Source: Swaminathania salitolerans | Lineage (GTDB): Bacteria > Pseudomonadota > Alphaproteobacteria > Acetobacterales > Acetobacteraceae | NCBI RefSeq assembly: GCF_007988945.1 | Contig: NZ_BJVC01000002.1 | Coordinates: 310,001 to 374,000 of the forward strand | Direction: 5' to 3' | DNA length: 64,000 nucleotides | Shown: in pieces, positions 1-64,000 of the stretch | Layout: each line of letters starts with the position of its first letter | Position numbering within the stretch: position 1 is the stretch's first letter | Made by a program: the position numbers and the translations under genes | Notes under the pieces: model-generated | What the model saw: only the letters and a program-made list of their open reading frames with translations | What the model was told of the DNA's origin: nothing | The model's database searches: none

Positions 1-254
1 TCGCGTCGGACATGACCCGCGTCAACCGGCTCATGGTCGAGCAGATCCTGCCAGTCGTACAGTATTTCGCCTATGTCGAGGTCAGTATCGGCGGGTCTGT
101 CCTGCGGGGAGAAACGGATCTGTGGAAAGGATATAAATCCCTCGCCGACGCAACACCGCATCTGGCCATGCGCCGCATCGAGGATCGTCGCGAGATTTTC
201 CCGGTTTTCAGAGAGCTGTTCGCCAGAAAGGCGCAGGAACGGGCAGGGGGGTGA
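1..254 (+). CDS. DUF444 (YeaH/UPF0229) family protein, C-terminal end
   Basis: The reading frame is already open at the left edge, so this is the 3' end of a longer gene. The visible part ends with a stretch (HLAMRRIEDRREIFPVFREL) typical of the C terminus of YeaH/DUF444 proteins. This family is normally encoded between the PrkA serine kinase and SpoVR, and spoVR follows directly here. The stop codon lies in the ribosome-binding region of spoVR, so the two are probably translated together. The molecular function of DUF444 proteins is not settled; the prkA-yeaH-ycgB cluster is linked to stress and stationary-phase physiology in enterobacteria. The family call rests on the short C-terminal motif plus the neighbour. 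Confidence 0.75.
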   Translation, partial: ASDMTRVNRLMVEQILPVVQYFAYVEVSIGGSVLRGETDLWKGYKSLADATPHLAMRRIEDRREIFPVFRELFARKAQERAGG

Positions 255-256
255 CC

Positions 257-1759
257 ATGCTCTATACAGGAACCGACTGGACATTTGCCACGCTGCGCGA
301 TTGCTATGGAGAAATCGACCGCATTGCGAGCGAAGAGCTGCGCCTCGACACCTATCCCAACCGGATCGAGCTGATCACCTCCGAGCAGATGCTCGACGTC
401 TATACATCGCATGGCATGCCGATCAGTTATCCGCACTGGTCTGCGGGCAAGCGCTTCGTCTCGCATGAAAATGCCTACAGGAAGGGCCTCATGGGGCTCG
501 CCTATGAGGTCGTCATCAATTCCAGCCCCTGCATCAGCTATCTGATGGAGGAAAATACGGCAACGATGCAGGCCCTGGTCATCGCCCATGCGGCATTCGG
601 TCATAATCATTTCTTCAAGAACAACAGGCTGTTCAGGGAGTGGACGGACGCGACCCAGATTCTCGACTATCTGGAATTCGCGCGGGGTTATGTGGCGCGC
701 TGCGAGGAGAGATACGGGGTCAGGGCGGTGGAGCGTGTTCTGGATGCCGCCCATGCCCTGCAGAACCAGGGGGTGGATCGCCATACGGGCAGCAAGCGGC
801 TCGATCTGCGTCAGGAGCAGGAACGCGCGCGAGAGAGGCGCGCCTATGAGGACGAGCAGTTCAACGATCTCTGGCGAACCCTGCCTGACGAGAAGACAGC
901 CGATCTGCGCAAGGGTGAGGATGCCGATCCATCGACGGGGCAGGGGCTGCCGGAGGAGAACATCCTCTATTTCCTAGAAAAAAACGCGCCGAGGCTGGCG
1001 AACTGGGAGCGGGAAATCATCAGGATCGTTCGTCTCATCGCCCAGTATTTCTATCCCCAGCCTCAGGCAAAACTCATGAACGAAGGCTGCGCGACCTGGG
1101 TCCACAACCGCATCATGCATCGCCTGCATGAGAAGGGCCTCATCGACGACGCCGCCATCATGGAGACGATCCATTCGACGACGAACGTGATCACCCAACG
1201 CGGCTTCGAGGAAGGGGGAGGGCCGAATTTCAATCCCTATGCGCTCGGTTTCGCAATGATGACCGATATCGCGCGCGTCTGCACCGAGCCGACAGAGGAA
1301 GACCGGCTCTGGTTTCCGGGCCATGCCGGCAATGACGACCCGATCGGCACCTTGCATCACGCCTGGTCCGAGTATCGGGACGAAAGCTTCGTCCAGCAAT
1401 TCCTGTCCCCGAAAGTGATCCGGGATTTCAGGCTGTTCCGTATCGAGGACGATCTCTCACAGCCGTTCCTGCTCGTGGATGCCATTCATGACGAGCAGGG
1501 TTACCGCGAGATACGACGCAGCGTTTCCGCCTCCTACGATCCCGGGCTCCAGTCGGAAGAGATCGAGATCGTCGGTGTCGATCTTACCGGAGATCGCATA
1601 TTGCGGCTCGAGCACCGCACGCGGCCAGGGCAGCTTCTGCACCCGACCGATGCCCGCCTGACCCTCGACCATCTGAGCGCGCTTTGGGGGTATGGCGTCA
1701 TCATCAAGGAAGTCGATGCCTCGACCGGCGCGGAGCTGGGAAGTTACGCCAAGGCCTGA
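257..1759 (+). CDS. spoVR: SpoVR family protein
   Basis: A full-length member of the SpoVR/YcgB family at about 500 residues, the usual size. Family landmarks include the early TYPNRIELITSEQM and GMPISYPHWSAGKRF segments, a histidine-rich HAAFGHNHFFKNN patch, and NEGCATWVHNRIMHRLHEKG in the middle. ATG 257 is preferred because a G-rich Shine-Dalgarno stretch (243-250) sits at good spacing. A GTG at 251 overlapping the upstream stop is the alternative. The gene follows the DUF444 gene as in other proteobacteria. Its biochemical role is not established; the name comes from a Bacillus spore-cortex gene, and no sporulation is implied here. Confidence 0.93.
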   Translation: MLYTGTDWTFATLRDCYGEIDRIASEELRLDTYPNRIELITSEQMLDVYTSHGMPISYPHWSAGKRFVSHENAYRKGLMGLAYEVVINSSPCISYLMEENTATMQALVIAHAAFGHNHFFKNNRLFREWTDATQILDYLEFARGYVARCEERYGVRAVERVLDAAHALQNQGVDRHTGSKRLDLRQEQERARERRAYEDEQFNDLWRTLPDEKTADLRKGEDADPSTGQGLPEENILYFLEKNAPRLANWEREIIRIVRLIAQYFYPQPQAKLMNEGCATWVHNRIMHRLHEKGLIDDAAIMETIHSTTNVITQRGFEEGGGPNFNPYALGFAMMTDIARVCTEPTEEDRLWFPGHAGNDDPIGTLHHAWSEYRDESFVQQFLSPKVIRDFRLFRIEDDLSQPFLLVDAIHDEQGYREIRRSVSASYDPGLQSEEIEIVGVDLTGDRILRLEHRTRPGQLLHPTDARLTLDHLSALWGYGVIIKEVDASTGAELGSYAKA

Positions 1760-1813
1760 CAGACCCGTTTTCCGACGGCGATGTGGCGCGATGCGGTGGA
1801 TCGGCGGTTCCGG

Positions 1814-1890
1814 GATCGCGGGTCCGGAATTCCGGGCTCAGGATCCCGGGCTCACGATCACGGGGTCAGGATCACGGGCCAACGATCCGG
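1814..1890. repeat. Degenerate 13-15 bp tandem repeat after spoVR
   Basis: About five imperfect copies of a unit resembling GATCACGGGCTCAG lie head to tail, starting at 1814, about 1827, 1842, 1856 and 1870, with a partial sixth at 1884. Several copies hold small palindromes such as GGATCC and CCCGGG. The repeat begins about 55 bp after the spoVR stop. No coding function is evident. It is one of several short tandem repeats in this window with similar period but unrelated sequence. Confidence 0.7.
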
Positions 1891-2034
1891 ACGTCGCATC
1901 CGGATGATGCATGACTAGAACCATGGCGCGGGTTTTCCGTAGCGAATGGTCCGGAACGTCGCGCCATCCATGCACGGATTGCAGCCGACCAGTGCCGCAG
2001 GACCCGGAGTCCATGCGCTCTGGCCATAATATCG

Positions 2035-2062
2035 AGTTGGCATAATATATCTTATCGAACTT
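2035..2062 (+). other. Candidate dif site (XerCD recombination)
   Basis: A 28-bp element with dif layout: left arm AGTTGGCATAA, spacer TATATC, right arm TTATCGAACTT. By my comparison with the E. coli dif sequence as I remember it, the inner GCATAA and TTAT blocks and the 6-bp spacing are kept, and about 18 of 28 positions match. The outer half of the right arm, usually well conserved, is divergent. The site lies in a locally AT-rich patch inside a GC-rich spacer. The flanking genes converge on it (spoVR plus, antiporter and following genes minus), as expected near a terminus. It could instead be a chance AT-rich palindrome. Confidence 0.38.
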
Positions 2063-2122
2063 TTATATGCGGTGAAATCCTCTCCGATATCCAGCGCGGC
2101 TCTTTGGTCCGGATGCCGGGAC

Positions 2123-2183
2123 TTATCCACAATACGGCTGCTCCGAAGGCGCTTGGACGCTTGCACGGACATATTGTGGATAA
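2123..2183. promoter_or_regulatory. Inverted pair of consensus DnaA boxes
   Basis: TTATCCACAAT at 2123-2133 and its exact reverse complement at 2173-2183 form an 11-bp inverted repeat 39 bp apart. Each arm contains the full 9-bp DnaA box TTATCCACA. The loop is long for an intrinsic terminator and no T-run follows. Possible roles are DnaA titration or regulation, or a minor origin. Only two boxes are visible, no origin-linked genes such as dnaA or hemE are nearby, and the flanking genes converge, so a primary origin is not favoured. Confidence 0.5.
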
Positions 2184-2223
2184 ATGCCCTCTCAGAGAGG
2201 CCGCCGGACGGACGACCGGACGC

Positions 2224-4806
2224 TCACCTGTCCTGTCCGGTCTCATTGTCATGCGCCTTGATCAGCTCCCGCGCCGGCATGAAAGGCTCCTTGCTCCCTC
2301 CCAGCACGAGAGAGAGCCTGTGCCCGTCGCTCAGGCGGGCCTGGGCCCGTTCGTCGATCGTGCGTCGCACGATCGGGTATTCCTCGAGCATCCTGCGGAA
2401 AAGATGTGCAGGTATCGCGAGGAGATGACAGAATTGCAGCGTCCGGACCGTTCCGCGCGACCGCGCTCCATTGATCAGGGCCGATGCCCCGATCAGGTCC
2501 CCTGCCCCGAACTGCACGTCCTGCTCGGCGATATGCACCTCGGCAAGTCCGGCGACCACGGCATAGATCGTCGTTATCTTTCGTCCCCGTTTGATCAGGA
2601 CCTCTCCCGGTGACGCGAAACGCAGCGAGATATTCATTGCGAGATCATGAAGGATCCCGTCCGGGACGCCGCGAAATGCCGGGAAAGAGCGCAGGCGCTG
2701 CTCGATCCCGCTCTTGAGATTGAAGCGCAACGGCTTTTCGAGCCGCTCCTGTCTCTTCTCGACATCTTTCAGAAGCTCGCGATGCAGCTCGTCGCTGACC
2801 AGATTGTCCGACAGAAGCTCGTCATATTCCTCTTCTTCGAGGCGGAGCGCGATCTGGTGCAGGATCCGGCTCTCGAGCGCCTCGGAATAGCCCTGATAAT
2901 GCAGGCGCATCATCTCGAGCGCATCGTCGAGCATCCGTCTCTGACGGCCCAGAACCTCGGACACGATCTCGCTGATACGCGAGCCGAGAGTCGGCTCCAG
3001 ACGCTGATGCATGAAACGCATCAGCGAGAGCGAAACCAGATGCGCGATGACGAGCATCTCGAACCGCTCCGACATGCAGTACATGAGCGGCTGATCGATA
3101 TGAAACCGGCGATGCAGCATCTGCGCGATACGAAAGCGCAAGGTCGGCCTGAGGCGGCGACGCAATGCGCGGACATAGCCGTAACGACCTTCGAGCCGGG
3201 CCCCGTCCACCATCGCGGCCGAGGACCGCAGGAGCGTCTCCATCACGCGCCGTGAGAGACCGCGTATGCGGAAAAGATCGAGCAGAAGGGAGCGCTCGCG
3301 ATTGGCGATGGTGATCAGGGCGAGCGTCACGCGCTGCCTGTCGCCGAGCGCCGTATCGAAGGTGTTGGCCTCGCTCTCCTCGCGTGCCCGCCTTTCGATC
3401 TGTCCGATGATCGTTTTCTGCGTCCCCTTCCCGAATCCCAGCTCATCGGCCAGATCATGGGTGCGCTCCGCCACCTGGGCGAGACCGCTGCTCAGCACCT
3501 GGTGACGCATCGCGGCATCGATGGGCGGGAGCTGGTCGAGCTTGAGAAACACCACCAGATAACGCAGCGTCGTTCCATTGACGAGAAGCGTGAAGAGAAC
3601 GAACCCTGTCGCGATGATCCCTATGAAATGCGCGGTCGAGGTCGATACACGCTGATTCTCGGTCACGGCAAGCGCCAGAGCCAGTGTGATGGCACCGCGC
3701 AATCCTCCCCAGACCATGGTCGTCTTGAAGGGGGCCGGAACCGGGGGCGACAGCTTGGCTGCAGCGAGCAGCGGAAGCAGGCCGAAAACCACCGCACCGC
3801 GTGCGAGCATACCCGCCGTGGTGGCGATCAGGATCAGCACCCAGTCCCAGCGCGTCATGCCGATGAGCAGTCTCGGCACAAGCATGGATGCAAGGACGAA
3901 GACCAGAGAACCCGCCCAGAAAACGAGCTGGACCCAGAGCTCGTTGAGAAAACGCCAGACCTGCGGCCGGAAGGTCGAGGGGCCATAGACCGAGACGGTA
4001 AGACCCGAAGCCGCAACGGCAACGACACCCGAAAAACCGAGGAACTCGTCGCATACGATATAGACGATGTAAGGCAGGGCGAGCGTGAGCGTGACTTCGG
4101 CCGCAGCCGCGCTCCCGAGGCTTGCAATCATGAGGAGGAACAGCCGCCCGACGGCGATTCCCACCACCATTGCCCCGCCGAACGATGCGAGGAAGTTCAG
4201 CACCGTCTCGCCGAGCTGGATATGACGATGCGAGGTGACGGAAGAGAGCAGGATCGAGAAAATGGCGATCGCCGCGGCGTCGTTGAGCAGCGCCTCCCCC
4301 TCGACCAACCGGGTCAGGCGGGACGCAGCGCCGATTTCACGAAAGATCCCGGCAACGGCAGACGGATCCGTGGTGGCGACGATGGACCCCAGAAGGAGAC
4401 AGACCACGAGAGACTGTCCGGCAAAAGGATAGAGCGCCATACCGATGGTCAGGGTCGAGACGAGCACCGCAACCACCGCGAGCAGCAGAACGGTTGCTGT
4501 CTCGTGGGCAAGGCGCCTGACATCGATGGCAAGCGCCCCCTGGAAGACCAGAATCGGCAGGAAGATCAGCAGGAAGGCTTCACTGTTGATCGGAAAATAG
4601 AGCAGCGTCTCGGCCGCTCCGTCGAACATCTCGGTAATCGAGGAGCGCAAAAGGAGATCGGCGGCCGCACCGATCCCGATCCCGGCAAGAGCGAGAAGAA
4701 CCGTCTCGGACACTTCGAGCCGTCGGGCCAGAGGCTGAATGGCGCTGATGAGAACCATCAGAAGCGCCAGCGCCAGAATAACGGCAGCCAGTCCCGTGAC
4801 CATCAT
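2224..4806 (-). CDS. CPA1-type cation/proton antiporter with cyclic-nucleotide-binding domain
   Basis: An 860-residue membrane antiporter predicted to exchange Na+ or K+ for H+ across the inner membrane. Residues 1 to about 420 are a run of hydrophobic helices. They carry CPA1 signatures: TDPSAV (146-151), EGEALLND (169-176, with the Glu and Asn-Asp of the ion site) and GLRGAITL (368-375). A charged, mostly helical cytosolic region follows. The last ~150 residues contain a cyclic-nucleotide-binding fold (LRFASPGEVLIKRG, then GDLIGASALINGARSRGTVRT). Prokaryotic antiporters with this tail resemble the NhaP/SOS1 branch. The ligand and the transported ion cannot be read from sequence. It lies downstream of thiE on the same strand, with a 116-bp gap that suggests its own promoter. 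Confidence 0.9.
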   Translation of the reverse strand: MMVTGLAAVILALALLMVLISAIQPLARRLEVSETVLLALAGIGIGAAADLLLRSSITEMFDGAAETLLYFPINSEAFLLIFLPILVFQGALAIDVRRLAHETATVLLLAVVAVLVSTLTIGMALYPFAGQSLVVCLLLGSIVATTDPSAVAGIFREIGAASRLTRLVEGEALLNDAAAIAIFSILLSSVTSHRHIQLGETVLNFLASFGGAMVVGIAVGRLFLLMIASLGSAAAAEVTLTLALPYIVYIVCDEFLGFSGVVAVAASGLTVSVYGPSTFRPQVWRFLNELWVQLVFWAGSLVFVLASMLVPRLLIGMTRWDWVLILIATTAGMLARGAVVFGLLPLLAAAKLSPPVPAPFKTTMVWGGLRGAITLALALAVTENQRVSTSTAHFIGIIATGFVLFTLLVNGTTLRYLVVFLKLDQLPPIDAAMRHQVLSSGLAQVAERTHDLADELGFGKGTQKTIIGQIERRAREESEANTFDTALGDRQRVTLALITIANRERSLLLDLFRIRGLSRRVMETLLRSSAAMVDGARLEGRYGYVRALRRRLRPTLRFRIAQMLHRRFHIDQPLMYCMSERFEMLVIAHLVSLSLMRFMHQRLEPTLGSRISEIVSEVLGRQRRMLDDALEMMRLHYQGYSEALESRILHQIALRLEEEEYDELLSDNLVSDELHRELLKDVEKRQERLEKPLRFNLKSGIEQRLRSFPAFRGVPDGILHDLAMNISLRFASPGEVLIKRGRKITTIYAVVAGLAEVHIAEQDVQFGAGDLIGASALINGARSRGTVRTLQFCHLLAIPAHLFRRMLEEYPIVRRTIDERAQARLSDGHRLSLVLGGSKEPFMPARELIKAHDNETGQDR

Positions 4807-4922
4807 GTGAGTATCGTCTCCCTCAATTCCCGCGTCCGATCCATGATTATACGCGAGACCTCACGATTTCGCGAGGGGCAACCCGCCTTGTGAGGGAAAT
4901 AGTGCGATTTCCACCACTTGTT

Positions 4923-5534
4923 TCAGTCGCGACAGGCGTGCAGCCAGGCCGAGACCTGAGCTGCCGGATCGTCCGACCGGATGAAATCCGAGACGGCCGC
5001 GACGCTGTCGGCGCCCGCTGCGATACAGGAGGGCGCACGCGCGAGCGTGATTCCGCCGATGGCGACCAGCGGCATGTCCGGGCCGATCGCCTCACGCCAT
5101 TCGGCGAGCCGCTCCACGCCCTGGGGCGCCCATATCATCTTTTTCAGCATCGTGGGCCAGATCGGCCCCAGCGCGACATAATCCGGCGCAAAGGACAGCG
5201 CACGCGCCAGCTCCTCGCGGGAATGGGTGGAGATCCCGAGCGAGATCCGGGCCGCCCGGATCTGCGCGATATCTGCCGTATCGAGATCTTCCTGACCGAG
5301 ATGGATGTAATCGATCCCGAGTTCGAGCGCGAGTTGCCAGTAATCGTTGAGAACCAGACGCACATCGTGTCGCGCTGCCGCCTGCTGGGCTTCCACGACC
5401 TGATCGCGGAGGGTTTCGGCAGACAGATCCTTGAGACGAAGCTGGATGAAGCGCGCCCCCGCGCCTCCCAGCACATCCACCCAGCGCGGATGATCGACGA
5501 CCGGATAAATCGGTGAAGGTAACAACCGGGTCAT
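4923..5534 (-). CDS. thiE: Thiamine phosphate synthase
   Basis: A 203-residue TIM-barrel enzyme that joins hydroxymethylpyrimidine diphosphate and the thiazole phosphate to give thiamine monophosphate. Visible family motifs are [18 protein letters not shown] (substrate Asn-Asp), [24 protein letters not shown] and VAIGGIT. The loop after GPIW reads PTMLKKM rather than the more common PT-T-K form, as seen in some alphaproteobacterial ThiE proteins. The start overlaps the thiG stop by 4 bases (ATGA), so it is the last gene of the translationally coupled thiOSGE unit. Confidence 0.93.
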
Positions 5535-6304
5535 GCTCCGAACGAGGCCTTGCCAAGGGTGGGCGTGGACGGAACCGCGAGATCGCGCTCGTCCATCGGG
5601 TCTGCCGCCCGTGCCTCCAATCCCACCTCACAGGCCTGACGGAAGGCCCGCGCCATGGAAACGGGATTGCCGGCCTTGGCGACGGCCGTGTTGATCAGAA
5701 TGGCATCGTAACCGAGCTCGAACGCTGCCACGGCATGGGAGGGCCGACCGATCCCGGCATCGATGACCATCGGAATATCGGGGAAATGGGCTCTCAGCGC
5801 CCGCAATCCGAACGGGTTGTTCAGCCCCCTGCCCGATCCGATCGGCGCGCCCCAGGGCATGAGAACCTCGCAACCGGCCCTGAGAAGCCGCTCGGCCACG
5901 ACGAGATCCTCCGTCGTATAGGGAAACACCTTGAACCCCTCATCCGTCAGGATACGCGCCGCTTCGACGAGCGCGAACACATCCGGCTGGAGCAGATCGC
6001 CCTGCCCGATCACCTCGAGCTTGATCCAGTCGGTTTCGAAGACCTCCCGGGCCATCTGTGCCGTGGTGACGGCCTCGCGCACCGTATGGCATCCCGCGGT
6101 GTTCGGCAGGACCGGAACGTCGAGCCCTCGAACGAGCGACCAGAAGGACTGGCCTGCCTGCAGTCCCGCGGCCTCGCGTCTCAGGGAAACCGTGATCGCT
6201 CCCGGATTTGCGGCGCGAACGGACTCCGCCAGAAGGGTGGGGCTGTCATAGAGAGCCGTGCCGAGCATCAGCGGAGATGCGAGCTGCGTATCGTATGCGC
6301 GCAT
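5531..6304 (-). CDS. thiG: Thiazole synthase
   Basis: ThiG makes the thiazole phosphate carboxylate from deoxyxylulose phosphate, dehydroglycine and ThiS thiocarboxylate. The 257-residue length is normal. The Schiff-base lysine lies in [10 protein letters not shown] (Lys95); the phosphate-binding glycine regions are [12 protein letters not shown] and [11 protein letters not shown]. It begins 3 bases after the thiS stop and overlaps thiE by 4 bases. The dehydroglycine is presumably supplied by the glycine oxidase ThiO encoded upstream, rather than by ThiH. Confidence 0.95.
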
Positions 6305-6307
6305 GGG

Positions 6308-6505
6308 TTATCCCCCCTGCATCGGCGCCAGGATTTCAAGCCGGGCGCCTTCCTCGACCATCTTGCCTGCGCGCGCCGAGCGGGGGACGAAAACCCCGTC
6401 CAGCGCCGTCGCCACCCGGGAGTCGCCATAGCCGAGCTCGACCAGGATATCGGACAGCAGCCGGTTCCGGATCTGTCTCGTCTCGTCATTCACCAGAATC
6501 TGCAC
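6308..6505 (-). CDS. thiS: Sulfur carrier protein ThiS
   Basis: A 65-residue ubiquitin-like sulfur carrier ending in the required Gly-Gly (APMQGG), which is thiocarboxylated to donate sulfur to ThiG. The frame is open further upstream. GTG 6505 is chosen because it gives the normal ThiS length and N terminus (VQILVNDETR) and has a strong AGGAGA ribosome-binding site just upstream. It is followed at once by thiG. The adenylyltransferase that charges ThiS (ThiF/MoeB type) is not in this window. Confidence 0.92.
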   Translation of the reverse strand: MQILVNDETRQIRNRLLSDILVELGYGDSRVATALDGVFVPRSARAGKMVEEGARLEILAPMQGG

Positions 6506-6562
6506 GGCTTTTCTCCTGAAACTCAAACACAGATGGGGCACGGATCGCCGCAAGGCAATCGC

Positions 6563-6583
6563 GTCCGGGCAAACAAGCCGGAC
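6563..6583 (-). other. Hairpin in the thiO-thiS spacer
   Basis: GTCCGG and CCGGAC at the two ends form a perfect 6-bp stem around a 9-base loop. It lies inside the 127-bp spacer between the thiO stop and the thiS start, the only long gap in an otherwise tightly coupled operon. No T-run follows, so it is not a classical terminator. It may adjust transcript stability or mark an internal leader. Confidence 0.4.
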
Positions 6584-6632
6584 ACTCACGCCAAAATGAG
6601 TCCCCTCCTCCTGGCCTCCCCGCGCCCCGCGT

Positions 6633-7613
6633 TCAACCGCCAAAGACGATATGGGCTACTTCCTTCGCACGGGCGGGAGAAAGCAGGAACCCGTGGCGGT
6701 ACATCCCGTTCAGCGTAATCCTCTTTCCCTCACGGTGCACGCGCGGAACATTATCGGGATAGGCGGGACGAATCCCCGCATTGGTCTCGACGATCTCCGC
6801 CTCGGCGAAGGCAGGGTGCAACGTATAGAGCGCATTGAGCAGCTCGCTCATCGCCCGGACGGTGATACCGCGCGTGTCTTCGCTCTCGACCATCGTAGCG
6901 CCTGCCATGAACAGCGAATCCTCCCGGGGCACGATATAGATCGGGATGCGCGGATGCAGCATCCGGACGGGGCGCGAAAGCGTCACCTCCGGACATCGCA
7001 CCAGAATCATTTCTCCCCGAACGCCCCGCAGGGATGGCTCGTCGGCACGACCGTCCATCCCCGTGCAATCCACGGTCCAGTCGTATTCCTGCGTATCTCT
7101 CGGATCCGGCGCGGGGCAACCGATACGCACCATCGCGCCCTGCGCCTCGAGAAGCGCCTCCAGATGGGTCAGGGCGCGTCTGGGATCGACATGCCCCTCC
7201 TGGGGAAAGAAGAGCGCCCGGTCGAAACGCCCGGCGAGATCCGGTTCCAGAGCGGCGATCGCCGCTGGATCGAGCGTCTCGTAATGACTCGTCCGGCGCC
7301 CGAAACGGGCCAGCTCGGGCAGATCGCGCGGTGGCGCAACCACAAGGCTGCCATTGCTGACGACGGAGGGAACGTGCCCGGCCCACCAGTCGAGAGAATC
7401 CCGGGAGTCGCGCGTGACCTCGGCCGGAGCGGCTTCGGCCTCGCACCACGGCGCCAGCATACCGCCTGCAAACCACGATGCGCCCGAACCGATCCTCGGT
7501 CCGGCCTCGACGAGCGTCACGACGGCGCCGCGCTCTGCCAGGGTCACCGCTGTGACAAGGCCAGAGACCCCTGCCCCCTGAATGAGAACCGTCGGTCTTT
7601 CACCCGTCATCAT
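6633..7613 (-). CDS. thiO: Glycine oxidase ThiO (FAD-dependent)
   Basis: An FAD-dependent amine oxidase of the DAO family. The N terminus has the dinucleotide-binding motif VLIQGAGVSGL followed by LVEAGPRIGSGASWFAGGMLAPW. The C-terminal segment has NAGIRPAYPDNVPRV and NGMYRHGFLLSPA, typical of ThiO. It oxidises glycine to iminoglycine for thiazole synthesis. The frame opens at 7670, but ATG 7613 (ATGATG) has a GGAG site at good spacing and gives the usual length (326 residues). It is first of the thi genes, 68 bp after the glmS stop. No TPP riboswitch signature was seen in front of it. Confidence 0.9.
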   Translation of the reverse strand: MMTGERPTVLIQGAGVSGLVTAVTLAERGAVVTLVEAGPRIGSGASWFAGGMLAPWCEAEAAPAEVTRDSRDSLDWWAGHVPSVVSNGSLVVAPPRDLPELARFGRRTSHYETLDPAAIAALEPDLAGRFDRALFFPQEGHVDPRRALTHLEALLEAQGAMVRIGCPAPDPRDTQEYDWTVDCTGMDGRADEPSLRGVRGEMILVRCPEVTLSRPVRMLHPRIPIYIVPREDSLFMAGATMVESEDTRGITVRAMSELLNALYTLHPAFAEAEIVETNAGIRPAYPDNVPRVHREGKRITLNGMYRHGFLLSPARAKEVAHIVFGG

Positions 7614-7636
7614 GCCGATCTCCGCAACGAGAGAGG

Positions 7637-7666
7637 GCGCATCCCCCCGGAGGGACGCGCTTTTTT
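7637..7666 (+). terminator. Terminator-like hairpin with T6, plus-strand orientation
   Basis: A stem of GCGC-A-TCCC against GGGA-C-GCGC (one A/C mismatch), with a six-base loop, is followed directly by TTTTTT on the plus strand. It sits between glmS and thiO, which are both on the minus strand, and no plus-strand gene leads into it. It would stop antisense transcription. For the glmS-to-thiO direction the T-run lies on the wrong side, so those genes may be read through. Confidence 0.5.
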
Positions 7667-7681
7667 CCAAAGGGCGTCACC

Positions 7682-9505
7682 CTACTCCACTGTCACGGAT
7701 TTGGCGAGGTTGCGCGGCTGATCGACATCGGTCCCGCGGCGCAGGGCCACCTCATAGGCGAGGATCTGGACGGGGATCGTATAGAGGATCGGCGCAACGA
7801 ACGGATCGACATCGGGAAGAATGACCATATGCTCGGCGATACCGCTCAGCCTCTGGGCACCCTTCTCGTCCGTGAACGCCATGATCCGGCCGCCCCGTGC
7901 CTTCGCCTCCTGGATGTTCGACAGGGTCTTGTCGAACAGGATGGTCGAAGGCGCGATGACGACGATCGGAACGTCACGGTCGATCAGGGAGATCGGCCCA
8001 TGCTTCATCTCGCCAGCCGCATAGGCTTCGGCGTGGATGTAGGAAATCTCCTTGAGTTTCAGGGCGCCTTCGAGCGCAACGGGGAAACACACCCCGCGCC
8101 CGAGATACAGCACGTCGCGCGCTTCGGCGACCGATGCAGCCATCGACTGGATGTCGCTCAGGCGCGAAAAGACCTCTGCCGCACGGGACGGGAGATCGAG
8201 GAGCGCTGCCAGCATGTCGCCGGCACGCTTTTCCGTGATGGTCTTCCGGGCCTGACCGATGGCGATGGTGAGTACGGCAAGAACGGAAAGCTGCGCCGTG
8301 AAGGCCTTTGTGCTGGCAACGGAGATTTCCGGACCGGCGACCATGCCGAGCACGACGTCGCTCTCGCGTCCCATCGTGCTCGCCTCCACATTGAGGATCG
8401 AGACGATATGCTGGCCGCGCTGACGCAGAGCGCGCAACGCAGCCAGCGTGTCGGCGGTCTCGCCCGACTGGGAGATCATGAGTGCCAGACCGCCCGGCAC
8501 AAGCGGCGGATCGCGATAGCGGAGTTCCGACGCGACATCGATATCGACCGGCAGTCGCGCCTCGGCCTCGAGCCAGTACCGGGCGACGAGCCCCGCATAG
8601 AAGGCCGAGCCGCAGGCAGTGACGATGGCGCGCGGCACATCCGCCACGTCGAAGGGAAACTCCGGGAGATTGATCGCACGCGTGACGGGATCGATGATGC
8701 GCTGGAGCGTCTGGCCGATCACGACCGGATGTTCGTGCAGCTCCTTCTCCATGTAATGGCGATATCCGTCCTTGCCGACCGTCCCGGCAATCAGGGCGAC
8801 CGTCTGGATCGGTCTCTGGACGCGCTGGTTCGAAGCGTCGAAGAACTCCACCCCGTCGGGACGAAGGACGCACCAGTCCCCGTCATCGAGATAGGCGATG
8901 CGCCGGGCAAGAGGCGCGAGAGCGAGACTGTCCGAGCCGAGGAACATCTCCCCCTCGCCGAAGCCGACGGCGAGCGGCGCGCCGTGACGGGCGCCGATCA
9001 TCAGTCCCTCGTGATCCGAGAAGATGATCGCCAGAGCATAGGCGCCCTGGAGGCGGGCAAGGGTGCGGCTGGCCGCTTCGCGAGGCGTAAGGCCCTGATC
9101 GAGATAGAAATCGGCAAGCTGGGCGACGGCCTCGGTGTCGGTCTCCGAGGTAAAAACCCGGCCTGCGGCGATCATCTCGGCGCGCAGCTCCTCGTAATTC
9201 TCGATGATGCCGTTATGAACCACCGCGACACGGCCGGCAGCATGAGGATGGGCATTGCTCTCATTGGGCAGCCCATGCGTCGCCCAGCGCGTATGGCCGA
9301 TGGCCGTCGTTCCGGACAAGGGCTGGACATCGAGCACCGCCTGAAGATTGTCGAGCTTGCCGGCAGCACGACGGCGTGCGATCTGCCCGTCGACCAGGCT
9401 TGCGATGCCCGCGGAATCGTATCCGCGATATTCGAGGCGTCTCAACGCCTCGACGATCAGCGGTGTCGCGTTCTGGTGTCCTACGACGCCACATATACCG
9501 CACAT
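7682..9505 (-). CDS. glmS: Glutamine-fructose-6-phosphate aminotransferase (isomerizing)
   Basis: GlmS makes glucosamine-6-phosphate from fructose-6-phosphate and glutamine, the entry step to UDP-GlcNAc. The 607-residue protein starts MCGICGVVG; after Met removal the Cys is the N-terminal nucleophile of the glutaminase domain (about residues 1-230). Two SIS sugar-isomerase domains follow, with SQSGETADTLAALR and SVASTKAFTAQL. It ends LAKSVTVE, the canonical C terminus. The start codon shares one base with the glmU stop (TGATG), so the two are translationally coupled. Confidence 0.97.
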   Translation of the reverse strand: MCGICGVVGHQNATPLIVEALRRLEYRGYDSAGIASLVDGQIARRRAAGKLDNLQAVLDVQPLSGTTAIGHTRWATHGLPNESNAHPHAAGRVAVVHNGIIENYEELRAEMIAAGRVFTSETDTEAVAQLADFYLDQGLTPREAASRTLARLQGAYALAIIFSDHEGLMIGARHGAPLAVGFGEGEMFLGSDSLALAPLARRIAYLDDGDWCVLRPDGVEFFDASNQRVQRPIQTVALIAGTVGKDGYRHYMEKELHEHPVVIGQTLQRIIDPVTRAINLPEFPFDVADVPRAIVTACGSAFYAGLVARYWLEAEARLPVDIDVASELRYRDPPLVPGGLALMISQSGETADTLAALRALRQRGQHIVSILNVEASTMGRESDVVLGMVAGPEISVASTKAFTAQLSVLAVLTIAIGQARKTITEKRAGDMLAALLDLPSRAAEVFSRLSDIQSMAASVAEARDVLYLGRGVCFPVALEGALKLKEISYIHAEAYAAGEMKHGPISLIDRDVPIVVIAPSTILFDKTLSNIQEAKARGGRIMAFTDEKGAQRLSGIAEHMVILPDVDPFVAPILYTIPVQILAYEVALRRGTDVDQPRNLAKSVTVE

Positions 9506-10872
9506 CAGCCCTGCTCCTTCCTGGCCAGCAACGATTGCCGGATCGCACGACCGCGCCCGGTCTTTTCCGTTTGTCTGGCTCGCCCCAGGGCAAGAGACCC
9601 CGGAGCGACATTATCCGTGATGACGCTTCCCGCACCGACCAGAGCCTCGTCACCGATCGTGACCGGAGCAACGAGGATCGAATCCGACCCGATGAAGACG
9701 TCGGATCCGATGCTGGTCCTGTGCTTGAAGACCCCGTCGTAATTGCAGGTGACCGTTCCGGCGCCGATATTGGTTCGCGCGCCGATCGTCGAATCACCGA
9801 GATAGGTCAGATGATTGGCCTTGGCCCCCTCACCCAGATGGGTCGCCTTGAGTTCGACGAAATTGCCGACATGCGATTTCGCCTCGCATCGTGTGCCCGG
9901 CCTGAGCCGGGCATAGGGACCGATGATGGCCTCGGGTCCGACCTCGCACCCCTCCAGATGACTGAAGGCGCGTATACGCGCGAAACGCCTCAGCACCACA
10001 CCGGGGCCGAAAACCACATTGGGTTCGATCAGCACATCCGGCTCGATGACCGTGTCGGTGGAAAAGAAGACCGTCTCCGGGGCGACCAGCGTCACGCCGT
10101 TTTCCATGGCTTCCCGCCGCAGACGCGCCTGCAATGTCGCTTCTGCGCAGGCGAGTTCGGCGCGGGAATTGATGCCGGCAAGCTCCGATGCGGGCGCTTC
10201 GACATGACGGACGGCCCCTTCGCGTGCCGCAAGGGCAACGACATCGGTGAGATAATACTCACCCTGCGCATTTCCGTTGCCGAGCCCCTGCAGCCAGCGA
10301 CGCAGAGCCTGAGCATCCGCACAGAGAACCCCCGCATTGCACAAGGTCACCTCACGCTGCGTTTCGCTCGCATCCTTCCATTCGACGATTTCCTGCACGA
10401 GCCCGTCACGGAGGATGACCCGACCGTATCGGCCCGGATCGCCGGGCGTCATGGCCAGCAAGGCGAGCTTCGTGCCCTCCTCGTCCCGGCGGCGGAGCAG
10501 CGCTCTCATCGTCTCCGCCCGGATCAGGGGATTATCGGCGTAGAGTATCGCAACATCGCCTTCGCCGAAATGGGCTTCGGCCATGAGCGCGGCGTGCCCC
10601 GTCCCGAGACGTTCGTTCTGGATCACGGTCGGCCAGGGCGCCACCGCCTGTGCCAGCGCGTCCATGTCCGGCCCCACGACCACCACGATCCGGTCGAAGA
10701 CCGAAGCCGCCGTCTCGACCAGATGACAGATCATCGGCCGACCGCCGAGCGGATGCAGCGCCTTGGGAAGAGAGGAGCGCATGCGGGTGCCGAGCCCCGC
10801 AGCGAGGATGACGGCAGTCGTCGGCTTGTGACCCGGAACGGACTGGCCGCCGGAAAAGGAACGTGATGTCAT
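9505..10872 (-). CDS. glmU: Bifunctional UDP-GlcNAc pyrophosphorylase / glucosamine-1-phosphate acetyltransferase
   Basis: GlmU performs the last two steps to UDP-GlcNAc. The N-terminal half has the nucleotidyltransferase motif LAAGLGTRMRSSLPKALHPLGG. The C-terminal half is a left-handed beta-helix of hexapeptide repeats, with KSHVGNFVELK and NYDGVFKHRT motifs of the acetyltransferase site. ATG 10872 gives 455 residues, the normal length; a TTG at 10893 in the same frame would add seven residues. First gene of glmU-glmS, divergent from gph. Confidence 0.95.
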   Translation of the reverse strand: MTSRSFSGGQSVPGHKPTTAVILAAGLGTRMRSSLPKALHPLGGRPMICHLVETAASVFDRIVVVVGPDMDALAQAVAPWPTVIQNERLGTGHAALMAEAHFGEGDVAILYADNPLIRAETMRALLRRRDEEGTKLALLAMTPGDPGRYGRVILRDGLVQEIVEWKDASETQREVTLCNAGVLCADAQALRRWLQGLGNGNAQGEYYLTDVVALAAREGAVRHVEAPASELAGINSRAELACAEATLQARLRREAMENGVTLVAPETVFFSTDTVIEPDVLIEPNVVFGPGVVLRRFARIRAFSHLEGCEVGPEAIIGPYARLRPGTRCEAKSHVGNFVELKATHLGEGAKANHLTYLGDSTIGARTNIGAGTVTCNYDGVFKHRTSIGSDVFIGSDSILVAPVTIGDEALVGAGSVITDNVAPGSLALGRARQTEKTGRGRAIRQSLLARKEQG

Positions 10873-10977
10873 ATCATTGCGTGGCGTAGCCAACCCGACC
10901 GAACCCTGTCAAACGCTGATGCGGTCACTTCGGATTGCGGATTATTGCACCTCATCGTCCTGCTGGGAGAAGCCCTC

Positions 10978-11649
10978 TTGAACACCCCTGTTACAACCGT
11001 CCTGTTCGATCTTGACGGCACCCTGATAGACAGCCTGCCCGACCTCGCGGAGAGCGGCGCGGCGCTTCTCGAAAGCTATGGGCTGACCCCGCTCGCGCCG
11101 GAATCCGTTCGCGCCATGATCGGCGATGGCGCACGCAAACTTGTCGGGCGTCTCCTCATTGCCGCAGGAGATACGGGACCGATCGATCGCGACGAGGCGC
11201 TCGAACGTTTTCTCGCGTTCTATACGCCGCGCGCGGCTCTCAAAACGCGACTCTTCCCCGGAGTAAAGGCCACGCTCCAGACGCTGGTCGAAAACGGTAT
11301 CGCCTGCGCCATCTGCACGAACAAGCCTGCCGAAGCCGCCCGTCTGATCGTGGAGAAACTCGGACTGAGCCCCCTGATCGACGCGATCGGCGGCGGAGAC
11401 AGTTTTTCCGTCCGCAAGCCCGATCCGGGACATGTCATCGAGACGCTGCGCCTCATGGGCCGTCCGGTCTCGGGTGCCGCCATGATCGGCGATCATCGCA
11501 ATGACATGCTGGCCGCGCGCGACGCCGGTCTGCCCGGCATTTTCGCGGCCTGGGGATATGGCGATGCAAGCATGTCCCGCGACGCAACCGCCATTGCGCG
11601 CAGGATCGAGGACGTTCCGCCACTTCTGGAGAAAGTAACGGCACTCTGA
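10978..11649 (+). CDS. gph: Phosphoglycolate phosphatase (HAD superfamily)
   Basis: HAD-type hydrolase with the nucleophile motif VLFDLDGTLIDS, motif II ICTNKP and the acidic motif GDHRNDMLAARDAG. The overall pattern matches Gph, which removes phosphate from 2-phosphoglycolate formed during DNA repair. The frame is open from 10945, but TTG 10978, preceded by GGAG at workable spacing, places the DxD motif at the usual distance from the N terminus and gives 223 residues. HAD specificity is hard to assign; another small phosphate ester is possible. Confidence 0.8.
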   Translation: MNTPVTTVLFDLDGTLIDSLPDLAESGAALLESYGLTPLAPESVRAMIGDGARKLVGRLLIAAGDTGPIDRDEALERFLAFYTPRAALKTRLFPGVKATLQTLVENGIACAICTNKPAEAARLIVEKLGLSPLIDAIGGGDSFSVRKPDPGHVIETLRLMGRPVSGAAMIGDHRNDMLAARDAGLPGIFAAWGYGDASMSRDATAIARRIEDVPPLLEKVTAL

Positions 11650-11656
11650 CCCGCGC

Positions 11657-11691
11657 GTCCGGAGGAGGTGAACACACCACATCCTCCGGAC
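11657..11691 (+). terminator. Hairpin after gph
   Basis: Perfect 10-bp stem GTCCGGAGGA / TCCTCCGGAC with a 15-base loop, just after the gph stop. There is no T-run (AGTATTGCAG follows), so it would need to work as a roadblock, RNA-end stabiliser or factor-assisted terminator. Confidence 0.45.
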
Positions 11692-12282
11692 AGTATTGCA
11701 GAACGATTTCTTATCTCGAACATTTTCGATATCTATACTGCCTTTACCGGCAAACATATGAAAACAAACATTAGATATTATGTATTATCCTTACACTGTA
11801 TATATACATTTCTATATCCCTCGTTTCGTTTCGTTTCTTGCATGCAACATAACGGTCGATAAAACCGATCATATTTCGGTTTCAAAAACTAAATATGTTC
11901 GATCAGAACAAAAAAAAATTCATCTCGTCACGATGTGAGTTCGTTCGACTCGCGACGTTTCCTGCATCATATATCGGCCGACCTTGAGCGAACTTCATTA
12001 CACAAAAGAAAAAGGTTACAAGTAATGAAATGTGCATTAATATTAATATATGATTAGGTTATATATCAATAATTAACGAGAATATGACATGCATTTCCGT
12101 GATAATTATATGAAACCTAGAGATCGAGCATGTAGATCCTGAAAGGATTTACCCGATTATCTGAGAGCGCCTCTTGTATACAAGGGTATATATGTAAGTG
12201 TAATCTCTGATAACTCAAGGTACATGGGTGGTCTCTTTTCACTTTTTATTTGTTGCTTCTGTTTATAGTAAGTGGTGATAAG
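11692..12282. other. Strongly AT-rich spacer upstream of the Hint/AIDA-repeat gene
   Basis: About 590 bp with a composition unlike the rest of the window: many A and T runs, a TTTCG tandem (around 11823-11837), repeated TATATA-like steps and no plausible gene. Features inside are a 12-bp palindrome at 12173-12184 and several possible -10 hexamers that I cannot rank. Long AT-rich leaders before large surface-protein genes are often horizontally acquired or silenced by nucleoid proteins; that is inference here. Confidence 0.7.
12173..12184. promoter_or_regulatory. Palindrome resembling a GntR/FadR-type operator
   Basis: CTTGTATACAAG is a perfect 12-bp palindrome about 100 bp before the start of the Hint/AIDA-repeat gene. 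Its core, TTGTATACAA, fits the TnGTnnnACnA form typical of FadR-subfamily GntR regulators. No GntR gene lies in this window, and a single site in AT-rich DNA could occur by chance. Confidence 0.35.
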
Positions 12283-15200
12283 ATGACCGACTTCCCTACT
12301 TCCGGAACCTATACTCTTAAATTCGCCTATAGCACCGACGCGGGTGGCGCGACTATCTACAAGGAGCGCATCGATGGTGTTCTGAATCAGGTCGAGGAAT
12401 GGCGAAATGTCGCGTTCAGAACCGCGGAAGTCACGATCAGACCGACTGGTGACGGGAGATTATATATCGATATCCCGATGGAATCCGGACAGACCGTTAC
12501 CATCAAGGTTCAGCCCGGAGCAAACAACCGGTCCTGGAGCACCGACGGTTCCGAGGCCATCATGTTCTGGCAGCAAGAGGCTGGCCAGACCGCTTATTGG
12601 TGGTTTGTCAATCCATCGGTCGACACCACAAACTATACGTTCAATATCAGCCAGGATCTGAAAAGCTACAAGATCAGCGCGAAAGTGACGGGCAATGACG
12701 GGTCCGTCGAACATCTGATCAACGGCAATGACAGCTTCGACTACAGTTATACACCCACAGACTATCTGGTGCAGGTCTATAACGCGAGCGGTGTTTTCGT
12801 CAGCGGTGCCGATACACTCAGCGGGGCCCTCACTTCGGGGCAGACGGCGGTCATCCATTCAGGAGGCGTTTTCGAGAACGGCGCGCTGCAGCATGCGGTT
12901 ATTTCCGGACAACCCGGAGGAGAGATCGGAGGAAGCGTCTCCGTCGACGGGTCGAGCATCATCGTCGGTGGGGCCATCGTCCAGAGTGCAGTCGTCAGTA
13001 TGGCGGGAGGTGCAGAACTGAGCGGTACGATCACCAATCGCGGCGCCATCTCTGGCGGAACCCTTCTCGGGGCGGGCGGGACGGAGATCGTCTATGACGG
13101 CGGTTCGATCAGCGATCAGTTTTCTTACGGGATCCGTGTCGTTTCGTCGGGAGGGACGATACTGAACGGAGCGGTGCAGTCAGGGGCGACCGATACCATA
13201 CTCGCCGGGGGTGAAACGTCCAATGGGGCACTTTATGCCGGTGCATTGCGCGTAGTCTCTTCGGGTGGCATAGCGAACACCCCCTCGATCGCCACGGGTG
13301 CTACAGTCGACGTCATGTCGGGAGGAACACTCAACGGTGCAACCAATATCGGCATGATTTCCGCCCAGAGTGGGGCGATGCTCACCGGGGAAATTTCCAA
13401 CACAGGAACGATCTCTGCCCTGTCGGGCGTTACCATCAGCGGTATCGTGAGAAACGGCGGCACGATAACGACCGGTGACCACGTCCCCATTTTCGGTACC
13501 ATATACAATAGCGGGTATATCTCCGGGACGAACATTATCGCCCCAGGCGCGACGGAGATCATCTATGCAGGTGGCGTCGCTCAGGATCAGTCTAATGAAG
13601 GGACACGCATCGTCTCGTCGGGAGGGGTCATCCGGAACGGCGTAGTCGCTTCCGGTTCGCTCGACACCGTTCTTTCCGGAGGCTCCACCGTCCAGGGAGT
13701 TCTGTATGGCGGGGCCACGAGAGTGGCCTCCTCGGGCGGGACGATCATCAACCCGACCAATGTGGGGGCAACCGTCGCGATCATGTCCGGCGGTTCGCTC
13801 GTTGGTGCGATCAATACCTCCGGAACGATCAACGCGGAATCCGGGGCCATACTGGAAGGTACGATCACCAATGGTGGCACCATATCCGGTGGAACCCTGA
13901 CCGGCAGCGGCTCGACCGAAACTGTCAGCGCGGGCGGCATCATCGAGGATCAGGTTTCCTATGCCGATCGCACGGCATCCTCGGGCGGGACGATACGGAA
14001 CGGCGTCATCGGGGAGGGTGGCACCGATACGATCCGCTCCGGAGGGGTTGCCGGCGGCGTAACGGTCGTGCAGGCTGCTGGACGGCTCATCCTCGACGCG
14101 GGCGCTGTCGTGACCGGCAGCGTCGATCTCCAGGGCCGCACCGGAATGCCCGCCGTGCTTACCATCTCGGATGTTCCGCTGCCCGGTTTCCGGATCACGG
14201 GTTTCGGCGCGGGAGACGTCATCGATCTTGCCGGGATCAAGCGCGCGGATGTGGTCGAGGTATCCTTCATCGACGAAGGCAATACGGTCGTATTCCGTAT
14301 GAAGGACGGCTCGACCGAGTCACTCAATCTCGCCGGGGCCCAGGCTGCTGGATACAAGCTCACCGACGGAAGCGATGGCACGCTCGTCTATCAGACATGT
14401 TTCCTCGCAGGGACGTTGATCGAGACATCTGCAGGGCCGGTGACGGTGGAAACGATCAGACCCGGAACCCTGGTGCGGGTCTATGGATGCGAGGACGAAT
14501 ACCGCGCCGTCATATGGACCGGTTTCAACCATATCAACGTGAACCGCGATCTCCCTGTCGCGGAGGCCGGGTATCCCGTGAGGATCTGCCGCGATGCCAT
14601 AGGGCCATCCACGCCCGATCGCGATCTCCTGGTGACTGCCGAGCATTGCCTCTATATCGACGGCGTATTCATCCCGGCGCGGATGCTCGTGAACGGACAA
14701 TCGATCCAGTACGACACGTCCATCGACAGCTATTCCTACTATCATCTCGAAACCGAGCGTCATTCGATCATCTCCGCGAACAACACGCTCACCGAATCCT
14801 ATCTCGATACCGGCAATCGATCCGCCTTCGCTCTGGACCCACAGCACCCCACAACCGGGAACAGACATGGCTGCTGGAGCACCGATGCAGCGGCACCGCT
14901 CGATACACGACGGGAGACTGTGGAGCCGATTTTCCGCACCCTGCAGGCGCGGGCCGCCATCTTCCCGGGAGGCGTCGAGCCGGCACAACCACTGTTCGAC
15001 GAGGATCCGGACCTCATGCTCCAGAGCGACCGGGGCGAAACGTTCCTTCCCCTTCGTCAGAACGGCAAGCTGGTCATCTTTTCCCTGCCGGTCGACTGCG
15101 GCACCCTCACCCTGAAATCGCGCTGCTTCTGCCCGGCGAGCGATATAGGTCCTTTCATCGACGACAGACGGACACTCGGCGTACGCGTCGGAAAGATTAC

Positions 15201-15435
15201 CTGTTTCTATGCAGGGATGATGGTTCCCTACGCGCAGCATCTGAGGGAAGACGACCTGACCGGATGGGAGCCGCCTGCCGCGAACGCCGAGAGCCGGTGG
15301 ACACGAGGCGCGGGAGCACTGCCTGCGGCTCTGACAGAAACCGGTAACCCGTTCATTCTGGCCATCGAGATTCTCGAGACCGGACGCTACAGGATCGAAA
15401 GCGCCGGGCTGCAGACTTATCGCCGGCAGGGATAA
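12283..15435 (+). CDS. Hint-domain protein with AIDA-like strand-loop-strand repeats
   Basis: A 1050-residue protein in three parts. Residues 1 to about 180 are a beta-rich unique region with many aromatic residues. About 190-640 are tandem units of roughly 20 residues built on SSGGTIxNGxVxSGxTDTxxxGG, the strand-loop-strand repeat seen in AIDA/autotransporter passengers. From Cys706 (CFLAGTLIETSAGPVTVE) a Hint (hedgehog/intein) domain of about 150 residues follows, with the splice-like block LLVTAEHCLYIDG. The last ~170 residues are unassigned. There is no N-terminal signal peptide and no C-terminal beta-barrel, so export, if any, must use a C-terminal signal or another route. ATG 12283 is preferred over a TTG at 12250. 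Hint domains cleave the peptide bond before their cysteine; the target and role here are unknown. Confidence 0.85.
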   Translation: MTDFPTSGTYTLKFAYSTDAGGATIYKERIDGVLNQVEEWRNVAFRTAEVTIRPTGDGRLYIDIPMESGQTVTIKVQPGANNRSWSTDGSEAIMFWQQEAGQTAYWWFVNPSVDTTNYTFNISQDLKSYKISAKVTGNDGSVEHLINGNDSFDYSYTPTDYLVQVYNASGVFVSGADTLSGALTSGQTAVIHSGGVFENGALQHAVISGQPGGEIGGSVSVDGSSIIVGGAIVQSAVVSMAGGAELSGTITNRGAISGGTLLGAGGTEIVYDGGSISDQFSYGIRVVSSGGTILNGAVQSGATDTILAGGETSNGALYAGALRVVSSGGIANTPSIATGATVDVMSGGTLNGATNIGMISAQSGAMLTGEISNTGTISALSGVTISGIVRNGGTITTGDHVPIFGTIYNSGYISGTNIIAPGATEIIYAGGVAQDQSNEGTRIVSSGGVIRNGVVASGSLDTVLSGGSTVQGVLYGGATRVASSGGTIINPTNVGATVAIMSGGSLVGAINTSGTINAESGAILEGTITNGGTISGGTLTGSGSTETVSAGGIIEDQVSYADRTASSGGTIRNGVIGEGGTDTIRSGGVAGGVTVVQAAGRLILDAGAVVTGSVDLQGRTGMPAVLTISDVPLPGFRITGFGAGDVIDLAGIKRADVVEVSFIDEGNTVVFRMKDGSTESLNLAGAQAAGYKLTDGSDGTLVYQTCFLAGTLIETSAGPVTVETIRPGTLVRVYGCEDEYRAVIWTGFNHINVNRDLPVAEAGYPVRICRDAIGPSTPDRDLLVTAEHCLYIDGVFIPARMLVNGQSIQYDTSIDSYSYYHLETERHSIISANNTLTESYLDTGNRSAFALDPQHPTTGNRHGCWSTDAAAPLDTRRETVEPIFRTLQARAAIFPGGVEPAQPLFDEDPDLMLQSDRGETFLPLRQNGKLVIFSLPVDCGTLTLKSRCFCPASDIGPFIDDRRTLGVRVGKITCFYAGMMVPYAQHLREDDLTGWEPPAANAESRWTRGAGALPAALTETGNPFILAIEILETGRYRIESAGLQTYRRQG

Positions 15436-15501
15436 GCCGGGACGGGCTCCGGCCCGGCTTCATGAGCCCGGGGATCGAGGCAGGCGCCACGAAAGGCGCC
15501 T
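15434..15501. terminator. Two hairpins between convergent genes
   Basis: AAGCCGGG / CCCGGCTT (15434-15441 and 15453-15460) and AGGCGCC / GGCGCCT (15482-15488 and 15495-15501) form two stable stems in the 122-bp gap between the Hint-protein gene and the convergent DUF3108 gene. Neither has a T-run, so termination is inferred from position only. Confidence 0.4.
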
Positions 15502-15557
15502 CGCGCGATCCTCGGGCTCCATCCAGCCAGAACGGTGCAGGCGTGGAAGCCCTCCCC

Positions 15558-18864
<3,307 letters not shown>

Positions 18865-19024
18865 CTACTCGCAACAAGCGCCCAATATAACCTCTCTGCC
18901 TCCGCACGGCTAGGGCGTTGCGCGGGCATTGCCGGGCGATCCTTACGCAACCCTGACGCCTGGGGCGGCTTCTCATCCTGTGTCGGATATCCGGCACTCC
19001 GTCACAGCAAATGGGAGCAGCCCG

Positions 19025-20080
19025 ATGACCGATACCCCATCAGACGATATTGCCCGTACGAAACCCGAAGCCGCCACGCCGGGGCGCGGGCGAAGAGACA
19101 TGATGCGAGGCGCGACTTTCGGCCTCGCGGGGCTTATGGCGGCCTCCGGCGCTGCACGGGCCGCAGCAGAGACGACGAGCGGAGCCGGGACAGCGCCTCC
19201 CCTGGCCGATCCGCAGAGCCTCTATCCCCACGCCCCTTTTCCTGCCCAGCCCCAGGAATGGCCCGGCCTGCAATCGCGCATGCAGCCCAGACCCGATTGC
19301 GGGGAAACGAGCTACAAGGGCTCGGGCAAAATGGCAGGCCGCCACGTTCTGATCACCGGGGGCGATTCCGGGCTTGGGCGGGCGGTTGCGATCGCCTATG
19401 CCCGGGAGGGTGCCGATATCGCGATCAACTATCTGCCTCAGGAAGAGGAAGACGCGAAAGAGGTCATCGCCCTCATACGCAAGGCCGGGCGCAAGGCCTT
19501 CGCGCTGCCGGGCGATCTGCGCTCCGAGGCCTTCTGCACGAAACTGATCGCTGACGCGGTCTCGAAACTCGGGGCACTCGATACGCTCGTCAACTGTGCA
19601 GGACGCCAGCATTACCATGAGAGCATTCTGGATCTGAGCACCGAGGAATTCGACTGGACCCTGAAGACCAATCTCTACGCGCTTTTCTGGCTGATCAAGG
19701 CGGCCGTCCCGCACATGAAACCGGGCAGCGCGATCGTCAACACTGCCTCGTCGAATGCCTATGATCCGTCGCAGATCATCATCGATTACAGCCTGACCAA
19801 GGCAGGGATCGCCAATCTGACGAAATCGCTCGCCAAACAGCTCCTGCCCAAGGGAATACGCGTCAACGCAGTAGCGCCCGGCCCGTTCTGGACCCCGCTC
19901 CAGGTCTGCGGGGGACAGCCCATGTCCGCCGTCGAGAAATACGGAACAACCGTACCGATGGGCCGACCGGGGCAACCGGTGGAAATCGCACCGGTCTTCG
20001 TGACGCTGGGCGCCACGGAAGGAAGTTACCTCACCGGCCAGATCTTCGGCATCACCGGCGGAACCGGCATGCCGGGCTAG
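19025..20080 (+). CDS. SDR family oxidoreductase with Tat-like signal
   Basis: A 351-residue short-chain dehydrogenase. The Rossmann motif GGDSGLGRAVAIAYAREGADI sits about 105 residues in, with NCAGRQHYHESI, the serine in VNTASSNAY and the YSLTK active-site pair (Tyr, Lys). The N terminus has GRGRRDMMRGATFGLAGL and then AASGAARAAA, which looks like a twin-arginine signal. The enzyme may therefore be exported folded with its cofactor. It resembles the YghA/YhdF group, which has a PQ-rich N-terminal extension and uses NAD(P). ATG 19025 has a GGGAG site; longer frames lack one. The substrate is unknown. Confidence 0.82.
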   Translation: MTDTPSDDIARTKPEAATPGRGRRDMMRGATFGLAGLMAASGAARAAAETTSGAGTAPPLADPQSLYPHAPFPAQPQEWPGLQSRMQPRPDCGETSYKGSGKMAGRHVLITGGDSGLGRAVAIAYAREGADIAINYLPQEEEDAKEVIALIRKAGRKAFALPGDLRSEAFCTKLIADAVSKLGALDTLVNCAGRQHYHESILDLSTEEFDWTLKTNLYALFWLIKAAVPHMKPGSAIVNTASSNAYDPSQIIIDYSLTKAGIANLTKSLAKQLLPKGIRVNAVAPGPFWTPLQVCGGQPMSAVEKYGTTVPMGRPGQPVEIAPVFVTLGATEGSYLTGQIFGITGGTGMPG

Positions 20081-20104
20081 AAATCGCGCGCCGGGTCGAG
20101 GAAA

Positions 20105-20164
20105 GACCGCAAAACATTCGACCGCAAAACATTCGACCAGAAAACGGGCGACCAGAAAACGGGC
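20105..20164. repeat. 15-bp tandem repeat, four copies
   Basis: Two exact copies of GACCGCAAAACATTC (20105-20119, 20120-20134) are followed by two exact copies of GACCAGAAAACGGGC (20135-20149, 20150-20164). The two versions share GACC-AAAAC. The pattern suggests an old 15-bp duplication that diverged, followed by a recent doubling of each half. It lies just after the SDR stop and before the terminator. Confidence 0.9.
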
Positions 20165-20193
20165 GGACAAAGCAGGCAACAGACGCAAAAAAA

Positions 20194-20229
20194 GGGCACG
20201 CGGCGACATGACCGCGTGCCCTTGTTTTT
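20194..20229. terminator. Bidirectional intrinsic terminator
   Basis: A perfect 10-bp stem, GGGCACGCGG / CCGCGTGCCC, with an 8-base loop is followed by TTGTTTTT on the plus strand and preceded by a run of A (20187-20193) that gives a T-run on the minus strand. It serves both the SDR gene (plus) and clpB (minus), which converge here. Confidence 0.88.
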
Positions 20230-20350
20230 CCTCGTACTTCCTTCCGCGTCATCTCCGCGGGATTGCGTCCCGGGGCGCGATATGCAGCCTTCGCCCCGAC
20301 GATCCGACCTTCCTCGGGAGGGCCGGATACGACCGGGGGAAAGGACCGGC

Positions 20351-22954
20351 TTACTCCGCCTCGGCCTGCTGACCGTTGATCACCAGACCATGGTCGTTCG
20401 CGGATACACGAACGGTCTGACCGTCGAAGATCGATCCATCGAGGATGAGACCCGCCAGCGTATTCTGCAGGCTGCGCTGGATGACCCTCTTGAGCGGGCG
20501 GGCACCATAGACCGGGTCGTAACCGGAATCGGCCAGCCATGCCTCGGCGGACCCGTCCAGATCGAGCTCGATCTTCCGGTCTTCCAGCAATCCGCGCAGG
20601 CGCTTGAGCTGGATCGCAACGATACGGGTCATATCCGTGCGCTGCAGCCTCGAGAACAAGACGATCTCGTCGAGCCGGTTGAGAAATTCAGGCCGGAAGT
20701 GGTTGCGCACAACCGCCATGACCTGCGCCTGAACCATATCCGCAGATTCGCCGTCCGGCTGAGCCGCAAGCACATCCGAACCGAGATTCGAGGTCAGGAT
20801 AATGATCGTGTTGCGGAAATCCACGACACGCCCCTGCCCGTCCGTCAGCCGTCCGTCATCGAGAACCTGAAGCAGGATGTTGAATACATCCTCATGGGCC
20901 TTCTCGACCTCATCGAAGAGAATGACCTGATAGGGCCTGCGCCGCACGGCCTCGGTCAGAACGCCCCCCTCTTCGTAACCGACATATCCCGGAGGCGCGC
21001 CCACCAGACGCGATACCGCGTGCTTCTCCATGAACTCGCTCATGTCGATCCGCAGCATGGCGCGGTCGTCATCGAAAAGGAACTGCGCCAGAGCCTTGGC
21101 CAGCTCCGTCTTGCCGACACCCGTCGGACCGAGGAACAGGAAGGAGCCGATGGGACGGTGCGGATCCTGCAATCCGGCCCGCGCGCGACGCACGGCATTC
21201 GAGACAGCCTTGAGCGCAGGCTCCTGGCCCACGACCCGCTCGCGCAACTCGTCTTCCATACGAACGAGCTTTGCGCGCTCTCCCTCCAGCATGCGATCGA
21301 CCGGCACGCCGGTCCAGCGCGACACGACAGAGGCGATCCCCTGATCGGTGACAGCTTCGCTGAAGAGGCCGGTCTCCGCCGCGTCGTTCTGCTCTTCTGT
21401 CTGAGCGGTCTCGATCTGGCGTTCGAGATCCGGGATAGTGGCATACATCAGTTCGGATGCACGACCCAGATCGCCCTTTCTCTGCGCGACCTCCACCTCG
21501 GAGCGGGCCTGATCGATCTGCTCCTTGAGCTTCTGGACCGCATTGACCCGGTTCTTCTCCGCATGCCATGCCGCGCTCATCGCGTCGGACTGCTCCTGCA
21601 GATCCGCAAGCTCCGCCTCCAGCTTGACGAGACGTTCACGGCTCGCGCTGTCCTCTTCCTTGCGGATGGCCTCGCGTTCGATCTTCAGCTGGATCACCCG
21701 GCGGTCGAGCTCATCGAGCGCCTCGGGCTTGCTGTCGATCTGCATACGAAGCCGGCTGGCTGCCTCATCGACCAGATCGATCGCCTTGTCGGGGAGGAAA
21801 CGGTCGGTGATGTAGCGATTGGAGAGCGTCGCTGCCGCAACCAGTGCGCCGTCCGTAATCCGGACGCCGTGATGGAGCTCGTATTTCTCCTTGATCCCGC
21901 GCAGGATGGAAATGGTGTCGGCAACCGAAGGCTCACCGACGAAAACCGGCTGGAAGCGCCGCGCGAGTGCTGCATCCTTCTCGATATATTTGCGGTACTC
22001 GTCCAGCGTGGTTGCGCCGACACAGTGAAGAACGCCGCGCGCGAGTTCGGGCTTGATCAGGTTCGACGCATCCATGGCGCCATCGGAGCGCCCGGCACCC
22101 ACAAGCGTGTGCATCTCGTCGATAAACAGGATGATCTGTCCTTCGGCGCTCTCGATTTCCTTGAGAACGGCCTTCAGACGCTCCTCGAACTCGCCGCGAT
22201 ATTTCGCGCCAGCCACCAGCGCGCCCATATCGAGCGAGAGAAGCTTCTTGTTGCGCAGGGCCTCGGGCACGTCGCCATTGACGATACGCAGAGCGAGCCC
22301 CTCGACGATTGCGGTCTTGCCCACACCCGGCTCGCCGATGAGCACCGGGTTGTTCTTCGTCCGCCGAGCGAGAACCTGAATCGTCCGCCTGATTTCCTCG
22401 TCTCTGCCGATCACCGGGTCGAGCTTGCCGGATTGCGCGACCGCGGTCACGTCGCGTGCGTATTTTTTCAGCGCATCGAAGCTGGCCTCGGCATTGGCGC
22501 TATCGACCACGCGGCCCTTGCGCAGTTCCGCAACGGCACGCTCCAGCGCCTTGGCATCGGCCTTGCCTTCGCTCAGTGCCTGGCCTGCTGCGCTTTTGCT
22601 CGCGGCAAGCGCCACCAGAAGGCGATCCTGTGCGACGAAGCTGTCACCGGCCTTCTGGGCGTCCTGCTCGGCCTGATCGAGCACGCGCACGAGATCCGGG
22701 GTCGCCTGAGGCTGGCCCGCGCCACCGCCCTGCACCTTCGGCAGGCGCGACAGGGCAGCATCGTTGGCCTGTCGCACGACATCCGGGCTTCCGCCTGCGG
22801 CACGGATCAGGCCCGATGCGGCGCCTTCAGGATCGTCGAGAAGCGCCTTCAGCAGATGTTCGGGGGTGAGCTGCTGGTGATAGTCCCGCAGCGCGATGGT
22901 GGAAGCAGCCTGAAGAAACCCGCGGCTACGTTCGGTGAATTTTTCGATATTCAT
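20351..22954 (-). CDS. clpB: ATP-dependent disaggregase ClpB
   Basis: An 867-residue Hsp100 chaperone that, with DnaK, threads aggregated proteins through a hexameric pore. It has the N-terminal Clp repeat domain, a first AAA+ module with Walker A GEPGVGKT and the pore loop [13 protein letters not shown], a long coiled-coil middle domain (about 410-525), and a second AAA+ module with GPTGVGKT and [13 protein letters not shown]. Length and domain order are normal. A probable sigma-32 promoter lies upstream, and a strong terminator lies downstream. Confidence 0.97.
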
Positions 22955-23044
22955 TGTTTTACAGAACTCCCTTGCCCCAGTTCAGGCGGCTAGCGTGATT
23001 TGCGAGAACCCCGTCAGAGGCAGTCCTCGCATCGACACTTCAGG

Positions 23045-23072
23045 ATGTGGGGTCGTTCTGTAGTTTGCCAAG
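23045..23072 (-). promoter_or_regulatory. Probable heat-shock (sigma-32) promoter of clpB
   Basis: On the minus strand CTTGGC (23067-23072) is followed, after about 14 bp, by CCCCACAT (23045-23052). This matches the sigma-32 pattern CTTGAA / CCCCATnT at both ends and lies about 90 bp upstream of the clpB start. clpB is a classical sigma-32 target. No start-site data are available. Confidence 0.6.
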
Positions 23073-23173
23073 TGCGCCCGGGCGGAGATGTGGCAGGAAC
23101 CGGCTCCGACGAAAACCGGTTCGCTCTGCAATCTGCTTACCCGCCCGTTTGCCCCGCTGTTGTCGGGTGACGT

Positions 23174-24673
23174 TCAGTCCTGGACGGCTCGGGCCAGCGC
23201 CGGGGCGGAAGCCCCCTTCTTCCGTTCGAACTCGGCGAGCGAAAAGGCCCGACCGTAGATCTCGATCTGATCGGTCTGCAGATAGCTCTTTTCCAGAGGA
23301 ATCGTCATGCGCACATACCGGCCGATCACACCCTTTTCGTCTTCCCAGCGGAATGGCGTGCCATCGAGACCGCCGAAAACCGCGCCGTCCTGCCTTTCGA
23401 TTAGCGTCTGCCAGAAAAAGCGGTCATGCGAGATTTCGATGGTGAAGGTCGAGAGCCGCTCGAGCGCCCCGTCGAGACGATTGAAGATCATGATCTCATG
23501 GACATGGCAAAGTGCGCCGAGATCGACCATCCACCAGGGTTTGTCCTCGAGCGCCGTATGATGCTGCGGATTTCCGGTCAGGCGCCCCGAGACGGCGCGT
23601 GCCGCATCGTCGTCTCTCGATCCGGGATGAAGCGTGGAACTCTGGGTCGCACGCTTGCCTTTCGACAGAAGCGTCCAGCGGGAAACGGGGATGACGGTCG
23701 TCTTCCATCCTTCCGAAACCACCGAGCTCCAGTACTCCGCAAGACGGGTATCGAATACGGCATTGGTCGCCGCATGATGGGCGAGACGTTCGGCTTCGGA
23801 TTTCGCGGCCCAGCTTCCCTGGGTCGCGAACTCGCCCCTCGTGCCCCGTTCGCGACGACGGGCGAAATCCTGCTCGGACCGTATCACGAAATGCGCGATA
23901 TATCCCGTTTCGAGGAGGCGTTTCCGCCGTTCGTCCGTTGCGAGAAAGGCATCGGCTTTACGGGGGAAGTCCTCATGATATCCGTCGAGCGTCTCACCGA
24001 GTGTGTTGCAGACCCGCAAGGGAGCGCCGAGAGAAGAGAGATCCTCATGAAATCTCGCGGTCGGACGCTCGGACGACAGACGGTAGGACACCGCCCCGAC
24101 CTTGGCGAGGCTCTTGGTCACGGGTCCAACGCCGCTTTCGCGACGCGTGTAATTGCGCAACACGCCCGAGAGCGGCCGCTTCATATGGCCGTTATGCCCA
24201 TACTGACACGCGTTGAAGCAGATGGCGTCATGCGTGTCGCCCAGCCGCGCCGTCATCGCGCCGATGTCATGCAGATCCGGCAGCGAGATATACTCGTCCA
24301 GATCCAGAAACATCAGCCATTTCGTTTCGTGGGAATAATGGCGCAGATAATGCCGGTACATCTGCAACTGTTCGCCGACATAGCGGAAGTGATGAAATGT
24401 CACATAGGGCTTCGCGCCGCTAAGAAAAGGAAGGACAGCCTCGTAGAGCGCAGAAGGATCGTCATCGTTACAATACAGATAGACGTGATCGAAACCGATC
24501 GAACGATGATAATTCAGCCATTCGGCGATGTTTTCGTTTTCCCATCGCGCACAGGCGACCAGGACGTGCTGATACACGGGCGTCGGCCAGATTCCCCGCG
24601 TTTTCGCCACTGCAACGGGCAACCGGCCGAAACTGGAGAGATCGCGCGCGGAGGAAGATCTGGAGACTGCCAT
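23174..24673 (-). CDS. GT2_4-type glycosyltransferase with C-terminal discoidin-like region
   Basis: A 499-residue protein. Residues about 35-290 match the Glyco_tranf_2_4/DUF23 group: VLVACARWENENIAEWLNYH, DHVYLYCNDDDPSA and the metal-binding LFLDLDEYISLPDL. Residues about 355-480 look like an F5/8 type C (discoidin) beta-sandwich: GKRATQSSTLHPG, WWMVDLGALCHVHEIMIFNR and YVRMTIP. There is no signal peptide or membrane helix, so it probably acts in the cytosol on a glycan or lipid-linked acceptor, with the C-terminal part perhaps binding sugar. It follows the divergent AGE-family gene and precedes clpB on the same strand. Donor and acceptor are unknown. Confidence 0.8.
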   Translation of the reverse strand: MAVSRSSSARDLSSFGRLPVAVAKTRGIWPTPVYQHVLVACARWENENIAEWLNYHRSIGFDHVYLYCNDDDPSALYEAVLPFLSGAKPYVTFHHFRYVGEQLQMYRHYLRHYSHETKWLMFLDLDEYISLPDLHDIGAMTARLGDTHDAICFNACQYGHNGHMKRPLSGVLRNYTRRESGVGPVTKSLAKVGAVSYRLSSERPTARFHEDLSSLGAPLRVCNTLGETLDGYHEDFPRKADAFLATDERRKRLLETGYIAHFVIRSEQDFARRRERGTRGEFATQGSWAAKSEAERLAHHAATNAVFDTRLAEYWSSVVSEGWKTTVIPVSRWTLLSKGKRATQSSTLHPGSRDDDAARAVSGRLTGNPQHHTALEDKPWWMVDLGALCHVHEIMIFNRLDGALERLSTFTIEISHDRFFWQTLIERQDGAVFGGLDGTPFRWEDEKGVIGRYVRMTIPLEKSYLQTDQIEIYGRAFSLAEFERKKGASAPALARAVQD

Positions 24674-24910
24674 GAGGGTTCGAAAACTCCATAGGGACCG
24701 TAGGGAAATGAACCGAGCCCGAACGCGAGGCCCGGATAATCGGGACGCACTCTAGGGCGCGCGCGCGCGGCCGAACAGGATTTTTCCTCTCTCGCAGCCT
24801 GCGGGTACACGCTTCGTCATATTTAATCCCGCGCGGCGATGGAGCCGGGCGGCAACCCGCCGCCCTTCCCTGCGTGTCTATCGCATTCGCCATCGCACAG
24901 GGATGCCCCC

Positions 24911-26167
24911 ATGACCGATCTGCTTTCGCCCATGCTTCTCCCGGATTCCAGCTGGGTACGTCGCTCCGCTCATCGCCTGTGGCTCGCCGCCCAGGGGCGT
25001 CGTCTGCTGAGATTCGGCGCCGCCTCACGCATGACGGGCGGTTTCGGCGCGCTGGGCGTGGACGGCACCCTGCCGGATGGCGCCGAGGCCGACGGCATTC
25101 TGACCGCGCGCATGGTTCACGCGTTTTCGATGGGGGCTCTGCAGGGCATTCCCGGCTGCCTTCCCCTCGTCCGACACGGTGTCGAGGCTCTTCTCGGGCC
25201 GCTGCACGATGCTCGCCACGGAGGGTGGTTCGAGGTCGCAAGCGCGCCGGAGAACCGGAAACAGGCCTATCTCCACGCATTCGTGGCGCTCGCAGGGTCT
25301 TCCGCAACCCTGCTCGGGGTAGAGGGCGGGAAAAGGCTTCTCGATCTGGCGACCGGGGTGCTCGAAAACCATTACTGGTCCGAAGACGAAGGGGTCATGC
25401 GCGAGAGCTTCGCCCGGGACTGGAGCGATGAGGAGAATTATCGGGGCGCGAATGCGAACATGCATTCCACCGAGGCCTGTCTCGCTCTGGCCGATATCAC
25501 CACGGACGGAAAATGGCTGGATCGCGCCGCGCGTATCGTCCATCGCTTCGTCCATGAAATTGCGGGGGCGCATGAGCACTGCATGCCCGAGCATTTCGAC
25601 CGTAACTGGACGTTGCTGCGCGATTACAACCGCGACAAGCCGACCGATCCTCTGCGGCCCTATGGAATGACACCCGGACATTTTTCGGAATGGGCGCATC
25701 TGACCCTCAAGGTCGAAGCCGCGCTGCTGAGAAAGACAGGAACAGCACCCGGCTGGATGCTCCCCGATGCCCGTGCGCTGCTGGCGAGCGCCCTGCGTTA
25801 TGGCTGGGCGCCCGACGGCAAGCCGGGCATGGTCTATACCATCGACTGGGATCACAAGGTGCATGTGCCGGTGCGTGCCCACTGGGTACAGGCCGAGAGC
25901 GTGACGGCTGCGGTCAACCTGCTCAAGAGAACGGGCAGCGGCGAATACGAGGTCTGGTACAGGCGGATCTGGGATTATATCGCCAACACCCTGATCGATT
26001 ACGATCAGGGAAGCTGGCGAAACGAGGTCGATGCCGACGGCCATCTTTCGGGCGAAGTCTATGCCGACAAGGCCGATCTCTATCACGCCTATCAGGCGAC
26101 CGTTGCACCGTTCCTGCCTCTGGCGCCCTGCCTGACCCTGGCGCTCAGGGAATCGGATATCGTCTGA
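24911..26167 (+). CDS. AGE-family sugar epimerase/isomerase
   Basis: A 418-residue (alpha/alpha)6-barrel enzyme of the N-acylglucosamine 2-epimerase superfamily. Motifs include DARHGGWFEV, RKQAYLHAFVALAGS, RGANANMHSTEACLALAD, TPGHFSEWAHL and WVQAESVTAAVNL. The conserved histidines (in LHAF, NMHST and PGHF) fit the proton-relay residues of the family. The superfamily also holds YihS-type aldose-ketose isomerases, mannose isomerases and cellobiose epimerase; I cannot decide which sugar is used. ATG 24911 follows an AGGGA site and replaces an earlier in-frame start at 24839. The gene stands alone between divergent and convergent neighbours. Confidence 0.82.
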   Translation: MTDLLSPMLLPDSSWVRRSAHRLWLAAQGRRLLRFGAASRMTGGFGALGVDGTLPDGAEADGILTARMVHAFSMGALQGIPGCLPLVRHGVEALLGPLHDARHGGWFEVASAPENRKQAYLHAFVALAGSSATLLGVEGGKRLLDLATGVLENHYWSEDEGVMRESFARDWSDEENYRGANANMHSTEACLALADITTDGKWLDRAARIVHRFVHEIAGAHEHCMPEHFDRNWTLLRDYNRDKPTDPLRPYGMTPGHFSEWAHLTLKVEAALLRKTGTAPGWMLPDARALLASALRYGWAPDGKPGMVYTIDWDHKVHVPVRAHWVQAESVTAAVNLLKRTGSGEYEVWYRRIWDYIANTLIDYDQGSWRNEVDADGHLSGEVYADKADLYHAYQATVAPFLPLAPCLTLALRESDIV

Positions 26168-26270
26168 GGATCGTCTGAGGGGCAGACAGGGCCACCAGCC
26201 CCTCCCCGCCAGCCTCTCCCATGGCAGCCTCTCCATGGCAGAGCCCGCCCGGGACAGATCCCGCCCGGGG
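26159..26270. repeat. Series of paired short direct repeats after the AGE-family gene
   Basis: ATCGTCTGAGG occurs twice in tandem (26159-26180), the first copy containing the stop codon. Further on, CAGCCTCTCCCATGG and CAGCCTCTCCATGG are adjacent (26210-26238), then CAGAGCCCGCCCGGGA and CAGATCCCGCCCGGGG (26239-26270). These are 14-16 bp doublets, again with different unit sequences, filling most of the 135-bp spacer. Confidence 0.8.
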
Positions 26271-26302
26271 AGGCCGGGAAGGATCGTCCGAGAGAGAGAC
26301 GC

Positions 26303-27070
26303 TTACTCGCCGCCGCCCTCGATCCGGTCATATCCGGCGGAACCGGGCGGCGCACCGCGGGGAATGAGAGGCTGGTCGGACACATGAATGGCCTGGAGCC
26401 GGTTCGGCCCGAGCCGGGTCACGACGACAAGCTTTCCGTACGCAGTGTTGTAGCCATAGCCATCGGCATAGACCGGCGCGCCGTTCTGAAGGAAACCGGT
26501 GCGGGATGCGGCCGCCGGTACGCGCAACACGGTCCCGTCTCCGAGGACCGCGCCATTCACGGCGCCATCGCCGTCATGCAGCAGGCGAACGATACGCCCT
26601 TCGGCACTTGCAGGCGGCGCCGATGTCACCAGCTCGGGCAACGGAGAGGCACAGACATCCTGCGTGCTGCGCCCCCGGGACATGATGAGGGCGAAGGCGC
26701 GCACGAGATGCAGTGACGGCGCCGCGAGCCCCCTGACCGCCAGGGCCGCCCCGGGGCGCAGATCGTGATCCTGCGCGGCCAGACCCGGCGGCATCTCGAC
26801 TTCCGTGCCATCGGCAAGAAGGGCTCCGGTGGCGTCGCCCTGCGTCCCGGGCAGAAGGCGCGCGATGCGCCCGCTGAAGCGCGGCAGGGAAGAGAGATCG
26901 AAAACGCAGGTTCCGTCCGTGTCACGCCCCGGGCTTGCACTGACCGGCGTTGGGGACGCGGAGGGTCGGGACGCGGGCGACCGGGGTGCCGACGCCGCGA
27001 TCCCCGATGCCGAGAGGAACATAATGGTGGCCAGCCCCGTAAGAGAGGCCGTCAGCATGCGCGATCTCAT
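26303..27070 (-). CDS. Exported hypothetical protein with two internal repeats
   Basis: Not recognised by name. ATG 27070 gives a 255-residue protein with a basic start and hydrophobic stretch (MRSRMLTASLTGLATIMFL), a signal peptide ending near an AxA site. A Ser/Pro-rich linker follows. The mature part has two similar units: RIARLLPGTQGDATGALLADGTEVEMPPGL and, about 100 residues later, RIVRLLHDGDGAVNGAVLGDGTVLRVPAAA, each followed by a hydrophobic PGAALAVRG / NGAPVYADG strand. The pattern suggests two small beta-barrel (OB-like) domains. It lies 21 bp after purH and may share its transcript. A start at 27088 is possible but has a poor ribosome-binding site. Confidence 0.68.
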   Translation of the reverse strand: MRSRMLTASLTGLATIMFLSASGIAASAPRSPASRPSASPTPVSASPGRDTDGTCVFDLSSLPRFSGRIARLLPGTQGDATGALLADGTEVEMPPGLAAQDHDLRPGAALAVRGLAAPSLHLVRAFALIMSRGRSTQDVCASPLPELVTSAPPASAEGRIVRLLHDGDGAVNGAVLGDGTVLRVPAAASRTGFLQNGAPVYADGYGYNTAYGKLVVVTRLGPNRLQAIHVSDQPLIPRGAPPGSAGYDRIEGGGE

Positions 27071-27091
27071 CCTTCGCTCTTCCTTCATTCT

Positions 27092-28672
27092 TCAGTGGCG
27101 GAAATGACGCATTCCCGTAAACACCATCGCGATCCCGGCCGCATCCGCCGCGTCGATGACCTCCTGGTCCCGGATCGATCCGCCGGGCTGGATCACGGCC
27201 TTCGCACCGGCGGCGATCACGCTCTCGAGTCCATCGGCGAACGGGAAGAACGCATCCGAAGCCGCGACCGAGCCTTCGGTCAGCGCCACGCTCTCGCCCG
27301 CAGCCTCGGCAGCATCCATACTCTTGCGTGCCGCGATCCGTGCGGAATCGACCCGCGACATCTGCCCGGCACCGATACCGACCGTAGCGCCATCCCTGAC
27401 GTAGATCACGGCATTGGACTTGACGTGTTTCGCAACGCGGAAAGCGAAGAGAAGATCGGCCATTTCCTGCCCGGTCGGCGCTCTCTTCGTAACGACCCGC
27501 AGCGCCTCGGGGCCGACGCGTCCTGCATCGCGTTCCTGGGCGAGGAAACCGCCCGCAACCGATTTGAACGTCATGCCGCCCGAAACCGGGGAAGGAACCC
27601 CGCCCGTCAGCAGAAGTCTCAGGTTCTTCTTGCGACTGAGAACGGCCTTGGCCTCCTCGGAGGCATCCGGCGCGACGATGACCTCTGTGAACAGCGTTGC
27701 GATCTGCTCGGCCGTCTCGACGTCGAGCGGCCGGTTGAGGGCAACGATCCCTCCGAAGGCCGAGACCGGATCGCAGCGCAAGGCGGCCTTCCACGCCTCG
27801 ACAAGCGTCGGCGCTGTTGCGACCCCGCACGGATTGGCATGTTTGACGATCACGATAGCCGGCGCGTCGAACTCCGCAACAGCCTCGAAAGCCGCATCGG
27901 TATCGTTCAGATTGTTATAGCTCAGCGCCTTGCCCTGGATCTGTCGTGCCGTGGCGATGCCGAAGCGGTTTTCCCCCGTCGTGTAGAACGCAGCGTCCTG
28001 ATGGGGATTTTCACCATAGCGCAGCAATTCCCTGCGGGTGCCGCTCACGGTCATGACCGCCGGAAGCGCTTCGCCCCGCTGCCGGGCGAACCAGCTCGCG
28101 ATCATCGCGTCGTACGATGCGGTATGCGCATAGGCCTGCCCCGCCCAGAGCTGACGCTCGGCCAGAGTGGTGCCACCCTGATCCAGCGCGGCAATGAAAG
28201 CGCCATATTGATCGGGATCGGTGAGAATGACCACGTGATCGTGGTTCTTGGCGGCCGCACGGATCATCGCAGGTCCGCCGATATCGATGTTCTCGATACA
28301 GGTATCGGCATCGGCCCCGGAGGCGACGGTCGCTGCGAAAGGATAGAGATTGACGCAGACAAGATCGATCGGGGCGATGGAATGGGCGTCCATCTGTGCG
28401 CGATGGCTCTCGAGATCGCGACGCCCCAGAATGCCCCCATGGATCTGCGGCACGAGCGTCTTCACCCGACCGTCGAGGATTTCCGGAAAACCCGTATGAT
28501 CGGAGACATCCGTCACCTCCAGCCCCGCCTCGCGCAGGGCCTTGGCCGATCCCCCGGTGGAGAGCAATGCGACCCCTTTATCGATCAATGCCCTGCCGAG
28601 TTCGATCAGACCCGCCTTGTCGCTGACGGAAAGAAGCGCCCGGCGCATGGGCAAACGATCGGAAGAAGTCAT
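27092..28672 (-). CDS. purH: Bifunctional AICAR formyltransferase / IMP cyclohydrolase
   Basis: PurH catalyses the last two steps to IMP. The 526-residue protein has the N-terminal MGS-like cyclohydrolase domain ([34 protein letters not shown]) and the AICARFT domain with [23 protein letters not shown] and the formate-transfer region near the C terminus ([16 protein letters not shown]). The length is normal. Its start overlaps the end of the YdjM-like gene by 4 bases, so the two are co-translated. Confidence 0.97.
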
Positions 28673-29259
28673 GTCTCGCTCCGCGGTAACTGATGATCCG
28701 CCTGCTCATATGCCCTCAGACGCTCTTGCGCAATGAAACGGACGGACTTCGCACGATGCGCCGTTTCGCCCGGTTGAGCGCAAAGGTTATGATAGGACAG
28801 CACACAGAGAAGCGCGAGCGAGCCGAGCAGAACGAGATATTCCCGGAAACTCCCGACTTTCGCATAGGGCCAGAAGGCGATGCGATTTCGCGAAAGCGGA
28901 TAGAGAGCCCAGCAGCCGCCGGTGGGCAGGTCGCCGAGGATATGGCTCGCATAACCGATGAGAAACGCGCCGAGCGGCCCCGCAAGGGCCTTCTGTCCCA
29001 GCTCCGTTGCGATCAGCACCGCCAGCGCGAAGGGCACGAAGAGGCTATGCGTGACCGTACGATGCCCGCACCATCTGGCGAGAAGGCGGGAGACGGGCTT
29101 CAGGCGCGAGCCGAGCATCGATCGCTCGGTATCGATATCGGGTACGAGACTTCCCAGAGCGCCCGCACAGAGCCCTTCGAACGAGGGCGCGATCCAGGCA
29201 GCGGACATGGCCGTGAGCACACAGGCGACACCAAGAACGAGATGGGAACGTCCAGTCAT
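28669..29259 (-). CDS. YdjM/DUF457-like membrane-bound metal-dependent hydrolase
   Basis: A 196-residue membrane protein with about four hydrophobic segments. The conserved polar motifs [25 protein letters not shown] and [13 protein letters not shown] form the Asp/His set typical of the YdjM (DUF457) family, described as predicted membrane-bound metal hydrolases. E. coli YdjM is LexA-regulated; no LexA box is evident here. The gene lies upstream of purH with a 4-base overlap, so it heads that short operon. The last ~50 residues are cytosolic and charged. Substrate unknown. Confidence 0.8.
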
Positions 29260-29440
29260 CCCTTCTTATGACATTGCTTTGACCGTCGCGTCCATATCAT
29301 TGATTTTCAATGATAAAGATCTGGCTTTCCCGGAGGAGTCACGACCGGGCAATCAGGGAGACCCGGCCATATTTCCCCGCGATGGGAAGTCTTCGATCGT
29401 TTACGGGAATTATCCTGAGACAAGAGACGAGAAATATAGT

Positions 29441-31027
29441 CTAATCGTCTGTGTTTGCTGTATTTTCCCGATTGAATTCCGCACTCTCCCATCCTCCGCC
29501 GAGCGCGCGATACAGCGCGACGAATGCCGTTGCGATCTGGATCCTGTTGCTCGAGGCGGCGGCTTCCGCGGCGAGGGCTTGCGCCTCTGCGATATCCACC
29601 TGCAGGAAATCGACCGCACCCTGTCTATAGCGCTCCCGTGCGACGGAGGCCGCGACGCGACTTTCCTTCAGCGCCGTCTCTGTCTCGACGAGCCGCCTCT
29701 GGGACTGGGTGTAGGCCGTGAGCGCATCGTCGACCTCGTTCCACGCCCTGAGCACCGTCTGGTGAAAGGCAAGCGCCGCGTCGCGCTGCTCGGCACGCCG
29801 CAGGGCCAGCGTGCCGCGCAGGCGGCCTCCCTGAAAGAGCGGAACCGAGAGGGTCGGTCCCGTCGCGAACTGCCGGGATGGAAGCGAGAAGAAACTGGCG
29901 GCTGAAAGGGTCTGGGTGCCCATCTGCCCCGTCAGGGTGATATCCGGGTAGAAGGCGGCGATCGCCACACCGATCCCTGCGGTCGCCGCGTGAAGCCTTG
30001 CTTCGGCCTCGCGGATATCGGGCCTGCGGCGCGCCAGCTGCGAAGGAATGCCGATGGGCGCGCGGGGCACCACCACCGGCAACACACCGGGATGGCGCCG
30101 CAGCGTCTCCGACAGGCTGCGTGGCGGCTCTGCCAGAAGCAGCCCGATTGCATTGATGAGCGCGGATTCCGAATTGCGCAGAGGCGGCAGAGCCGCTGCC
30201 GTGTTCGCGCGCTCGGTGCGGGCCTGAGCGAGATCGAGCGAAGAGGCCGCACCATTGGCGATACGTGCTTCCGCCAGCGCGACATCGTGCCTCGCAAGGG
30301 CGAGATGCCGCTCCGCGATCGCAATCTGGTCCTGAACGCCGCGCAGCTGCATGTAGGATTGCACCATCGTTGCAATGGTACTCAGCGCCACGCCATGTCG
30401 CGCTTCTATTGCGGCGTCCTGCCCTGCACGCTGCGCCTCGGTGGCCCTGCGTATCTGGCCGAACAGATCCAGATCCCACGAAGCCCCGAGGGTGTTCTGA
30501 TAGAAATCGTATTCATTGGGCGCGCCCGGGCGCGGTTCCACCAGGGAAATGAATCCCGTCTCGCTCTGATGTACCCGCGAATAGGAGCCCGCCCAGTCGA
30601 GATTCGGAAGACCCTGCGCCGCTGCGATCCGGGTCTGGGATCGCGCCTCCAGAATACGCTGGAAGCCCCGTTGCAGCTCGAGATTCTGCTTGGCCAGACG
30701 CTCGATCAGCCCGTCGAGAACGGGATCGTGGAACTGCTTCCACCACTGTATGTCGACAGGACCGCCATAGGTGGTGCCTGCAAGATCTCGGGGCTGCTCC
30801 GGCCAGTGGGTCGGCGCCACGACATCCGGGGCATGAAAATCGGGGCCGAGCGTGCAGCCTGCGAGCAGCGCCGGAAACAGGGCAGGAAGCAGGTGATGGC
30901 GCATCCGCTTCGGCAGCGAGATACGCGAGGCGAACGCCCCCACGACCCCGGGGTCTGGCGCGCCCCTCCTCCTGCTCCGTTCTGTCGCTCCGCTCATGAG
31001 GGCCGTTCCACGCCGAAAGGGAATCAT
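29441..31027 (-). CDS. Outer-membrane efflux lipoprotein, NodT/OprM type
   Basis: The outer-membrane channel of a tripartite efflux pump. Two RND-style OEP repeats with long helices are visible (QNLELQRGFQRILEARSQT and RRRPDIREAEARLHAATAG). A lipobox (LLAGC) follows a hydrophobic stretch, so it is a lipoprotein. ATG 31027 overlaps the upstream stop by 4 bases, but the signal peptide begins only at residue 42 (MRHHLLPALF, ATG 30904), so the later start may be the true one. It is the third gene of the MFS-HlyD-OMF operon, and its partner genes lie directly upstream. Confidence 0.88.
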   Translation of the reverse strand: MIPFRRGTALMSGATERSRRRGAPDPGVVGAFASRISLPKRMRHHLLPALFPALLAGCTLGPDFHAPDVVAPTHWPEQPRDLAGTTYGGPVDIQWWKQFHDPVLDGLIERLAKQNLELQRGFQRILEARSQTRIAAAQGLPNLDWAGSYSRVHQSETGFISLVEPRPGAPNEYDFYQNTLGASWDLDLFGQIRRATEAQRAGQDAAIEARHGVALSTIATMVQSYMQLRGVQDQIAIAERHLALARHDVALAEARIANGAASSLDLAQARTERANTAAALPPLRNSESALINAIGLLLAEPPRSLSETLRRHPGVLPVVVPRAPIGIPSQLARRRPDIREAEARLHAATAGIGVAIAAFYPDITLTGQMGTQTLSAASFFSLPSRQFATGPTLSVPLFQGGRLRGTLALRRAEQRDAALAFHQTVLRAWNEVDDALTAYTQSQRRLVETETALKESRVAASVARERYRQGAVDFLQVDIAEAQALAAEAAASSNRIQIATAFVALYRALGGGWESAEFNRENTANTDD

Positions 31028-32118
31028 CGCTCCGTCAGCCCGCGCGCGCTGTGCCGCTGCTCCTCGACCACGTTTTCGAGTTGGGTATCAACGGTGGTTT
31101 CCACCGAGAATCCCATGCGCAGCAATCTGGCGAGAGGCTGACCGGGTGCCACGACGATCTTCACCGGGAGGCGCTGCACGATCTTGGTGAAATTGCCTGT
31201 CGCGTTCTCAGGAGCGATCGGCGCGAAGGCGGCACCGGAAGCGGGCGGGATACTGTCCACAATACCGTCGAGATCCATGTCATAGGCATCGACATGAATG
31301 CGCGCATGCTGGCCCGGTCTCATATGCCTCAGCGCGAGCTCGCGGTAATTCGCCATGATCCACAGCGCGTTCATCGGAACGACGGCCATGAGGGCTGCGC
31401 CGGGTGCTACGAAATTGCCCTTCTGGATCGTCTTCTCGCCCACCATCCCATCGAAGGGCGCGCGGATCGTCGTATAGGACAGGTTGAGTTCGTCCTGTCG
31501 CACCTCGGCATGATCGATGCGGAGCTTGCGAAGCGCGGCTTCGTGCTTCGCTTTCAGAACCGGTATCTCCGCCTCCGCAGCCCGTGTACGGGCCTCGAGA
31601 CTGCGGAGATTCGCCTCGAGTTCATGCAGCCGGGCCTGCGTTTCCTGACGCTCCTGATCAGACCCGGCGCCACTGCGCGCCAGATTGTGGTAGCGCGCCG
31701 CGTTCTGTCTGGCGAAGACGAGCTGGGCCGCGACCCTCGCCGCTTCGGCCTTGTTCTCCTCGATCATGCTCGGCTGACGCTCGACCGAAGCCTGGGCGTC
31801 CAGCACCAGGGCCTCGTCCTGATGCAGGCGCGCCCGGCTCCTTTCGAGTGCGACCTCGTAATCGCGCGGATCGAGGCGCACGAGCGGCTGACCTGCCTTG
31901 ACGCTCTCGTTATCGTCGACCAGCACCTCGGTCACCTGCCCGGGAATCCGGGGGGCGATCGTTGCGTAATGGGCGGATACATAGGCGTCGTTCGTCCAGA
32001 CCTTGCGGTTGGGCATGAAGATGATTGCGAGAATCACCCCGCAGAACACGACAAGAATGATGCCGGTTACGACAAAAGGCCATTTCGCCGGGCTGCTTTT
32101 CTGATCGTCCGAAGCCAT
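31024..32118 (-). CDS. HlyD/EmrA family periplasmic adaptor subunit
   Basis: A 364-residue membrane-fusion protein. It has one N-terminal membrane helix (WPFVVTGIILVVFCGVILAI), the biotinyl-lipoyl-like half motifs APRIPGQVTEVLVDDNESVKAG and LSYTTIRAPFDGMVG, a long coiled-coil hairpin between them (about 90-220) and a beta-barrel domain. It bridges the inner-membrane MFS pump and the outer-membrane channel. It starts 3 bases after the MFS stop and overlaps the NodT gene by 4 bases. Confidence 0.92.
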   Translation of the reverse strand: MASDDQKSSPAKWPFVVTGIILVVFCGVILAIIFMPNRKVWTNDAYVSAHYATIAPRIPGQVTEVLVDDNESVKAGQPLVRLDPRDYEVALERSRARLHQDEALVLDAQASVERQPSMIEENKAEAARVAAQLVFARQNAARYHNLARSGAGSDQERQETQARLHELEANLRSLEARTRAAEAEIPVLKAKHEAALRKLRIDHAEVRQDELNLSYTTIRAPFDGMVGEKTIQKGNFVAPGAALMAVVPMNALWIMANYRELALRHMRPGQHARIHVDAYDMDLDGIVDSIPPASGAAFAPIAPENATGNFTKIVQRLPVKIVVAPGQPLARLLRMGFSVETTVDTQLENVVEEQRHSARGLTER

Positions 32119-32121
32119 GGG

Positions 32122-33681
32122 TCAGGATCGTTTCTTCACAAACATGAGACGGGGGGGATAGGTGCGCTGGGGCAGGAGAAGCACCCAGAACATGAGAAGG
32201 ACGGTAATCGCGGCAATGACGAGATAGGCGTCGGAAAGCTCGAGTACGGCGGTCTGATGCGCGACCTGATACTTGAAGACCGCCACAGAATCCGGCGTGC
32301 GGGGCGTTCCGTCAGGCAGGAGCGGCGCGGGATGCTGGAGCGGCAGCGCATTGGCCTGATAGGTCCGGTACCGGTCCCGGCCGATCTGATCCACGATCCG
32401 GTTCGAGTGCAATCCACCCCGCCAGCGATGGATGAGCTGCAGCATCCATACCCCGATCGCCTGGGAGACGGCCCGCGGCGTGTTGACCATGGCGGATGCG
32501 AAAGGTCCCTCCGCCGGGACGAGCGAGTTGGTCGACATCATGAGCAGGGGCATGACGATCATGGCCTCTCCCGCTCCCATGAAGATCTGCCAGAGATAGA
32601 ACTCGTTCCTGTTCCAGGCAACGGTGAGGAAGCTGTCGCCCACGCAGGCCATGAAGATGAGGCCCATGCCGAGCAGGCTCACCACACGACTGTCGACGGT
32701 CCTGCTGTTCAGGACGACTGCCATCAGGGGCAGCATCACGAGCTGGATACCGGCGATCTCGAGCGTGACGGGATAGATCTGCTCGGGCCTGTATCCTGCG
32801 ACCTCCTGCAGGAAGGTGGCCGGAAGGGTCGAGGAGGCAAGCGATACGACGAGAAAGACCAGAAGGGTCGAGGCACCATAGGCGAAATTGCGACGCCCCA
32901 GAAGCTGGATGCGAAAAAGCGGCGTATGCTGAAACCATTCATTGACGACCAGAAGCGGCAGACAGACCGCCGAGACGAGCGCCAGTACGCAGATGAGACT
33001 GGAATTGAACCAGTCGAGACGGTCTCCCTGCTGAAGCAGGGTGGAAAGGGCACCGAAACCGAAAAGAATGAGAAGCGCCCCGCGCCAGTCGAAATTCCGC
33101 ACACGTTCGAGCCGGGTCGGTTCGGGAGGAATACCGTACCAGAGAAGCGAGAGCGCGATACTGCCGAACGGGATCGCCTGCCAGAACACGAAGCGCCAGT
33201 CGACGAGATCGGTCCACAGCCCGGCAAGAGCGGTGCTGAGATTGGGAAAGAAGGTTGCGGTCAGGGAATAGGCAGCAAGTCCGTACAGACGCACGGGCGG
33301 CGCAAGCACCCGCAGAGCCACCAGAAGCAGCAGAGGCACTGCGAACCCACCGGCGAGCCCCTCGATCATGCGGAGGATATAGATGAGCGTCAAAGTGCGG
33401 GTGAACGGAATGAAGGCGGCGGACAGGCAGGCGGTGAACGACACGAAAACGGCAAAACGCCTGACCCCCAGCGTAAGGGCAAGCCACGGAGCGAGCGCCA
33501 TGCCCATGACTTCGGCCGAGAGATAGAGACTGTTGAACCATGTCCCCGGGTCGTGACTCAGCCCCATGGCGCCCAGGATATCCGGCAGAGACTGAGAGGA
33601 AACCTGCTCGTTGAGCTCGGTGGTCATCGCAAGAACGATGACCCCCGTGAGGCCGAAATAGGATCGTCCCTTCTCGGTCAT
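32122..33681 (-). CDS. DHA2-family (EmrB-like) MFS drug efflux transporter
   Basis: A 519-residue protein with about 14 membrane helices, the DHA2 layout. Near the middle of the N-terminal half is RMIEGLAGGFAVPLLLL, matching the family's region around helix 4-5. The operon order MFS, HlyD, NodT indicates an EmrAB-TolC-like pump for hydrophobic compounds or acids. The first helix has an unusual acidic stretch (AMTTELNEQVSSQSL) at the periplasmic side. No regulator gene adjoins; the operon may be controlled through the inverted repeat at 33749-33800. Confidence 0.9.
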   Translation of the reverse strand: MTEKGRSYFGLTGVIVLAMTTELNEQVSSQSLPDILGAMGLSHDPGTWFNSLYLSAEVMGMALAPWLALTLGVRRFAVFVSFTACLSAAFIPFTRTLTLIYILRMIEGLAGGFAVPLLLLVALRVLAPPVRLYGLAAYSLTATFFPNLSTALAGLWTDLVDWRFVFWQAIPFGSIALSLLWYGIPPEPTRLERVRNFDWRGALLILFGFGALSTLLQQGDRLDWFNSSLICVLALVSAVCLPLLVVNEWFQHTPLFRIQLLGRRNFAYGASTLLVFLVVSLASSTLPATFLQEVAGYRPEQIYPVTLEIAGIQLVMLPLMAVVLNSRTVDSRVVSLLGMGLIFMACVGDSFLTVAWNRNEFYLWQIFMGAGEAMIVMPLLMMSTNSLVPAEGPFASAMVNTPRAVSQAIGVWMLQLIHRWRGGLHSNRIVDQIGRDRYRTYQANALPLQHPAPLLPDGTPRTPDSVAVFKYQVAHQTAVLELSDAYLVIAAITVLLMFWVLLLPQRTYPPRLMFVKKRS

Positions 33682-33748
33682 GCGAACCGCACGACCATCC
33701 GGGACTCGTCATGAGAGCGACAGGGATACATTGTTTCATCATCCATCG

Positions 33749-33800
33749 TGAGGAAAGTCACTGGCAATGGAGGCGATCTTAAAACTTAAATTATCCTCAC
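33749..33800. promoter_or_regulatory. Inverted repeat flanking the putative efflux promoter
   Basis: GTGAGGA (33749-33755) and TCCTCAC (33794-33800) are exact inverted 7-mers about 38 bp apart, with the AT-rich CTTAAAACTTAAATT tract between them. The pair lies 70-120 bp before the MFS start. It could be two half-sites of a repressor operator; spacing is long, and no regulator is encoded next to it. Confidence 0.3.
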
Positions 33801-34078
33801 TTCGTCGCCCTGCCGACAAAAGCCGCTCCGGCCCGGTCAGTTGGCGTGAAATACCTGAAAACAGGCTCTTTTCCCGGACATATCCCCTGCGACGGAGCGA
33901 GATCCCTCCCGGATCGATGACACGATGATGTGACAGGACCGTCACGGTCGTGCGGTCCATTCTGCACGGGCGGCGCATGTCGCGGTCACGCGCGACACCG
34001 GGCACCGGGCACCGCATGCGGCACCACGCCGGACGACATAGCGCGAATGTGCCGTTCGCCCTCGTTCCGGGCGCGACC

Positions 34079-34111
34079 GGGCGGTGGCAATCCGGGCGGT
34101 GGCGATCCGGG
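34079..34111. repeat. 15-bp tandem repeat, two copies
   Basis: GGGCGGTGGCAATCC is followed directly by GGGCGGTGGCGATCC (one difference) and then a partial GGG. It lies 40 bp upstream of the SDR start and is another member of the short-period repeats scattered in spacers here. Confidence 0.75.
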
Positions 34112-34151
34112 CCATGACGAGCGAACCGACAACCGATACAGGGATGATCCG

Positions 34152-34913
34152 ATGACTTCAGGAAAAACCGGCCGCCTTGCGAACAAGAGGGCCCTCATCA
34201 CCGGAGCCGCGAAAGGTATCGGCGCGGCCACCGCACGGCTCTTCGCAGCCGAGGGCGCGCGTCTCGTTCTCAGCGATATCGACGAAAACGCGCTCTCCGC
34301 TCTCGGCGCGGAGTTACGCGAAGCGGGACACGAACTGCGCACGACACGCATGGATGTCTCGAATGAAGAGGATATCAAGGCGGCGGTTGCCCTGTCGGTC
34401 GAGGCTTTCGGCGGGCTGGACATTCTGGTCGCCAATGCCGGGATCATCCCGGAGGCGACCCTCGATGAGGCCACAGCGGCGTTGTGGGATCATACGATGG
34501 CCGTCGATGGCCGGGGCATGTTCCTGTCGTGCAAATACGCCGCCGAGGAAATGGTGAAGGCGGGCTCGGGGGCCATCGTCTGCCTTTCTTCCGTTTCGGC
34601 CTTTGCGGGTCAGCCGGGACAGGCGGTGTACGGTCCTGCGAAATACGTCGCATCCGGCATCACCAAGCATCTGGCCATCGACCTCGCAGACAAGGGCGTG
34701 CGCGTGAACGCTGTCGCTCCGGGCACGATTGCAACGCCAGCGGTCGCAGCCCTCGACGAGGCGGGGATCGCGCGGGTGGTTTCCATGCATCCGATCGGTC
34801 GCATCGGACAACCGGAAGAAGTGGCACCCGCCATCGCGTTCCTCGCGTCAGACGAAGCCTCTTTCATCACGGGGGCCGTGCTCCCCGTGGATGGCGGCTA
34901 TCTGGCGCAGTGA
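34152..34913 (+). CDS. SDR family NAD(P)-dependent oxidoreductase
   Basis: A 253-residue classical short-chain dehydrogenase. Cofactor motif: ALITGAAKGIGAATARL with an Asp after the second strand (LVLSDIDE), which favours NAD(H). NAG motif: LVANAGI. Active site: SSVSAF (Ser) and YGPAKY (Tyr, Lys). C-terminal GAVLPVDGGY is the standard end. The frame is open far upstream, but ATG 34152, with AGGGAT eight bases before it, begins right before the Rossmann fold. It stands between the divergent efflux operon and convergent eda. Substrate unknown; a sugar, polyol or acyl substrate would fit. Confidence 0.87.
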   Translation: MTSGKTGRLANKRALITGAAKGIGAATARLFAAEGARLVLSDIDENALSALGAELREAGHELRTTRMDVSNEEDIKAAVALSVEAFGGLDILVANAGIIPEATLDEATAALWDHTMAVDGRGMFLSCKYAAEEMVKAGSGAIVCLSSVSAFAGQPGQAVYGPAKYVASGITKHLAIDLADKGVRVNAVAPGTIATPAVAALDEAGIARVVSMHPIGRIGQPEEVAPAIAFLASDEASFITGAVLPVDGGYLAQ

Positions 34914-34939
34914 CGCCTGCGCCCCGGATGTCCCCGGGG

Positions 34940-35003
34940 CGTCGATAACGCGGGACGTCGATAACGCATGGCGTCGACAGCGCGAGGCGTCGATGGCGCG
35001 CGG
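34940..35003. repeat. 16-bp tandem repeat, four copies
   Basis: Units CGTCGATAACGCGGGA, CGTCGATAACGCATGG, CGTCGACAGCGCGAGG and CGTCGATGGCGCGCGG lie head to tail from 34940 to 35003, all sharing CGTCGA and a GCG core. The repeat starts 27 bp after the SDR stop, between convergent SDR and eda. Confidence 0.88.
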
Positions 35004-35047
35004 CATCCAGCCCCGCGCCTGCCTGCCGCCTTGCGCGCTCGCTGCTG

Positions 35048-35668
35048 CTATGCGCGCAGTGCCGCCGCCTCGGAGGCGCGCAGCGTCACGCGCGCGGCAT
35101 CGAACGCCCCGCCGGTGAGCCACGACCCGCCCACGCAGGACACCGCGGGATGGGCGAGCCATTCGGGCGCATTCTCGGCGGTGATGCCCCCGGTGGGGCA
35201 GAACCGGACCTGACCGAATACGGCAGCGAGCGCCTTGAGCGCGGGAAGCCCGCCATTGGCCATGGCCGGGAAGAACTTGAACCGGCTGAGCCCGAGATCC
35301 AGACCTCGCATGATATCGCCCGCATTCGCGATTCCGGGCAGGAACGGAATATCGAGACGCCGCGCCGCGTCGGCGATCTGGGTGGTCAGGCCCGGGCTGA
35401 CGATGAATTCGGCCCCGGCATCGACACTGCGGGCGAGATCGTCCGCATTCAGAACCGTACCGGCACCGACCAGAGCGCCGTCCACGCGGGACATTTCACG
35501 AATGGCATCGAGCGCGCAGGGCGTTCGCAGGGTCACTTCAAGCGTGGTCAACCCGCCCGCGACCAGCGCCTGCGCGATCGGTCGCGCCAGGGCGAGATCC
35601 TGAATGACCAGAACCGGGATGACCGGGCAGCGCGTCATTACCGTGTCCAGCCGTTTCGTATCGAGCAT
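35048..35668 (-). CDS. eda: KDPG aldolase (2-keto-3-deoxy-6-phosphogluconate aldolase)
   Basis: The class I aldolase that splits KDPG into pyruvate and glyceraldehyde-3-phosphate, the second specific step of the Entner-Doudoroff pathway. The 206-residue protein has LTTLEVTLRTPCALDAIR with the catalytic Glu, IVSPGLTTQI, and the Schiff-base lysine in SRFKFFPAMANGG, then RFCPTGGIT. ATG 35668 has a strong GGAAAGGG ribosome-binding site and gives the usual N terminus. The start lies inside the 3' end of edd, in another frame. Confidence 0.95.
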   Translation of the reverse strand: MLDTKRLDTVMTRCPVIPVLVIQDLALARPIAQALVAGGLTTLEVTLRTPCALDAIREMSRVDGALVGAGTVLNADDLARSVDAGAEFIVSPGLTTQIADAARRLDIPFLPGIANAGDIMRGLDLGLSRFKFFPAMANGGLPALKALAAVFGQVRFCPTGGITAENAPEWLAHPAVSCVGGSWLTGGAFDAARVTLRASEAAALRA

Positions 35669-37538
35669 GATCTGTATCCCTTTCCAGTTCTTCGTCGAGT
35701 GTCTCGCCCTGAGTGGCGATTATGTCTTCCATCGCCGCCAGCATGGCCGACCCGCCGCGCTCAGCGCTGTCGGACCGGCTACGCATCAGACCGAACAATT
35801 CACGCCCCGTGCCGAAACCCGGCGGCGGCGGCGATACGGGACGACGCTGCGCCCAGAGCGCGGGCTCGACCAGCACCTCGATCCGGCCCTCGCGTGCACA
35901 GATACGGATCATGTCGCCATCCCGGATGCAGGCAATAGGCCCGCCGGCCTGGGCCTCGGGGCTGATATGGATGGCTGCGGGTACCTTGCCGCTGGCGCCG
36001 GACATACGGCCATCGGTCAGTAGCGCGACGCGATATCCCTTGTCCTGCAGAACCGCAAGGGTCGGTGTCAGCTTGTGAAGTTCCGGCATACCGTTCGCAT
36101 CCGGCCCCTGGAAGCGTACGACCACGATCACATCCCGGTTGAGCCTGCCCGCCTTGAAGGCAGCGATGACATCTTCCTGGGTGTGGAAAACACAGGCGGG
36201 CGCCTCGATCGTCTGGCGATCCTCCTCGACGGCACTGGTCTTGTAGATCCCGCGGCCAAGCGTCCCCTGAACGAGGCGCATTCCCCCATCGGGCCGGAAT
36301 GGCTCCGACACATCCCTGAGCACCGAACGATCGGCGGAGGCGCGGGCAGCGCTGTAAAGCAGCGCCTCTCCCTCGAGACGGGCACGACATGCATAATCGG
36401 AGAATCCGTTCTTCGAAACGGTGAGAATGTCCTGATGCACCATTCCGGCCCGGCAGAGGGACGCGATGATCGTGGGCAGGCCGCCTGCCTCCTGCATCGC
36501 ATTCACATCGGCAGAGCCGTTCGGATAGGCGCGGGTCAGAAGCGGCACCACGCTCGAAAGCGCGTCGAGATCCGCCCAGTCGATCCGGATGCCCGCAGCA
36601 CGGGCGATCGCAGGCAGATGAATCGCGTGATTGGTAGACCCGCCGGTTGCAAGCAGACCGACAGCCGCATTCACGATGGCTTTCTCATCGACCATCCGCG
36701 CCAGAGGGCGATGATCCGGACCTTGCGCGCTGATCTCCACGAGGCGGTGCACGGCCTTGCGGGTCAATGCCTGGCGGATACGGCTGTTCGGGGTCCAGAA
36801 GGCGGAGTCGGGCAGCATGAGGCCCATCAGCTCGACCATCATCTGGTTGGTGTTGGCGGTACCGTAGAACGTGCATGTGCCTGCACTGTGATAGGACGCC
36901 GCCTCGGCCTCCATCAGGGCCGAAGCCTCCACCTTCCCTTCTGCATAAAGCTGCCTGACTCGCTGCTTTTCCTTGTTCGGCAGGCCGGACGGCATCGGTC
37001 CTGCCGGGACGAGAAGCGCCGGAAGATGGCCGAAGCGAAGCGCTCCGATGAGCAGTCCGGGGACGATCTTGTCGCAGATCCCGAGCAGGGCGACCCCCTC
37101 GAACATGCCGTGGCTGAGCCCGATCGCCGTGCTCATGGCGATGTTGTCGCGCGAAAGCAGCGACAGCTCCATTCCCTCCTGCCCCTGCGTCACTCCGTCG
37201 CACATGGCGGCAACGCCGCCGGCCACCTGCAGGGTCGCGTTCTTCTCCCGCGCAAACAGCTTCATCTGGTCGGGATAGCGCGCATAGGGCTGATGGGCCG
37301 AAAGCATGTCGTTATAGCTGGTGATGACGCCGAGATTGACGCCCCCTCCCCGCATCAGCCTGGCCTTGTCCTCTCCCGAAGCCGCCATGGCGTGAGCCAG
37401 ATTGCCGCAGGCAAGCCGGGGACGGGAAATGCCCTTCTTGCGGTTGTGCTCGACGACGGAGAGATAGCGGCGGCGGGAAACAGCCGAGCGCGCAACGATG
37501 CGCTCGGTGACGGAAGCGATGACAGGATGCACGGTCAT
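35538..37538 (-). CDS. edd: Phosphogluconate dehydratase, with extended C terminus overlapping eda
   Basis: Edd dehydrates 6-phosphogluconate to KDPG. It is an IlvD/Edd iron-sulfur enzyme with the cluster cysteines in AAMCDGVTQGQEGM and LLGICDKIVPG, then GTCTFYGTANTNQMMVELMG and GRMSGASGKVPAAIH. The family normally ends soon after GRELFGLMRSRSDSAERGGSAML, giving about 600-610 residues; here the frame runs on to 666. The last 43 codons lie inside eda in another frame and encode an atypical Gly/Arg-rich tail. A one-base shift near residue 605 would hit a TAA (35720-35722), so a frameshift or lost stop is likely. Catalytic parts look intact. Confidence 0.9.
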   Translation of the reverse strand: MTVHPVIASVTERIVARSAVSRRRYLSVVEHNRKKGISRPRLACGNLAHAMAASGEDKARLMRGGGVNLGVITSYNDMLSAHQPYARYPDQMKLFAREKNATLQVAGGVAAMCDGVTQGQEGMELSLLSRDNIAMSTAIGLSHGMFEGVALLGICDKIVPGLLIGALRFGHLPALLVPAGPMPSGLPNKEKQRVRQLYAEGKVEASALMEAEAASYHSAGTCTFYGTANTNQMMVELMGLMLPDSAFWTPNSRIRQALTRKAVHRLVEISAQGPDHRPLARMVDEKAIVNAAVGLLATGGSTNHAIHLPAIARAAGIRIDWADLDALSSVVPLLTRAYPNGSADVNAMQEAGGLPTIIASLCRAGMVHQDILTVSKNGFSDYACRARLEGEALLYSAARASADRSVLRDVSEPFRPDGGMRLVQGTLGRGIYKTSAVEEDRQTIEAPACVFHTQEDVIAAFKAGRLNRDVIVVVRFQGPDANGMPELHKLTPTLAVLQDKGYRVALLTDGRMSGASGKVPAAIHISPEAQAGGPIACIRDGDMIRICAREGRIEVLVEPALWAQRRPVSPPPPGFGTGRELFGLMRSRSDSAERGGSAMLAAMEDIIATQGETLDEELERDTDHARYETAGHGNDALPGHPGSGHSGSRPGATDRAGAGRGRVDHA

Positions 37539-37563
37539 GGCGGCTCACTGATGAGGTGGTTTC

Positions 37564-37581
37564 GCTCGCGTTTTCGCGAGC
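37564..37581. other. Perfect 7-bp hairpin in the edd / TonB-receptor divergent spacer
   Basis: GCTCGCG-TTTT-CGCGAGC lies 26 bp before the edd start, in the edd leader. It is a tight, perfect stem-loop that could act as an operator or as an RNA structure in the edd-eda leader. The rest of the 300-bp spacer, which is partly AT-rich, must hold promoters for edd and for the receptor gene; no motif was clear enough to name. Confidence 0.45.
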
Positions 37582-37844
37582 AGCGCCGTTGTAAAGTTCT
37601 CGTGAAGAGCAGGTCAAGAGCGCGTGAGCAACATAATTCCATGCCGGGTGGCCATTTTGGATTTTTATATCAACAGTCAGGAAACCGGCTGTTGCAGACG
37701 GAACACATTGCAATGGAAATGTCACAATAGAGCGCAATGACACGACGTTACGAGATTGAAACCCTCGATCACGATATGCCATGTGCGGATCATTCTCCGG
37801 GGCTCTTCCCCCCCGTTTCCTTGTCCTCATCGCGAAAGTGACCA

Positions 37845-40790
37845 ATGGCCATTTCCCGCATCCGCACCCGTCGCGCATCCCTGTTGCTCGGCGCGACGAT
37901 CCTCACCGGGCTGACGTTCCAGGCGCAAGCCGCAACGCGTCAGGACGATAGCGCCCCCGCAAAGGGCGCTGTTCACAAGCAGGCACGCAAGGCGAGCGCA
38001 ACGAAGCAGGGCGGCAAGGCGAACAAGCCTGCGGTGACGCGCCCTGGCACCAACCCGCTTGCCGTCTCGGCCCCCACGGCGCGTCGGCTCGACAATGCCA
38101 GGGTCATGGCAAAGGCCGGCGGTGCGGAGAGCATCACCGTCGTCGGATCCGCTCTGACGACCTCGAACAATACCAATGCCAACCCGGTGCAGATCATCAC
38201 CGCCAAGCAGATCGCACAGACCGGCGTGAACAACCTCGCCGACTTCTTCGCGCGTCTGCCGACCGTCGGGTCCAGCGCAGTCTCCAATGCCGTGACCAAT
38301 GGCGGCGGCGGCGTTTCCTGTACGGATCTGCGCAACCTCGGAACCAACCGCGTCCTGGTCCTGATCGACGGCAAGCGCACGACGATCAATGGCAACTCGA
38401 ACTGCGTGGATCTCAACTCCATTCCCTTGCAGCAGGTCGCCGGCGTCGAAATCCTCAAGGATGGCGGTTCCGAGCTTTACGGTGCCGATGCCGTTTCGGG
38501 CGTGATCAACATCAAGATGCGCCACGATGTGAGCACGGGCAATGTCACGATGCGTGGCAGCATCTCGCAATATGGCGATGCGCCCGAGGGCATGCTCTCC
38601 GCCTTCAAGGGGTGGAATTTCGATCATGGACGCGGCAACATCACGCTGTTCGGTCAGTACCTGACCTCGACGGGCGTCATGCAGCGCAACCGGGCCTGGG
38701 CCAATCCCGTCGCGCTGTCGAATCCGCTTTCGGGTCAGCCGACCTACGGATCCTCCATCTCGAATACCGGCACGTTCTATCCGGATAGCGGGGGCACCTT
38801 CACGAGCCATGACGATGGCAAGACGGCCGTGCCCTTCACGAAGTCCGATCGCTATCCGTTCAACCGGGATTCGAGCCTGACGAACAACTACCAGGATTCG
38901 TCGCTCTCGGGCGACACGCATTACGACGTGAACAAGCATCTCACGCTCTATGCCAACGTCCTGTACAGCCATCGCACGACGAACAGCTTCATGGCGCCCG
39001 AGCCCATGACCGGCTCGATCCCGCCCAGCTCCCTCCCCTCGACTGTCGTCGTGCCGGGCGATTATCCGGGAAATCCGTTCGGCGAGGACACGACTGTTTA
39101 TCGTCGCATGAACGAATGGGGCGCGCGTCGTTACGAGCGGGCTACTGACACGGTGACCGGCATGTTCGGCGCCAAGGGCGAGATCTATCGCGGCTGGATG
39201 TACGACGCATCCTATACCTATGGCGTCAACCGCGAGAACGTGCGCAGCCTCAATATCGGCAACTACGCCAATCTCCTGAACGCATGGGGCCTGCGCGCCA
39301 CCGATCCGGGCAACCCGGAGACGGGTCTGGTATACGATCCCTCCGTCTGCCAGTCCTCGGCAGGCTGCTCCCTGTCCTCGCCTTTCGGAACGCTGACGCC
39401 CCAGGGCGCTGCCTACAGCAACTATACGACGGTCGAGAACATCCAGTACCAGTTCCGCGACACGAATTTCCGTGTGCATAACAACCATGTGCTGTCGCTT
39501 CCCTGGGCACATGGCGGCGATCTGGGTATCGCGCTCGGCATGGAACATCGCAGCGAGCAGATGAGCGACAGCCCGGATCCGCTGGTGCAGCAGGGTATCG
39601 CCCTGACGAACAGCCAGGCCTATACCGGCGGTGGATTCAACGTTTCGGAAGGGTATCTCGAAGGCAAGCTGAACCTGCTCAAGGATGCCTTCCTCGCGAA
39701 GGATCTGACGATCGACGCCCAGGGACGCTACTCTTCCTACAACACTTTCGGTGCCGCCAAGAACTGGAAGGTCGCGATAAACTGGGCACCCAATCGCGAC
39801 ATCCGTTTCCGTGCGACCCTGGGCACGTCCTATCGTCAGCCGAACATCTTCGAGCTTTTCGGCGGGCAGCAGCTCAGCTACGAAACCGCATACGATCCCT
39901 GCGCGAGAGTCGGCTCCTATGGCGGAAGCTCTCCCATGGTGGCGGCAACCTGCGCGCGTCAGGGCCTGCCCGCGAATTTCGAGCAGCTGAACTCGGCTCA
40001 GGTCGCAACCCTCCAGGGCGGCAACTCAAAGCTGCGTCCTGAAACCGGACGGACCTACACCTTCGGCACCGTGCTCACGCCGCACTGGGTACCCGGACTG
40101 TCCGTATCGGTCGAATACTGGCACTACACGATCAAGAACATGATCAGTGCTATCGGCACGCAGTATCTGCTCGACCAGTGCTATACCGGTGGCAACCCTG
40201 CGTATTGCAACAACATCATCCGCAATCCGCAGACGCAGCAGATCCAGTCCGCTTCCGCGCTCTACGAGAATCTCGGCGGGCTGCGCACCGGCGGCATCGA
40301 CTTCGATCTCGATTACAGCATCCGGCTCTCGCGCCACGACCGCCTCAATCTGAGCAACAATTTCCAGCAGCTCATATCCTATCAGCAGCAATACGTGCCG
40401 GGCGGCCAGTGGTACAATTACGACGGGCGTCTGCTGTACAACAACAGCACGGGTCAGCCGCGCGTCCGCGATTATGCGACAGCAACCTGGCGTCATGACG
40501 CGTTCAGCCTCACCTATATGATGAATTATACGGGTGGCATGGTCTGGAACGACCAGTCGCAGGATCTGACGGCGGCATCGGGTGGACGGCATATGACACC
40601 CGGCATCTTCTCGCACGACGTCACCCTCGGCTATCGCCTCAATCGCTGGAACTTCCAGGCGGGCGTGCGCAATCTGTTCGACAAGAAGCCGCCTTATGTC
40701 GTCGATGGCGGAAGCAACACCAATGTCTGGCAGTACGGAAGCCTCATCCTCGGCCGGAACGTCTTCGTTCAGGCAGGTGTCGATTTCTGA
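37845..40790 (+). CDS. TonB-dependent outer-membrane receptor
   Basis: A 981-residue receptor that imports a ligand using TonB energy. An N-terminal signal peptide (RRASLLLGATILTGLTFQAQA) is followed by a basic Ala/Lys-rich linker and a TonB-box-like ESITVVGSAL near residue 95. The plug domain (about 105-230) has VLVLIDGKRTTINGNSNCVDLNSIPL and VEILKDGGSELYGADAVSGVIN. The rest is a 22-strand beta-barrel ending in aromatic residues (VQAGVDF). An internal Cys pair (SVCQSSAGC) may disulphide-bond in a surface loop. A strong terminator follows. The ligand is unknown; the pentitol genes downstream raise the possibility of a sugar or polyol, but iron chelates are as likely. Confidence 0.92.
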   Translation: MAISRIRTRRASLLLGATILTGLTFQAQAATRQDDSAPAKGAVHKQARKASATKQGGKANKPAVTRPGTNPLAVSAPTARRLDNARVMAKAGGAESITVVGSALTTSNNTNANPVQIITAKQIAQTGVNNLADFFARLPTVGSSAVSNAVTNGGGGVSCTDLRNLGTNRVLVLIDGKRTTINGNSNCVDLNSIPLQQVAGVEILKDGGSELYGADAVSGVINIKMRHDVSTGNVTMRGSISQYGDAPEGMLSAFKGWNFDHGRGNITLFGQYLTSTGVMQRNRAWANPVALSNPLSGQPTYGSSISNTGTFYPDSGGTFTSHDDGKTAVPFTKSDRYPFNRDSSLTNNYQDSSLSGDTHYDVNKHLTLYANVLYSHRTTNSFMAPEPMTGSIPPSSLPSTVVVPGDYPGNPFGEDTTVYRRMNEWGARRYERATDTVTGMFGAKGEIYRGWMYDASYTYGVNRENVRSLNIGNYANLLNAWGLRATDPGNPETGLVYDPSVCQSSAGCSLSSPFGTLTPQGAAYSNYTTVENIQYQFRDTNFRVHNNHVLSLPWAHGGDLGIALGMEHRSEQMSDSPDPLVQQGIALTNSQAYTGGGFNVSEGYLEGKLNLLKDAFLAKDLTIDAQGRYSSYNTFGAAKNWKVAINWAPNRDIRFRATLGTSYRQPNIFELFGGQQLSYETAYDPCARVGSYGGSSPMVAATCARQGLPANFEQLNSAQVATLQGGNSKLRPETGRTYTFGTVLTPHWVPGLSVSVEYWHYTIKNMISAIGTQYLLDQCYTGGNPAYCNNIIRNPQTQQIQSASALYENLGGLRTGGIDFDLDYSIRLSRHDRLNLSNNFQQLISYQQQYVPGGQWYNYDGRLLYNNSTGQPRVRDYATATWRHDAFSLTYMMNYTGGMVWNDQSQDLTAASGGRHMTPGIFSHDVTLGYRLNRWNFQAGVRNLFDKKPPYVVDGGSNTNVWQYGSLILGRNVFVQAGVDF

Positions 40791-40816
40791 TCCCTGACGG
40801 AATTTTTCGTCCTGCA

Positions 40817-40846
40817 ACCCGGTATCGCAAGATACCGGGTTTTTTT
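40817..40846 (+). terminator. Intrinsic terminator of the TonB-receptor gene
   Basis: A perfect 10-bp stem ACCCGGTATC / GATACCGGGT around the stable tetraloop GCAA, followed by a run of seven T. It lies 27 bp after the receptor stop and separates it from the kinase gene. Confidence 0.95.
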
Positions 40847-40942
40847 GTGTGAAATCCCACGATAGGCGATAGAAATAACACGAATCAGTGATTTGCATCC
40901 CAGAACATGAACAGGAAAGATGAAAATCCTGTTAGAGTTTGG

Positions 40943-42589
40943 ATGGATTTCATGGAAGTAGTGATTGGCGTCGACGTCGGTACGGGAAGCGCGCGCGCCG
41001 GGATTTTCAGCCTCGATGGCGAAAAGCTCGCCTCTCATGTGACCCCGACGAAAAGCTGGCGTCCCGCCCCGGATTTCATCCAGCAATCGTCGAGCGACAT
41101 CTGGTCGGCCATCTGCAAGAGCGTGCGCGAGGCGCTCGCTTCCCTCGATAAGCACGATATCAACGTGCGCGGCATCGGCTTCGACGCGACCTGTTCGCTC
41201 GTGGTGCTCGACGCAAAGGGCCAGCCTCTCTCCATCGACCCCGACGGTGCCGCCGGGCAGGACATCATCCTCTGGGCCGATCACCGCGCCCTCGAGGAGG
41301 CAGAGACGATCAATGCCGGAGGCCACGAGGTTCTGCGCTATGTCGGGGGAACGATCTCGCCGGAAATGGAAACCCCCAAGCTGCTCTGGCTCAAGCGGCA
41401 CATGCCCGGGATCTTCGACCGCGCCGGTTACTTCTTCGACCTGCCGGATTACCTGACCTGGCGCGCGACGGGCTCGGATACGCGCAGCTGCTGTTCGACA
41501 GTCTGCAAATGGACCTATCTGGCACATGAGCGGCGCTGGGACGACAGCTATTTCGAGGCGATCGGTCTCGGGGAGCTGGTCGAGGAGGGCTATCGACGGA
41601 TCGGGCGCGACGTACGCGCACTCGGCGGGGCGGTGGGCAACGGCCTGAGCGAGGACGCCGCCGAGGCTCTCGGTCTGGCAGCGGGGATTCCGGTCGGTGT
41701 GTCCGCCATCGACGCCCATGCCGGAGGGATCGGCGTTCTCGGTTCGGCCTCTGGCGAGACGCTCGACGATGCGACTCTCGACCGCAGCCTTGCCCTGATC
41801 GGAGGCACCTCGAGCTGTCACATGGCGGTCTCTCGCGCACCCCGCTTCGTGAAGGGCGTATGGGGGCCGTATTCCGAGGCGATGCTCCCGGAGATGTGGC
41901 TCAACGAGGCCGGTCAGTCGGCAGTGGGGTCTCTCGTCGATTTCGTGATCTCGACCCATGCGGCAGGTCCGGCTCTGGCCGAGGATGCCCGTCGCGAGGG
42001 CCGGACGGTCTATGAGCTGCTCAATGAACGCCTGGCCGAGCTCGAGCGCGATGCGATACCGGGAACGCTGACAGCCGCCTTTCACGTTCAGCCTGATTTC
42101 CACGGCAATCGCTCGCCTCATGCCGATCCGACATTGCGCGGCATGATTTCGGGCCTGAGCCTTTCTGCCGAACGCGACGATCTCGTGCGTCTCTATCTCG
42201 CAACCATCCAGGGGCTGGCATACGGGACGCGCGATATCATCGAGGCGCTCAATGCCGAGGGCTATGCCATCGACACGATCTTCGCGACAGGGGGCGGCAC
42301 GAAGAACCCCGTCTTCCTGCGCGAACATGCCAACGCCACCGGATGCCGCATCCTTCTGCCGGGCGAGACGGACGCGGTTCTGCTCGGCTCGGCCATACTG
42401 GGCGCTGTGGCAGGGGGCGTCTATCCGGATATGCGGCGGGCAATGTCCCAGATGAGCCGCGTCGGCGCCGAGATTGCCCCGGCTCCGGAAACGAAACGCT
42501 ATCACGACGCGAAATACGCCGTATTTCAGGCCATGTATCGCGAACAGCTGAACCACCGGGAGACGATGCGCGCCGCCTTTACTGCCTGA
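40943..42589 (+). CDS. FGGY-family pentulose kinase (probably D-ribulokinase)
   Basis: A 548-residue sugar kinase. N-terminal ATP/sugar motif VIGVDVGTGSARAGIFSLDG, mid-protein LALIGGTSSCHMAVSR, and C-terminal FATGGGTKNPVFL; long second-domain loops place it with the FGGY pentulose-kinase group that phosphorylates D-ribulose or related pentuloses. Starts at 40907 and 40952 are also possible. ATG 40943 follows a GAG ribosome-binding motif and sits just before the conserved N terminus. The permease, ATPase and polyol dehydrogenase downstream suggest it acts on the pentulose formed by that dehydrogenase. D-xylulose rather than D-ribulose cannot be excluded. Confidence 0.85.
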   Translation: MDFMEVVIGVDVGTGSARAGIFSLDGEKLASHVTPTKSWRPAPDFIQQSSSDIWSAICKSVREALASLDKHDINVRGIGFDATCSLVVLDAKGQPLSIDPDGAAGQDIILWADHRALEEAETINAGGHEVLRYVGGTISPEMETPKLLWLKRHMPGIFDRAGYFFDLPDYLTWRATGSDTRSCCSTVCKWTYLAHERRWDDSYFEAIGLGELVEEGYRRIGRDVRALGGAVGNGLSEDAAEALGLAAGIPVGVSAIDAHAGGIGVLGSASGETLDDATLDRSLALIGGTSSCHMAVSRAPRFVKGVWGPYSEAMLPEMWLNEAGQSAVGSLVDFVISTHAAGPALAEDARREGRTVYELLNERLAELERDAIPGTLTAAFHVQPDFHGNRSPHADPTLRGMISGLSLSAERDDLVRLYLATIQGLAYGTRDIIEALNAEGYAIDTIFATGGGTKNPVFLREHANATGCRILLPGETDAVLLGSAILGAVAGGVYPDMRRAMSQMSRVGAEIAPAPETKRYHDAKYAVFQAMYREQLNHRETMRAAFTA

Positions 42590-42626
42590 TTCCGACCGAA
42601 GACCCCGCTCCCGCGCCGGACGGAAA

Positions 42627-42705
42627 GGAAGGCTCGGGAAAGGGAGCCACCGGAAAAGGGAGCCCTCGAAACAGGGAGCCCCCGGGCCAGGAAGCTCTCG
42701 GGAGA
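42627..42705. repeat. 16-bp tandem repeat, five copies
   Basis: Five head-to-tail units resembling GGGAGCCCTCGGAAAA start at 42627, 42642, 42658, 42674 and 42690. They share GGGAGC and a CCG-GAAA tail with drift. The repeat fills much of the 278-bp spacer between the kinase and first permease, where a substrate-binding protein gene would be expected in a typical importer operon. The remaining spacer shows no gene. Confidence 0.85.
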
Positions 42706-42867
42706 GAGAGAGCGCTTCGGATGGGTCGGGAGCTTCCGCTCCGGGGAGACGACGAGGGGAATGGCCCCGCCCCTCTGCCGGGCCGATCCAAAGGCCCGGA
42801 CATACAGAAATACAGATACGATTTTCCTATCATCCGAGACGGGCCCGCGTGCCCGCGGAGTGTGCCC

Positions 42868-43761
42868 ATGGAAACGACTCTCTCCCCGCCGAAGGGGAAA
42901 AAAGGCAGGACCGGTGCGGCGTTGTTCCTTTCGCCTGCCGTGCTCATTCTTCTCGTCTGGTCTCTGATCCCGCTCGCTCTCACGCTCTGGTATTCCTTCC
43001 AGAACTACAATCTCGTCGATCCGACGCTCTCCGGCTTCGCCGGTCTGGACAATTACCGCTATCTTCTGACCGATCCCGATTTCGTCTGGGCGCTTCTGAA
43101 CACGGTTCTGCTCGTTCTCGGGGTTCTGGTCATCAGTGTAGGCGGCGGCGTTCTCCTGGCCGTGCTCTACGATCAGGATTTCCTGGGGCGCGGGATCGCG
43201 CGGATCCTGGTGATCTCTCCCTTCTTCGTCATGCCGACCGTTTCTGCCCTGGTATGGAAGAACCTGATGCTGCACCCGATCTACGGGGTGTACAGCGCGA
43301 TGATGCGTGCCGTAGGCCTGACGCCGATCGACTGGCTCCAGCATTACCCCATGCAGACCGTGATGATGATCGTCGCCTGGGAGTGGCTTCCTTTCGCGGT
43401 GTTGATCCTTCTTACAGCCGTCCAGTCGCTCGATCACGAGCAGAAAGAGGCGGCCCGGATGGACGGAGCCGGCCCTGTCGCACGATTCCGCTACATCATC
43501 CTTCCGCATCTCAGCCGCGCCATCACGGTCGTTATCATGATCGAGACGATCTATCTCCTTACGATCTTCGCAGAGATCTGGGTGACGACATCGGGTGGGC
43601 CAGGCGTCGCCTCGACCAATCTCGCCTTCCTCATCTATGCCCGCGCCCTTCTCCAGTTCGATGTCGGCGGTGCGTCTGCGGGCGGCGTGATCGCGATCGT
43701 CATCGCAAATGTCATCGCCGCTTTCCTCGTCCGCGCCGTCGCGCGCAATCTGGAGGCCTGA
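42868..43761 (+). CDS. ABC sugar/polyol transporter permease (SmoF/MtlF-like)
   Basis: A 297-residue inner-membrane permease with six helices. It carries the binding-protein-dependent transport motif EAARMDGAGPVARFRYIILP, the EAA loop that contacts the ATPase. ATG 42868 is preferred over longer frames because GGAG lies 7 bases ahead. Next genes: second permease, ATPase. The pattern matches sorbitol/mannitol importers (SmoEFGK) of Alphaproteobacteria, although the expected binding protein was not found. Substrate uncertain. Confidence 0.9.
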   Translation: METTLSPPKGKKGRTGAALFLSPAVLILLVWSLIPLALTLWYSFQNYNLVDPTLSGFAGLDNYRYLLTDPDFVWALLNTVLLVLGVLVISVGGGVLLAVLYDQDFLGRGIARILVISPFFVMPTVSALVWKNLMLHPIYGVYSAMMRAVGLTPIDWLQHYPMQTVMMIVAWEWLPFAVLILLTAVQSLDHEQKEAARMDGAGPVARFRYIILPHLSRAITVVIMIETIYLLTIFAEIWVTTSGGPGVASTNLAFLIYARALLQFDVGGASAGGVIAIVIANVIAAFLVRAVARNLEA

Positions 43762-43764
43762 CCC

Positions 43765-44592
43765 ATGACCGGATCAAAGCGCAAATTCGCCCGGATCGCG
43801 ATCGGTACGATCGGCTGGGTCGTGGCTCTGTGGATCTTCTTTCCGATCCTGTGGATGGTGTTGACAGGGTTCAAGAGCGAGATGGACGCGATCTCGACTC
43901 CACCGCATCTGTTCTTCACCCCGACGCTGGAAAGCTACCACGAAGTCTTCGCCCAGGCCGATTACTGGCATTTCACCTTCAATACCGTCCTGATGTCGGT
44001 ATTTGCGACAGGAGGGGCGCTGGCGCTCGCCGTACCGGCCGCCTACGCCATGGCTTTCTATCCGACCCGACGGACACGGACGACCCTGCTCTGGATGCTC
44101 TCGACCAGAATGCTGCCACCGGTCGGCGTGCTCGTGCCGGTCTATCTCATCGCCCGCTCCACCCATCTCCTGGATACGACGCTCGGCCTCGGGATCATCA
44201 ACCTGCTGACCAATCTGCCGATCATCGTCTGGATGCTTTACACCTTCTTCAAGGAGGTTCCGGTGCCGATCCTCGAAGCGGGAAGGATGGACGGGGCCAG
44301 CCGCTGGCAGGAAATCACGGTCGTGCTTCTTCCCCTCGCCTTGCCCGGAATCGCCTCGACCGCCCTGCTCTCCCTGATCCTGTGCTGGAACGAGGCGTTC
44401 TGGGCGCTCAATCTCACCTCATCCCGGGCAGCGCCTCTCGCGGCTTTCATCGCATCCTTCTCCTCGCCCGAGGGATTGTTCTTCGGCAAGCTCTCGGCTG
44501 CCTCCACCCTCGCCGTGGCGCCGATCCTGCTCTTCGGCTGGTTCAGCCAGAAGCAGCTCGTGCGCGGTCTGACGTTCGGTGCCGTGAAATGA
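43765..44592 (+). CDS. ABC sugar/polyol transporter permease (SmoG/MtlG-like)
   Basis: A 275-residue permease with six hydrophobic segments and the EAA loop EAGRMDGASRWQEITVVLLP. It is the second half of the transmembrane channel. It starts 3 bases after the first permease's stop, so the pair is co-translated. The sequence RMLPPVGVLVPVYLIAR is typical of the polyol-type MalG-like subgroup. It pairs with the ATPase encoded immediately downstream. Confidence 0.92.
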   Translation: MTGSKRKFARIAIGTIGWVVALWIFFPILWMVLTGFKSEMDAISTPPHLFFTPTLESYHEVFAQADYWHFTFNTVLMSVFATGGALALAVPAAYAMAFYPTRRTRTTLLWMLSTRMLPPVGVLVPVYLIARSTHLLDTTLGLGIINLLTNLPIIVWMLYTFFKEVPVPILEAGRMDGASRWQEITVVLLPLALPGIASTALLSLILCWNEAFWALNLTSSRAAPLAAFIASFSSPEGLFFGKLSAASTLAVAPILLFGWFSQKQLVRGLTFGAVK

Positions 44593-44648
44593 CCTCTCAT
44601 CCGACATCGCCCCCTTCTCCTGCATTGCGCGTTTCTACGGAGCCGACC

Positions 44649-45752
44649 ATGGCCAAGCTTGCCCTGCGGGATATCCGCAAGACCTATCATGCCGAGGAAA
44701 TCATCAAGGGCGTCTCGCTCGACATAGAAGACGGGGAATTCGTCGTTTTCGTCGGCCCGTCCGGCTGCGGCAAATCCACCCTCCTGCGCATGATCGCAGG
44801 GCTGGAGGAAATCAGCGCGGGCGATCTTCTGATCGACGGCGCGCGCATGAACGATGTCGAGCCTGCAAAACGCGGTCTCGCCATGGTGTTCCAGTCCTAT
44901 GCCCTCTATCCGCACATGAACGTCTATCAGAATATGGAATTCGGCCTGAAACTGGCGGGAATGCCCGAGGCCGAAAGACGGCGGAAAATCACCGAGGTCG
45001 CAACCACGCTGCAACTCGATGCCTATCTCAAACACAAGCCCGGTCAGCTCTCCGGCGGGCAGAGGCAGCGCGTGGCGATCGGACGCGCCATCGTGCGCAA
45101 TCCGAAAGTCTTCCTTTTCGACGAGCCCCTGTCCAATCTCGATGCAGCCCTGCGGGGACAGATGCGCGTCGAACTCGCGACGCTGCACAGGCGTCTTGGC
45201 GCCACCACGATCTATGTGACCCACGACCAGATCGAAGCCATGACCATGGCCGACAAGATCGTCGTATTGCAAAAGGGCGTAGTGGAGCAGGTCGGCTCGC
45301 CCCTCGAACTCTATCATCACCCGCGCAATCTCTTCGTCGCCCGTTTCATCGGGTCTCCGCCCATGAACTTCCTCTCGGTCCGCATCGTCGGAAGCGGGCC
45401 GGACGGTCTGACGGTGGAGACATCGCAAGGGGCACGGATCGACGTTCCCGTTCTGGCTGAGAGCGCAGTAGCGGGAAGCGATCTGACCCTGGGCGTCCGA
45501 CCCGAGCACATCGTGATCGACGCGCAAGGGACAGTACCGGGCACGATCCGCCTTGTGGAACGTCTCGGCGCCCTGACCCTGCTCCATGTCGCGCTCGAGG
45601 ACGGATCGGTTCTGATCGTCCAGACCGATGGCGATCATGGTGGACAGGTGGACGCCCCTGTCAGACTCACGCTGCTCTCCGAAAATTGTCATCTCTTCGA
45701 CGCAAAAGGCATGGCGCTGACCAAGCTCATGCGTCACCGTCTCGCCGGCTAA
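44649..45752 (+). CDS. ABC transporter ATP-binding protein (MalK/SmoK-like)
   Basis: A 367-residue ATPase for carbohydrate import. Walker A GPSGCGKST, Q-loop MVFQSYALYPHMNV, signature LSGGQRQRVAIGRA, Walker B VFLFDEPLSNLDA, H-loop VTHDQ; the C-terminal TOBE/regulatory domain of the MalK type follows (LGVRPEHIVID). ATG 44649 has CGGAG ahead. An in-frame ATG at 44589 that overlaps the permease stop would add 20 residues. It powers the two permeases. Confidence 0.93.
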   Translation: MAKLALRDIRKTYHAEEIIKGVSLDIEDGEFVVFVGPSGCGKSTLLRMIAGLEEISAGDLLIDGARMNDVEPAKRGLAMVFQSYALYPHMNVYQNMEFGLKLAGMPEAERRRKITEVATTLQLDAYLKHKPGQLSGGQRQRVAIGRAIVRNPKVFLFDEPLSNLDAALRGQMRVELATLHRRLGATTIYVTHDQIEAMTMADKIVVLQKGVVEQVGSPLELYHHPRNLFVARFIGSPPMNFLSVRIVGSGPDGLTVETSQGARIDVPVLAESAVAGSDLTLGVRPEHIVIDAQGTVPGTIRLVERLGALTLLHVALEDGSVLIVQTDGDHGGQVDAPVRLTLLSENCHLFDAKGMALTKLMRHRLAG

Positions 45753-45766
45753 CAAGGATCATTCGT

Positions 45767-46540
45767 ATGTATATGGAAAAACTTCGCCTGGACGGTCGCG
45801 TCGCTGTCATCACGGGCGGCGCACAGAATATCGGGCTGTGCTGTGCCAGCGCCCTGGCCGAGGCGGGAGCTCATGTGATCCTGGCCGATCTCGATGGCAG
45901 GAAAGCCGAGGACTCAGCGCTTGCCCTGACCGAGAAGGGCTTCGGTGCAAACGGCGTCGCGATGGATGTCACATCCGAAGCGAGCGTGCGCGAGGCCATT
46001 GCCGGAATCCGTGGCCAGCACGGGCATATCGACATTCTCGTCGCCAATGCCGGTCTGTGCATTTCCGAAGTAAAGGCCGAGGATATGACGGAGGAGCAAT
46101 GGCTCAAGCAGGTGAACGTCAATCTTAACGGGGTTTTCCGTACCTGTCAGGCCGTTGGCCGGGTCATGATCGAGCAGAAGAAAGGCGCGATCGTCGCGAT
46201 CGGCTCCATGTCGGGCCTCATCGTCAATCGCCCCCAGGAGCAGGCGGCCTATAATGCCTCCAAGGCGGGCGTCCATCAGTACATCCGCTCTCTCGCAGCG
46301 GAATGGGCGCAGCACAATATCCGGGCCAACGCCGTGGCGCCCACCTATATCGAGACGACTCTCACGCGGTTCGGCATGCAGAAGCCCGAACTCTACGACC
46401 GCTGGATCGACGGCACCCCCATGGCACGGGTAGGACAGCCGGAAGAAGTCGCGTCGGTCGTGCAGTTCCTTGCCTCCGACGCGGCAAGTCTCATGACCGG
46501 ATCGATCGTCAGCGTCGATGGCGGCTTTACCGTCTGGTAA
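45767..46540 (+). CDS. SDR polyol dehydrogenase, D-arabitol/xylitol type
   Basis: A 257-residue short-chain dehydrogenase. Cofactor motif VITGGAQNIGLCCASALAEAG with acidic ADLD after strand 2 (NAD preference), LVANAGLCISEVKAEDM, active-site serine in IGSMSGL, and Tyr/Lys in YNASKAG. The N terminus MYMEKLRLDGRVAV and the MSGLIVNRPQEQAAYNASK stretch look, from memory, very like the NAD-dependent D-arabitol dehydrogenase of Gluconobacter. It is the last gene of the importer operon, 14 bases after the ATPase, with an AAGGAT site. It should oxidise the imported pentitol to a pentulose for the kinase. Confidence 0.9.
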   Translation: MYMEKLRLDGRVAVITGGAQNIGLCCASALAEAGAHVILADLDGRKAEDSALALTEKGFGANGVAMDVTSEASVREAIAGIRGQHGHIDILVANAGLCISEVKAEDMTEEQWLKQVNVNLNGVFRTCQAVGRVMIEQKKGAIVAIGSMSGLIVNRPQEQAAYNASKAGVHQYIRSLAAEWAQHNIRANAVAPTYIETTLTRFGMQKPELYDRWIDGTPMARVGQPEEVASVVQFLASDAASLMTGSIVSVDGGFTVW

Positions 46541-46583
46541 GACGCCCCGAGAGAATACACGACCGGCGCACGGCCCGGATATC

Positions 46584-46612
46584 GGCGCGAGGCGGAAAAT
46601 ACCCCTCGCGCC
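46584..46612. terminator. Hairpin between the convergent dehydrogenase and HAD genes
   Basis: GGCGCGAG (46584-46591) and CTCGCGCC (46605-46612) form an 8-bp GC-rich stem in the 127-bp gap. No T-run follows on either strand. Confidence 0.4.
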
Positions 46613-46667
46613 ACCGGGTGTGCCGCGATCCGTGCGGGAGCGCCGGACAGTCCCGCTCCGGGACCGA

Positions 46668-47489
46668 TCACGACGAGGATGTATCGCCCGACCCGAGCAC
46701 GTAACGCTCGATGCCCAGTGCAAACCCCTCTTCCTCGCATGAGGTCGAGACGAATTGCGCCGCCTTCCGCACGGTTTCGTTCGCCTGCCCCATCGCGATG
46801 GACATGCCGCTCTTGCGGAACATGAGGATATCGTTCGGCTGGTCTCCCATCGTCGCGATCGCGTCCGCCGGGATGGACAGGAGGCGCGCGAGCGTCTCCA
46901 CCACACCGCCCTTGTTCGCATCGCGATTTGTGACGTCCACATAATAAGGCTGCGAACATGCGGCAGATGCGGTCTCGCCCAGCGCCTCCTGCAGATCGCG
47001 CTCGAGGCGCTGCATGAGATCGGCATCGTCGCTGACACCGGTAATCTTGACGACATCGTCAAGATGCCGGGTGACGTCATCCACCTCCGGCGCGAATTTC
47101 ACCGTCCATTGTTCCCGGGCGACATGGGGGGCATCGGCATCGCCCACGAACCACTCCTTGCTCGTATAGACCCACGGGTCGGCGCCATGATCGCGGATCA
47201 GGCGCAATACGGTCTCAGCCTGGTCGTGTGTCAGCGTTCTGGTTTCGATCACCGTCCAGTCGGGTTTGACCAGAACGCCGCCATTGAAACCGGCAATGGG
47301 CAGGTCCAGCGCAAGCGGCTCGACGAGCATGGCCATACCGCGAGGCGGGCGCCCGCTGGTCACTGCAAATCCGATCCCGCGTTCGCGCAGGGCCTTCACT
47401 GCGCGGATCGCTCTGGGTGTCAGGATCTTGTCCCTGGTCACGAGTGTCCCGTCGACATCGGCCAGAACGAGTTTGGTCGTCGTATTCAT
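46668..47489 (-). CDS. HAD hydrolase, Cof type
   Basis: A 273-residue type II HAD phosphatase. Motif [15 protein letters not shown], motif [11 protein letters not shown], and motif [14 protein letters not shown], with a C2-type cap between them. It overlaps the end of the phosphoketolase gene by 4 bases and so belongs to the ackA-xfp operon. Cof-type enzymes act on a wide range of sugar phosphates; a role in removing excess pentose or other phosphates from this pathway is possible but not shown. Confidence 0.88.
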
Positions 47490-49861
47490 GAGTCGCAGCC
47501 TTCCTGCCAGCGCCAGTTCCTGATTTCCGGCATATCCTCGCCATGCTGGCGAATATAGCGGTTATGAGCGACCAGCTTGTCATTGATCATCTGGGTCATA
47601 TAGGCCGCATGGCCCGAAAGCGCAGGAACGCGACGGGCCGCATTGAGCACGATGTGAAAGCGGTCCAGCTCGTTCTGCACTGTCATGTCGAAGGGTGTCG
47701 TCGTCGTACCCTCTTCCCTGAATCCGTGAACATGGAAATTGCCGCGGTTGCTCCGGCGATAGACGAGACGATGAATGAGCTGCGGATATCCGTGAAACGC
47801 GAAGATCACGGGGCGATCGACGGTAAAGAGATTATCGAAAACGACGTCGTCCAGACCGTGCGGATGCTCGCTCGGCGATTGCAGGGTCATCAGATCGACG
47901 ACATTGACCACACGGATCCTGAGATGCGGCGCCTCCTCCCGGAGGATCCTGACGGCTGCCAGAGCCTCGACCGTCGGTACATCGCCCGCACAGGCGATGA
48001 CGAGATCCGGCTCGTGTCCCTTGTCATTGCTGGCCCAGCTCCAGATCCCGACCCCCTGGGAGCAATGCGCTATGGCCGCGTCCATATCCATCCATTGATG
48101 TTCGGGCTGCTTGCCTGCCACGATCACATTGATGCGGTCCCAGCTCTCGAGGCAGTGCCGGGCCACGAACAAAAGAGAATTCGCATCCGGCGGCAGATAA
48201 ACGCGTGCGATATCGGCTTTCTTGTTCACGACATGGTCGATGAAACCGGGATCCTGATGACTGAAGCCGTTATGATCCTGACGCCATACATGAGACGTGA
48301 GCAGATAGTTCAGAGAGGAAATCGGACGTCGCCATGGAACCTCCTTCGAGGTCTTGATCCATTTCGCATGCTGGTTGACCATCGAGTCCACGATATGCAC
48401 GAAGGCCTCGTAGCACGAGAAGAAGCCGTGCCGTCCGGTCAGCAGATAACCCTCAAGCCAGCCTTGCACCGTATGCTCGCTGAGGATTTCCATCACCATG
48501 CCATCGGGGGCCAGATGATCGTCATAGGGAAGCGTATCCGCCATCCAGGCGCGATCCGTGACGTCCAGCACGGCATTCAGACGGTTCGAGTTGTTCTCGT
48601 CGGGTGAGAGAACCCGGAAATGCCGCTGTTCCAGATTGGCGCGCATCACCTCACGCAGCCAGTTCCCGAGAATCCTCGTACTCTCACCGATCACCGACCC
48701 GGGGGATGGCACGGCGAGAGCATGGGTCTCTATGTCCGGCATGCGCAAAGGGCGTCGCAACTGACCGCCATTGGCATGAGGGTTGTCGCTCATGCGCAGA
48801 TCGCCCCGGGGAGCGAGCGCTGCAATCTCCTCGAACAGGCGCCCCTTCTCGTCGAAAAGCGTCTCCGGCGCGTAGCTGCGCAGCCAGTGCTCGAGGATCT
48901 CGAGGTGACCCGGCTTGTCGAGATCCGTAAGCGGAACCTGATGGCTCCTCCAGTATCCCTCGCAGCGCTTGCCATCCACCTCTTTGGGTCCGGTCCATCC
49001 CTTGGGCGTGCGCAGGACGATCATCGGCCAGACGGGGCGCGCGGTTTCTCCCCCCTCGCGGGCGTCCCTGCGGATCTGCGCGATGCGGTCGAAGCAGTGA
49101 TCCATCGCGCTGGCCATTGCCTGATGGACCTCGTCCGGCACATCTCCGGCAACGATGACAGGTTCGTAGCCATAGCCGCGAAACAGGGCTGTCAGTTCCT
49201 CGTCAGGGATGCGCGCAAGGATAGTGGGGTTCGCGATCTTGTAGCCGTTGAGATGGAGGATCGGCAGCACGGCGCCATCGTATCGGGGGTCGAGAAACTT
49301 GTTGCTGTGCCATGAGGTGGCGAGCGGCCCTGTCTCGGCCTCGCCATCGCCCACGACGCACGCCACGACGAGATCGGGATTGTCGAGCACGGCGCCGAAT
49401 GCGTGGGAAAGGGAATAGCCGAGCTCTCCTCCTTCATGGATCGATCCGGGTGTCGTGGCCGCCGCATGGCTCGGAATACCGCCGGGGAAGGAGAACTGCT
49501 TGACCAGACGGCCGAGCCCTTCGAGATCCTGAGAGACCTCAGGGAAATAGGAGCTGTAGGTTCCCTCGAGATAGGTCGCAGCGACGACCCCGGGTGCGCC
49601 ATGGCCGGGCCCTGCGATGAACAGAACGCGCGACTCTTTCTCTTTTATGATCCGGTTGAGATGGAGATAGACGAATGTCAGGCCCGGCGTGGTGCCGAAA
49701 TGACCGAGGAGCCGGGGCTTGACGTGCTCGCGGCGCAAGGGCTCGCGCAGCAGCGGGTTATCGAGAAGATAGATCTGTGCGACCGAGAGGTAGTTGGCGG
49801 CGCGCCACCATCGGTCGAACAAGGTGAGCTGGGTCGGAGAGAGAGGAGCGCTTTCCTTCAT
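47486..49861 (-). CDS. xfp: Phosphoketolase (xylulose-5-phosphate/fructose-6-phosphate)
   Basis: A 791-residue thiamine-diphosphate enzyme, full length, that splits xylulose-5-phosphate or fructose-6-phosphate into acetyl phosphate and an aldose phosphate. Motifs: [64 protein letters not shown] (ThDP-binding GDG) and the C-terminal [17 protein letters not shown]. Its stop and start overlap the neighbouring genes by 4 bases on both sides (HAD hydrolase downstream, ackA upstream). Acetyl phosphate is then used by AckA for ATP. Confidence 0.96.
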
Positions 49862-51060
49862 GAATCGTCGATCCTTTCCAGTATGGACTGCGTATGACGG
49901 AAGATCGTCGTCTCTTCATCCGCAGCGATGATGAGCACCTGAACCGATGCTGAACCAGTCCCGATGACCGTCTCTCCCGCAGCATTCGCGGCATCGCAGA
50001 TCTGCACGCCGAGCCATTCCAGCCTCTTGCAGACGTCGCGACGGAAGATGGAATCGTGCTGTCCGATCCCACCCGTGAAGACCAGGGCATCGATACCGCC
50101 CATCTGCGCGATCAGACCGCCCGCCTGCTGCACGAAACGCTCGACGAACATGTCGAGTGCCAGACGCGTTTGCGGATCGGACATATGCTCGCGCAGGACG
50201 CGCATGTCATTCGACCGCCCCGATACACCCAGGAGCCCGGAGCGATAGTACAGCGTGTCCTGAACCTCTTTCGGGGAGAGATTCCTCTGCTGGAGAAGAT
50301 AGAGAATAGCACCGGGATCGATTGCACCGCATCGCGTGCCCATCATGAGCCCGTCGAGAACGGTCAGACCCATCGTGGTGCCGACGCTCAGCCCTTCATG
50401 CATGGCGCACAGACTCGCGCCATTGCCGATATGCGCGACCAGCACCTTCTTACGGGCGAGTTCGGGGAAACGGGCCGCCAGATCCTGCGCAATGAAATCG
50501 TAGGAGAGCCCGTGGAACCCGTAGACGCGCGCGCCACCGTCGATCAGCGAGGCAGGCAGAGGCAGCCGGGTCCGTATTTCGGGAATGGTATGGTGATAGG
50601 AGGTATCGAAACAGGCGACCTGCACCAGATCGGGCTTGTCCTGCAAAATGCGGCGCATGGGCGCGATCGAGGGCGGCTGATGCAGCGGCGCGAGCGGAAT
50701 CAGGGCGTCGAGCTCCGCCAGAGCCGTCTGGTCGATCCGTGACGGGCCGGTAAAATACGCACCGCCATGAACGACGCGATGACCTACGGCCGAGAGCTTG
50801 CCTCCAGCTACGGACGTTTCGACATGGTTCAGGATATGCCCGATCATCTCGCCGCGCAGCGCCCCTTCGGGCCCGGTTTCAGGAAACTCACGCCGCTCGG
50901 TCGTGCCGCTTGCATCGCGTGTCGAGAGCAGGGCGCCGCCGGGCCTGAACTCGGCCATACCGGACATCAGCCTCTCGCCGCGGCTCTCATGGCCGAACAG
51001 GGCAAACTTGATGCTCGAAGAGCCGGAATTGAGTGTGAGAATGGTCCTGGGCTGAGACAC
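49858..51060 (-). CDS. ackA: Acetate kinase
   Basis: A 400-residue ASKHA kinase that converts acetyl phosphate and ADP to acetate and ATP. N terminus [18 protein letters not shown], then [36 protein letters not shown] and [16 protein letters not shown]. First gene of ackA-xfp-HAD, overlapping xfp by 4 bases. Upstream is an AT-rich spacer that should hold its promoter; no phosphotransacetylase is adjacent. Confidence 0.96.
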
Positions 51061-51536
51061 GGTTCGTCCTCGTCATGGAAGCCGCGGATGTCTTCATCCG
51101 CCTTTTCAACTGCATCCTTAACCGAGGGTTTTTTTACGGAAATCCGCAAAGACGCGACAAAAAATGACGTCCCGAAAATAAAACAAACAAAAACAAGGTT
51201 CTAACGGAAAATATCACATTGCCGAACACCCGTTCGTGAAGAAACCGGCAATATGGAAGACAGAGTTCGGGAACAAAACGCCCGATGACTCGCGGCGTCC
51301 CGAGCGCGGCCGTCTGCCATCCCCGCCACCCCGGCCCCGGGCGTCCTCTGCTGGGCATCTGATCCGCGGCATTTTCCGCGATGTATTCATCCCGAGACTA
51401 CTCACCGCGGGGGACAACCGGAACGTCTGGCGCCGGGTTGCCGGAAGACGAGGGATCGGAGCCCGTATTCCCGAACTCCGCCCTCCCCCCGGTAGGCGCT
51501 TTCCGGAAGAGCGAGGCGACGCTGGAGCCTTTTTTC
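51061..51536. other. 476-bp spacer upstream of ackA
   Basis: The part next to ackA (about 51120-51230) is AT-rich with A-runs and likely carries the ackA promoter on the minus strand. A 109-codon plus-strand frame (51236-51565) translates to Arg/Pro-rich low-complexity sequence and is not believed. Nothing else was recognised. Confidence 0.55.
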
Positions 51537-51728
51537 TCAATCTGCCTCGTATCCTCGGGCGATGAAGATATTTACGCCAGTTTCGGGTCGGGCATAATCG
51601 ATGAGAGCGCCAATCCTGTTCCTGAACCAGTCACCGGTGCGTCCTGCGGCACGGCGGAGATGGGCCTTGCGTTTTGAAAAAGCCATCTCGATCGGATCGA
51701 AGTCCGGACTGCAGCGCGACAGGCACAC
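51537..51728 (-). pseudogene. IS630-type transposase remnant, C-terminal part
   Basis: From Ser at about 51710 the minus strand encodes SPDFDPIEMAFSK, then LRRAAGRT and a C-terminal end FIARGYEAD before the stop. This is the typical DDE-endonuclease end of IS630-family transposases, where the motif reads SPDxNPIE and includes the last catalytic Glu. Upstream transposase sequence is missing, so it is dead. It abuts, head to head, a second remnant on the plus strand at about 51714-51721. Confidence 0.72.
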
Positions 51729-51793
51729 TCATCGATCACGTCACGACCGAAGACTGCGCCATCTTCTTCAGCGCCGCAGGATACGAGCCGGAT
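51722..51793 (+). pseudogene. IS630-type transposase remnant, last ~24 codons, inverted
   Basis: In frame from 51722 the plus strand encodes GTLIDHVTTEDC followed by FFSAAGYEPD. It matches the same C-terminal end as the adjacent minus-strand remnant (ALIDYARPETG, then GYEAD) but in the opposite orientation. The reading frame continues without a stop beyond the homologous end. The two pieces are diverged and look like separate insertions or an old inversion. Confidence 0.62.
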
Positions 51794-51914
51794 CGAGGCA
51801 AAAACGCTCCAGCAGCGCGCGATCGTCTCCGCCGGGGCGCCTGTCGGATTCTCGACCGGATCGCGCGTCAGACGGTTTTGCCGGACCCTCTACAGAAAGC
51901 CCGGCCCGATCCGC

Positions 51915-53225
51915 TCAGCGCGTGCCGCGCGCCCGTGCGGGGCGATTGCCGGGACGACGTCCCTGTCCGTCGCGCGGCGCCGATGACGGGCGTCCGTTTC
52001 CGCCCTGGCCGCCACGGTTCTGATGACCGCCACGCCCGCGACCGCCTCCACCGAGCACCGGCGGACGCATCGTCGAATTCTGCGCGGCCTCGGAATGATA
52101 GGGATGATCGCTGACGACGGGGATCGTCTTGCCGATCAGCTTCTCGATATCTTTCAGCCAGGCTCTCTGCTCGGCATCGCAAAGAGAAACCGCCCAGCCG
52201 TCGCGACCTGCCCTTGCCGTACGACCGATGCGGTGGACATAGCTCTCGGCCACATTCGGCAGGTCGTAATTGAAGACGTGGCTGACATCGTCGACATCGA
52301 TTCCGCGCGCCGCGATATCGGTGGCCACCAGCACCTTGACCGATCCATCACGGAAACCGGCCATGGCGCGCTCGCGTGCGCCCTGCGACTTGTTCCCATG
52401 AATGGCTTCGGCACGGATGCCCTGCGCGTTGAGGAAGTCCGAGACCTTGTTCGCCTCATGCTTCATCAGGGTGAATACGACCGCGCGCTGAACCTTGGGG
52501 TTCTGGGCGAGAAGAAGGATCGCCGAACGCTTGTCTTCCGAATTGACGAACATGACACCCTGCCGGATGCGATCGACCGTCGATGAGGGCGGAGTCACCT
52601 CGACCTTCGCCGGATCGTGCAGGAGCGAATGGGCAAGCTCCTCGATCGCCTTGGGCATGGTCGCGGAGAAAAGAACGGTCTGACGGTTCTTGGGCAGAAG
52701 AGCCACGATGCGCTTGATGTCACGCACGAACCCCATATCGAGCATCCGGTCCGCCTCGTCGAGCACGAGCACCTCGAGATCATGCAGATCGATATGCCCC
52801 TGCCCGATGAGATCGAGCAAACGCCCCGGGGCAGCCGTGAGCACATCGACGCCACGGCGCATCGCCTCGACCTGACGGCCCTGACCGACTCCGCCGAAGA
52901 TCACCGCATGACGAAGCTTCATGTGCCGGGCATAGGACTTGAAGCTGTCGTCGATCTGGGCTGCGAGCTCACGTGTGGGAGCGAGCACCAGAACCCGGGC
53001 GGATTTCGGCGTGAGGGGACGCGGATGGGTGAGGAGACGATGAAGGGCCGGAAGGGCGAAAGCCGCTGTCTTGCCCGTGCCTGTCTGGGCAAGCCCGAGA
53101 AGGTCGCGCCCCTGCAGGAGATAGGGTATCGCACCGGCCTGGATCGGCGTCGGGGTCGTATAGCCCTCTTCCGTCAGGGCCCGCTGGATGGGCATGGCGA
53201 GCTGAAGATCGGCAAAACTGGTCAC
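51915..53225 (-). CDS. DEAD-box ATP-dependent RNA helicase, RhlE type
   Basis: A 436-residue helicase. Q motif GYTTPTPIQAGAIPYLL, motif I AQTGTGKTAAF, motif II VLDEADRMLDMGF, motif III FSATMPK, motif V ATDIAARGIDVDDV, and VI HRIGRTARAGRDG. The C-terminal tail is Gly/Arg-rich (GGGGRGRGGHQNRGG), a likely RNA-binding region. RhlE/DeaD-type helicases help ribosome assembly and RNA decay, often under cold. The 5' region of 360 bp is free of genes. Confidence 0.93.
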   Translation of the reverse strand: MTSFADLQLAMPIQRALTEEGYTTPTPIQAGAIPYLLQGRDLLGLAQTGTGKTAAFALPALHRLLTHPRPLTPKSARVLVLAPTRELAAQIDDSFKSYARHMKLRHAVIFGGVGQGRQVEAMRRGVDVLTAAPGRLLDLIGQGHIDLHDLEVLVLDEADRMLDMGFVRDIKRIVALLPKNRQTVLFSATMPKAIEELAHSLLHDPAKVEVTPPSSTVDRIRQGVMFVNSEDKRSAILLLAQNPKVQRAVVFTLMKHEANKVSDFLNAQGIRAEAIHGNKSQGARERAMAGFRDGSVKVLVATDIAARGIDVDDVSHVFNYDLPNVAESYVHRIGRTARAGRDGWAVSLCDAEQRAWLKDIEKLIGKTIPVVSDHPYHSEAAQNSTMRPPVLGGGGRGRGGHQNRGGQGGNGRPSSAPRDGQGRRPGNRPARARGTR

Positions 53226-53586
53226 TCAGGGCGACTCCGTGAATAGGGCCATGCGTGCATCTGCAGGCCCAAAGGATGACGCCTCTTGTCCCGGACGTCG
53301 GAAGGGTGGAAAACGATCCGGAATCGAGAACCGAGACGAAACCCGCGCCGTCACGCAGGGCGTGACGTCAGGACCGACAGACTGAAACTGGACCGGAATC
53401 GCCCCTGTATAAGGAGACAGTCACTGCGATGCAAGCCATGCTGAATGCATCGCTCCGCAGGGGGCCGTCTCGAGCGCGCCGTTTCGGGTCAGGCAGGCAT
53501 GCCGGGGTGAGACCGTGCGGGTGGAGCGGTTCGGCTGGACCGGTCGGCCGGGCTCGTCTTGCCCGGCCTGTTTAACCCGCGCTGTC
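53226..53586. other. 361-bp spacer between helicase and nitroreductase
   Basis: No gene seen. It presumably holds the helicase promoter. A perfect 8-bp stem GGCCGGGC / GCCCGGCC (53546-53553, 53561-53568), followed on the plus strand by TGTTTAA, lies just downstream of the minus-strand nitroreductase stop. It may serve as that gene's 3' end, although the T-rich tail points the other way. Confidence 0.5.
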
Positions 53587-54195
53587 TCAGGCGAAACGGT
53601 TATGGATGATGGTCTCGTCGAGCGGCAGGTGTCCGCCATGGGGCGGATATTCGCCCGTCTGCTTGCCGATCGCCACGAACATGACGACCTCATGATCGGG
53701 TGGCAGGTTGATCAGCTTCCCCACCGCCTCGAAATCGAATCCGTCCATGGGGCATGACTGATACCCATGCGCCGCTGCGGCGAGCATCAGCGCATAGGCA
53801 GCGATACCGCAGGAGCGGATACCTTCGTCGCGTTGCAGCTGCTCCCTGCCCTCATAGAAGCTGTGGATCATGCTTTCATAGGTCTCGCGCATCTTCGCGG
53901 GCGCCTCGGCCCAGTACCGGCCAGGATTCTTTTTCCATGCCTTGAAATCGGCACACAGAACGATGAGGGCGCTGGCTTCCTCGACCTGCGGCTGATTCCA
54001 TGCCTGGGCGCGGATCTCCTTGCGCAGGGCAGGATCGCTGACGACCACGAAACGCCAGTGCTGGATGTTGAACGCCGTTGGCGCGTGACGTCCGGCATCG
54101 AGTATGGCGCGGAGCTCGTGCCCGGGAATGGTGACGGACGGATCGAAACGCTTGGCTGAACGGCGTTCGGCAATAGCGGTCAGAATATCGGTCAT
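53587..54195 (-). CDS. Nitroreductase family protein
   Basis: A 202-residue FMN-dependent oxidoreductase. Motifs AIAERRSAKRFDP near the N terminus, APTAFNIQHWRFVVV (flavin-binding Asn and Trp), and C-terminal GYQSCPMDGFDFEAV with GKQTGEYPPHGGHLPLDETIIHN. ATG 54195 with AAAGGA in front gives the family's usual start. The frame is open for 57 more codons upstream without support. It reduces nitro compounds, quinones or similar using NAD(P)H; the natural substrate is unclear. It is monocistronic by spacing. Confidence 0.9.
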   Translation of the reverse strand: MTDILTAIAERRSAKRFDPSVTIPGHELRAILDAGRHAPTAFNIQHWRFVVVSDPALRKEIRAQAWNQPQVEEASALIVLCADFKAWKKNPGRYWAEAPAKMRETYESMIHSFYEGREQLQRDEGIRSCGIAAYALMLAAAAHGYQSCPMDGFDFEAVGKLINLPPDHEVVMFVAIGKQTGEYPPHGGHLPLDETIIHNRFA

Positions 54196-54295
54196 GATGG
54201 TTCCTTTACCTCGGGGGGCGTGAAATCCCGTCGGCTCTTGCGGCGTAGGCCGGGATCGAACCATGGCTTCGCAGGGCTGTAAAGCTTGTTTCGAT

Positions 54296-54931
54296 CTATC
54301 TCGTACGACCTGCACGCCCCTGCTCCGCCGTCGTCTTGCGTCTGAGGAGAAACAGGGCCTGCTCACCGAAGAGATTGGCTAGGCGGATGGAACGCCGCCA
54401 GGGCGCACGATCTCCCGCCTCATCCACGGCGAGCCAGCGTTCGATGACATATCCCTCTTCCTCGCACAGGGCGAGGAAATCCCGGATCGTGCAAGGATGG
54501 ATATTGGGCGTCTCGTACCATGGCGTGTGCCAGACCGTATTCATCGGCATGCGACCGCTGAGCAGGATCTGAAGGCGCAAACGCCAATGCCCGAAATTCG
54601 GGAAGGAAACGATCGCATGGCGTCCGATACGCAGCATCTGGCGGAGCACCTCGCGCGGCTTCTCGACGGCCTGGAGGGTTCTCTGGAGCACCACATAGTC
54701 GAACGCGTCGTCCGGGTAATGGACGAGATCCTGATCGGCATCGCCATGCATGACAGGCAGGCCGTGCGCCACGGCATGAGTGACCTCGCGCATATCGATC
54801 TCGATCCCGCGCGCATCGCATTGCCGGGTGCGGAAGAGATGCCCGATAAGCGTCCCGTCACCGCTCCCGATATCGAGAACGCGGGTGCCCGGGGCGATCA
54901 TCTCGGCGATCAGTCTCTGATCAAGGCGCAT
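54296..54931 (-). CDS. metW: Methionine biosynthesis protein MetW
   Basis: A 211-residue SAM-dependent methyltransferase-like protein. Motif [16 protein letters not shown], then [19 protein letters not shown]-type region ([22 protein letters not shown]) and FPNFGHW, all typical of MetW. ATG 54931 is used because longer frames precede it without support. It overlaps the end of metX by 11 bases. MetW acts with MetX in methionine synthesis in many proteobacteria; its exact step is poorly defined. Confidence 0.92.
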
Positions 54932-56195
54932 GGGACAATCCGGGTCTGAGGGTGGCAGAGGCACCGGCATGCTCGGAAACCCCCGCGATGAACCCCCGCA
55001 TCGTGCGCTCGAGATCGGGTTCATCGAGGAGAAAGGCGTCATGCCCCCGGTCGCTCTCGATCTCGACAAAGGACACATTGACCCCGGCCCGGTTCAGCGC
55101 GCGGGCGAGAAGACGCGATTGCGAGGTGGGAAAAAGCCAGTCGGACGTAAAGGAGATGATACAGAAACGGGTTTCGCAATCGCGGAACGGCGCGGAAAGA
55201 TCGCCATCATAATCGGCACTCAGATCGAACCAGTCGAGCGCGCGGCTGATCGTCAGATAGGCATTCGCATCGAAACGCCGGACGAAGCTTGACCCCTGAT
55301 GACGCAGATAGCTCTCCACCTCGAAGATCTCGCCGAAAAAGGAGCAGGCAGGTGCCCTTCCTCCCTGGGCAGGGGCAGGGTCGCGGCGGGTGCGTCGCCC
55401 GAACTTCTGGTTGAGCGCCTCTTCGGAGAGATAGGTGATATGCGCCATCATGCGGGCAACGGCGAGGCCCATGGCCGGAACGGTTCCATGCTCCCAGTAC
55501 CGGCCGCCATGCCAGTCGGGATCGCCGCATATCGCCTGTCGGCTGACCTCGTTGAAGGCGATGTTCTGCGCCGAGTGAAAAGGCGCTGTCGCAATGGGCA
55601 TTGCTGCCGTCACGCGCTCGGGAAAGCTCGCGACCCACTGAAGGACCTGCATCCCGCCCATCGATCCGCCGATAGCGGCGAAGAGACGCGCAATCCCCAG
55701 ATGATCGAGCAGGCGCGCCTGGGCGCGGACCATGTCCTTGATGGTCACGGGAGGAAAATCCGTTCCCCAGGGTTCGCCGTTCTCGCGTAATGTGCGCGGG
55801 CCGGACGACCCCATACATCCTCCAAGCACATTGACGCAGAGGACGTAATACCGCTCGGTATCGATCGCACGGCCGGGACCGACGAGACGTTCCCACCATC
55901 CCGGCTTTCCGGTGACCGGATGCGTTTCGGCCACGAACTGATCGCCCGTCAGGGCGTGACAGACCAGGATGACGTTGTCGCGCTGCGGCGAGAGCGTCCC
56001 GTAGGCGCAATAGGCAATGTCGAGCGGTGCGACGAGGGCTCCGCATTCGAGCATCAGGCCTTCTGCGAGACTGACGCGAAACGAGGTCGGGCTTTCCCGG
56101 ATCTCCTCGCTCGCCGGTCGGTCGGATCTGGTCGTCACGTCTATCCCATATGTCCTGATCGGGCGCCGAAGGGCCTCCGATCCGTGGCGTTTCAT
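54921..56195 (-). CDS. metX: Homoserine O-acetyltransferase
   Basis: MetX transfers acetyl to homoserine, the first step of methionine synthesis. The alpha/beta-hydrolase fold carries the catalytic Ser in [15 protein letters not shown], the oxyanion region [10 protein letters not shown], and Asp/His in [11 protein letters not shown] and [20 protein letters not shown] and [11 protein letters not shown] are family-specific. ATG 56195 gives 424 residues. A GTG at 56138 would give 405 and is possible. It is first of metX-metW. Its leader holds the hairpin at 56297-56332. Confidence 0.93.
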
Positions 56196-56296
56196 GTCAT
56201 TCGGGCGAGAGATATGCCAGTTCGGACCTGACAGGGCAATTGCCCCCACCCTCTGCGGCCCCGCAAACTGACCGGCGCGACTCAAAGAAGAAAAAA

Positions 56297-56332
56297 CGAT
56301 CACGAATTCTCTTGTTATCAAGAATTCGATCG
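56297..56332 (-). terminator. Terminator-like hairpin in the metX leader
   Basis: On the minus strand CGATCGAATTCTTG pairs with CAAGAGAATTCGTGATCG across an ATAA loop (14 bp with two 2-base bulges) and is followed directly by TTTTTT. It lies about 100 bases before the metX start and 37 bases before the divergent glycosyltransferase start. It would terminate any minus-strand transcript begun upstream of it, so it may be an attenuator. No SAM-binding riboswitch core was recognised next to it. Confidence 0.55.
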
Positions 56333-56368
56333 TTAATATTTGATTAAAGCACCACATGGAGCGCCGAT

Positions 56369-59300
56369 ATGCCGACTGCACTGCGATGTATTGGCCATTC
56401 CGGCCTGTTCGATATCGCGTTCTATCTTTCCCGCAATCCGGATCTCCGCGATCTCGGCAGTGGGGCGCTCTCGCATTATCATCACTCCGGATGGCGGGAG
56501 GGGCGCAAACCGAACCCCTTTTTCGACCCCACATGGTATCTGGAAACCTATCGCGACGTGACCGGCGATCCGCTCTATCACTACATCACCCGGGGCGATT
56601 ATGAGGGGCGTCGTCCGGTGCCGTGGTTCGATCCACGCTGGTATCGCCAGTTCAACCGGGTTCCGGCCAACGGGCTCGCTCTCGCCCATTATCTCGCAAA
56701 CCGGCAGCGTCCGGAAACGCGCCCCATGCCGGAGTTCGACCCGCAATTCTATCTCCAGACCTATGCCGATGTCGCAGCCTCCGGCATGGATCCGGTCGAG
56801 CATTACATGGTGCAGGGCTTCCGCGAGATCCGGAGGCCCTTTGCTGGATTCGATCCGGTCTTTTACCGGCAGCGTTATCTGCGCCACGATCCGGACGCGA
56901 ACCCGTTCCTCCACTGGCTCGCGCATCGCCACGATCCCGGGGTATATCCCTCCCTTCCGGATCATGAGACCACGATCGCCCGGGAAATCAGACGCAGGAC
57001 GCAACCCGGTCCGTTTTTCGAGGATCACCAGCCCCTGCCTTGCGCTGCGCTGCGTCGCGCGAGAGTCCTCGCCTATTATCTGCCCCAGTATCATGCGATC
57101 CGCGAGAACGATGCCTGGTGGGGAAAAGGCTTTACCGAATGGACCAATCTGGCCCGCGGCGTTCCGCGTTTCGCCGATCACTACCAGCCGCGCATCCCCC
57201 GCGATCTCGGGCATTATCGCCTCGATACGATCGCTCCCTTGCGTGAACAGGCCCGCATGGCGCGTGAAAGCGGAATCGAGGGTTTTGTCTTCTATCACTA
57301 CTGGTTCGACGGCAAACGTCTGCTCGAGCGCCCGGTCGAACTTCTTCTGGACACACCCGACCTCGAGCTGCCCTTCTGTCTCATGTGGGCCAATGAGAGC
57401 TGGAGCCGTCGCTGGGATGGCAGCGAAAACGACGTCCTGATCGCCCAGAACCATCATGAGGCACAGGACGAGGCGCTCATCGCCGATTTCGTGCGCCACA
57501 TGAAGGACCGACGCTACATCACCGTCGCAGATCGCCCTCTGCTCATGATCTACCGTCCCGGCGCGATACCCGAAGCCCGACGCCGGATCGCCCGCTGGCG
57601 GAGCCTTTTCAGACAGGCCGGGTTCGATCCGATACTGGTCATGGCGCAGGCCTTCGGAGACCATGACCCGGCGGAATACGGTCTCGACGGGGCCATCGAG
57701 TTCCCGCCGCACAAGCTGACGGAGTCCTGCACCCCGATCGAGGATCGGGTCGAAATCCTCGACGACGATCTCACCGCCCGTATCTACGACTACAGCGAGC
57801 TCGTCGAAAAGGCGCTTGCGGACGAAACCACCCCCTATCCGCGCATCCGGACGGCCGTGCCCTCCTGGGACAACGATCCCCGGCGCCAGGGCGCCGGCCT
57901 CGTCGTTCATGGCTCCACACCGCGGCTCTACGAGCAATGGCTCTCCGGCCTCGTGGCCCAGGCACGCGCGAACCGCTTCTTCGGCGAGGCGCTGATCTGC
58001 ATCAACGCCTGGAACGAATGGGCCGAAGGTGCCTATCTCGAGCCGGACATCCATTTCGGGGCGGCCTATCTCAACGCCACGTCACGGGCTGTCAGCGGTT
58101 TCCAGAGCACCCTCTCCACCCGCCGCCTCCTGCTTGTGGGGCATGATGCCTTTCCCGCAGGTGCCCAGATGCTTCTCCTGGCGCTCGCGCGTGCCCTGCA
58201 GCGCAATCACGGCGTCGAGATCTCGTTCGTTCTGCTCGGAGGCGGCGATCTCCTGCCCGAATACCGCAAGCTCGGTACGGTCGAGATCCTGTCGCCGGGA
58301 ATGCCTTCGGCCATGGAACGGCTCGCGGGGCTGCGTCGCGAGGGGATACGCAGCGCCATCGTGAACAGCGCGGCTTCCACGCGCCTCGCTCCGGATCTGG
58401 CAGAGGCGAAAATCCCCTTCCTGCTTCTCGTGCACGAGCTTCCGGGCATGGTGCGGTCCCGACACCTGGAGTCGTCGCTCCAGCGCGCCACGCATCTCGC
58501 GCATGAGGTCTTCGTGCCGGGCGGTCTGCTGGCGCGCTGCCATCCCCAGGCGACGATCCTGCCGCAGGGACTCTATGCCGAAATCGCCTTCGACGAGAGC
58601 GACCGGAGAAAGACGCGGCAGGCGCTCGGTATCGCGCCGGATGCCGTCGTCGTCGTCGGTGTCGGGTTCGGCGACACCCGCAAGGGCTTCGATCTCTTTC
58701 TCCATCTCTTCGGCATGATGCTCAGCCCGGCCTTTCTCTTCGGCGCAGTCAATCGCAGATGCGAGACGCTCCATTTCCTGTGGGTCGGCGATCTGGACCC
58801 TTCGCTCGAGAAGACCCTGACCGACGATCTCGAGCGCGCGCTGCGAACGCGCCGTTTTCATCTGACCCGCCGGGTCAACAATGTCGCCCCGTATCTCAGC
58901 GCGGCCGACCTCTTCCTCCTGACGTCGCGTGAGGATCCCTATCCCTCGGTGGTTATGGAAGCACTCTCATCCGGCCTACCCTGCTGCGTCTTTTCGGAAA
59001 ACGGAATGATTCCCGAGCTGCTGGAGCAGTTGCGAAAGGAAGGCGACGACAGACACGAATGCGTCCCGCCGGGCGATCTTCCCGCCATGGGCGGCGTCGT
59101 GCTCGATCACCTCCGGAAGCCGCGCCCGGACCCGCGTAAGCGCAAGGGAACGGGGCGCAAGCTGAAAACGCGTTTCTCTTTCGATGCCTATGCGGCGCGC
59201 CTGATGATCTCGGCCTTTCCGACCCATCCCACCGTATCGGTGGTCGTTCTTTCATTCAATTATGCGCGCTATCTCGCCGCACGCCTTGCCACCGTATTCG

Positions 59301-60133
59301 CGCAGGACTGCCCTGTGCTTGAGATCCTCGTTCTCGATGACGGCTCGGACGATGGCAGTCCGGAGCTTGCCGAACGCTATGCCCGGGAATTCGACCGGCG
59401 GATCGTACTGGTCCGCAATGCAAAACGCAGCGGCTGCGTTTTTGCCCAATGGCAGAAGGCGCTCGATCTCGCCAAGGGCGAATGGATCTGGATCGCCGAG
59501 GCGGACGACCTCTCGGAGCCGGATTTCCTGTCGAGCCTGCTCGATGTCACACGACAAAGCGCCCGTATCGTCATGGCATTCTGCGACAGCCGGGCCATCG
59601 ACCGGGACGGGGTCGAACTCATGCCGAGTTATCAGGAATACTATCGCTCCCATGTCCGCCACCTGATGGCCCGGGACATGCTGATCGACGGGCAGAGCTT
59701 CGTCAGGGACTATCTTTCAGTCGCCAATCTCGTTCTGAACGTGAGTGCTGCCATCTTCCGTCGCGTGGCGCTGCGCGACGCAGTCCGCAGCTGCGCCCAG
59801 GAGCTGCGCACGTTCCGCCTGGCCGGAGACTGGCGTCTCTATCTCGAGCTTCTCCTGCGACCCGATGCACAGCTGGCTTTTCTGGCGAAGCCGCGCAACA
59901 TCCATCGTCGCCATTCCGACTCAGTGACAGGATCGATGGACCGGACGGATCATCTGGAGGAGATCGCGCGCCTGCATCGTGAAATCGACCGTCGTCTCGG
60001 CTATCCGGAGGGTCTGAGCCAGAGGCAGCGCATCGCGCGCGAAGACCTGGCAAAGCGCTTCGGAATCTCCCCCGCGATCCCGGCCCTTCCCTGCCCTGCC
60101 CTGCCGCCCCCGAATGCGATCAACCAGCTCTGA
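56369..60133 (+). CDS. Multidomain polysaccharide glycosyltransferase (repeat array + WbsX + GT4 + GT2)
   Basis: A 1254-residue protein with four recognisable parts. Residues about 10-200 hold some five repeats of ~38 residues with the pattern FDPxWYLxxYxDV...HYxxxGxxEGRxP. From about 230 to 560 is a WbsX-like (glycosidase-like) domain: [22 protein letters not shown] and [12 protein letters not shown], with [14 protein letters not shown] at its end. From 585 to about 920 is a GT4/GT-B fold ([29 protein letters not shown]). The C-terminal part from 955 is GT2 ([43 protein letters not shown]). ATG 56369 has a GGAG site. No signal or helices, so it is probably cytosolic and builds a capsule, O-antigen or exopolysaccharide. 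Confidence 0.85.
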
Positions 60134-60183
60134 AACACGCATATGGCCGGACGGGGGCAACCGCCCGGGTCAGGAAATCCCGT

Positions 60184-60753
60184 TCAAGGGCGCGTGGGTT
60201 CATGTTCGCGAAGCCGCGGCATCAGTTCCACGAAATTGCACGGGCTGTGCCGGCTGTCGAGCTGATGGACGAGAATGTCGTCCCAACCGTCGCACACCGC
60301 CCCGGAGGATCCTGGAAGGGCGAAAAGGAACGTGCCTGCCGCCACGCCGGCCATCGCTCTGGACTGGATGGTCGACGTGCCGATCTTTGCATAGGACAGC
60401 ATACGGAACAGCTCGCCGAAGCCCGGAATATCCTTCTCGATAACAGCGGCAAACGCTTCCGGTGTCACGTCCCGACCCGTGATGCCAGTCCCTCCGGTCG
60501 TGATCACCACGTCGATCTGCGGATCATCGATCCAGGCCTTCAGGCAGGTCGTGATGCGCTCGACACTATCGGGCACGATATCCCGCGCGGCCAGATCGTG
60601 CCCTGCCGCCTCGATACGGGCGGCGAGGATCGCCCCCGAACGATCCGTCTCCAGCGTACGACTGTCGGAAACCGTGAGAACGGCGATACGGCACGGGCGA
60701 AACACTGTGGCAGGGTTCTGGGTCTTCGTTTCCAAGGCGGGCGTCCTGAGCAT
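60184..60753 (-). CDS. moaB: Molybdenum cofactor biosynthesis protein MoaB
   Basis: A 189-residue MogA/MoaB-family protein that adenylylates molybdopterin. Motifs [34 protein letters not shown] and [20 protein letters not shown] 60753 gives the usual length; the frame is open for 60 more codons (to a GTG at 60933) including the 12-bp repeat at 60868-60903 (MTNDMTND in this frame), which I do not include. It is convergent with the large glycosyltransferase and divergent from the NAD kinase. Other Moa genes are elsewhere. Confidence 0.9.
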
Positions 60754-60867
60754 GGGGAGACGGATCCGTATCGTGAGGGAACGGTCGCGATCGCTCTCCC
60801 TAATGCCGCCAGCCGCCGCGCGCCGCAACTCCTGCGCGCCTGTCGCGATATCGGCCGCCCGGCCCCT

Positions 60868-60903
60868 CGTCACGTCGTTCGTCATATCGTTCGTCATGTC
60901 GCT
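60868..60903. repeat. 12-bp tandem repeat, three copies
   Basis: CGTCACGTCGTT, CGTCATATCGTT and CGTCATGTCGCT are adjacent. They lie between the moaB and NAD-kinase genes, within the open frame upstream of moaB, where they read as MTND repeats. The multiple of three keeps the frame open, so it is either untranslated leader or a variable N terminus. Confidence 0.7.
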
Positions 60904-61073
60904 AATGGCCGTTCCGGGCTTCGAGGGCGTCACGCGTGAGGTTGCGACATGCGAGCACGGTCGCTAGGGTGCAGCGAAACCCTATTCTTTCAAGAGGCTC
61001 GATTGGTGAACCGTCTGATCCGAGGCCTGAACTTCCTGCCCGGCGGGTCTCGCTTCCTCATGGCAGGCGCGGC

Positions 61074-61877
61074 ATGAGCGCGCCGATGCAGACGCCCTCA
61101 TGCTTCCCGAAAAAGCCCGAGCGCATCGCCTTTCTCGCTGCGCCTACCGATATTGCCCGTCAGACACGGGAGAAACTGATCGGTCGATACGGAGATTGCC
61201 CGCTCGAGACCGCGGATGTCGCCGTATGCCTCGGCGGCGACGGCTTTCTGCTCGAAGTACTCCATCGCGTCATTCAGTTCGGTATTCCCGTCTATGGCCT
61301 GAACTGCGGATCGGTCGGCTTTCTGCTCAATACGGTGTCGGATCAGGATCTGATCAGCCGCCTGACCAAGGCCCAGCCATCGGAGCTGCACCCCTTGCGC
61401 ATGAAGGCGACAGGACGGGACGGGACGGCGCATGAGGGGATCGCGTTCAATGACGTCTTCCTGTTCCGTCAGACACGTCAGGCTGTGAAAATCCGGATCG
61501 AAGTGGATAACAGGGTTCGCCTTCCCGAGCTGATCTGCGACGGTATCATCGTGGCAACCCCTGCGGGATCGACCGCCTATAATCTCTCCGCCCACGGGCC
61601 GATCGTGCCCCTCACGGCCAATCTGCTTCCCCTGACGCCGATTTCCGCGTTTCGCCCGCGGCGCTGGCGGGGTGCGCTTCTTCCTTCCTCCGCTTCGGTC
61701 CGTTTCACCCTGCTCGAACAGGACAAGAGGCCCTGCGCCGCCGTGGCCGATTTCCTCGAGGTGCGCGACGTGGTCGGCGTGACCGTGGACGAGGACAGGA
61801 GCCTCAAGGCGACGATCCTCTTCGATCCCGATCACGGTCTTTCAGAGCGGATCATCGCAGAACAATTTGCCGAATGA
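61074..61877 (+). CDS. nadK: NAD kinase
   Basis: A 267-residue ATP-NAD kinase that makes NADP. Diagnostic VCLGGDGFLLEVLH (GGDG) and GLNCGSVGFLLN, then ELICDGIIVATPAGSTAYNLSAHGPIV. ATG 61074 (MSAPMQTPS) is the best start by length; the frame is open from 60936 and ATG 61086 is also possible. The stop lies 26 bp before the amidase gene, so the two may form an operon. Confidence 0.93.
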   Translation: MSAPMQTPSCFPKKPERIAFLAAPTDIARQTREKLIGRYGDCPLETADVAVCLGGDGFLLEVLHRVIQFGIPVYGLNCGSVGFLLNTVSDQDLISRLTKAQPSELHPLRMKATGRDGTAHEGIAFNDVFLFRQTRQAVKIRIEVDNRVRLPELICDGIIVATPAGSTAYNLSAHGPIVPLTANLLPLTPISAFRPRRWRGALLPSSASVRFTLLEQDKRPCAAVADFLEVRDVVGVTVDEDRSLKATILFDPDHGLSERIIAEQFAE

Positions 61878-61903
61878 CGCAGTGACGTGAAAGGCGCGCG
61901 CGC

Positions 61904-63310
61904 ATGAGTGGTTCCGGTGCTTCCGATTCCTTCACCCCTCTTCCTCCCTCCCTTCCTTTCACGCTGCGTGAGGCGGCAGAACGTCTGGAACGGGGTGAAA
62001 CGACGAGCAGGGCGCTCGTGGAAATGTGTATCGAGCGGGTCGAGACATGCGGGAACGCGCGCGCCGCCTATGACGGGGCGTTCAATGCCGATCGCGCCCG
62101 ACGCTACGCCGACGCCGCCGATCATATCCGCGCGAAGGGATATCAGGCGTCTCCCCTCGCCGGGCTTCCGATCTCGATCAAGGGTCTGTTCGATCTTGCG
62201 GGCGACGTGACCCGGGCCGGATCCCTCATCCTTGCGGACCGCCCCCCGGCGGGATCTGATGCGAAGGCCATCGGTCATCTGCGCGCAGCCGGATTCATTC
62301 TCCTCGGTCACACGCAGATGACCGAATTCGCCTATTCCGGCCTCGGTCTCAACCCGCATGGCCCCCAACCCGTCAATACGCTCGTGGACACGCAGGACGC
62401 GGTGCCGGGAGGATCCAGCTCGGGCGGGGCGGTTTCGGTCGCAACCGGCGCGGCCCTTGCGGCCATAGGCTCCGACACGGGGGGGTCCTGTCGTATCCCG
62501 GCAGCTTTCAACGGTCTGACCGGTTTCAAACCCACAGCGTCGCGCATCAGTCGCGAGGGCATGATTCCGCTCTCTCCGAGCTTCGACAGCGTCGGTGCAA
62601 TGGCCCGCGACGTTCGCGACTGCGCCCTGCTCGACCACATCATGGCCGGGCACAACCCGATGGACCGCGCGCCCTCCCTCATCGCGAGAGATAGAAAAGA
62701 GGGGCGGATCTGCCTCCTCCTCCCGACCTCCATTCTGCGCGACGATGCGGATTCACAGGTTCTTGCGGTGTTCGAAGCGGCCCTCAAACATCTCGAGCAA
62801 GGGGGGATCGAGATCGTCCGGCGCCCCCTGCCGCTGCTGGAAACCGCGGCAGGGCTCAATCTTCAGGGACAGATCGTCGCGGCGGAATCCTATCTGACTT
62901 TCCATGACGATCTGCTTCTCCATCCGGAGCGGTTCGACCCCCGCGTGCGCGAACGGATCGAAGTCGGCGAAAGCATTCCCGTCGCGACGCTGCGCGACCT
63001 CTATATCGAGCGACAGAAGCTTTGCGCACAATTCGCCTCGGAGATGAGCGATTTCGACGCGATGATCTGCCCGACCGTGCCGATCCTCCCCCCCGCGATA
63101 AGCGCCTGTCAGGACAAGGTGTCCTATGGTCGCTACAACCGGCTCGTCCTGCGCAATCCGTCATTCGCAAATCTCTTCGACGGCTGCGCGATCACCCTTC
63201 CGATGCAATGGGAGGGTCTTCCGGCCGGGTTGATGCTGACGGCCAGCAACGGAAAGGACCAGACGCTCCTCTCGGTGGCGGAGCGTATCGAGCGTCGCCT
63301 GAAAATCTGA
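61904..63310 (+). CDS. Amidase (amidase signature family)
   Basis: A 468-residue hydrolase. The Ser-cisSer-Lys triad is visible: Lys in LPISIKGLFD, Ser in PGGSSSGGAVSVA, and nucleophile Ser in GSDTGGSCRIPAA. The length and the absence of a GatA-specific neighbour (GatB, GatC) suggest a stand-alone amidase, for example acting on aryl or urea-type amides, rather than tRNA-Gln amidotransferase. It follows the NAD kinase gene closely; substrate unknown. Confidence 0.88.
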   Translation: MSGSGASDSFTPLPPSLPFTLREAAERLERGETTSRALVEMCIERVETCGNARAAYDGAFNADRARRYADAADHIRAKGYQASPLAGLPISIKGLFDLAGDVTRAGSLILADRPPAGSDAKAIGHLRAAGFILLGHTQMTEFAYSGLGLNPHGPQPVNTLVDTQDAVPGGSSSGGAVSVATGAALAAIGSDTGGSCRIPAAFNGLTGFKPTASRISREGMIPLSPSFDSVGAMARDVRDCALLDHIMAGHNPMDRAPSLIARDRKEGRICLLLPTSILRDDADSQVLAVFEAALKHLEQGGIEIVRRPLPLLETAAGLNLQGQIVAAESYLTFHDDLLLHPERFDPRVRERIEVGESIPVATLRDLYIERQKLCAQFASEMSDFDAMICPTVPILPPAISACQDKVSYGRYNRLVLRNPSFANLFDGCAITLPMQWEGLPAGLMLTASNGKDQTLLSVAERIERRLKI

Positions 63311-63549
63311 ACCCGGGAAGCGCGGCAGCCGTGTCGATCGGCGATCAGATCCTTCCCTGCGAGGTCCCGAAAGAGGCCTGCTGCGTGGCGCGAGACCGGG
63401 AAGATCCCCGATGACGGTCTTGCCCCTGGCGCGCTCCGTCTGCGGTCGGAAAAGACAGGCGAATATCGGGACCGTCCTGTCGGATACGCCGCTGCATTCT
63501 TCTCACGCAAGGCGATCATTCCGTCATGCGTCCGGCCATGTCGGTTCGG
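63311..63549. other. 239-bp spacer between convergent genes
   Basis: I see no gene, repeat or clear terminator here. It separates the amidase gene (plus) from the fascin-like gene (minus). Confidence 0.6.
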
Positions 63550-64000
63550 TTAAAGTCGGGGGCGCATCAGGACAGGCTCGGGTGTAAACTGTTCCCATTC
63601 CTTGACCGCGAGCCGGTCGCAGATGATCTGGTCACCCGTGATCGCGCTGAGATATCTGCCCGTATAGCCATGTCGCAGCGAAATCGTACCGTTATCGTTG
63701 CGGACGAGACGATAGAACAGCTCGGGACCCTGGTTGTTGTCGCGCTCGATCGTGAGGCAGTCCTTCGTCGGCGTCGTAAGCACCGCCTGATTCCCCGTGA
63801 CGGGATGCATGACCAAGGGAAGTTTCCTGCTCCCATCGGCGACACCATGGGACACGATCCCGAGCTGCCGGTCGATATGCAGATATGTCCCGTGACAGGT
63901 TCTCAGCAGGAAGGACTGCGTGACGTCCACCGCTCCATGCGGCTCTTCCTCCGTTTCCTCCCATATCCGGCGTCGGGTCAGGTCGATGAGGAAATCGGAA
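63550..64000 (-). CDS. C-terminal part of a protein with a fascin-like beta-trefoil domain
   Basis: The minus frame is open to the right edge of the window, so the start is missing. At least 149 residues are visible. The last ~110 residues have features of a fascin/actin-crosslinking-like beta-trefoil: FLLRTCHGTYLHID, SLRHGYTGRYLSAI and VKEWEQFTPEP. In bacteria such domains usually bind carbohydrate. The visible N-terminal piece (DFLIDLTRRRIWEETEEEP) is not assigned. An in-frame GTG at 63930 could mimic a start, but upstream sequence is open. Confidence 0.65.
   Translation of the reverse strand, partial: SDFLIDLTRRRIWEETEEEPHGAVDVTQSFLLRTCHGTYLHIDRQLGIVSHGVADGSRKLPLVMHPVTGNQAVLTTPTKDCLTIERDNNQGPELFYRLVRNDNGTISLRHGYTGRYLSAITGDQIICDRLAVKEWEQFTPEPVLMRPRL

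Follow-up and report, generated by a model that had tools for sequence, protein, structure and literature searches.

The gene for a 1050-residue protein in a 64,000-nucleotide stretch of Swaminathania salitolerans DNA (the window) raises the question of how a protein that resembles an autotransporter passenger leaves the cell, and what its Hint domain does. The original prediction placed this reading frame behind an AT-rich region, and the frame proved to be real (Table 1). Its passenger-like character was confirmed by matches to the AIDA-I-like repeats NF033176 (E 5e-5) and to the solved TibA passenger 4Q1Q (E 2e-4), with weaker similarity to Ag43b. A signal peptide is absent, as had been claimed; the maximum 11-residue Kyte-Doolittle mean in the first 45 residues is 0.19, compared with approximately 2 in exported controls. 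The claimed lack of a β-barrel also holds, since no barrel domain was found in the protein and no PF03797 in the genome. A classical (type Va) autotransporter is ruled out by the missing signal peptide, C-terminal barrel and PF03797. The convergent downstream gene (15558-16463, minus strand) encodes a DUF3108 protein that seems unrelated to the Hint gene.

Table 1. Features of the Hint gene and its upstream region (window positions).
Feature	Position	Strand	Remarks
Terminator-like inverted repeat	11657..11691	+	14-nt arms, 93% complementary, 7-nt loop
AT-rich intergenic leader (promoter + 5′ region)	11692..12282	.	591 bp, 34.2% GC
Strand-loop-strand (SLS) repeat/Hint_2/C-domain protein, 1050 aa	12283..15435	+	ATG 12283; stop ends 15435
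N-terminal region, aa 1-180	12283..12822	+	0 Cys; no Pfam match; no relative in ~100 family passengers
Strand-loop-strand repeat array, aa 181-620	12823..14142	+	predicted β-helix, AIDA-I/TibA-like
Passenger end cap before Hint, aa 621-705	14143..14397	+	common to many paralogs; 20 BLAST rows, best E 1e-13
Hint_2 domain, aa 705-843	14395..14811	+	Cys706 = 14398-14400; Thr785-x-x-His788 = 14635-14646
Undescribed C-terminal all-β domain, aa 902-1050	14986..15432	+	signature GPF-DDRR-LGV ... GW ... RWTxG

The leader starts just after the terminator-like repeat that closes the upstream HAD hydrolase gene (10945-11649; HAD_2). Against a window average of 62.2% GC, it contains the lowest-GC 500 bp of the window (0.338), the next non-overlapping stretch being 0.524. 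The view that the leader is unlike the rest of the window is therefore correct for that stretch of DNA, but the trait is not peculiar to this gene: shorter dips (GC approximately 0.28-0.40) lie near the start codon of nearly every paralog described below, that of the window member being the longest. Positions 12060-12310 fold somewhat better than shuffled sequences (z −2.4). The leader gave no Rfam match, direct repeats or similarity to the other loci compared, and readings as an RNA element or a mobile remnant were dropped on these grounds; its promoter density is not above that of shuffles. The leader is most simply read as an ordinary regulated promoter region rich in AT.

Regarding the Hint domain, the Pfam scan of the whole protein returned Hint_2 (PF13403) alone, with E 2e-34 and 119 bits against a gathering cut-off of 28.4; Cys706 is the nucleophile position, as the original prediction had it. 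The active site is not degenerate. Cys706, Thr785 and His788 are invariant in all 21 paralogs of the genome, and the same three residues, together with Pro778, Asp781, Asn804 and His821, are invariant in 78/78 relatives that cover the Hint domain. These relatives belong to a set of 80 picked by the C-terminal domain alone to avoid circularity; a 101-member set selected by motif would have been circular and was not used for these residues. Where an intein would end, the protein carries the segment H827-SIISANNTLT-E838-S-Y (intein blocks F/G matched by eye), in which Glu838 is followed by Ser/Thr and then by Tyr/Phe, each in 80/80 relatives. The penultimate His, terminal Asn and +1 Cys/Ser/Thr of inteins are thus replaced by Glu-Ser/Thr-Tyr/Phe, so that Asn cyclization and splicing are not expected, and a splicing intein is ruled out. 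As the catalytic residues are kept, cleavage or acyl transfer is expected instead. A polymorphic toxin with the Hint pre-toxin layout was rejected as well; in this protein the part that stays constant lies at the C-terminus, with no toxin domain behind it.

In a Foldseek search, the AF2 model of the Hint domain matched the bacterial intein-like (BIL) domain 2LWY (TM 0.69 on the target) and also the gp41-1 intein, with a weaker match to Hedgehog 1AT0. BIL domains share with this protein the HINT fold, Cys1 and TxxH, and the absence of a +1 nucleophile (PMC7664689). In contrast to BIL domains, a dedicated domain follows Hint here and no terminal His-Asn is conserved, and C-terminal cleavage is therefore not expected in this family. 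The residue set supports putative thioester formation at Cys706 followed by hydrolysis or transfer, and cleavage would probably occur at this residue.

Hint is followed by a conserved domain that the original prediction had missed. This C-domain of approximately 150 residues stands behind Hint_2 in 21/21 Hint_2 proteins of the genome and in all distant family loci with a readable Hint region. Its predicted model is all-β (pLDDT 80), without a confident fold match in the PDB, and profile and sequence searches found no Pfam match and no PDB sequence match. In a sample of 142 genomes from across the class, the C-domain is confined to the taxonomic family Acetobacteraceae. Hint followed by a further region is the layout of Hog proteins (PMC2362128), and a Hedgehog-like attachment has to be weighed, in which the C-domain would act like an adduct recognition region and an outside nucleophile (a sterol or hopanoid, a sugar or an amine) would resolve the Cys706 thioester, fixing the passenger covalently to the surface or to another molecule. 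Hedgehog and Hog proteins likewise combine a secreted-type N-terminal part, Hint and a further C-terminal region; the lack of an intein Asn and +1 nucleophile, the constancy of the following domain and its many invariant polar and aromatic residues all speak for such attachment. Against it, the C-domain sequence is unrelated to any solved structure and its model resembles nothing in structural comparison, neither an acceptor enzyme or substrate nor evidence of an adduct was found, and Hint_2 in a genome of another family of the same class does without the C-domain, which is therefore not needed for Hint chemistry. Attachment of this kind is considered improbable. Slightly more doubtful still is its fullest form, in which Hint and the C-domain would be a bacterial counterpart of Hog, the C-domain presenting the acceptor, and a heptosylated passenger exported in one step would be mounted covalently on the surface.

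The Hint gene is not isolated, another point that the original prediction had missed. In the source genome (2.92 Mb in 9 contigs) there are 21 Hint_2 genes. Over the alignment from the Cys to the C-terminus, their products share 33-45% identity with the window member; the Cys, TxxH, His and GPF-DDRR-LG...GW...RWTxG are invariant in the paralog alignment. The module from Hint to the C-terminus usually measures 335-360 residues (approximately 345; extremes 319-379) whatever the cargo, whereas passengers range from approximately 75 to approximately 1360 residues (76-1358 by count) and their N-terminal sequences also vary. A single-protein scan for direct relatives found none, and relatives were identified by an alignment-based scan. 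Of the 249 genomes examined from the taxonomic family, 151 carry the C-domain, 63 of them strongly, including members of Acetobacter, Gluconobacter, Gluconacetobacter, Asaia, Bombella, Commensalibacter and others. Large paralog families and a C-terminal Hint_2 on secreted-type repeat proteins are features shared with other Hint_2 proteins, including the RTX-Hint proteins of other alphaproteobacteria, which differ in cargo (RTX in place of strand-loop-strand repeats) and, in the class-wide sample, in lacking the constant C-domain. In that sample of 142 genomes, Hint_2 outside the family was seen in one genome of another family (G270; loci L193-L199), which holds 16 Hint_2 genes without the C-domain, one of them behind an RTX array; in the four that were read, the tail is short, with Ala as the last residue in two and Gly in one. 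In the source genome (G000), three contig ends (C3:354830-355112, C4:1-2033 and C7:1-1583) fall within or next to Hint-C genes. At the end of C3 the target repeats are present and the 3′ part of the gene is missing, and C3 and C4 or C7 may accordingly adjoin via one family gene.

A further component missed by the original prediction is a set of heptosyltransferases. The window protein gave five matches to the heptosyl-target repeats TIGR04415, individually weak (E 0.1-0.4), and matches over the cut-off were found in paralogs. Family genes account for 33/35 TIGR04415 matches of the genome, and a 171-codon fragment at the C3 contig end for the last two. Three TibC/Aah-type heptosyltransferase genes (TIGR04414) scored 531-599 bits against a cut-off of 200, and all three enzymes contain the C-x2-C-x15-C-x11-C pattern of the TibC iron finger (PMC4358343). 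In the region C1:371046-380114 (L010), a tandem pair of Hint-C genes has two TibC-type enzyme genes and another glycosyltransferase gene as direct neighbors. At least four further genomes (G084, G148, G191 and G227) show this layout of enzyme and tandem Hint-C genes. TibC and the strong Hint-C family co-occur, 39/249 genomes carrying both (odds ratio 8, p 5.5e-11). In addition, a listed family gene is found no more than 12 kb from 23/50 TibC genes, where 2.2 would be expected. Both counts are inflated by shared ancestry and related sequences, but the link is seen again and again, in 16 genomes. The AIDA-I, TibA and Ag43 systems with their BAHT heptosyltransferases likewise combine a strand-loop-strand β-helix passenger with TibC-type genes clustered with passenger genes, but the family described here has no signal peptide and carries Hint and the C-domain where the barrel would be. 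Heptosylation cannot apply to all members, since SLS turns are scarce or absent in seven paralogs. The genome evidence supports heptosylation, and it is likely that at least part of the family is modified in this way.

Another reading is that the window gene encodes an intracellular repeat protein or a decaying paralog with no extracellular role. The absence of a signal peptide and of a nearby partner gene would agree with such a protein; however, its 1050 codons are open, the catalytic residues of Hint and those of the C-domain have all survived strong divergence (approximately 40% identity), and the cargo composition and the TibC linkage also speak against it, making this reading very improbable. 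Regarding that composition, passengers are acidic (median pI 4.3) and contain 0.17% Cys compared with 1.34% in the module, in part because the repeats are rich in Gly, Ser and Thr; 74/98 passengers contain no Cys at all, and several paralog passengers do contain it.

No exporter gene adjoins the Hint gene in the window, in agreement with the original prediction that no neighbor explains export. The suggested search for type I secretion genes elsewhere in the genome revealed one canonical type I operon on a different contig, which had also been overlooked. The single HlyD over the curated cut-off lies in an operon with an HlyB-like ATPase on contig C5 (88-98 kb; L039:13877-19752). The same operon encodes a Sel1 protein of 587 residues, a two-part glycosyltransferase of 998 residues and a ChW protein of 335 residues. 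Type I export would fit the missing signal peptide, the acidic, Cys-poor passengers and the small last residue, which is Ala, Gly or Ser in 18/21 family proteins compared with 37% of other genes (p 5e-6). RTX repeats, which count for type I export and which a Hint_2 protein from another family carries, were not found in the window protein by the Pfam scan. The phylogenetic profile is of low power: HlyD of the type I class is over the cut-off in 236/249 genomes of the taxonomic family, so that its presence says little, and the strong family is found in 0/10 genomes without it (p 0.07).

Export by another route, through a second ABC/TolC system or through lysis or vesicles, with the Hint-C module serving assembly or anchoring and cleavage being incidental, would agree with the lack of an adjoining exporter in the window and with one relative locus (L159:2900-13335; genome G069), where a C39-type ABC transporter, HlyD and TolC stand beside the family gene. 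That exporter has a likelier cargo in the two adjoining small double-glycine leader peptides, and the Ala/Gly/Ser terminus with acidic, Cys-poor cargo fits C-terminal one-step export; the other route is therefore considered rather unlikely. L159 looks like a microcin export locus that shares its site with a Hint-C gene, and L103 has a similar exporter and peptide. As the exporters of L159 and L103 sit with double-glycine peptides, linkage of the family to type I export by gene neighborhood was not convincing. For the window protein, type I export remains slightly favored.

Taken as a scheme, the window protein would be a glycosylated, self-clipping secreted or surface protein. It would be synthesized in the cytoplasm without a signal peptide, and TibC/Aah-type enzymes would O-heptosylate its strand-loop-strand passenger there. 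One-step export from the C-terminus would follow, most likely via the single canonical type I system of the genome, the export information being carried by the constant module of Hint and C-domain, whose small last residue is conserved. Hint would then form a thioester at Cys706 and cleave there, which would free the Cys-free acidic passenger or hand it to an acceptor, while the 345-residue Hint and C-domain part would stay behind. The processed polymer suggested in the original prediction gained no support from the analysis. The architecture, intact Hint residues, missing signal peptide and family size can be read from the sequence itself; type I export, cleavage in vivo and the fate of the passenger are inferred. 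The complete scheme of heptosylation, type I export and Cys706 cleavage is given an even chance, an estimate that allows for the steps not being independent.

Each component class is already known. In the open-access literature searched, the combination, the C-domain and the scale of the family are not described; one paper on a cellulose-overproducing acetobacter mutant includes in its list of mutations a gene with a Hint domain, its function given as unknown. What seemed an odd single protein is a member of a large, almost unstudied family of probably secreted surface proteins. If the scheme is true, cytoplasmic heptosylation, barrel-free C-terminal export and Hint clipping would be joined in one system. 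To our knowledge, these three chemistries have not been described together. If the counterpart of Hog were real, the result would be a barrel-free and sortase-free display with up to approximately 20 paralogs per genome in parallel. Acetic acid bacteria, a group with insect symbionts as well as producers of food and cellulose, seem to invest as many as approximately 20 genes per genome in a single design for display or secretion, and if the model is right, it would give a directly testable role to a domain that is missing from Pfam.
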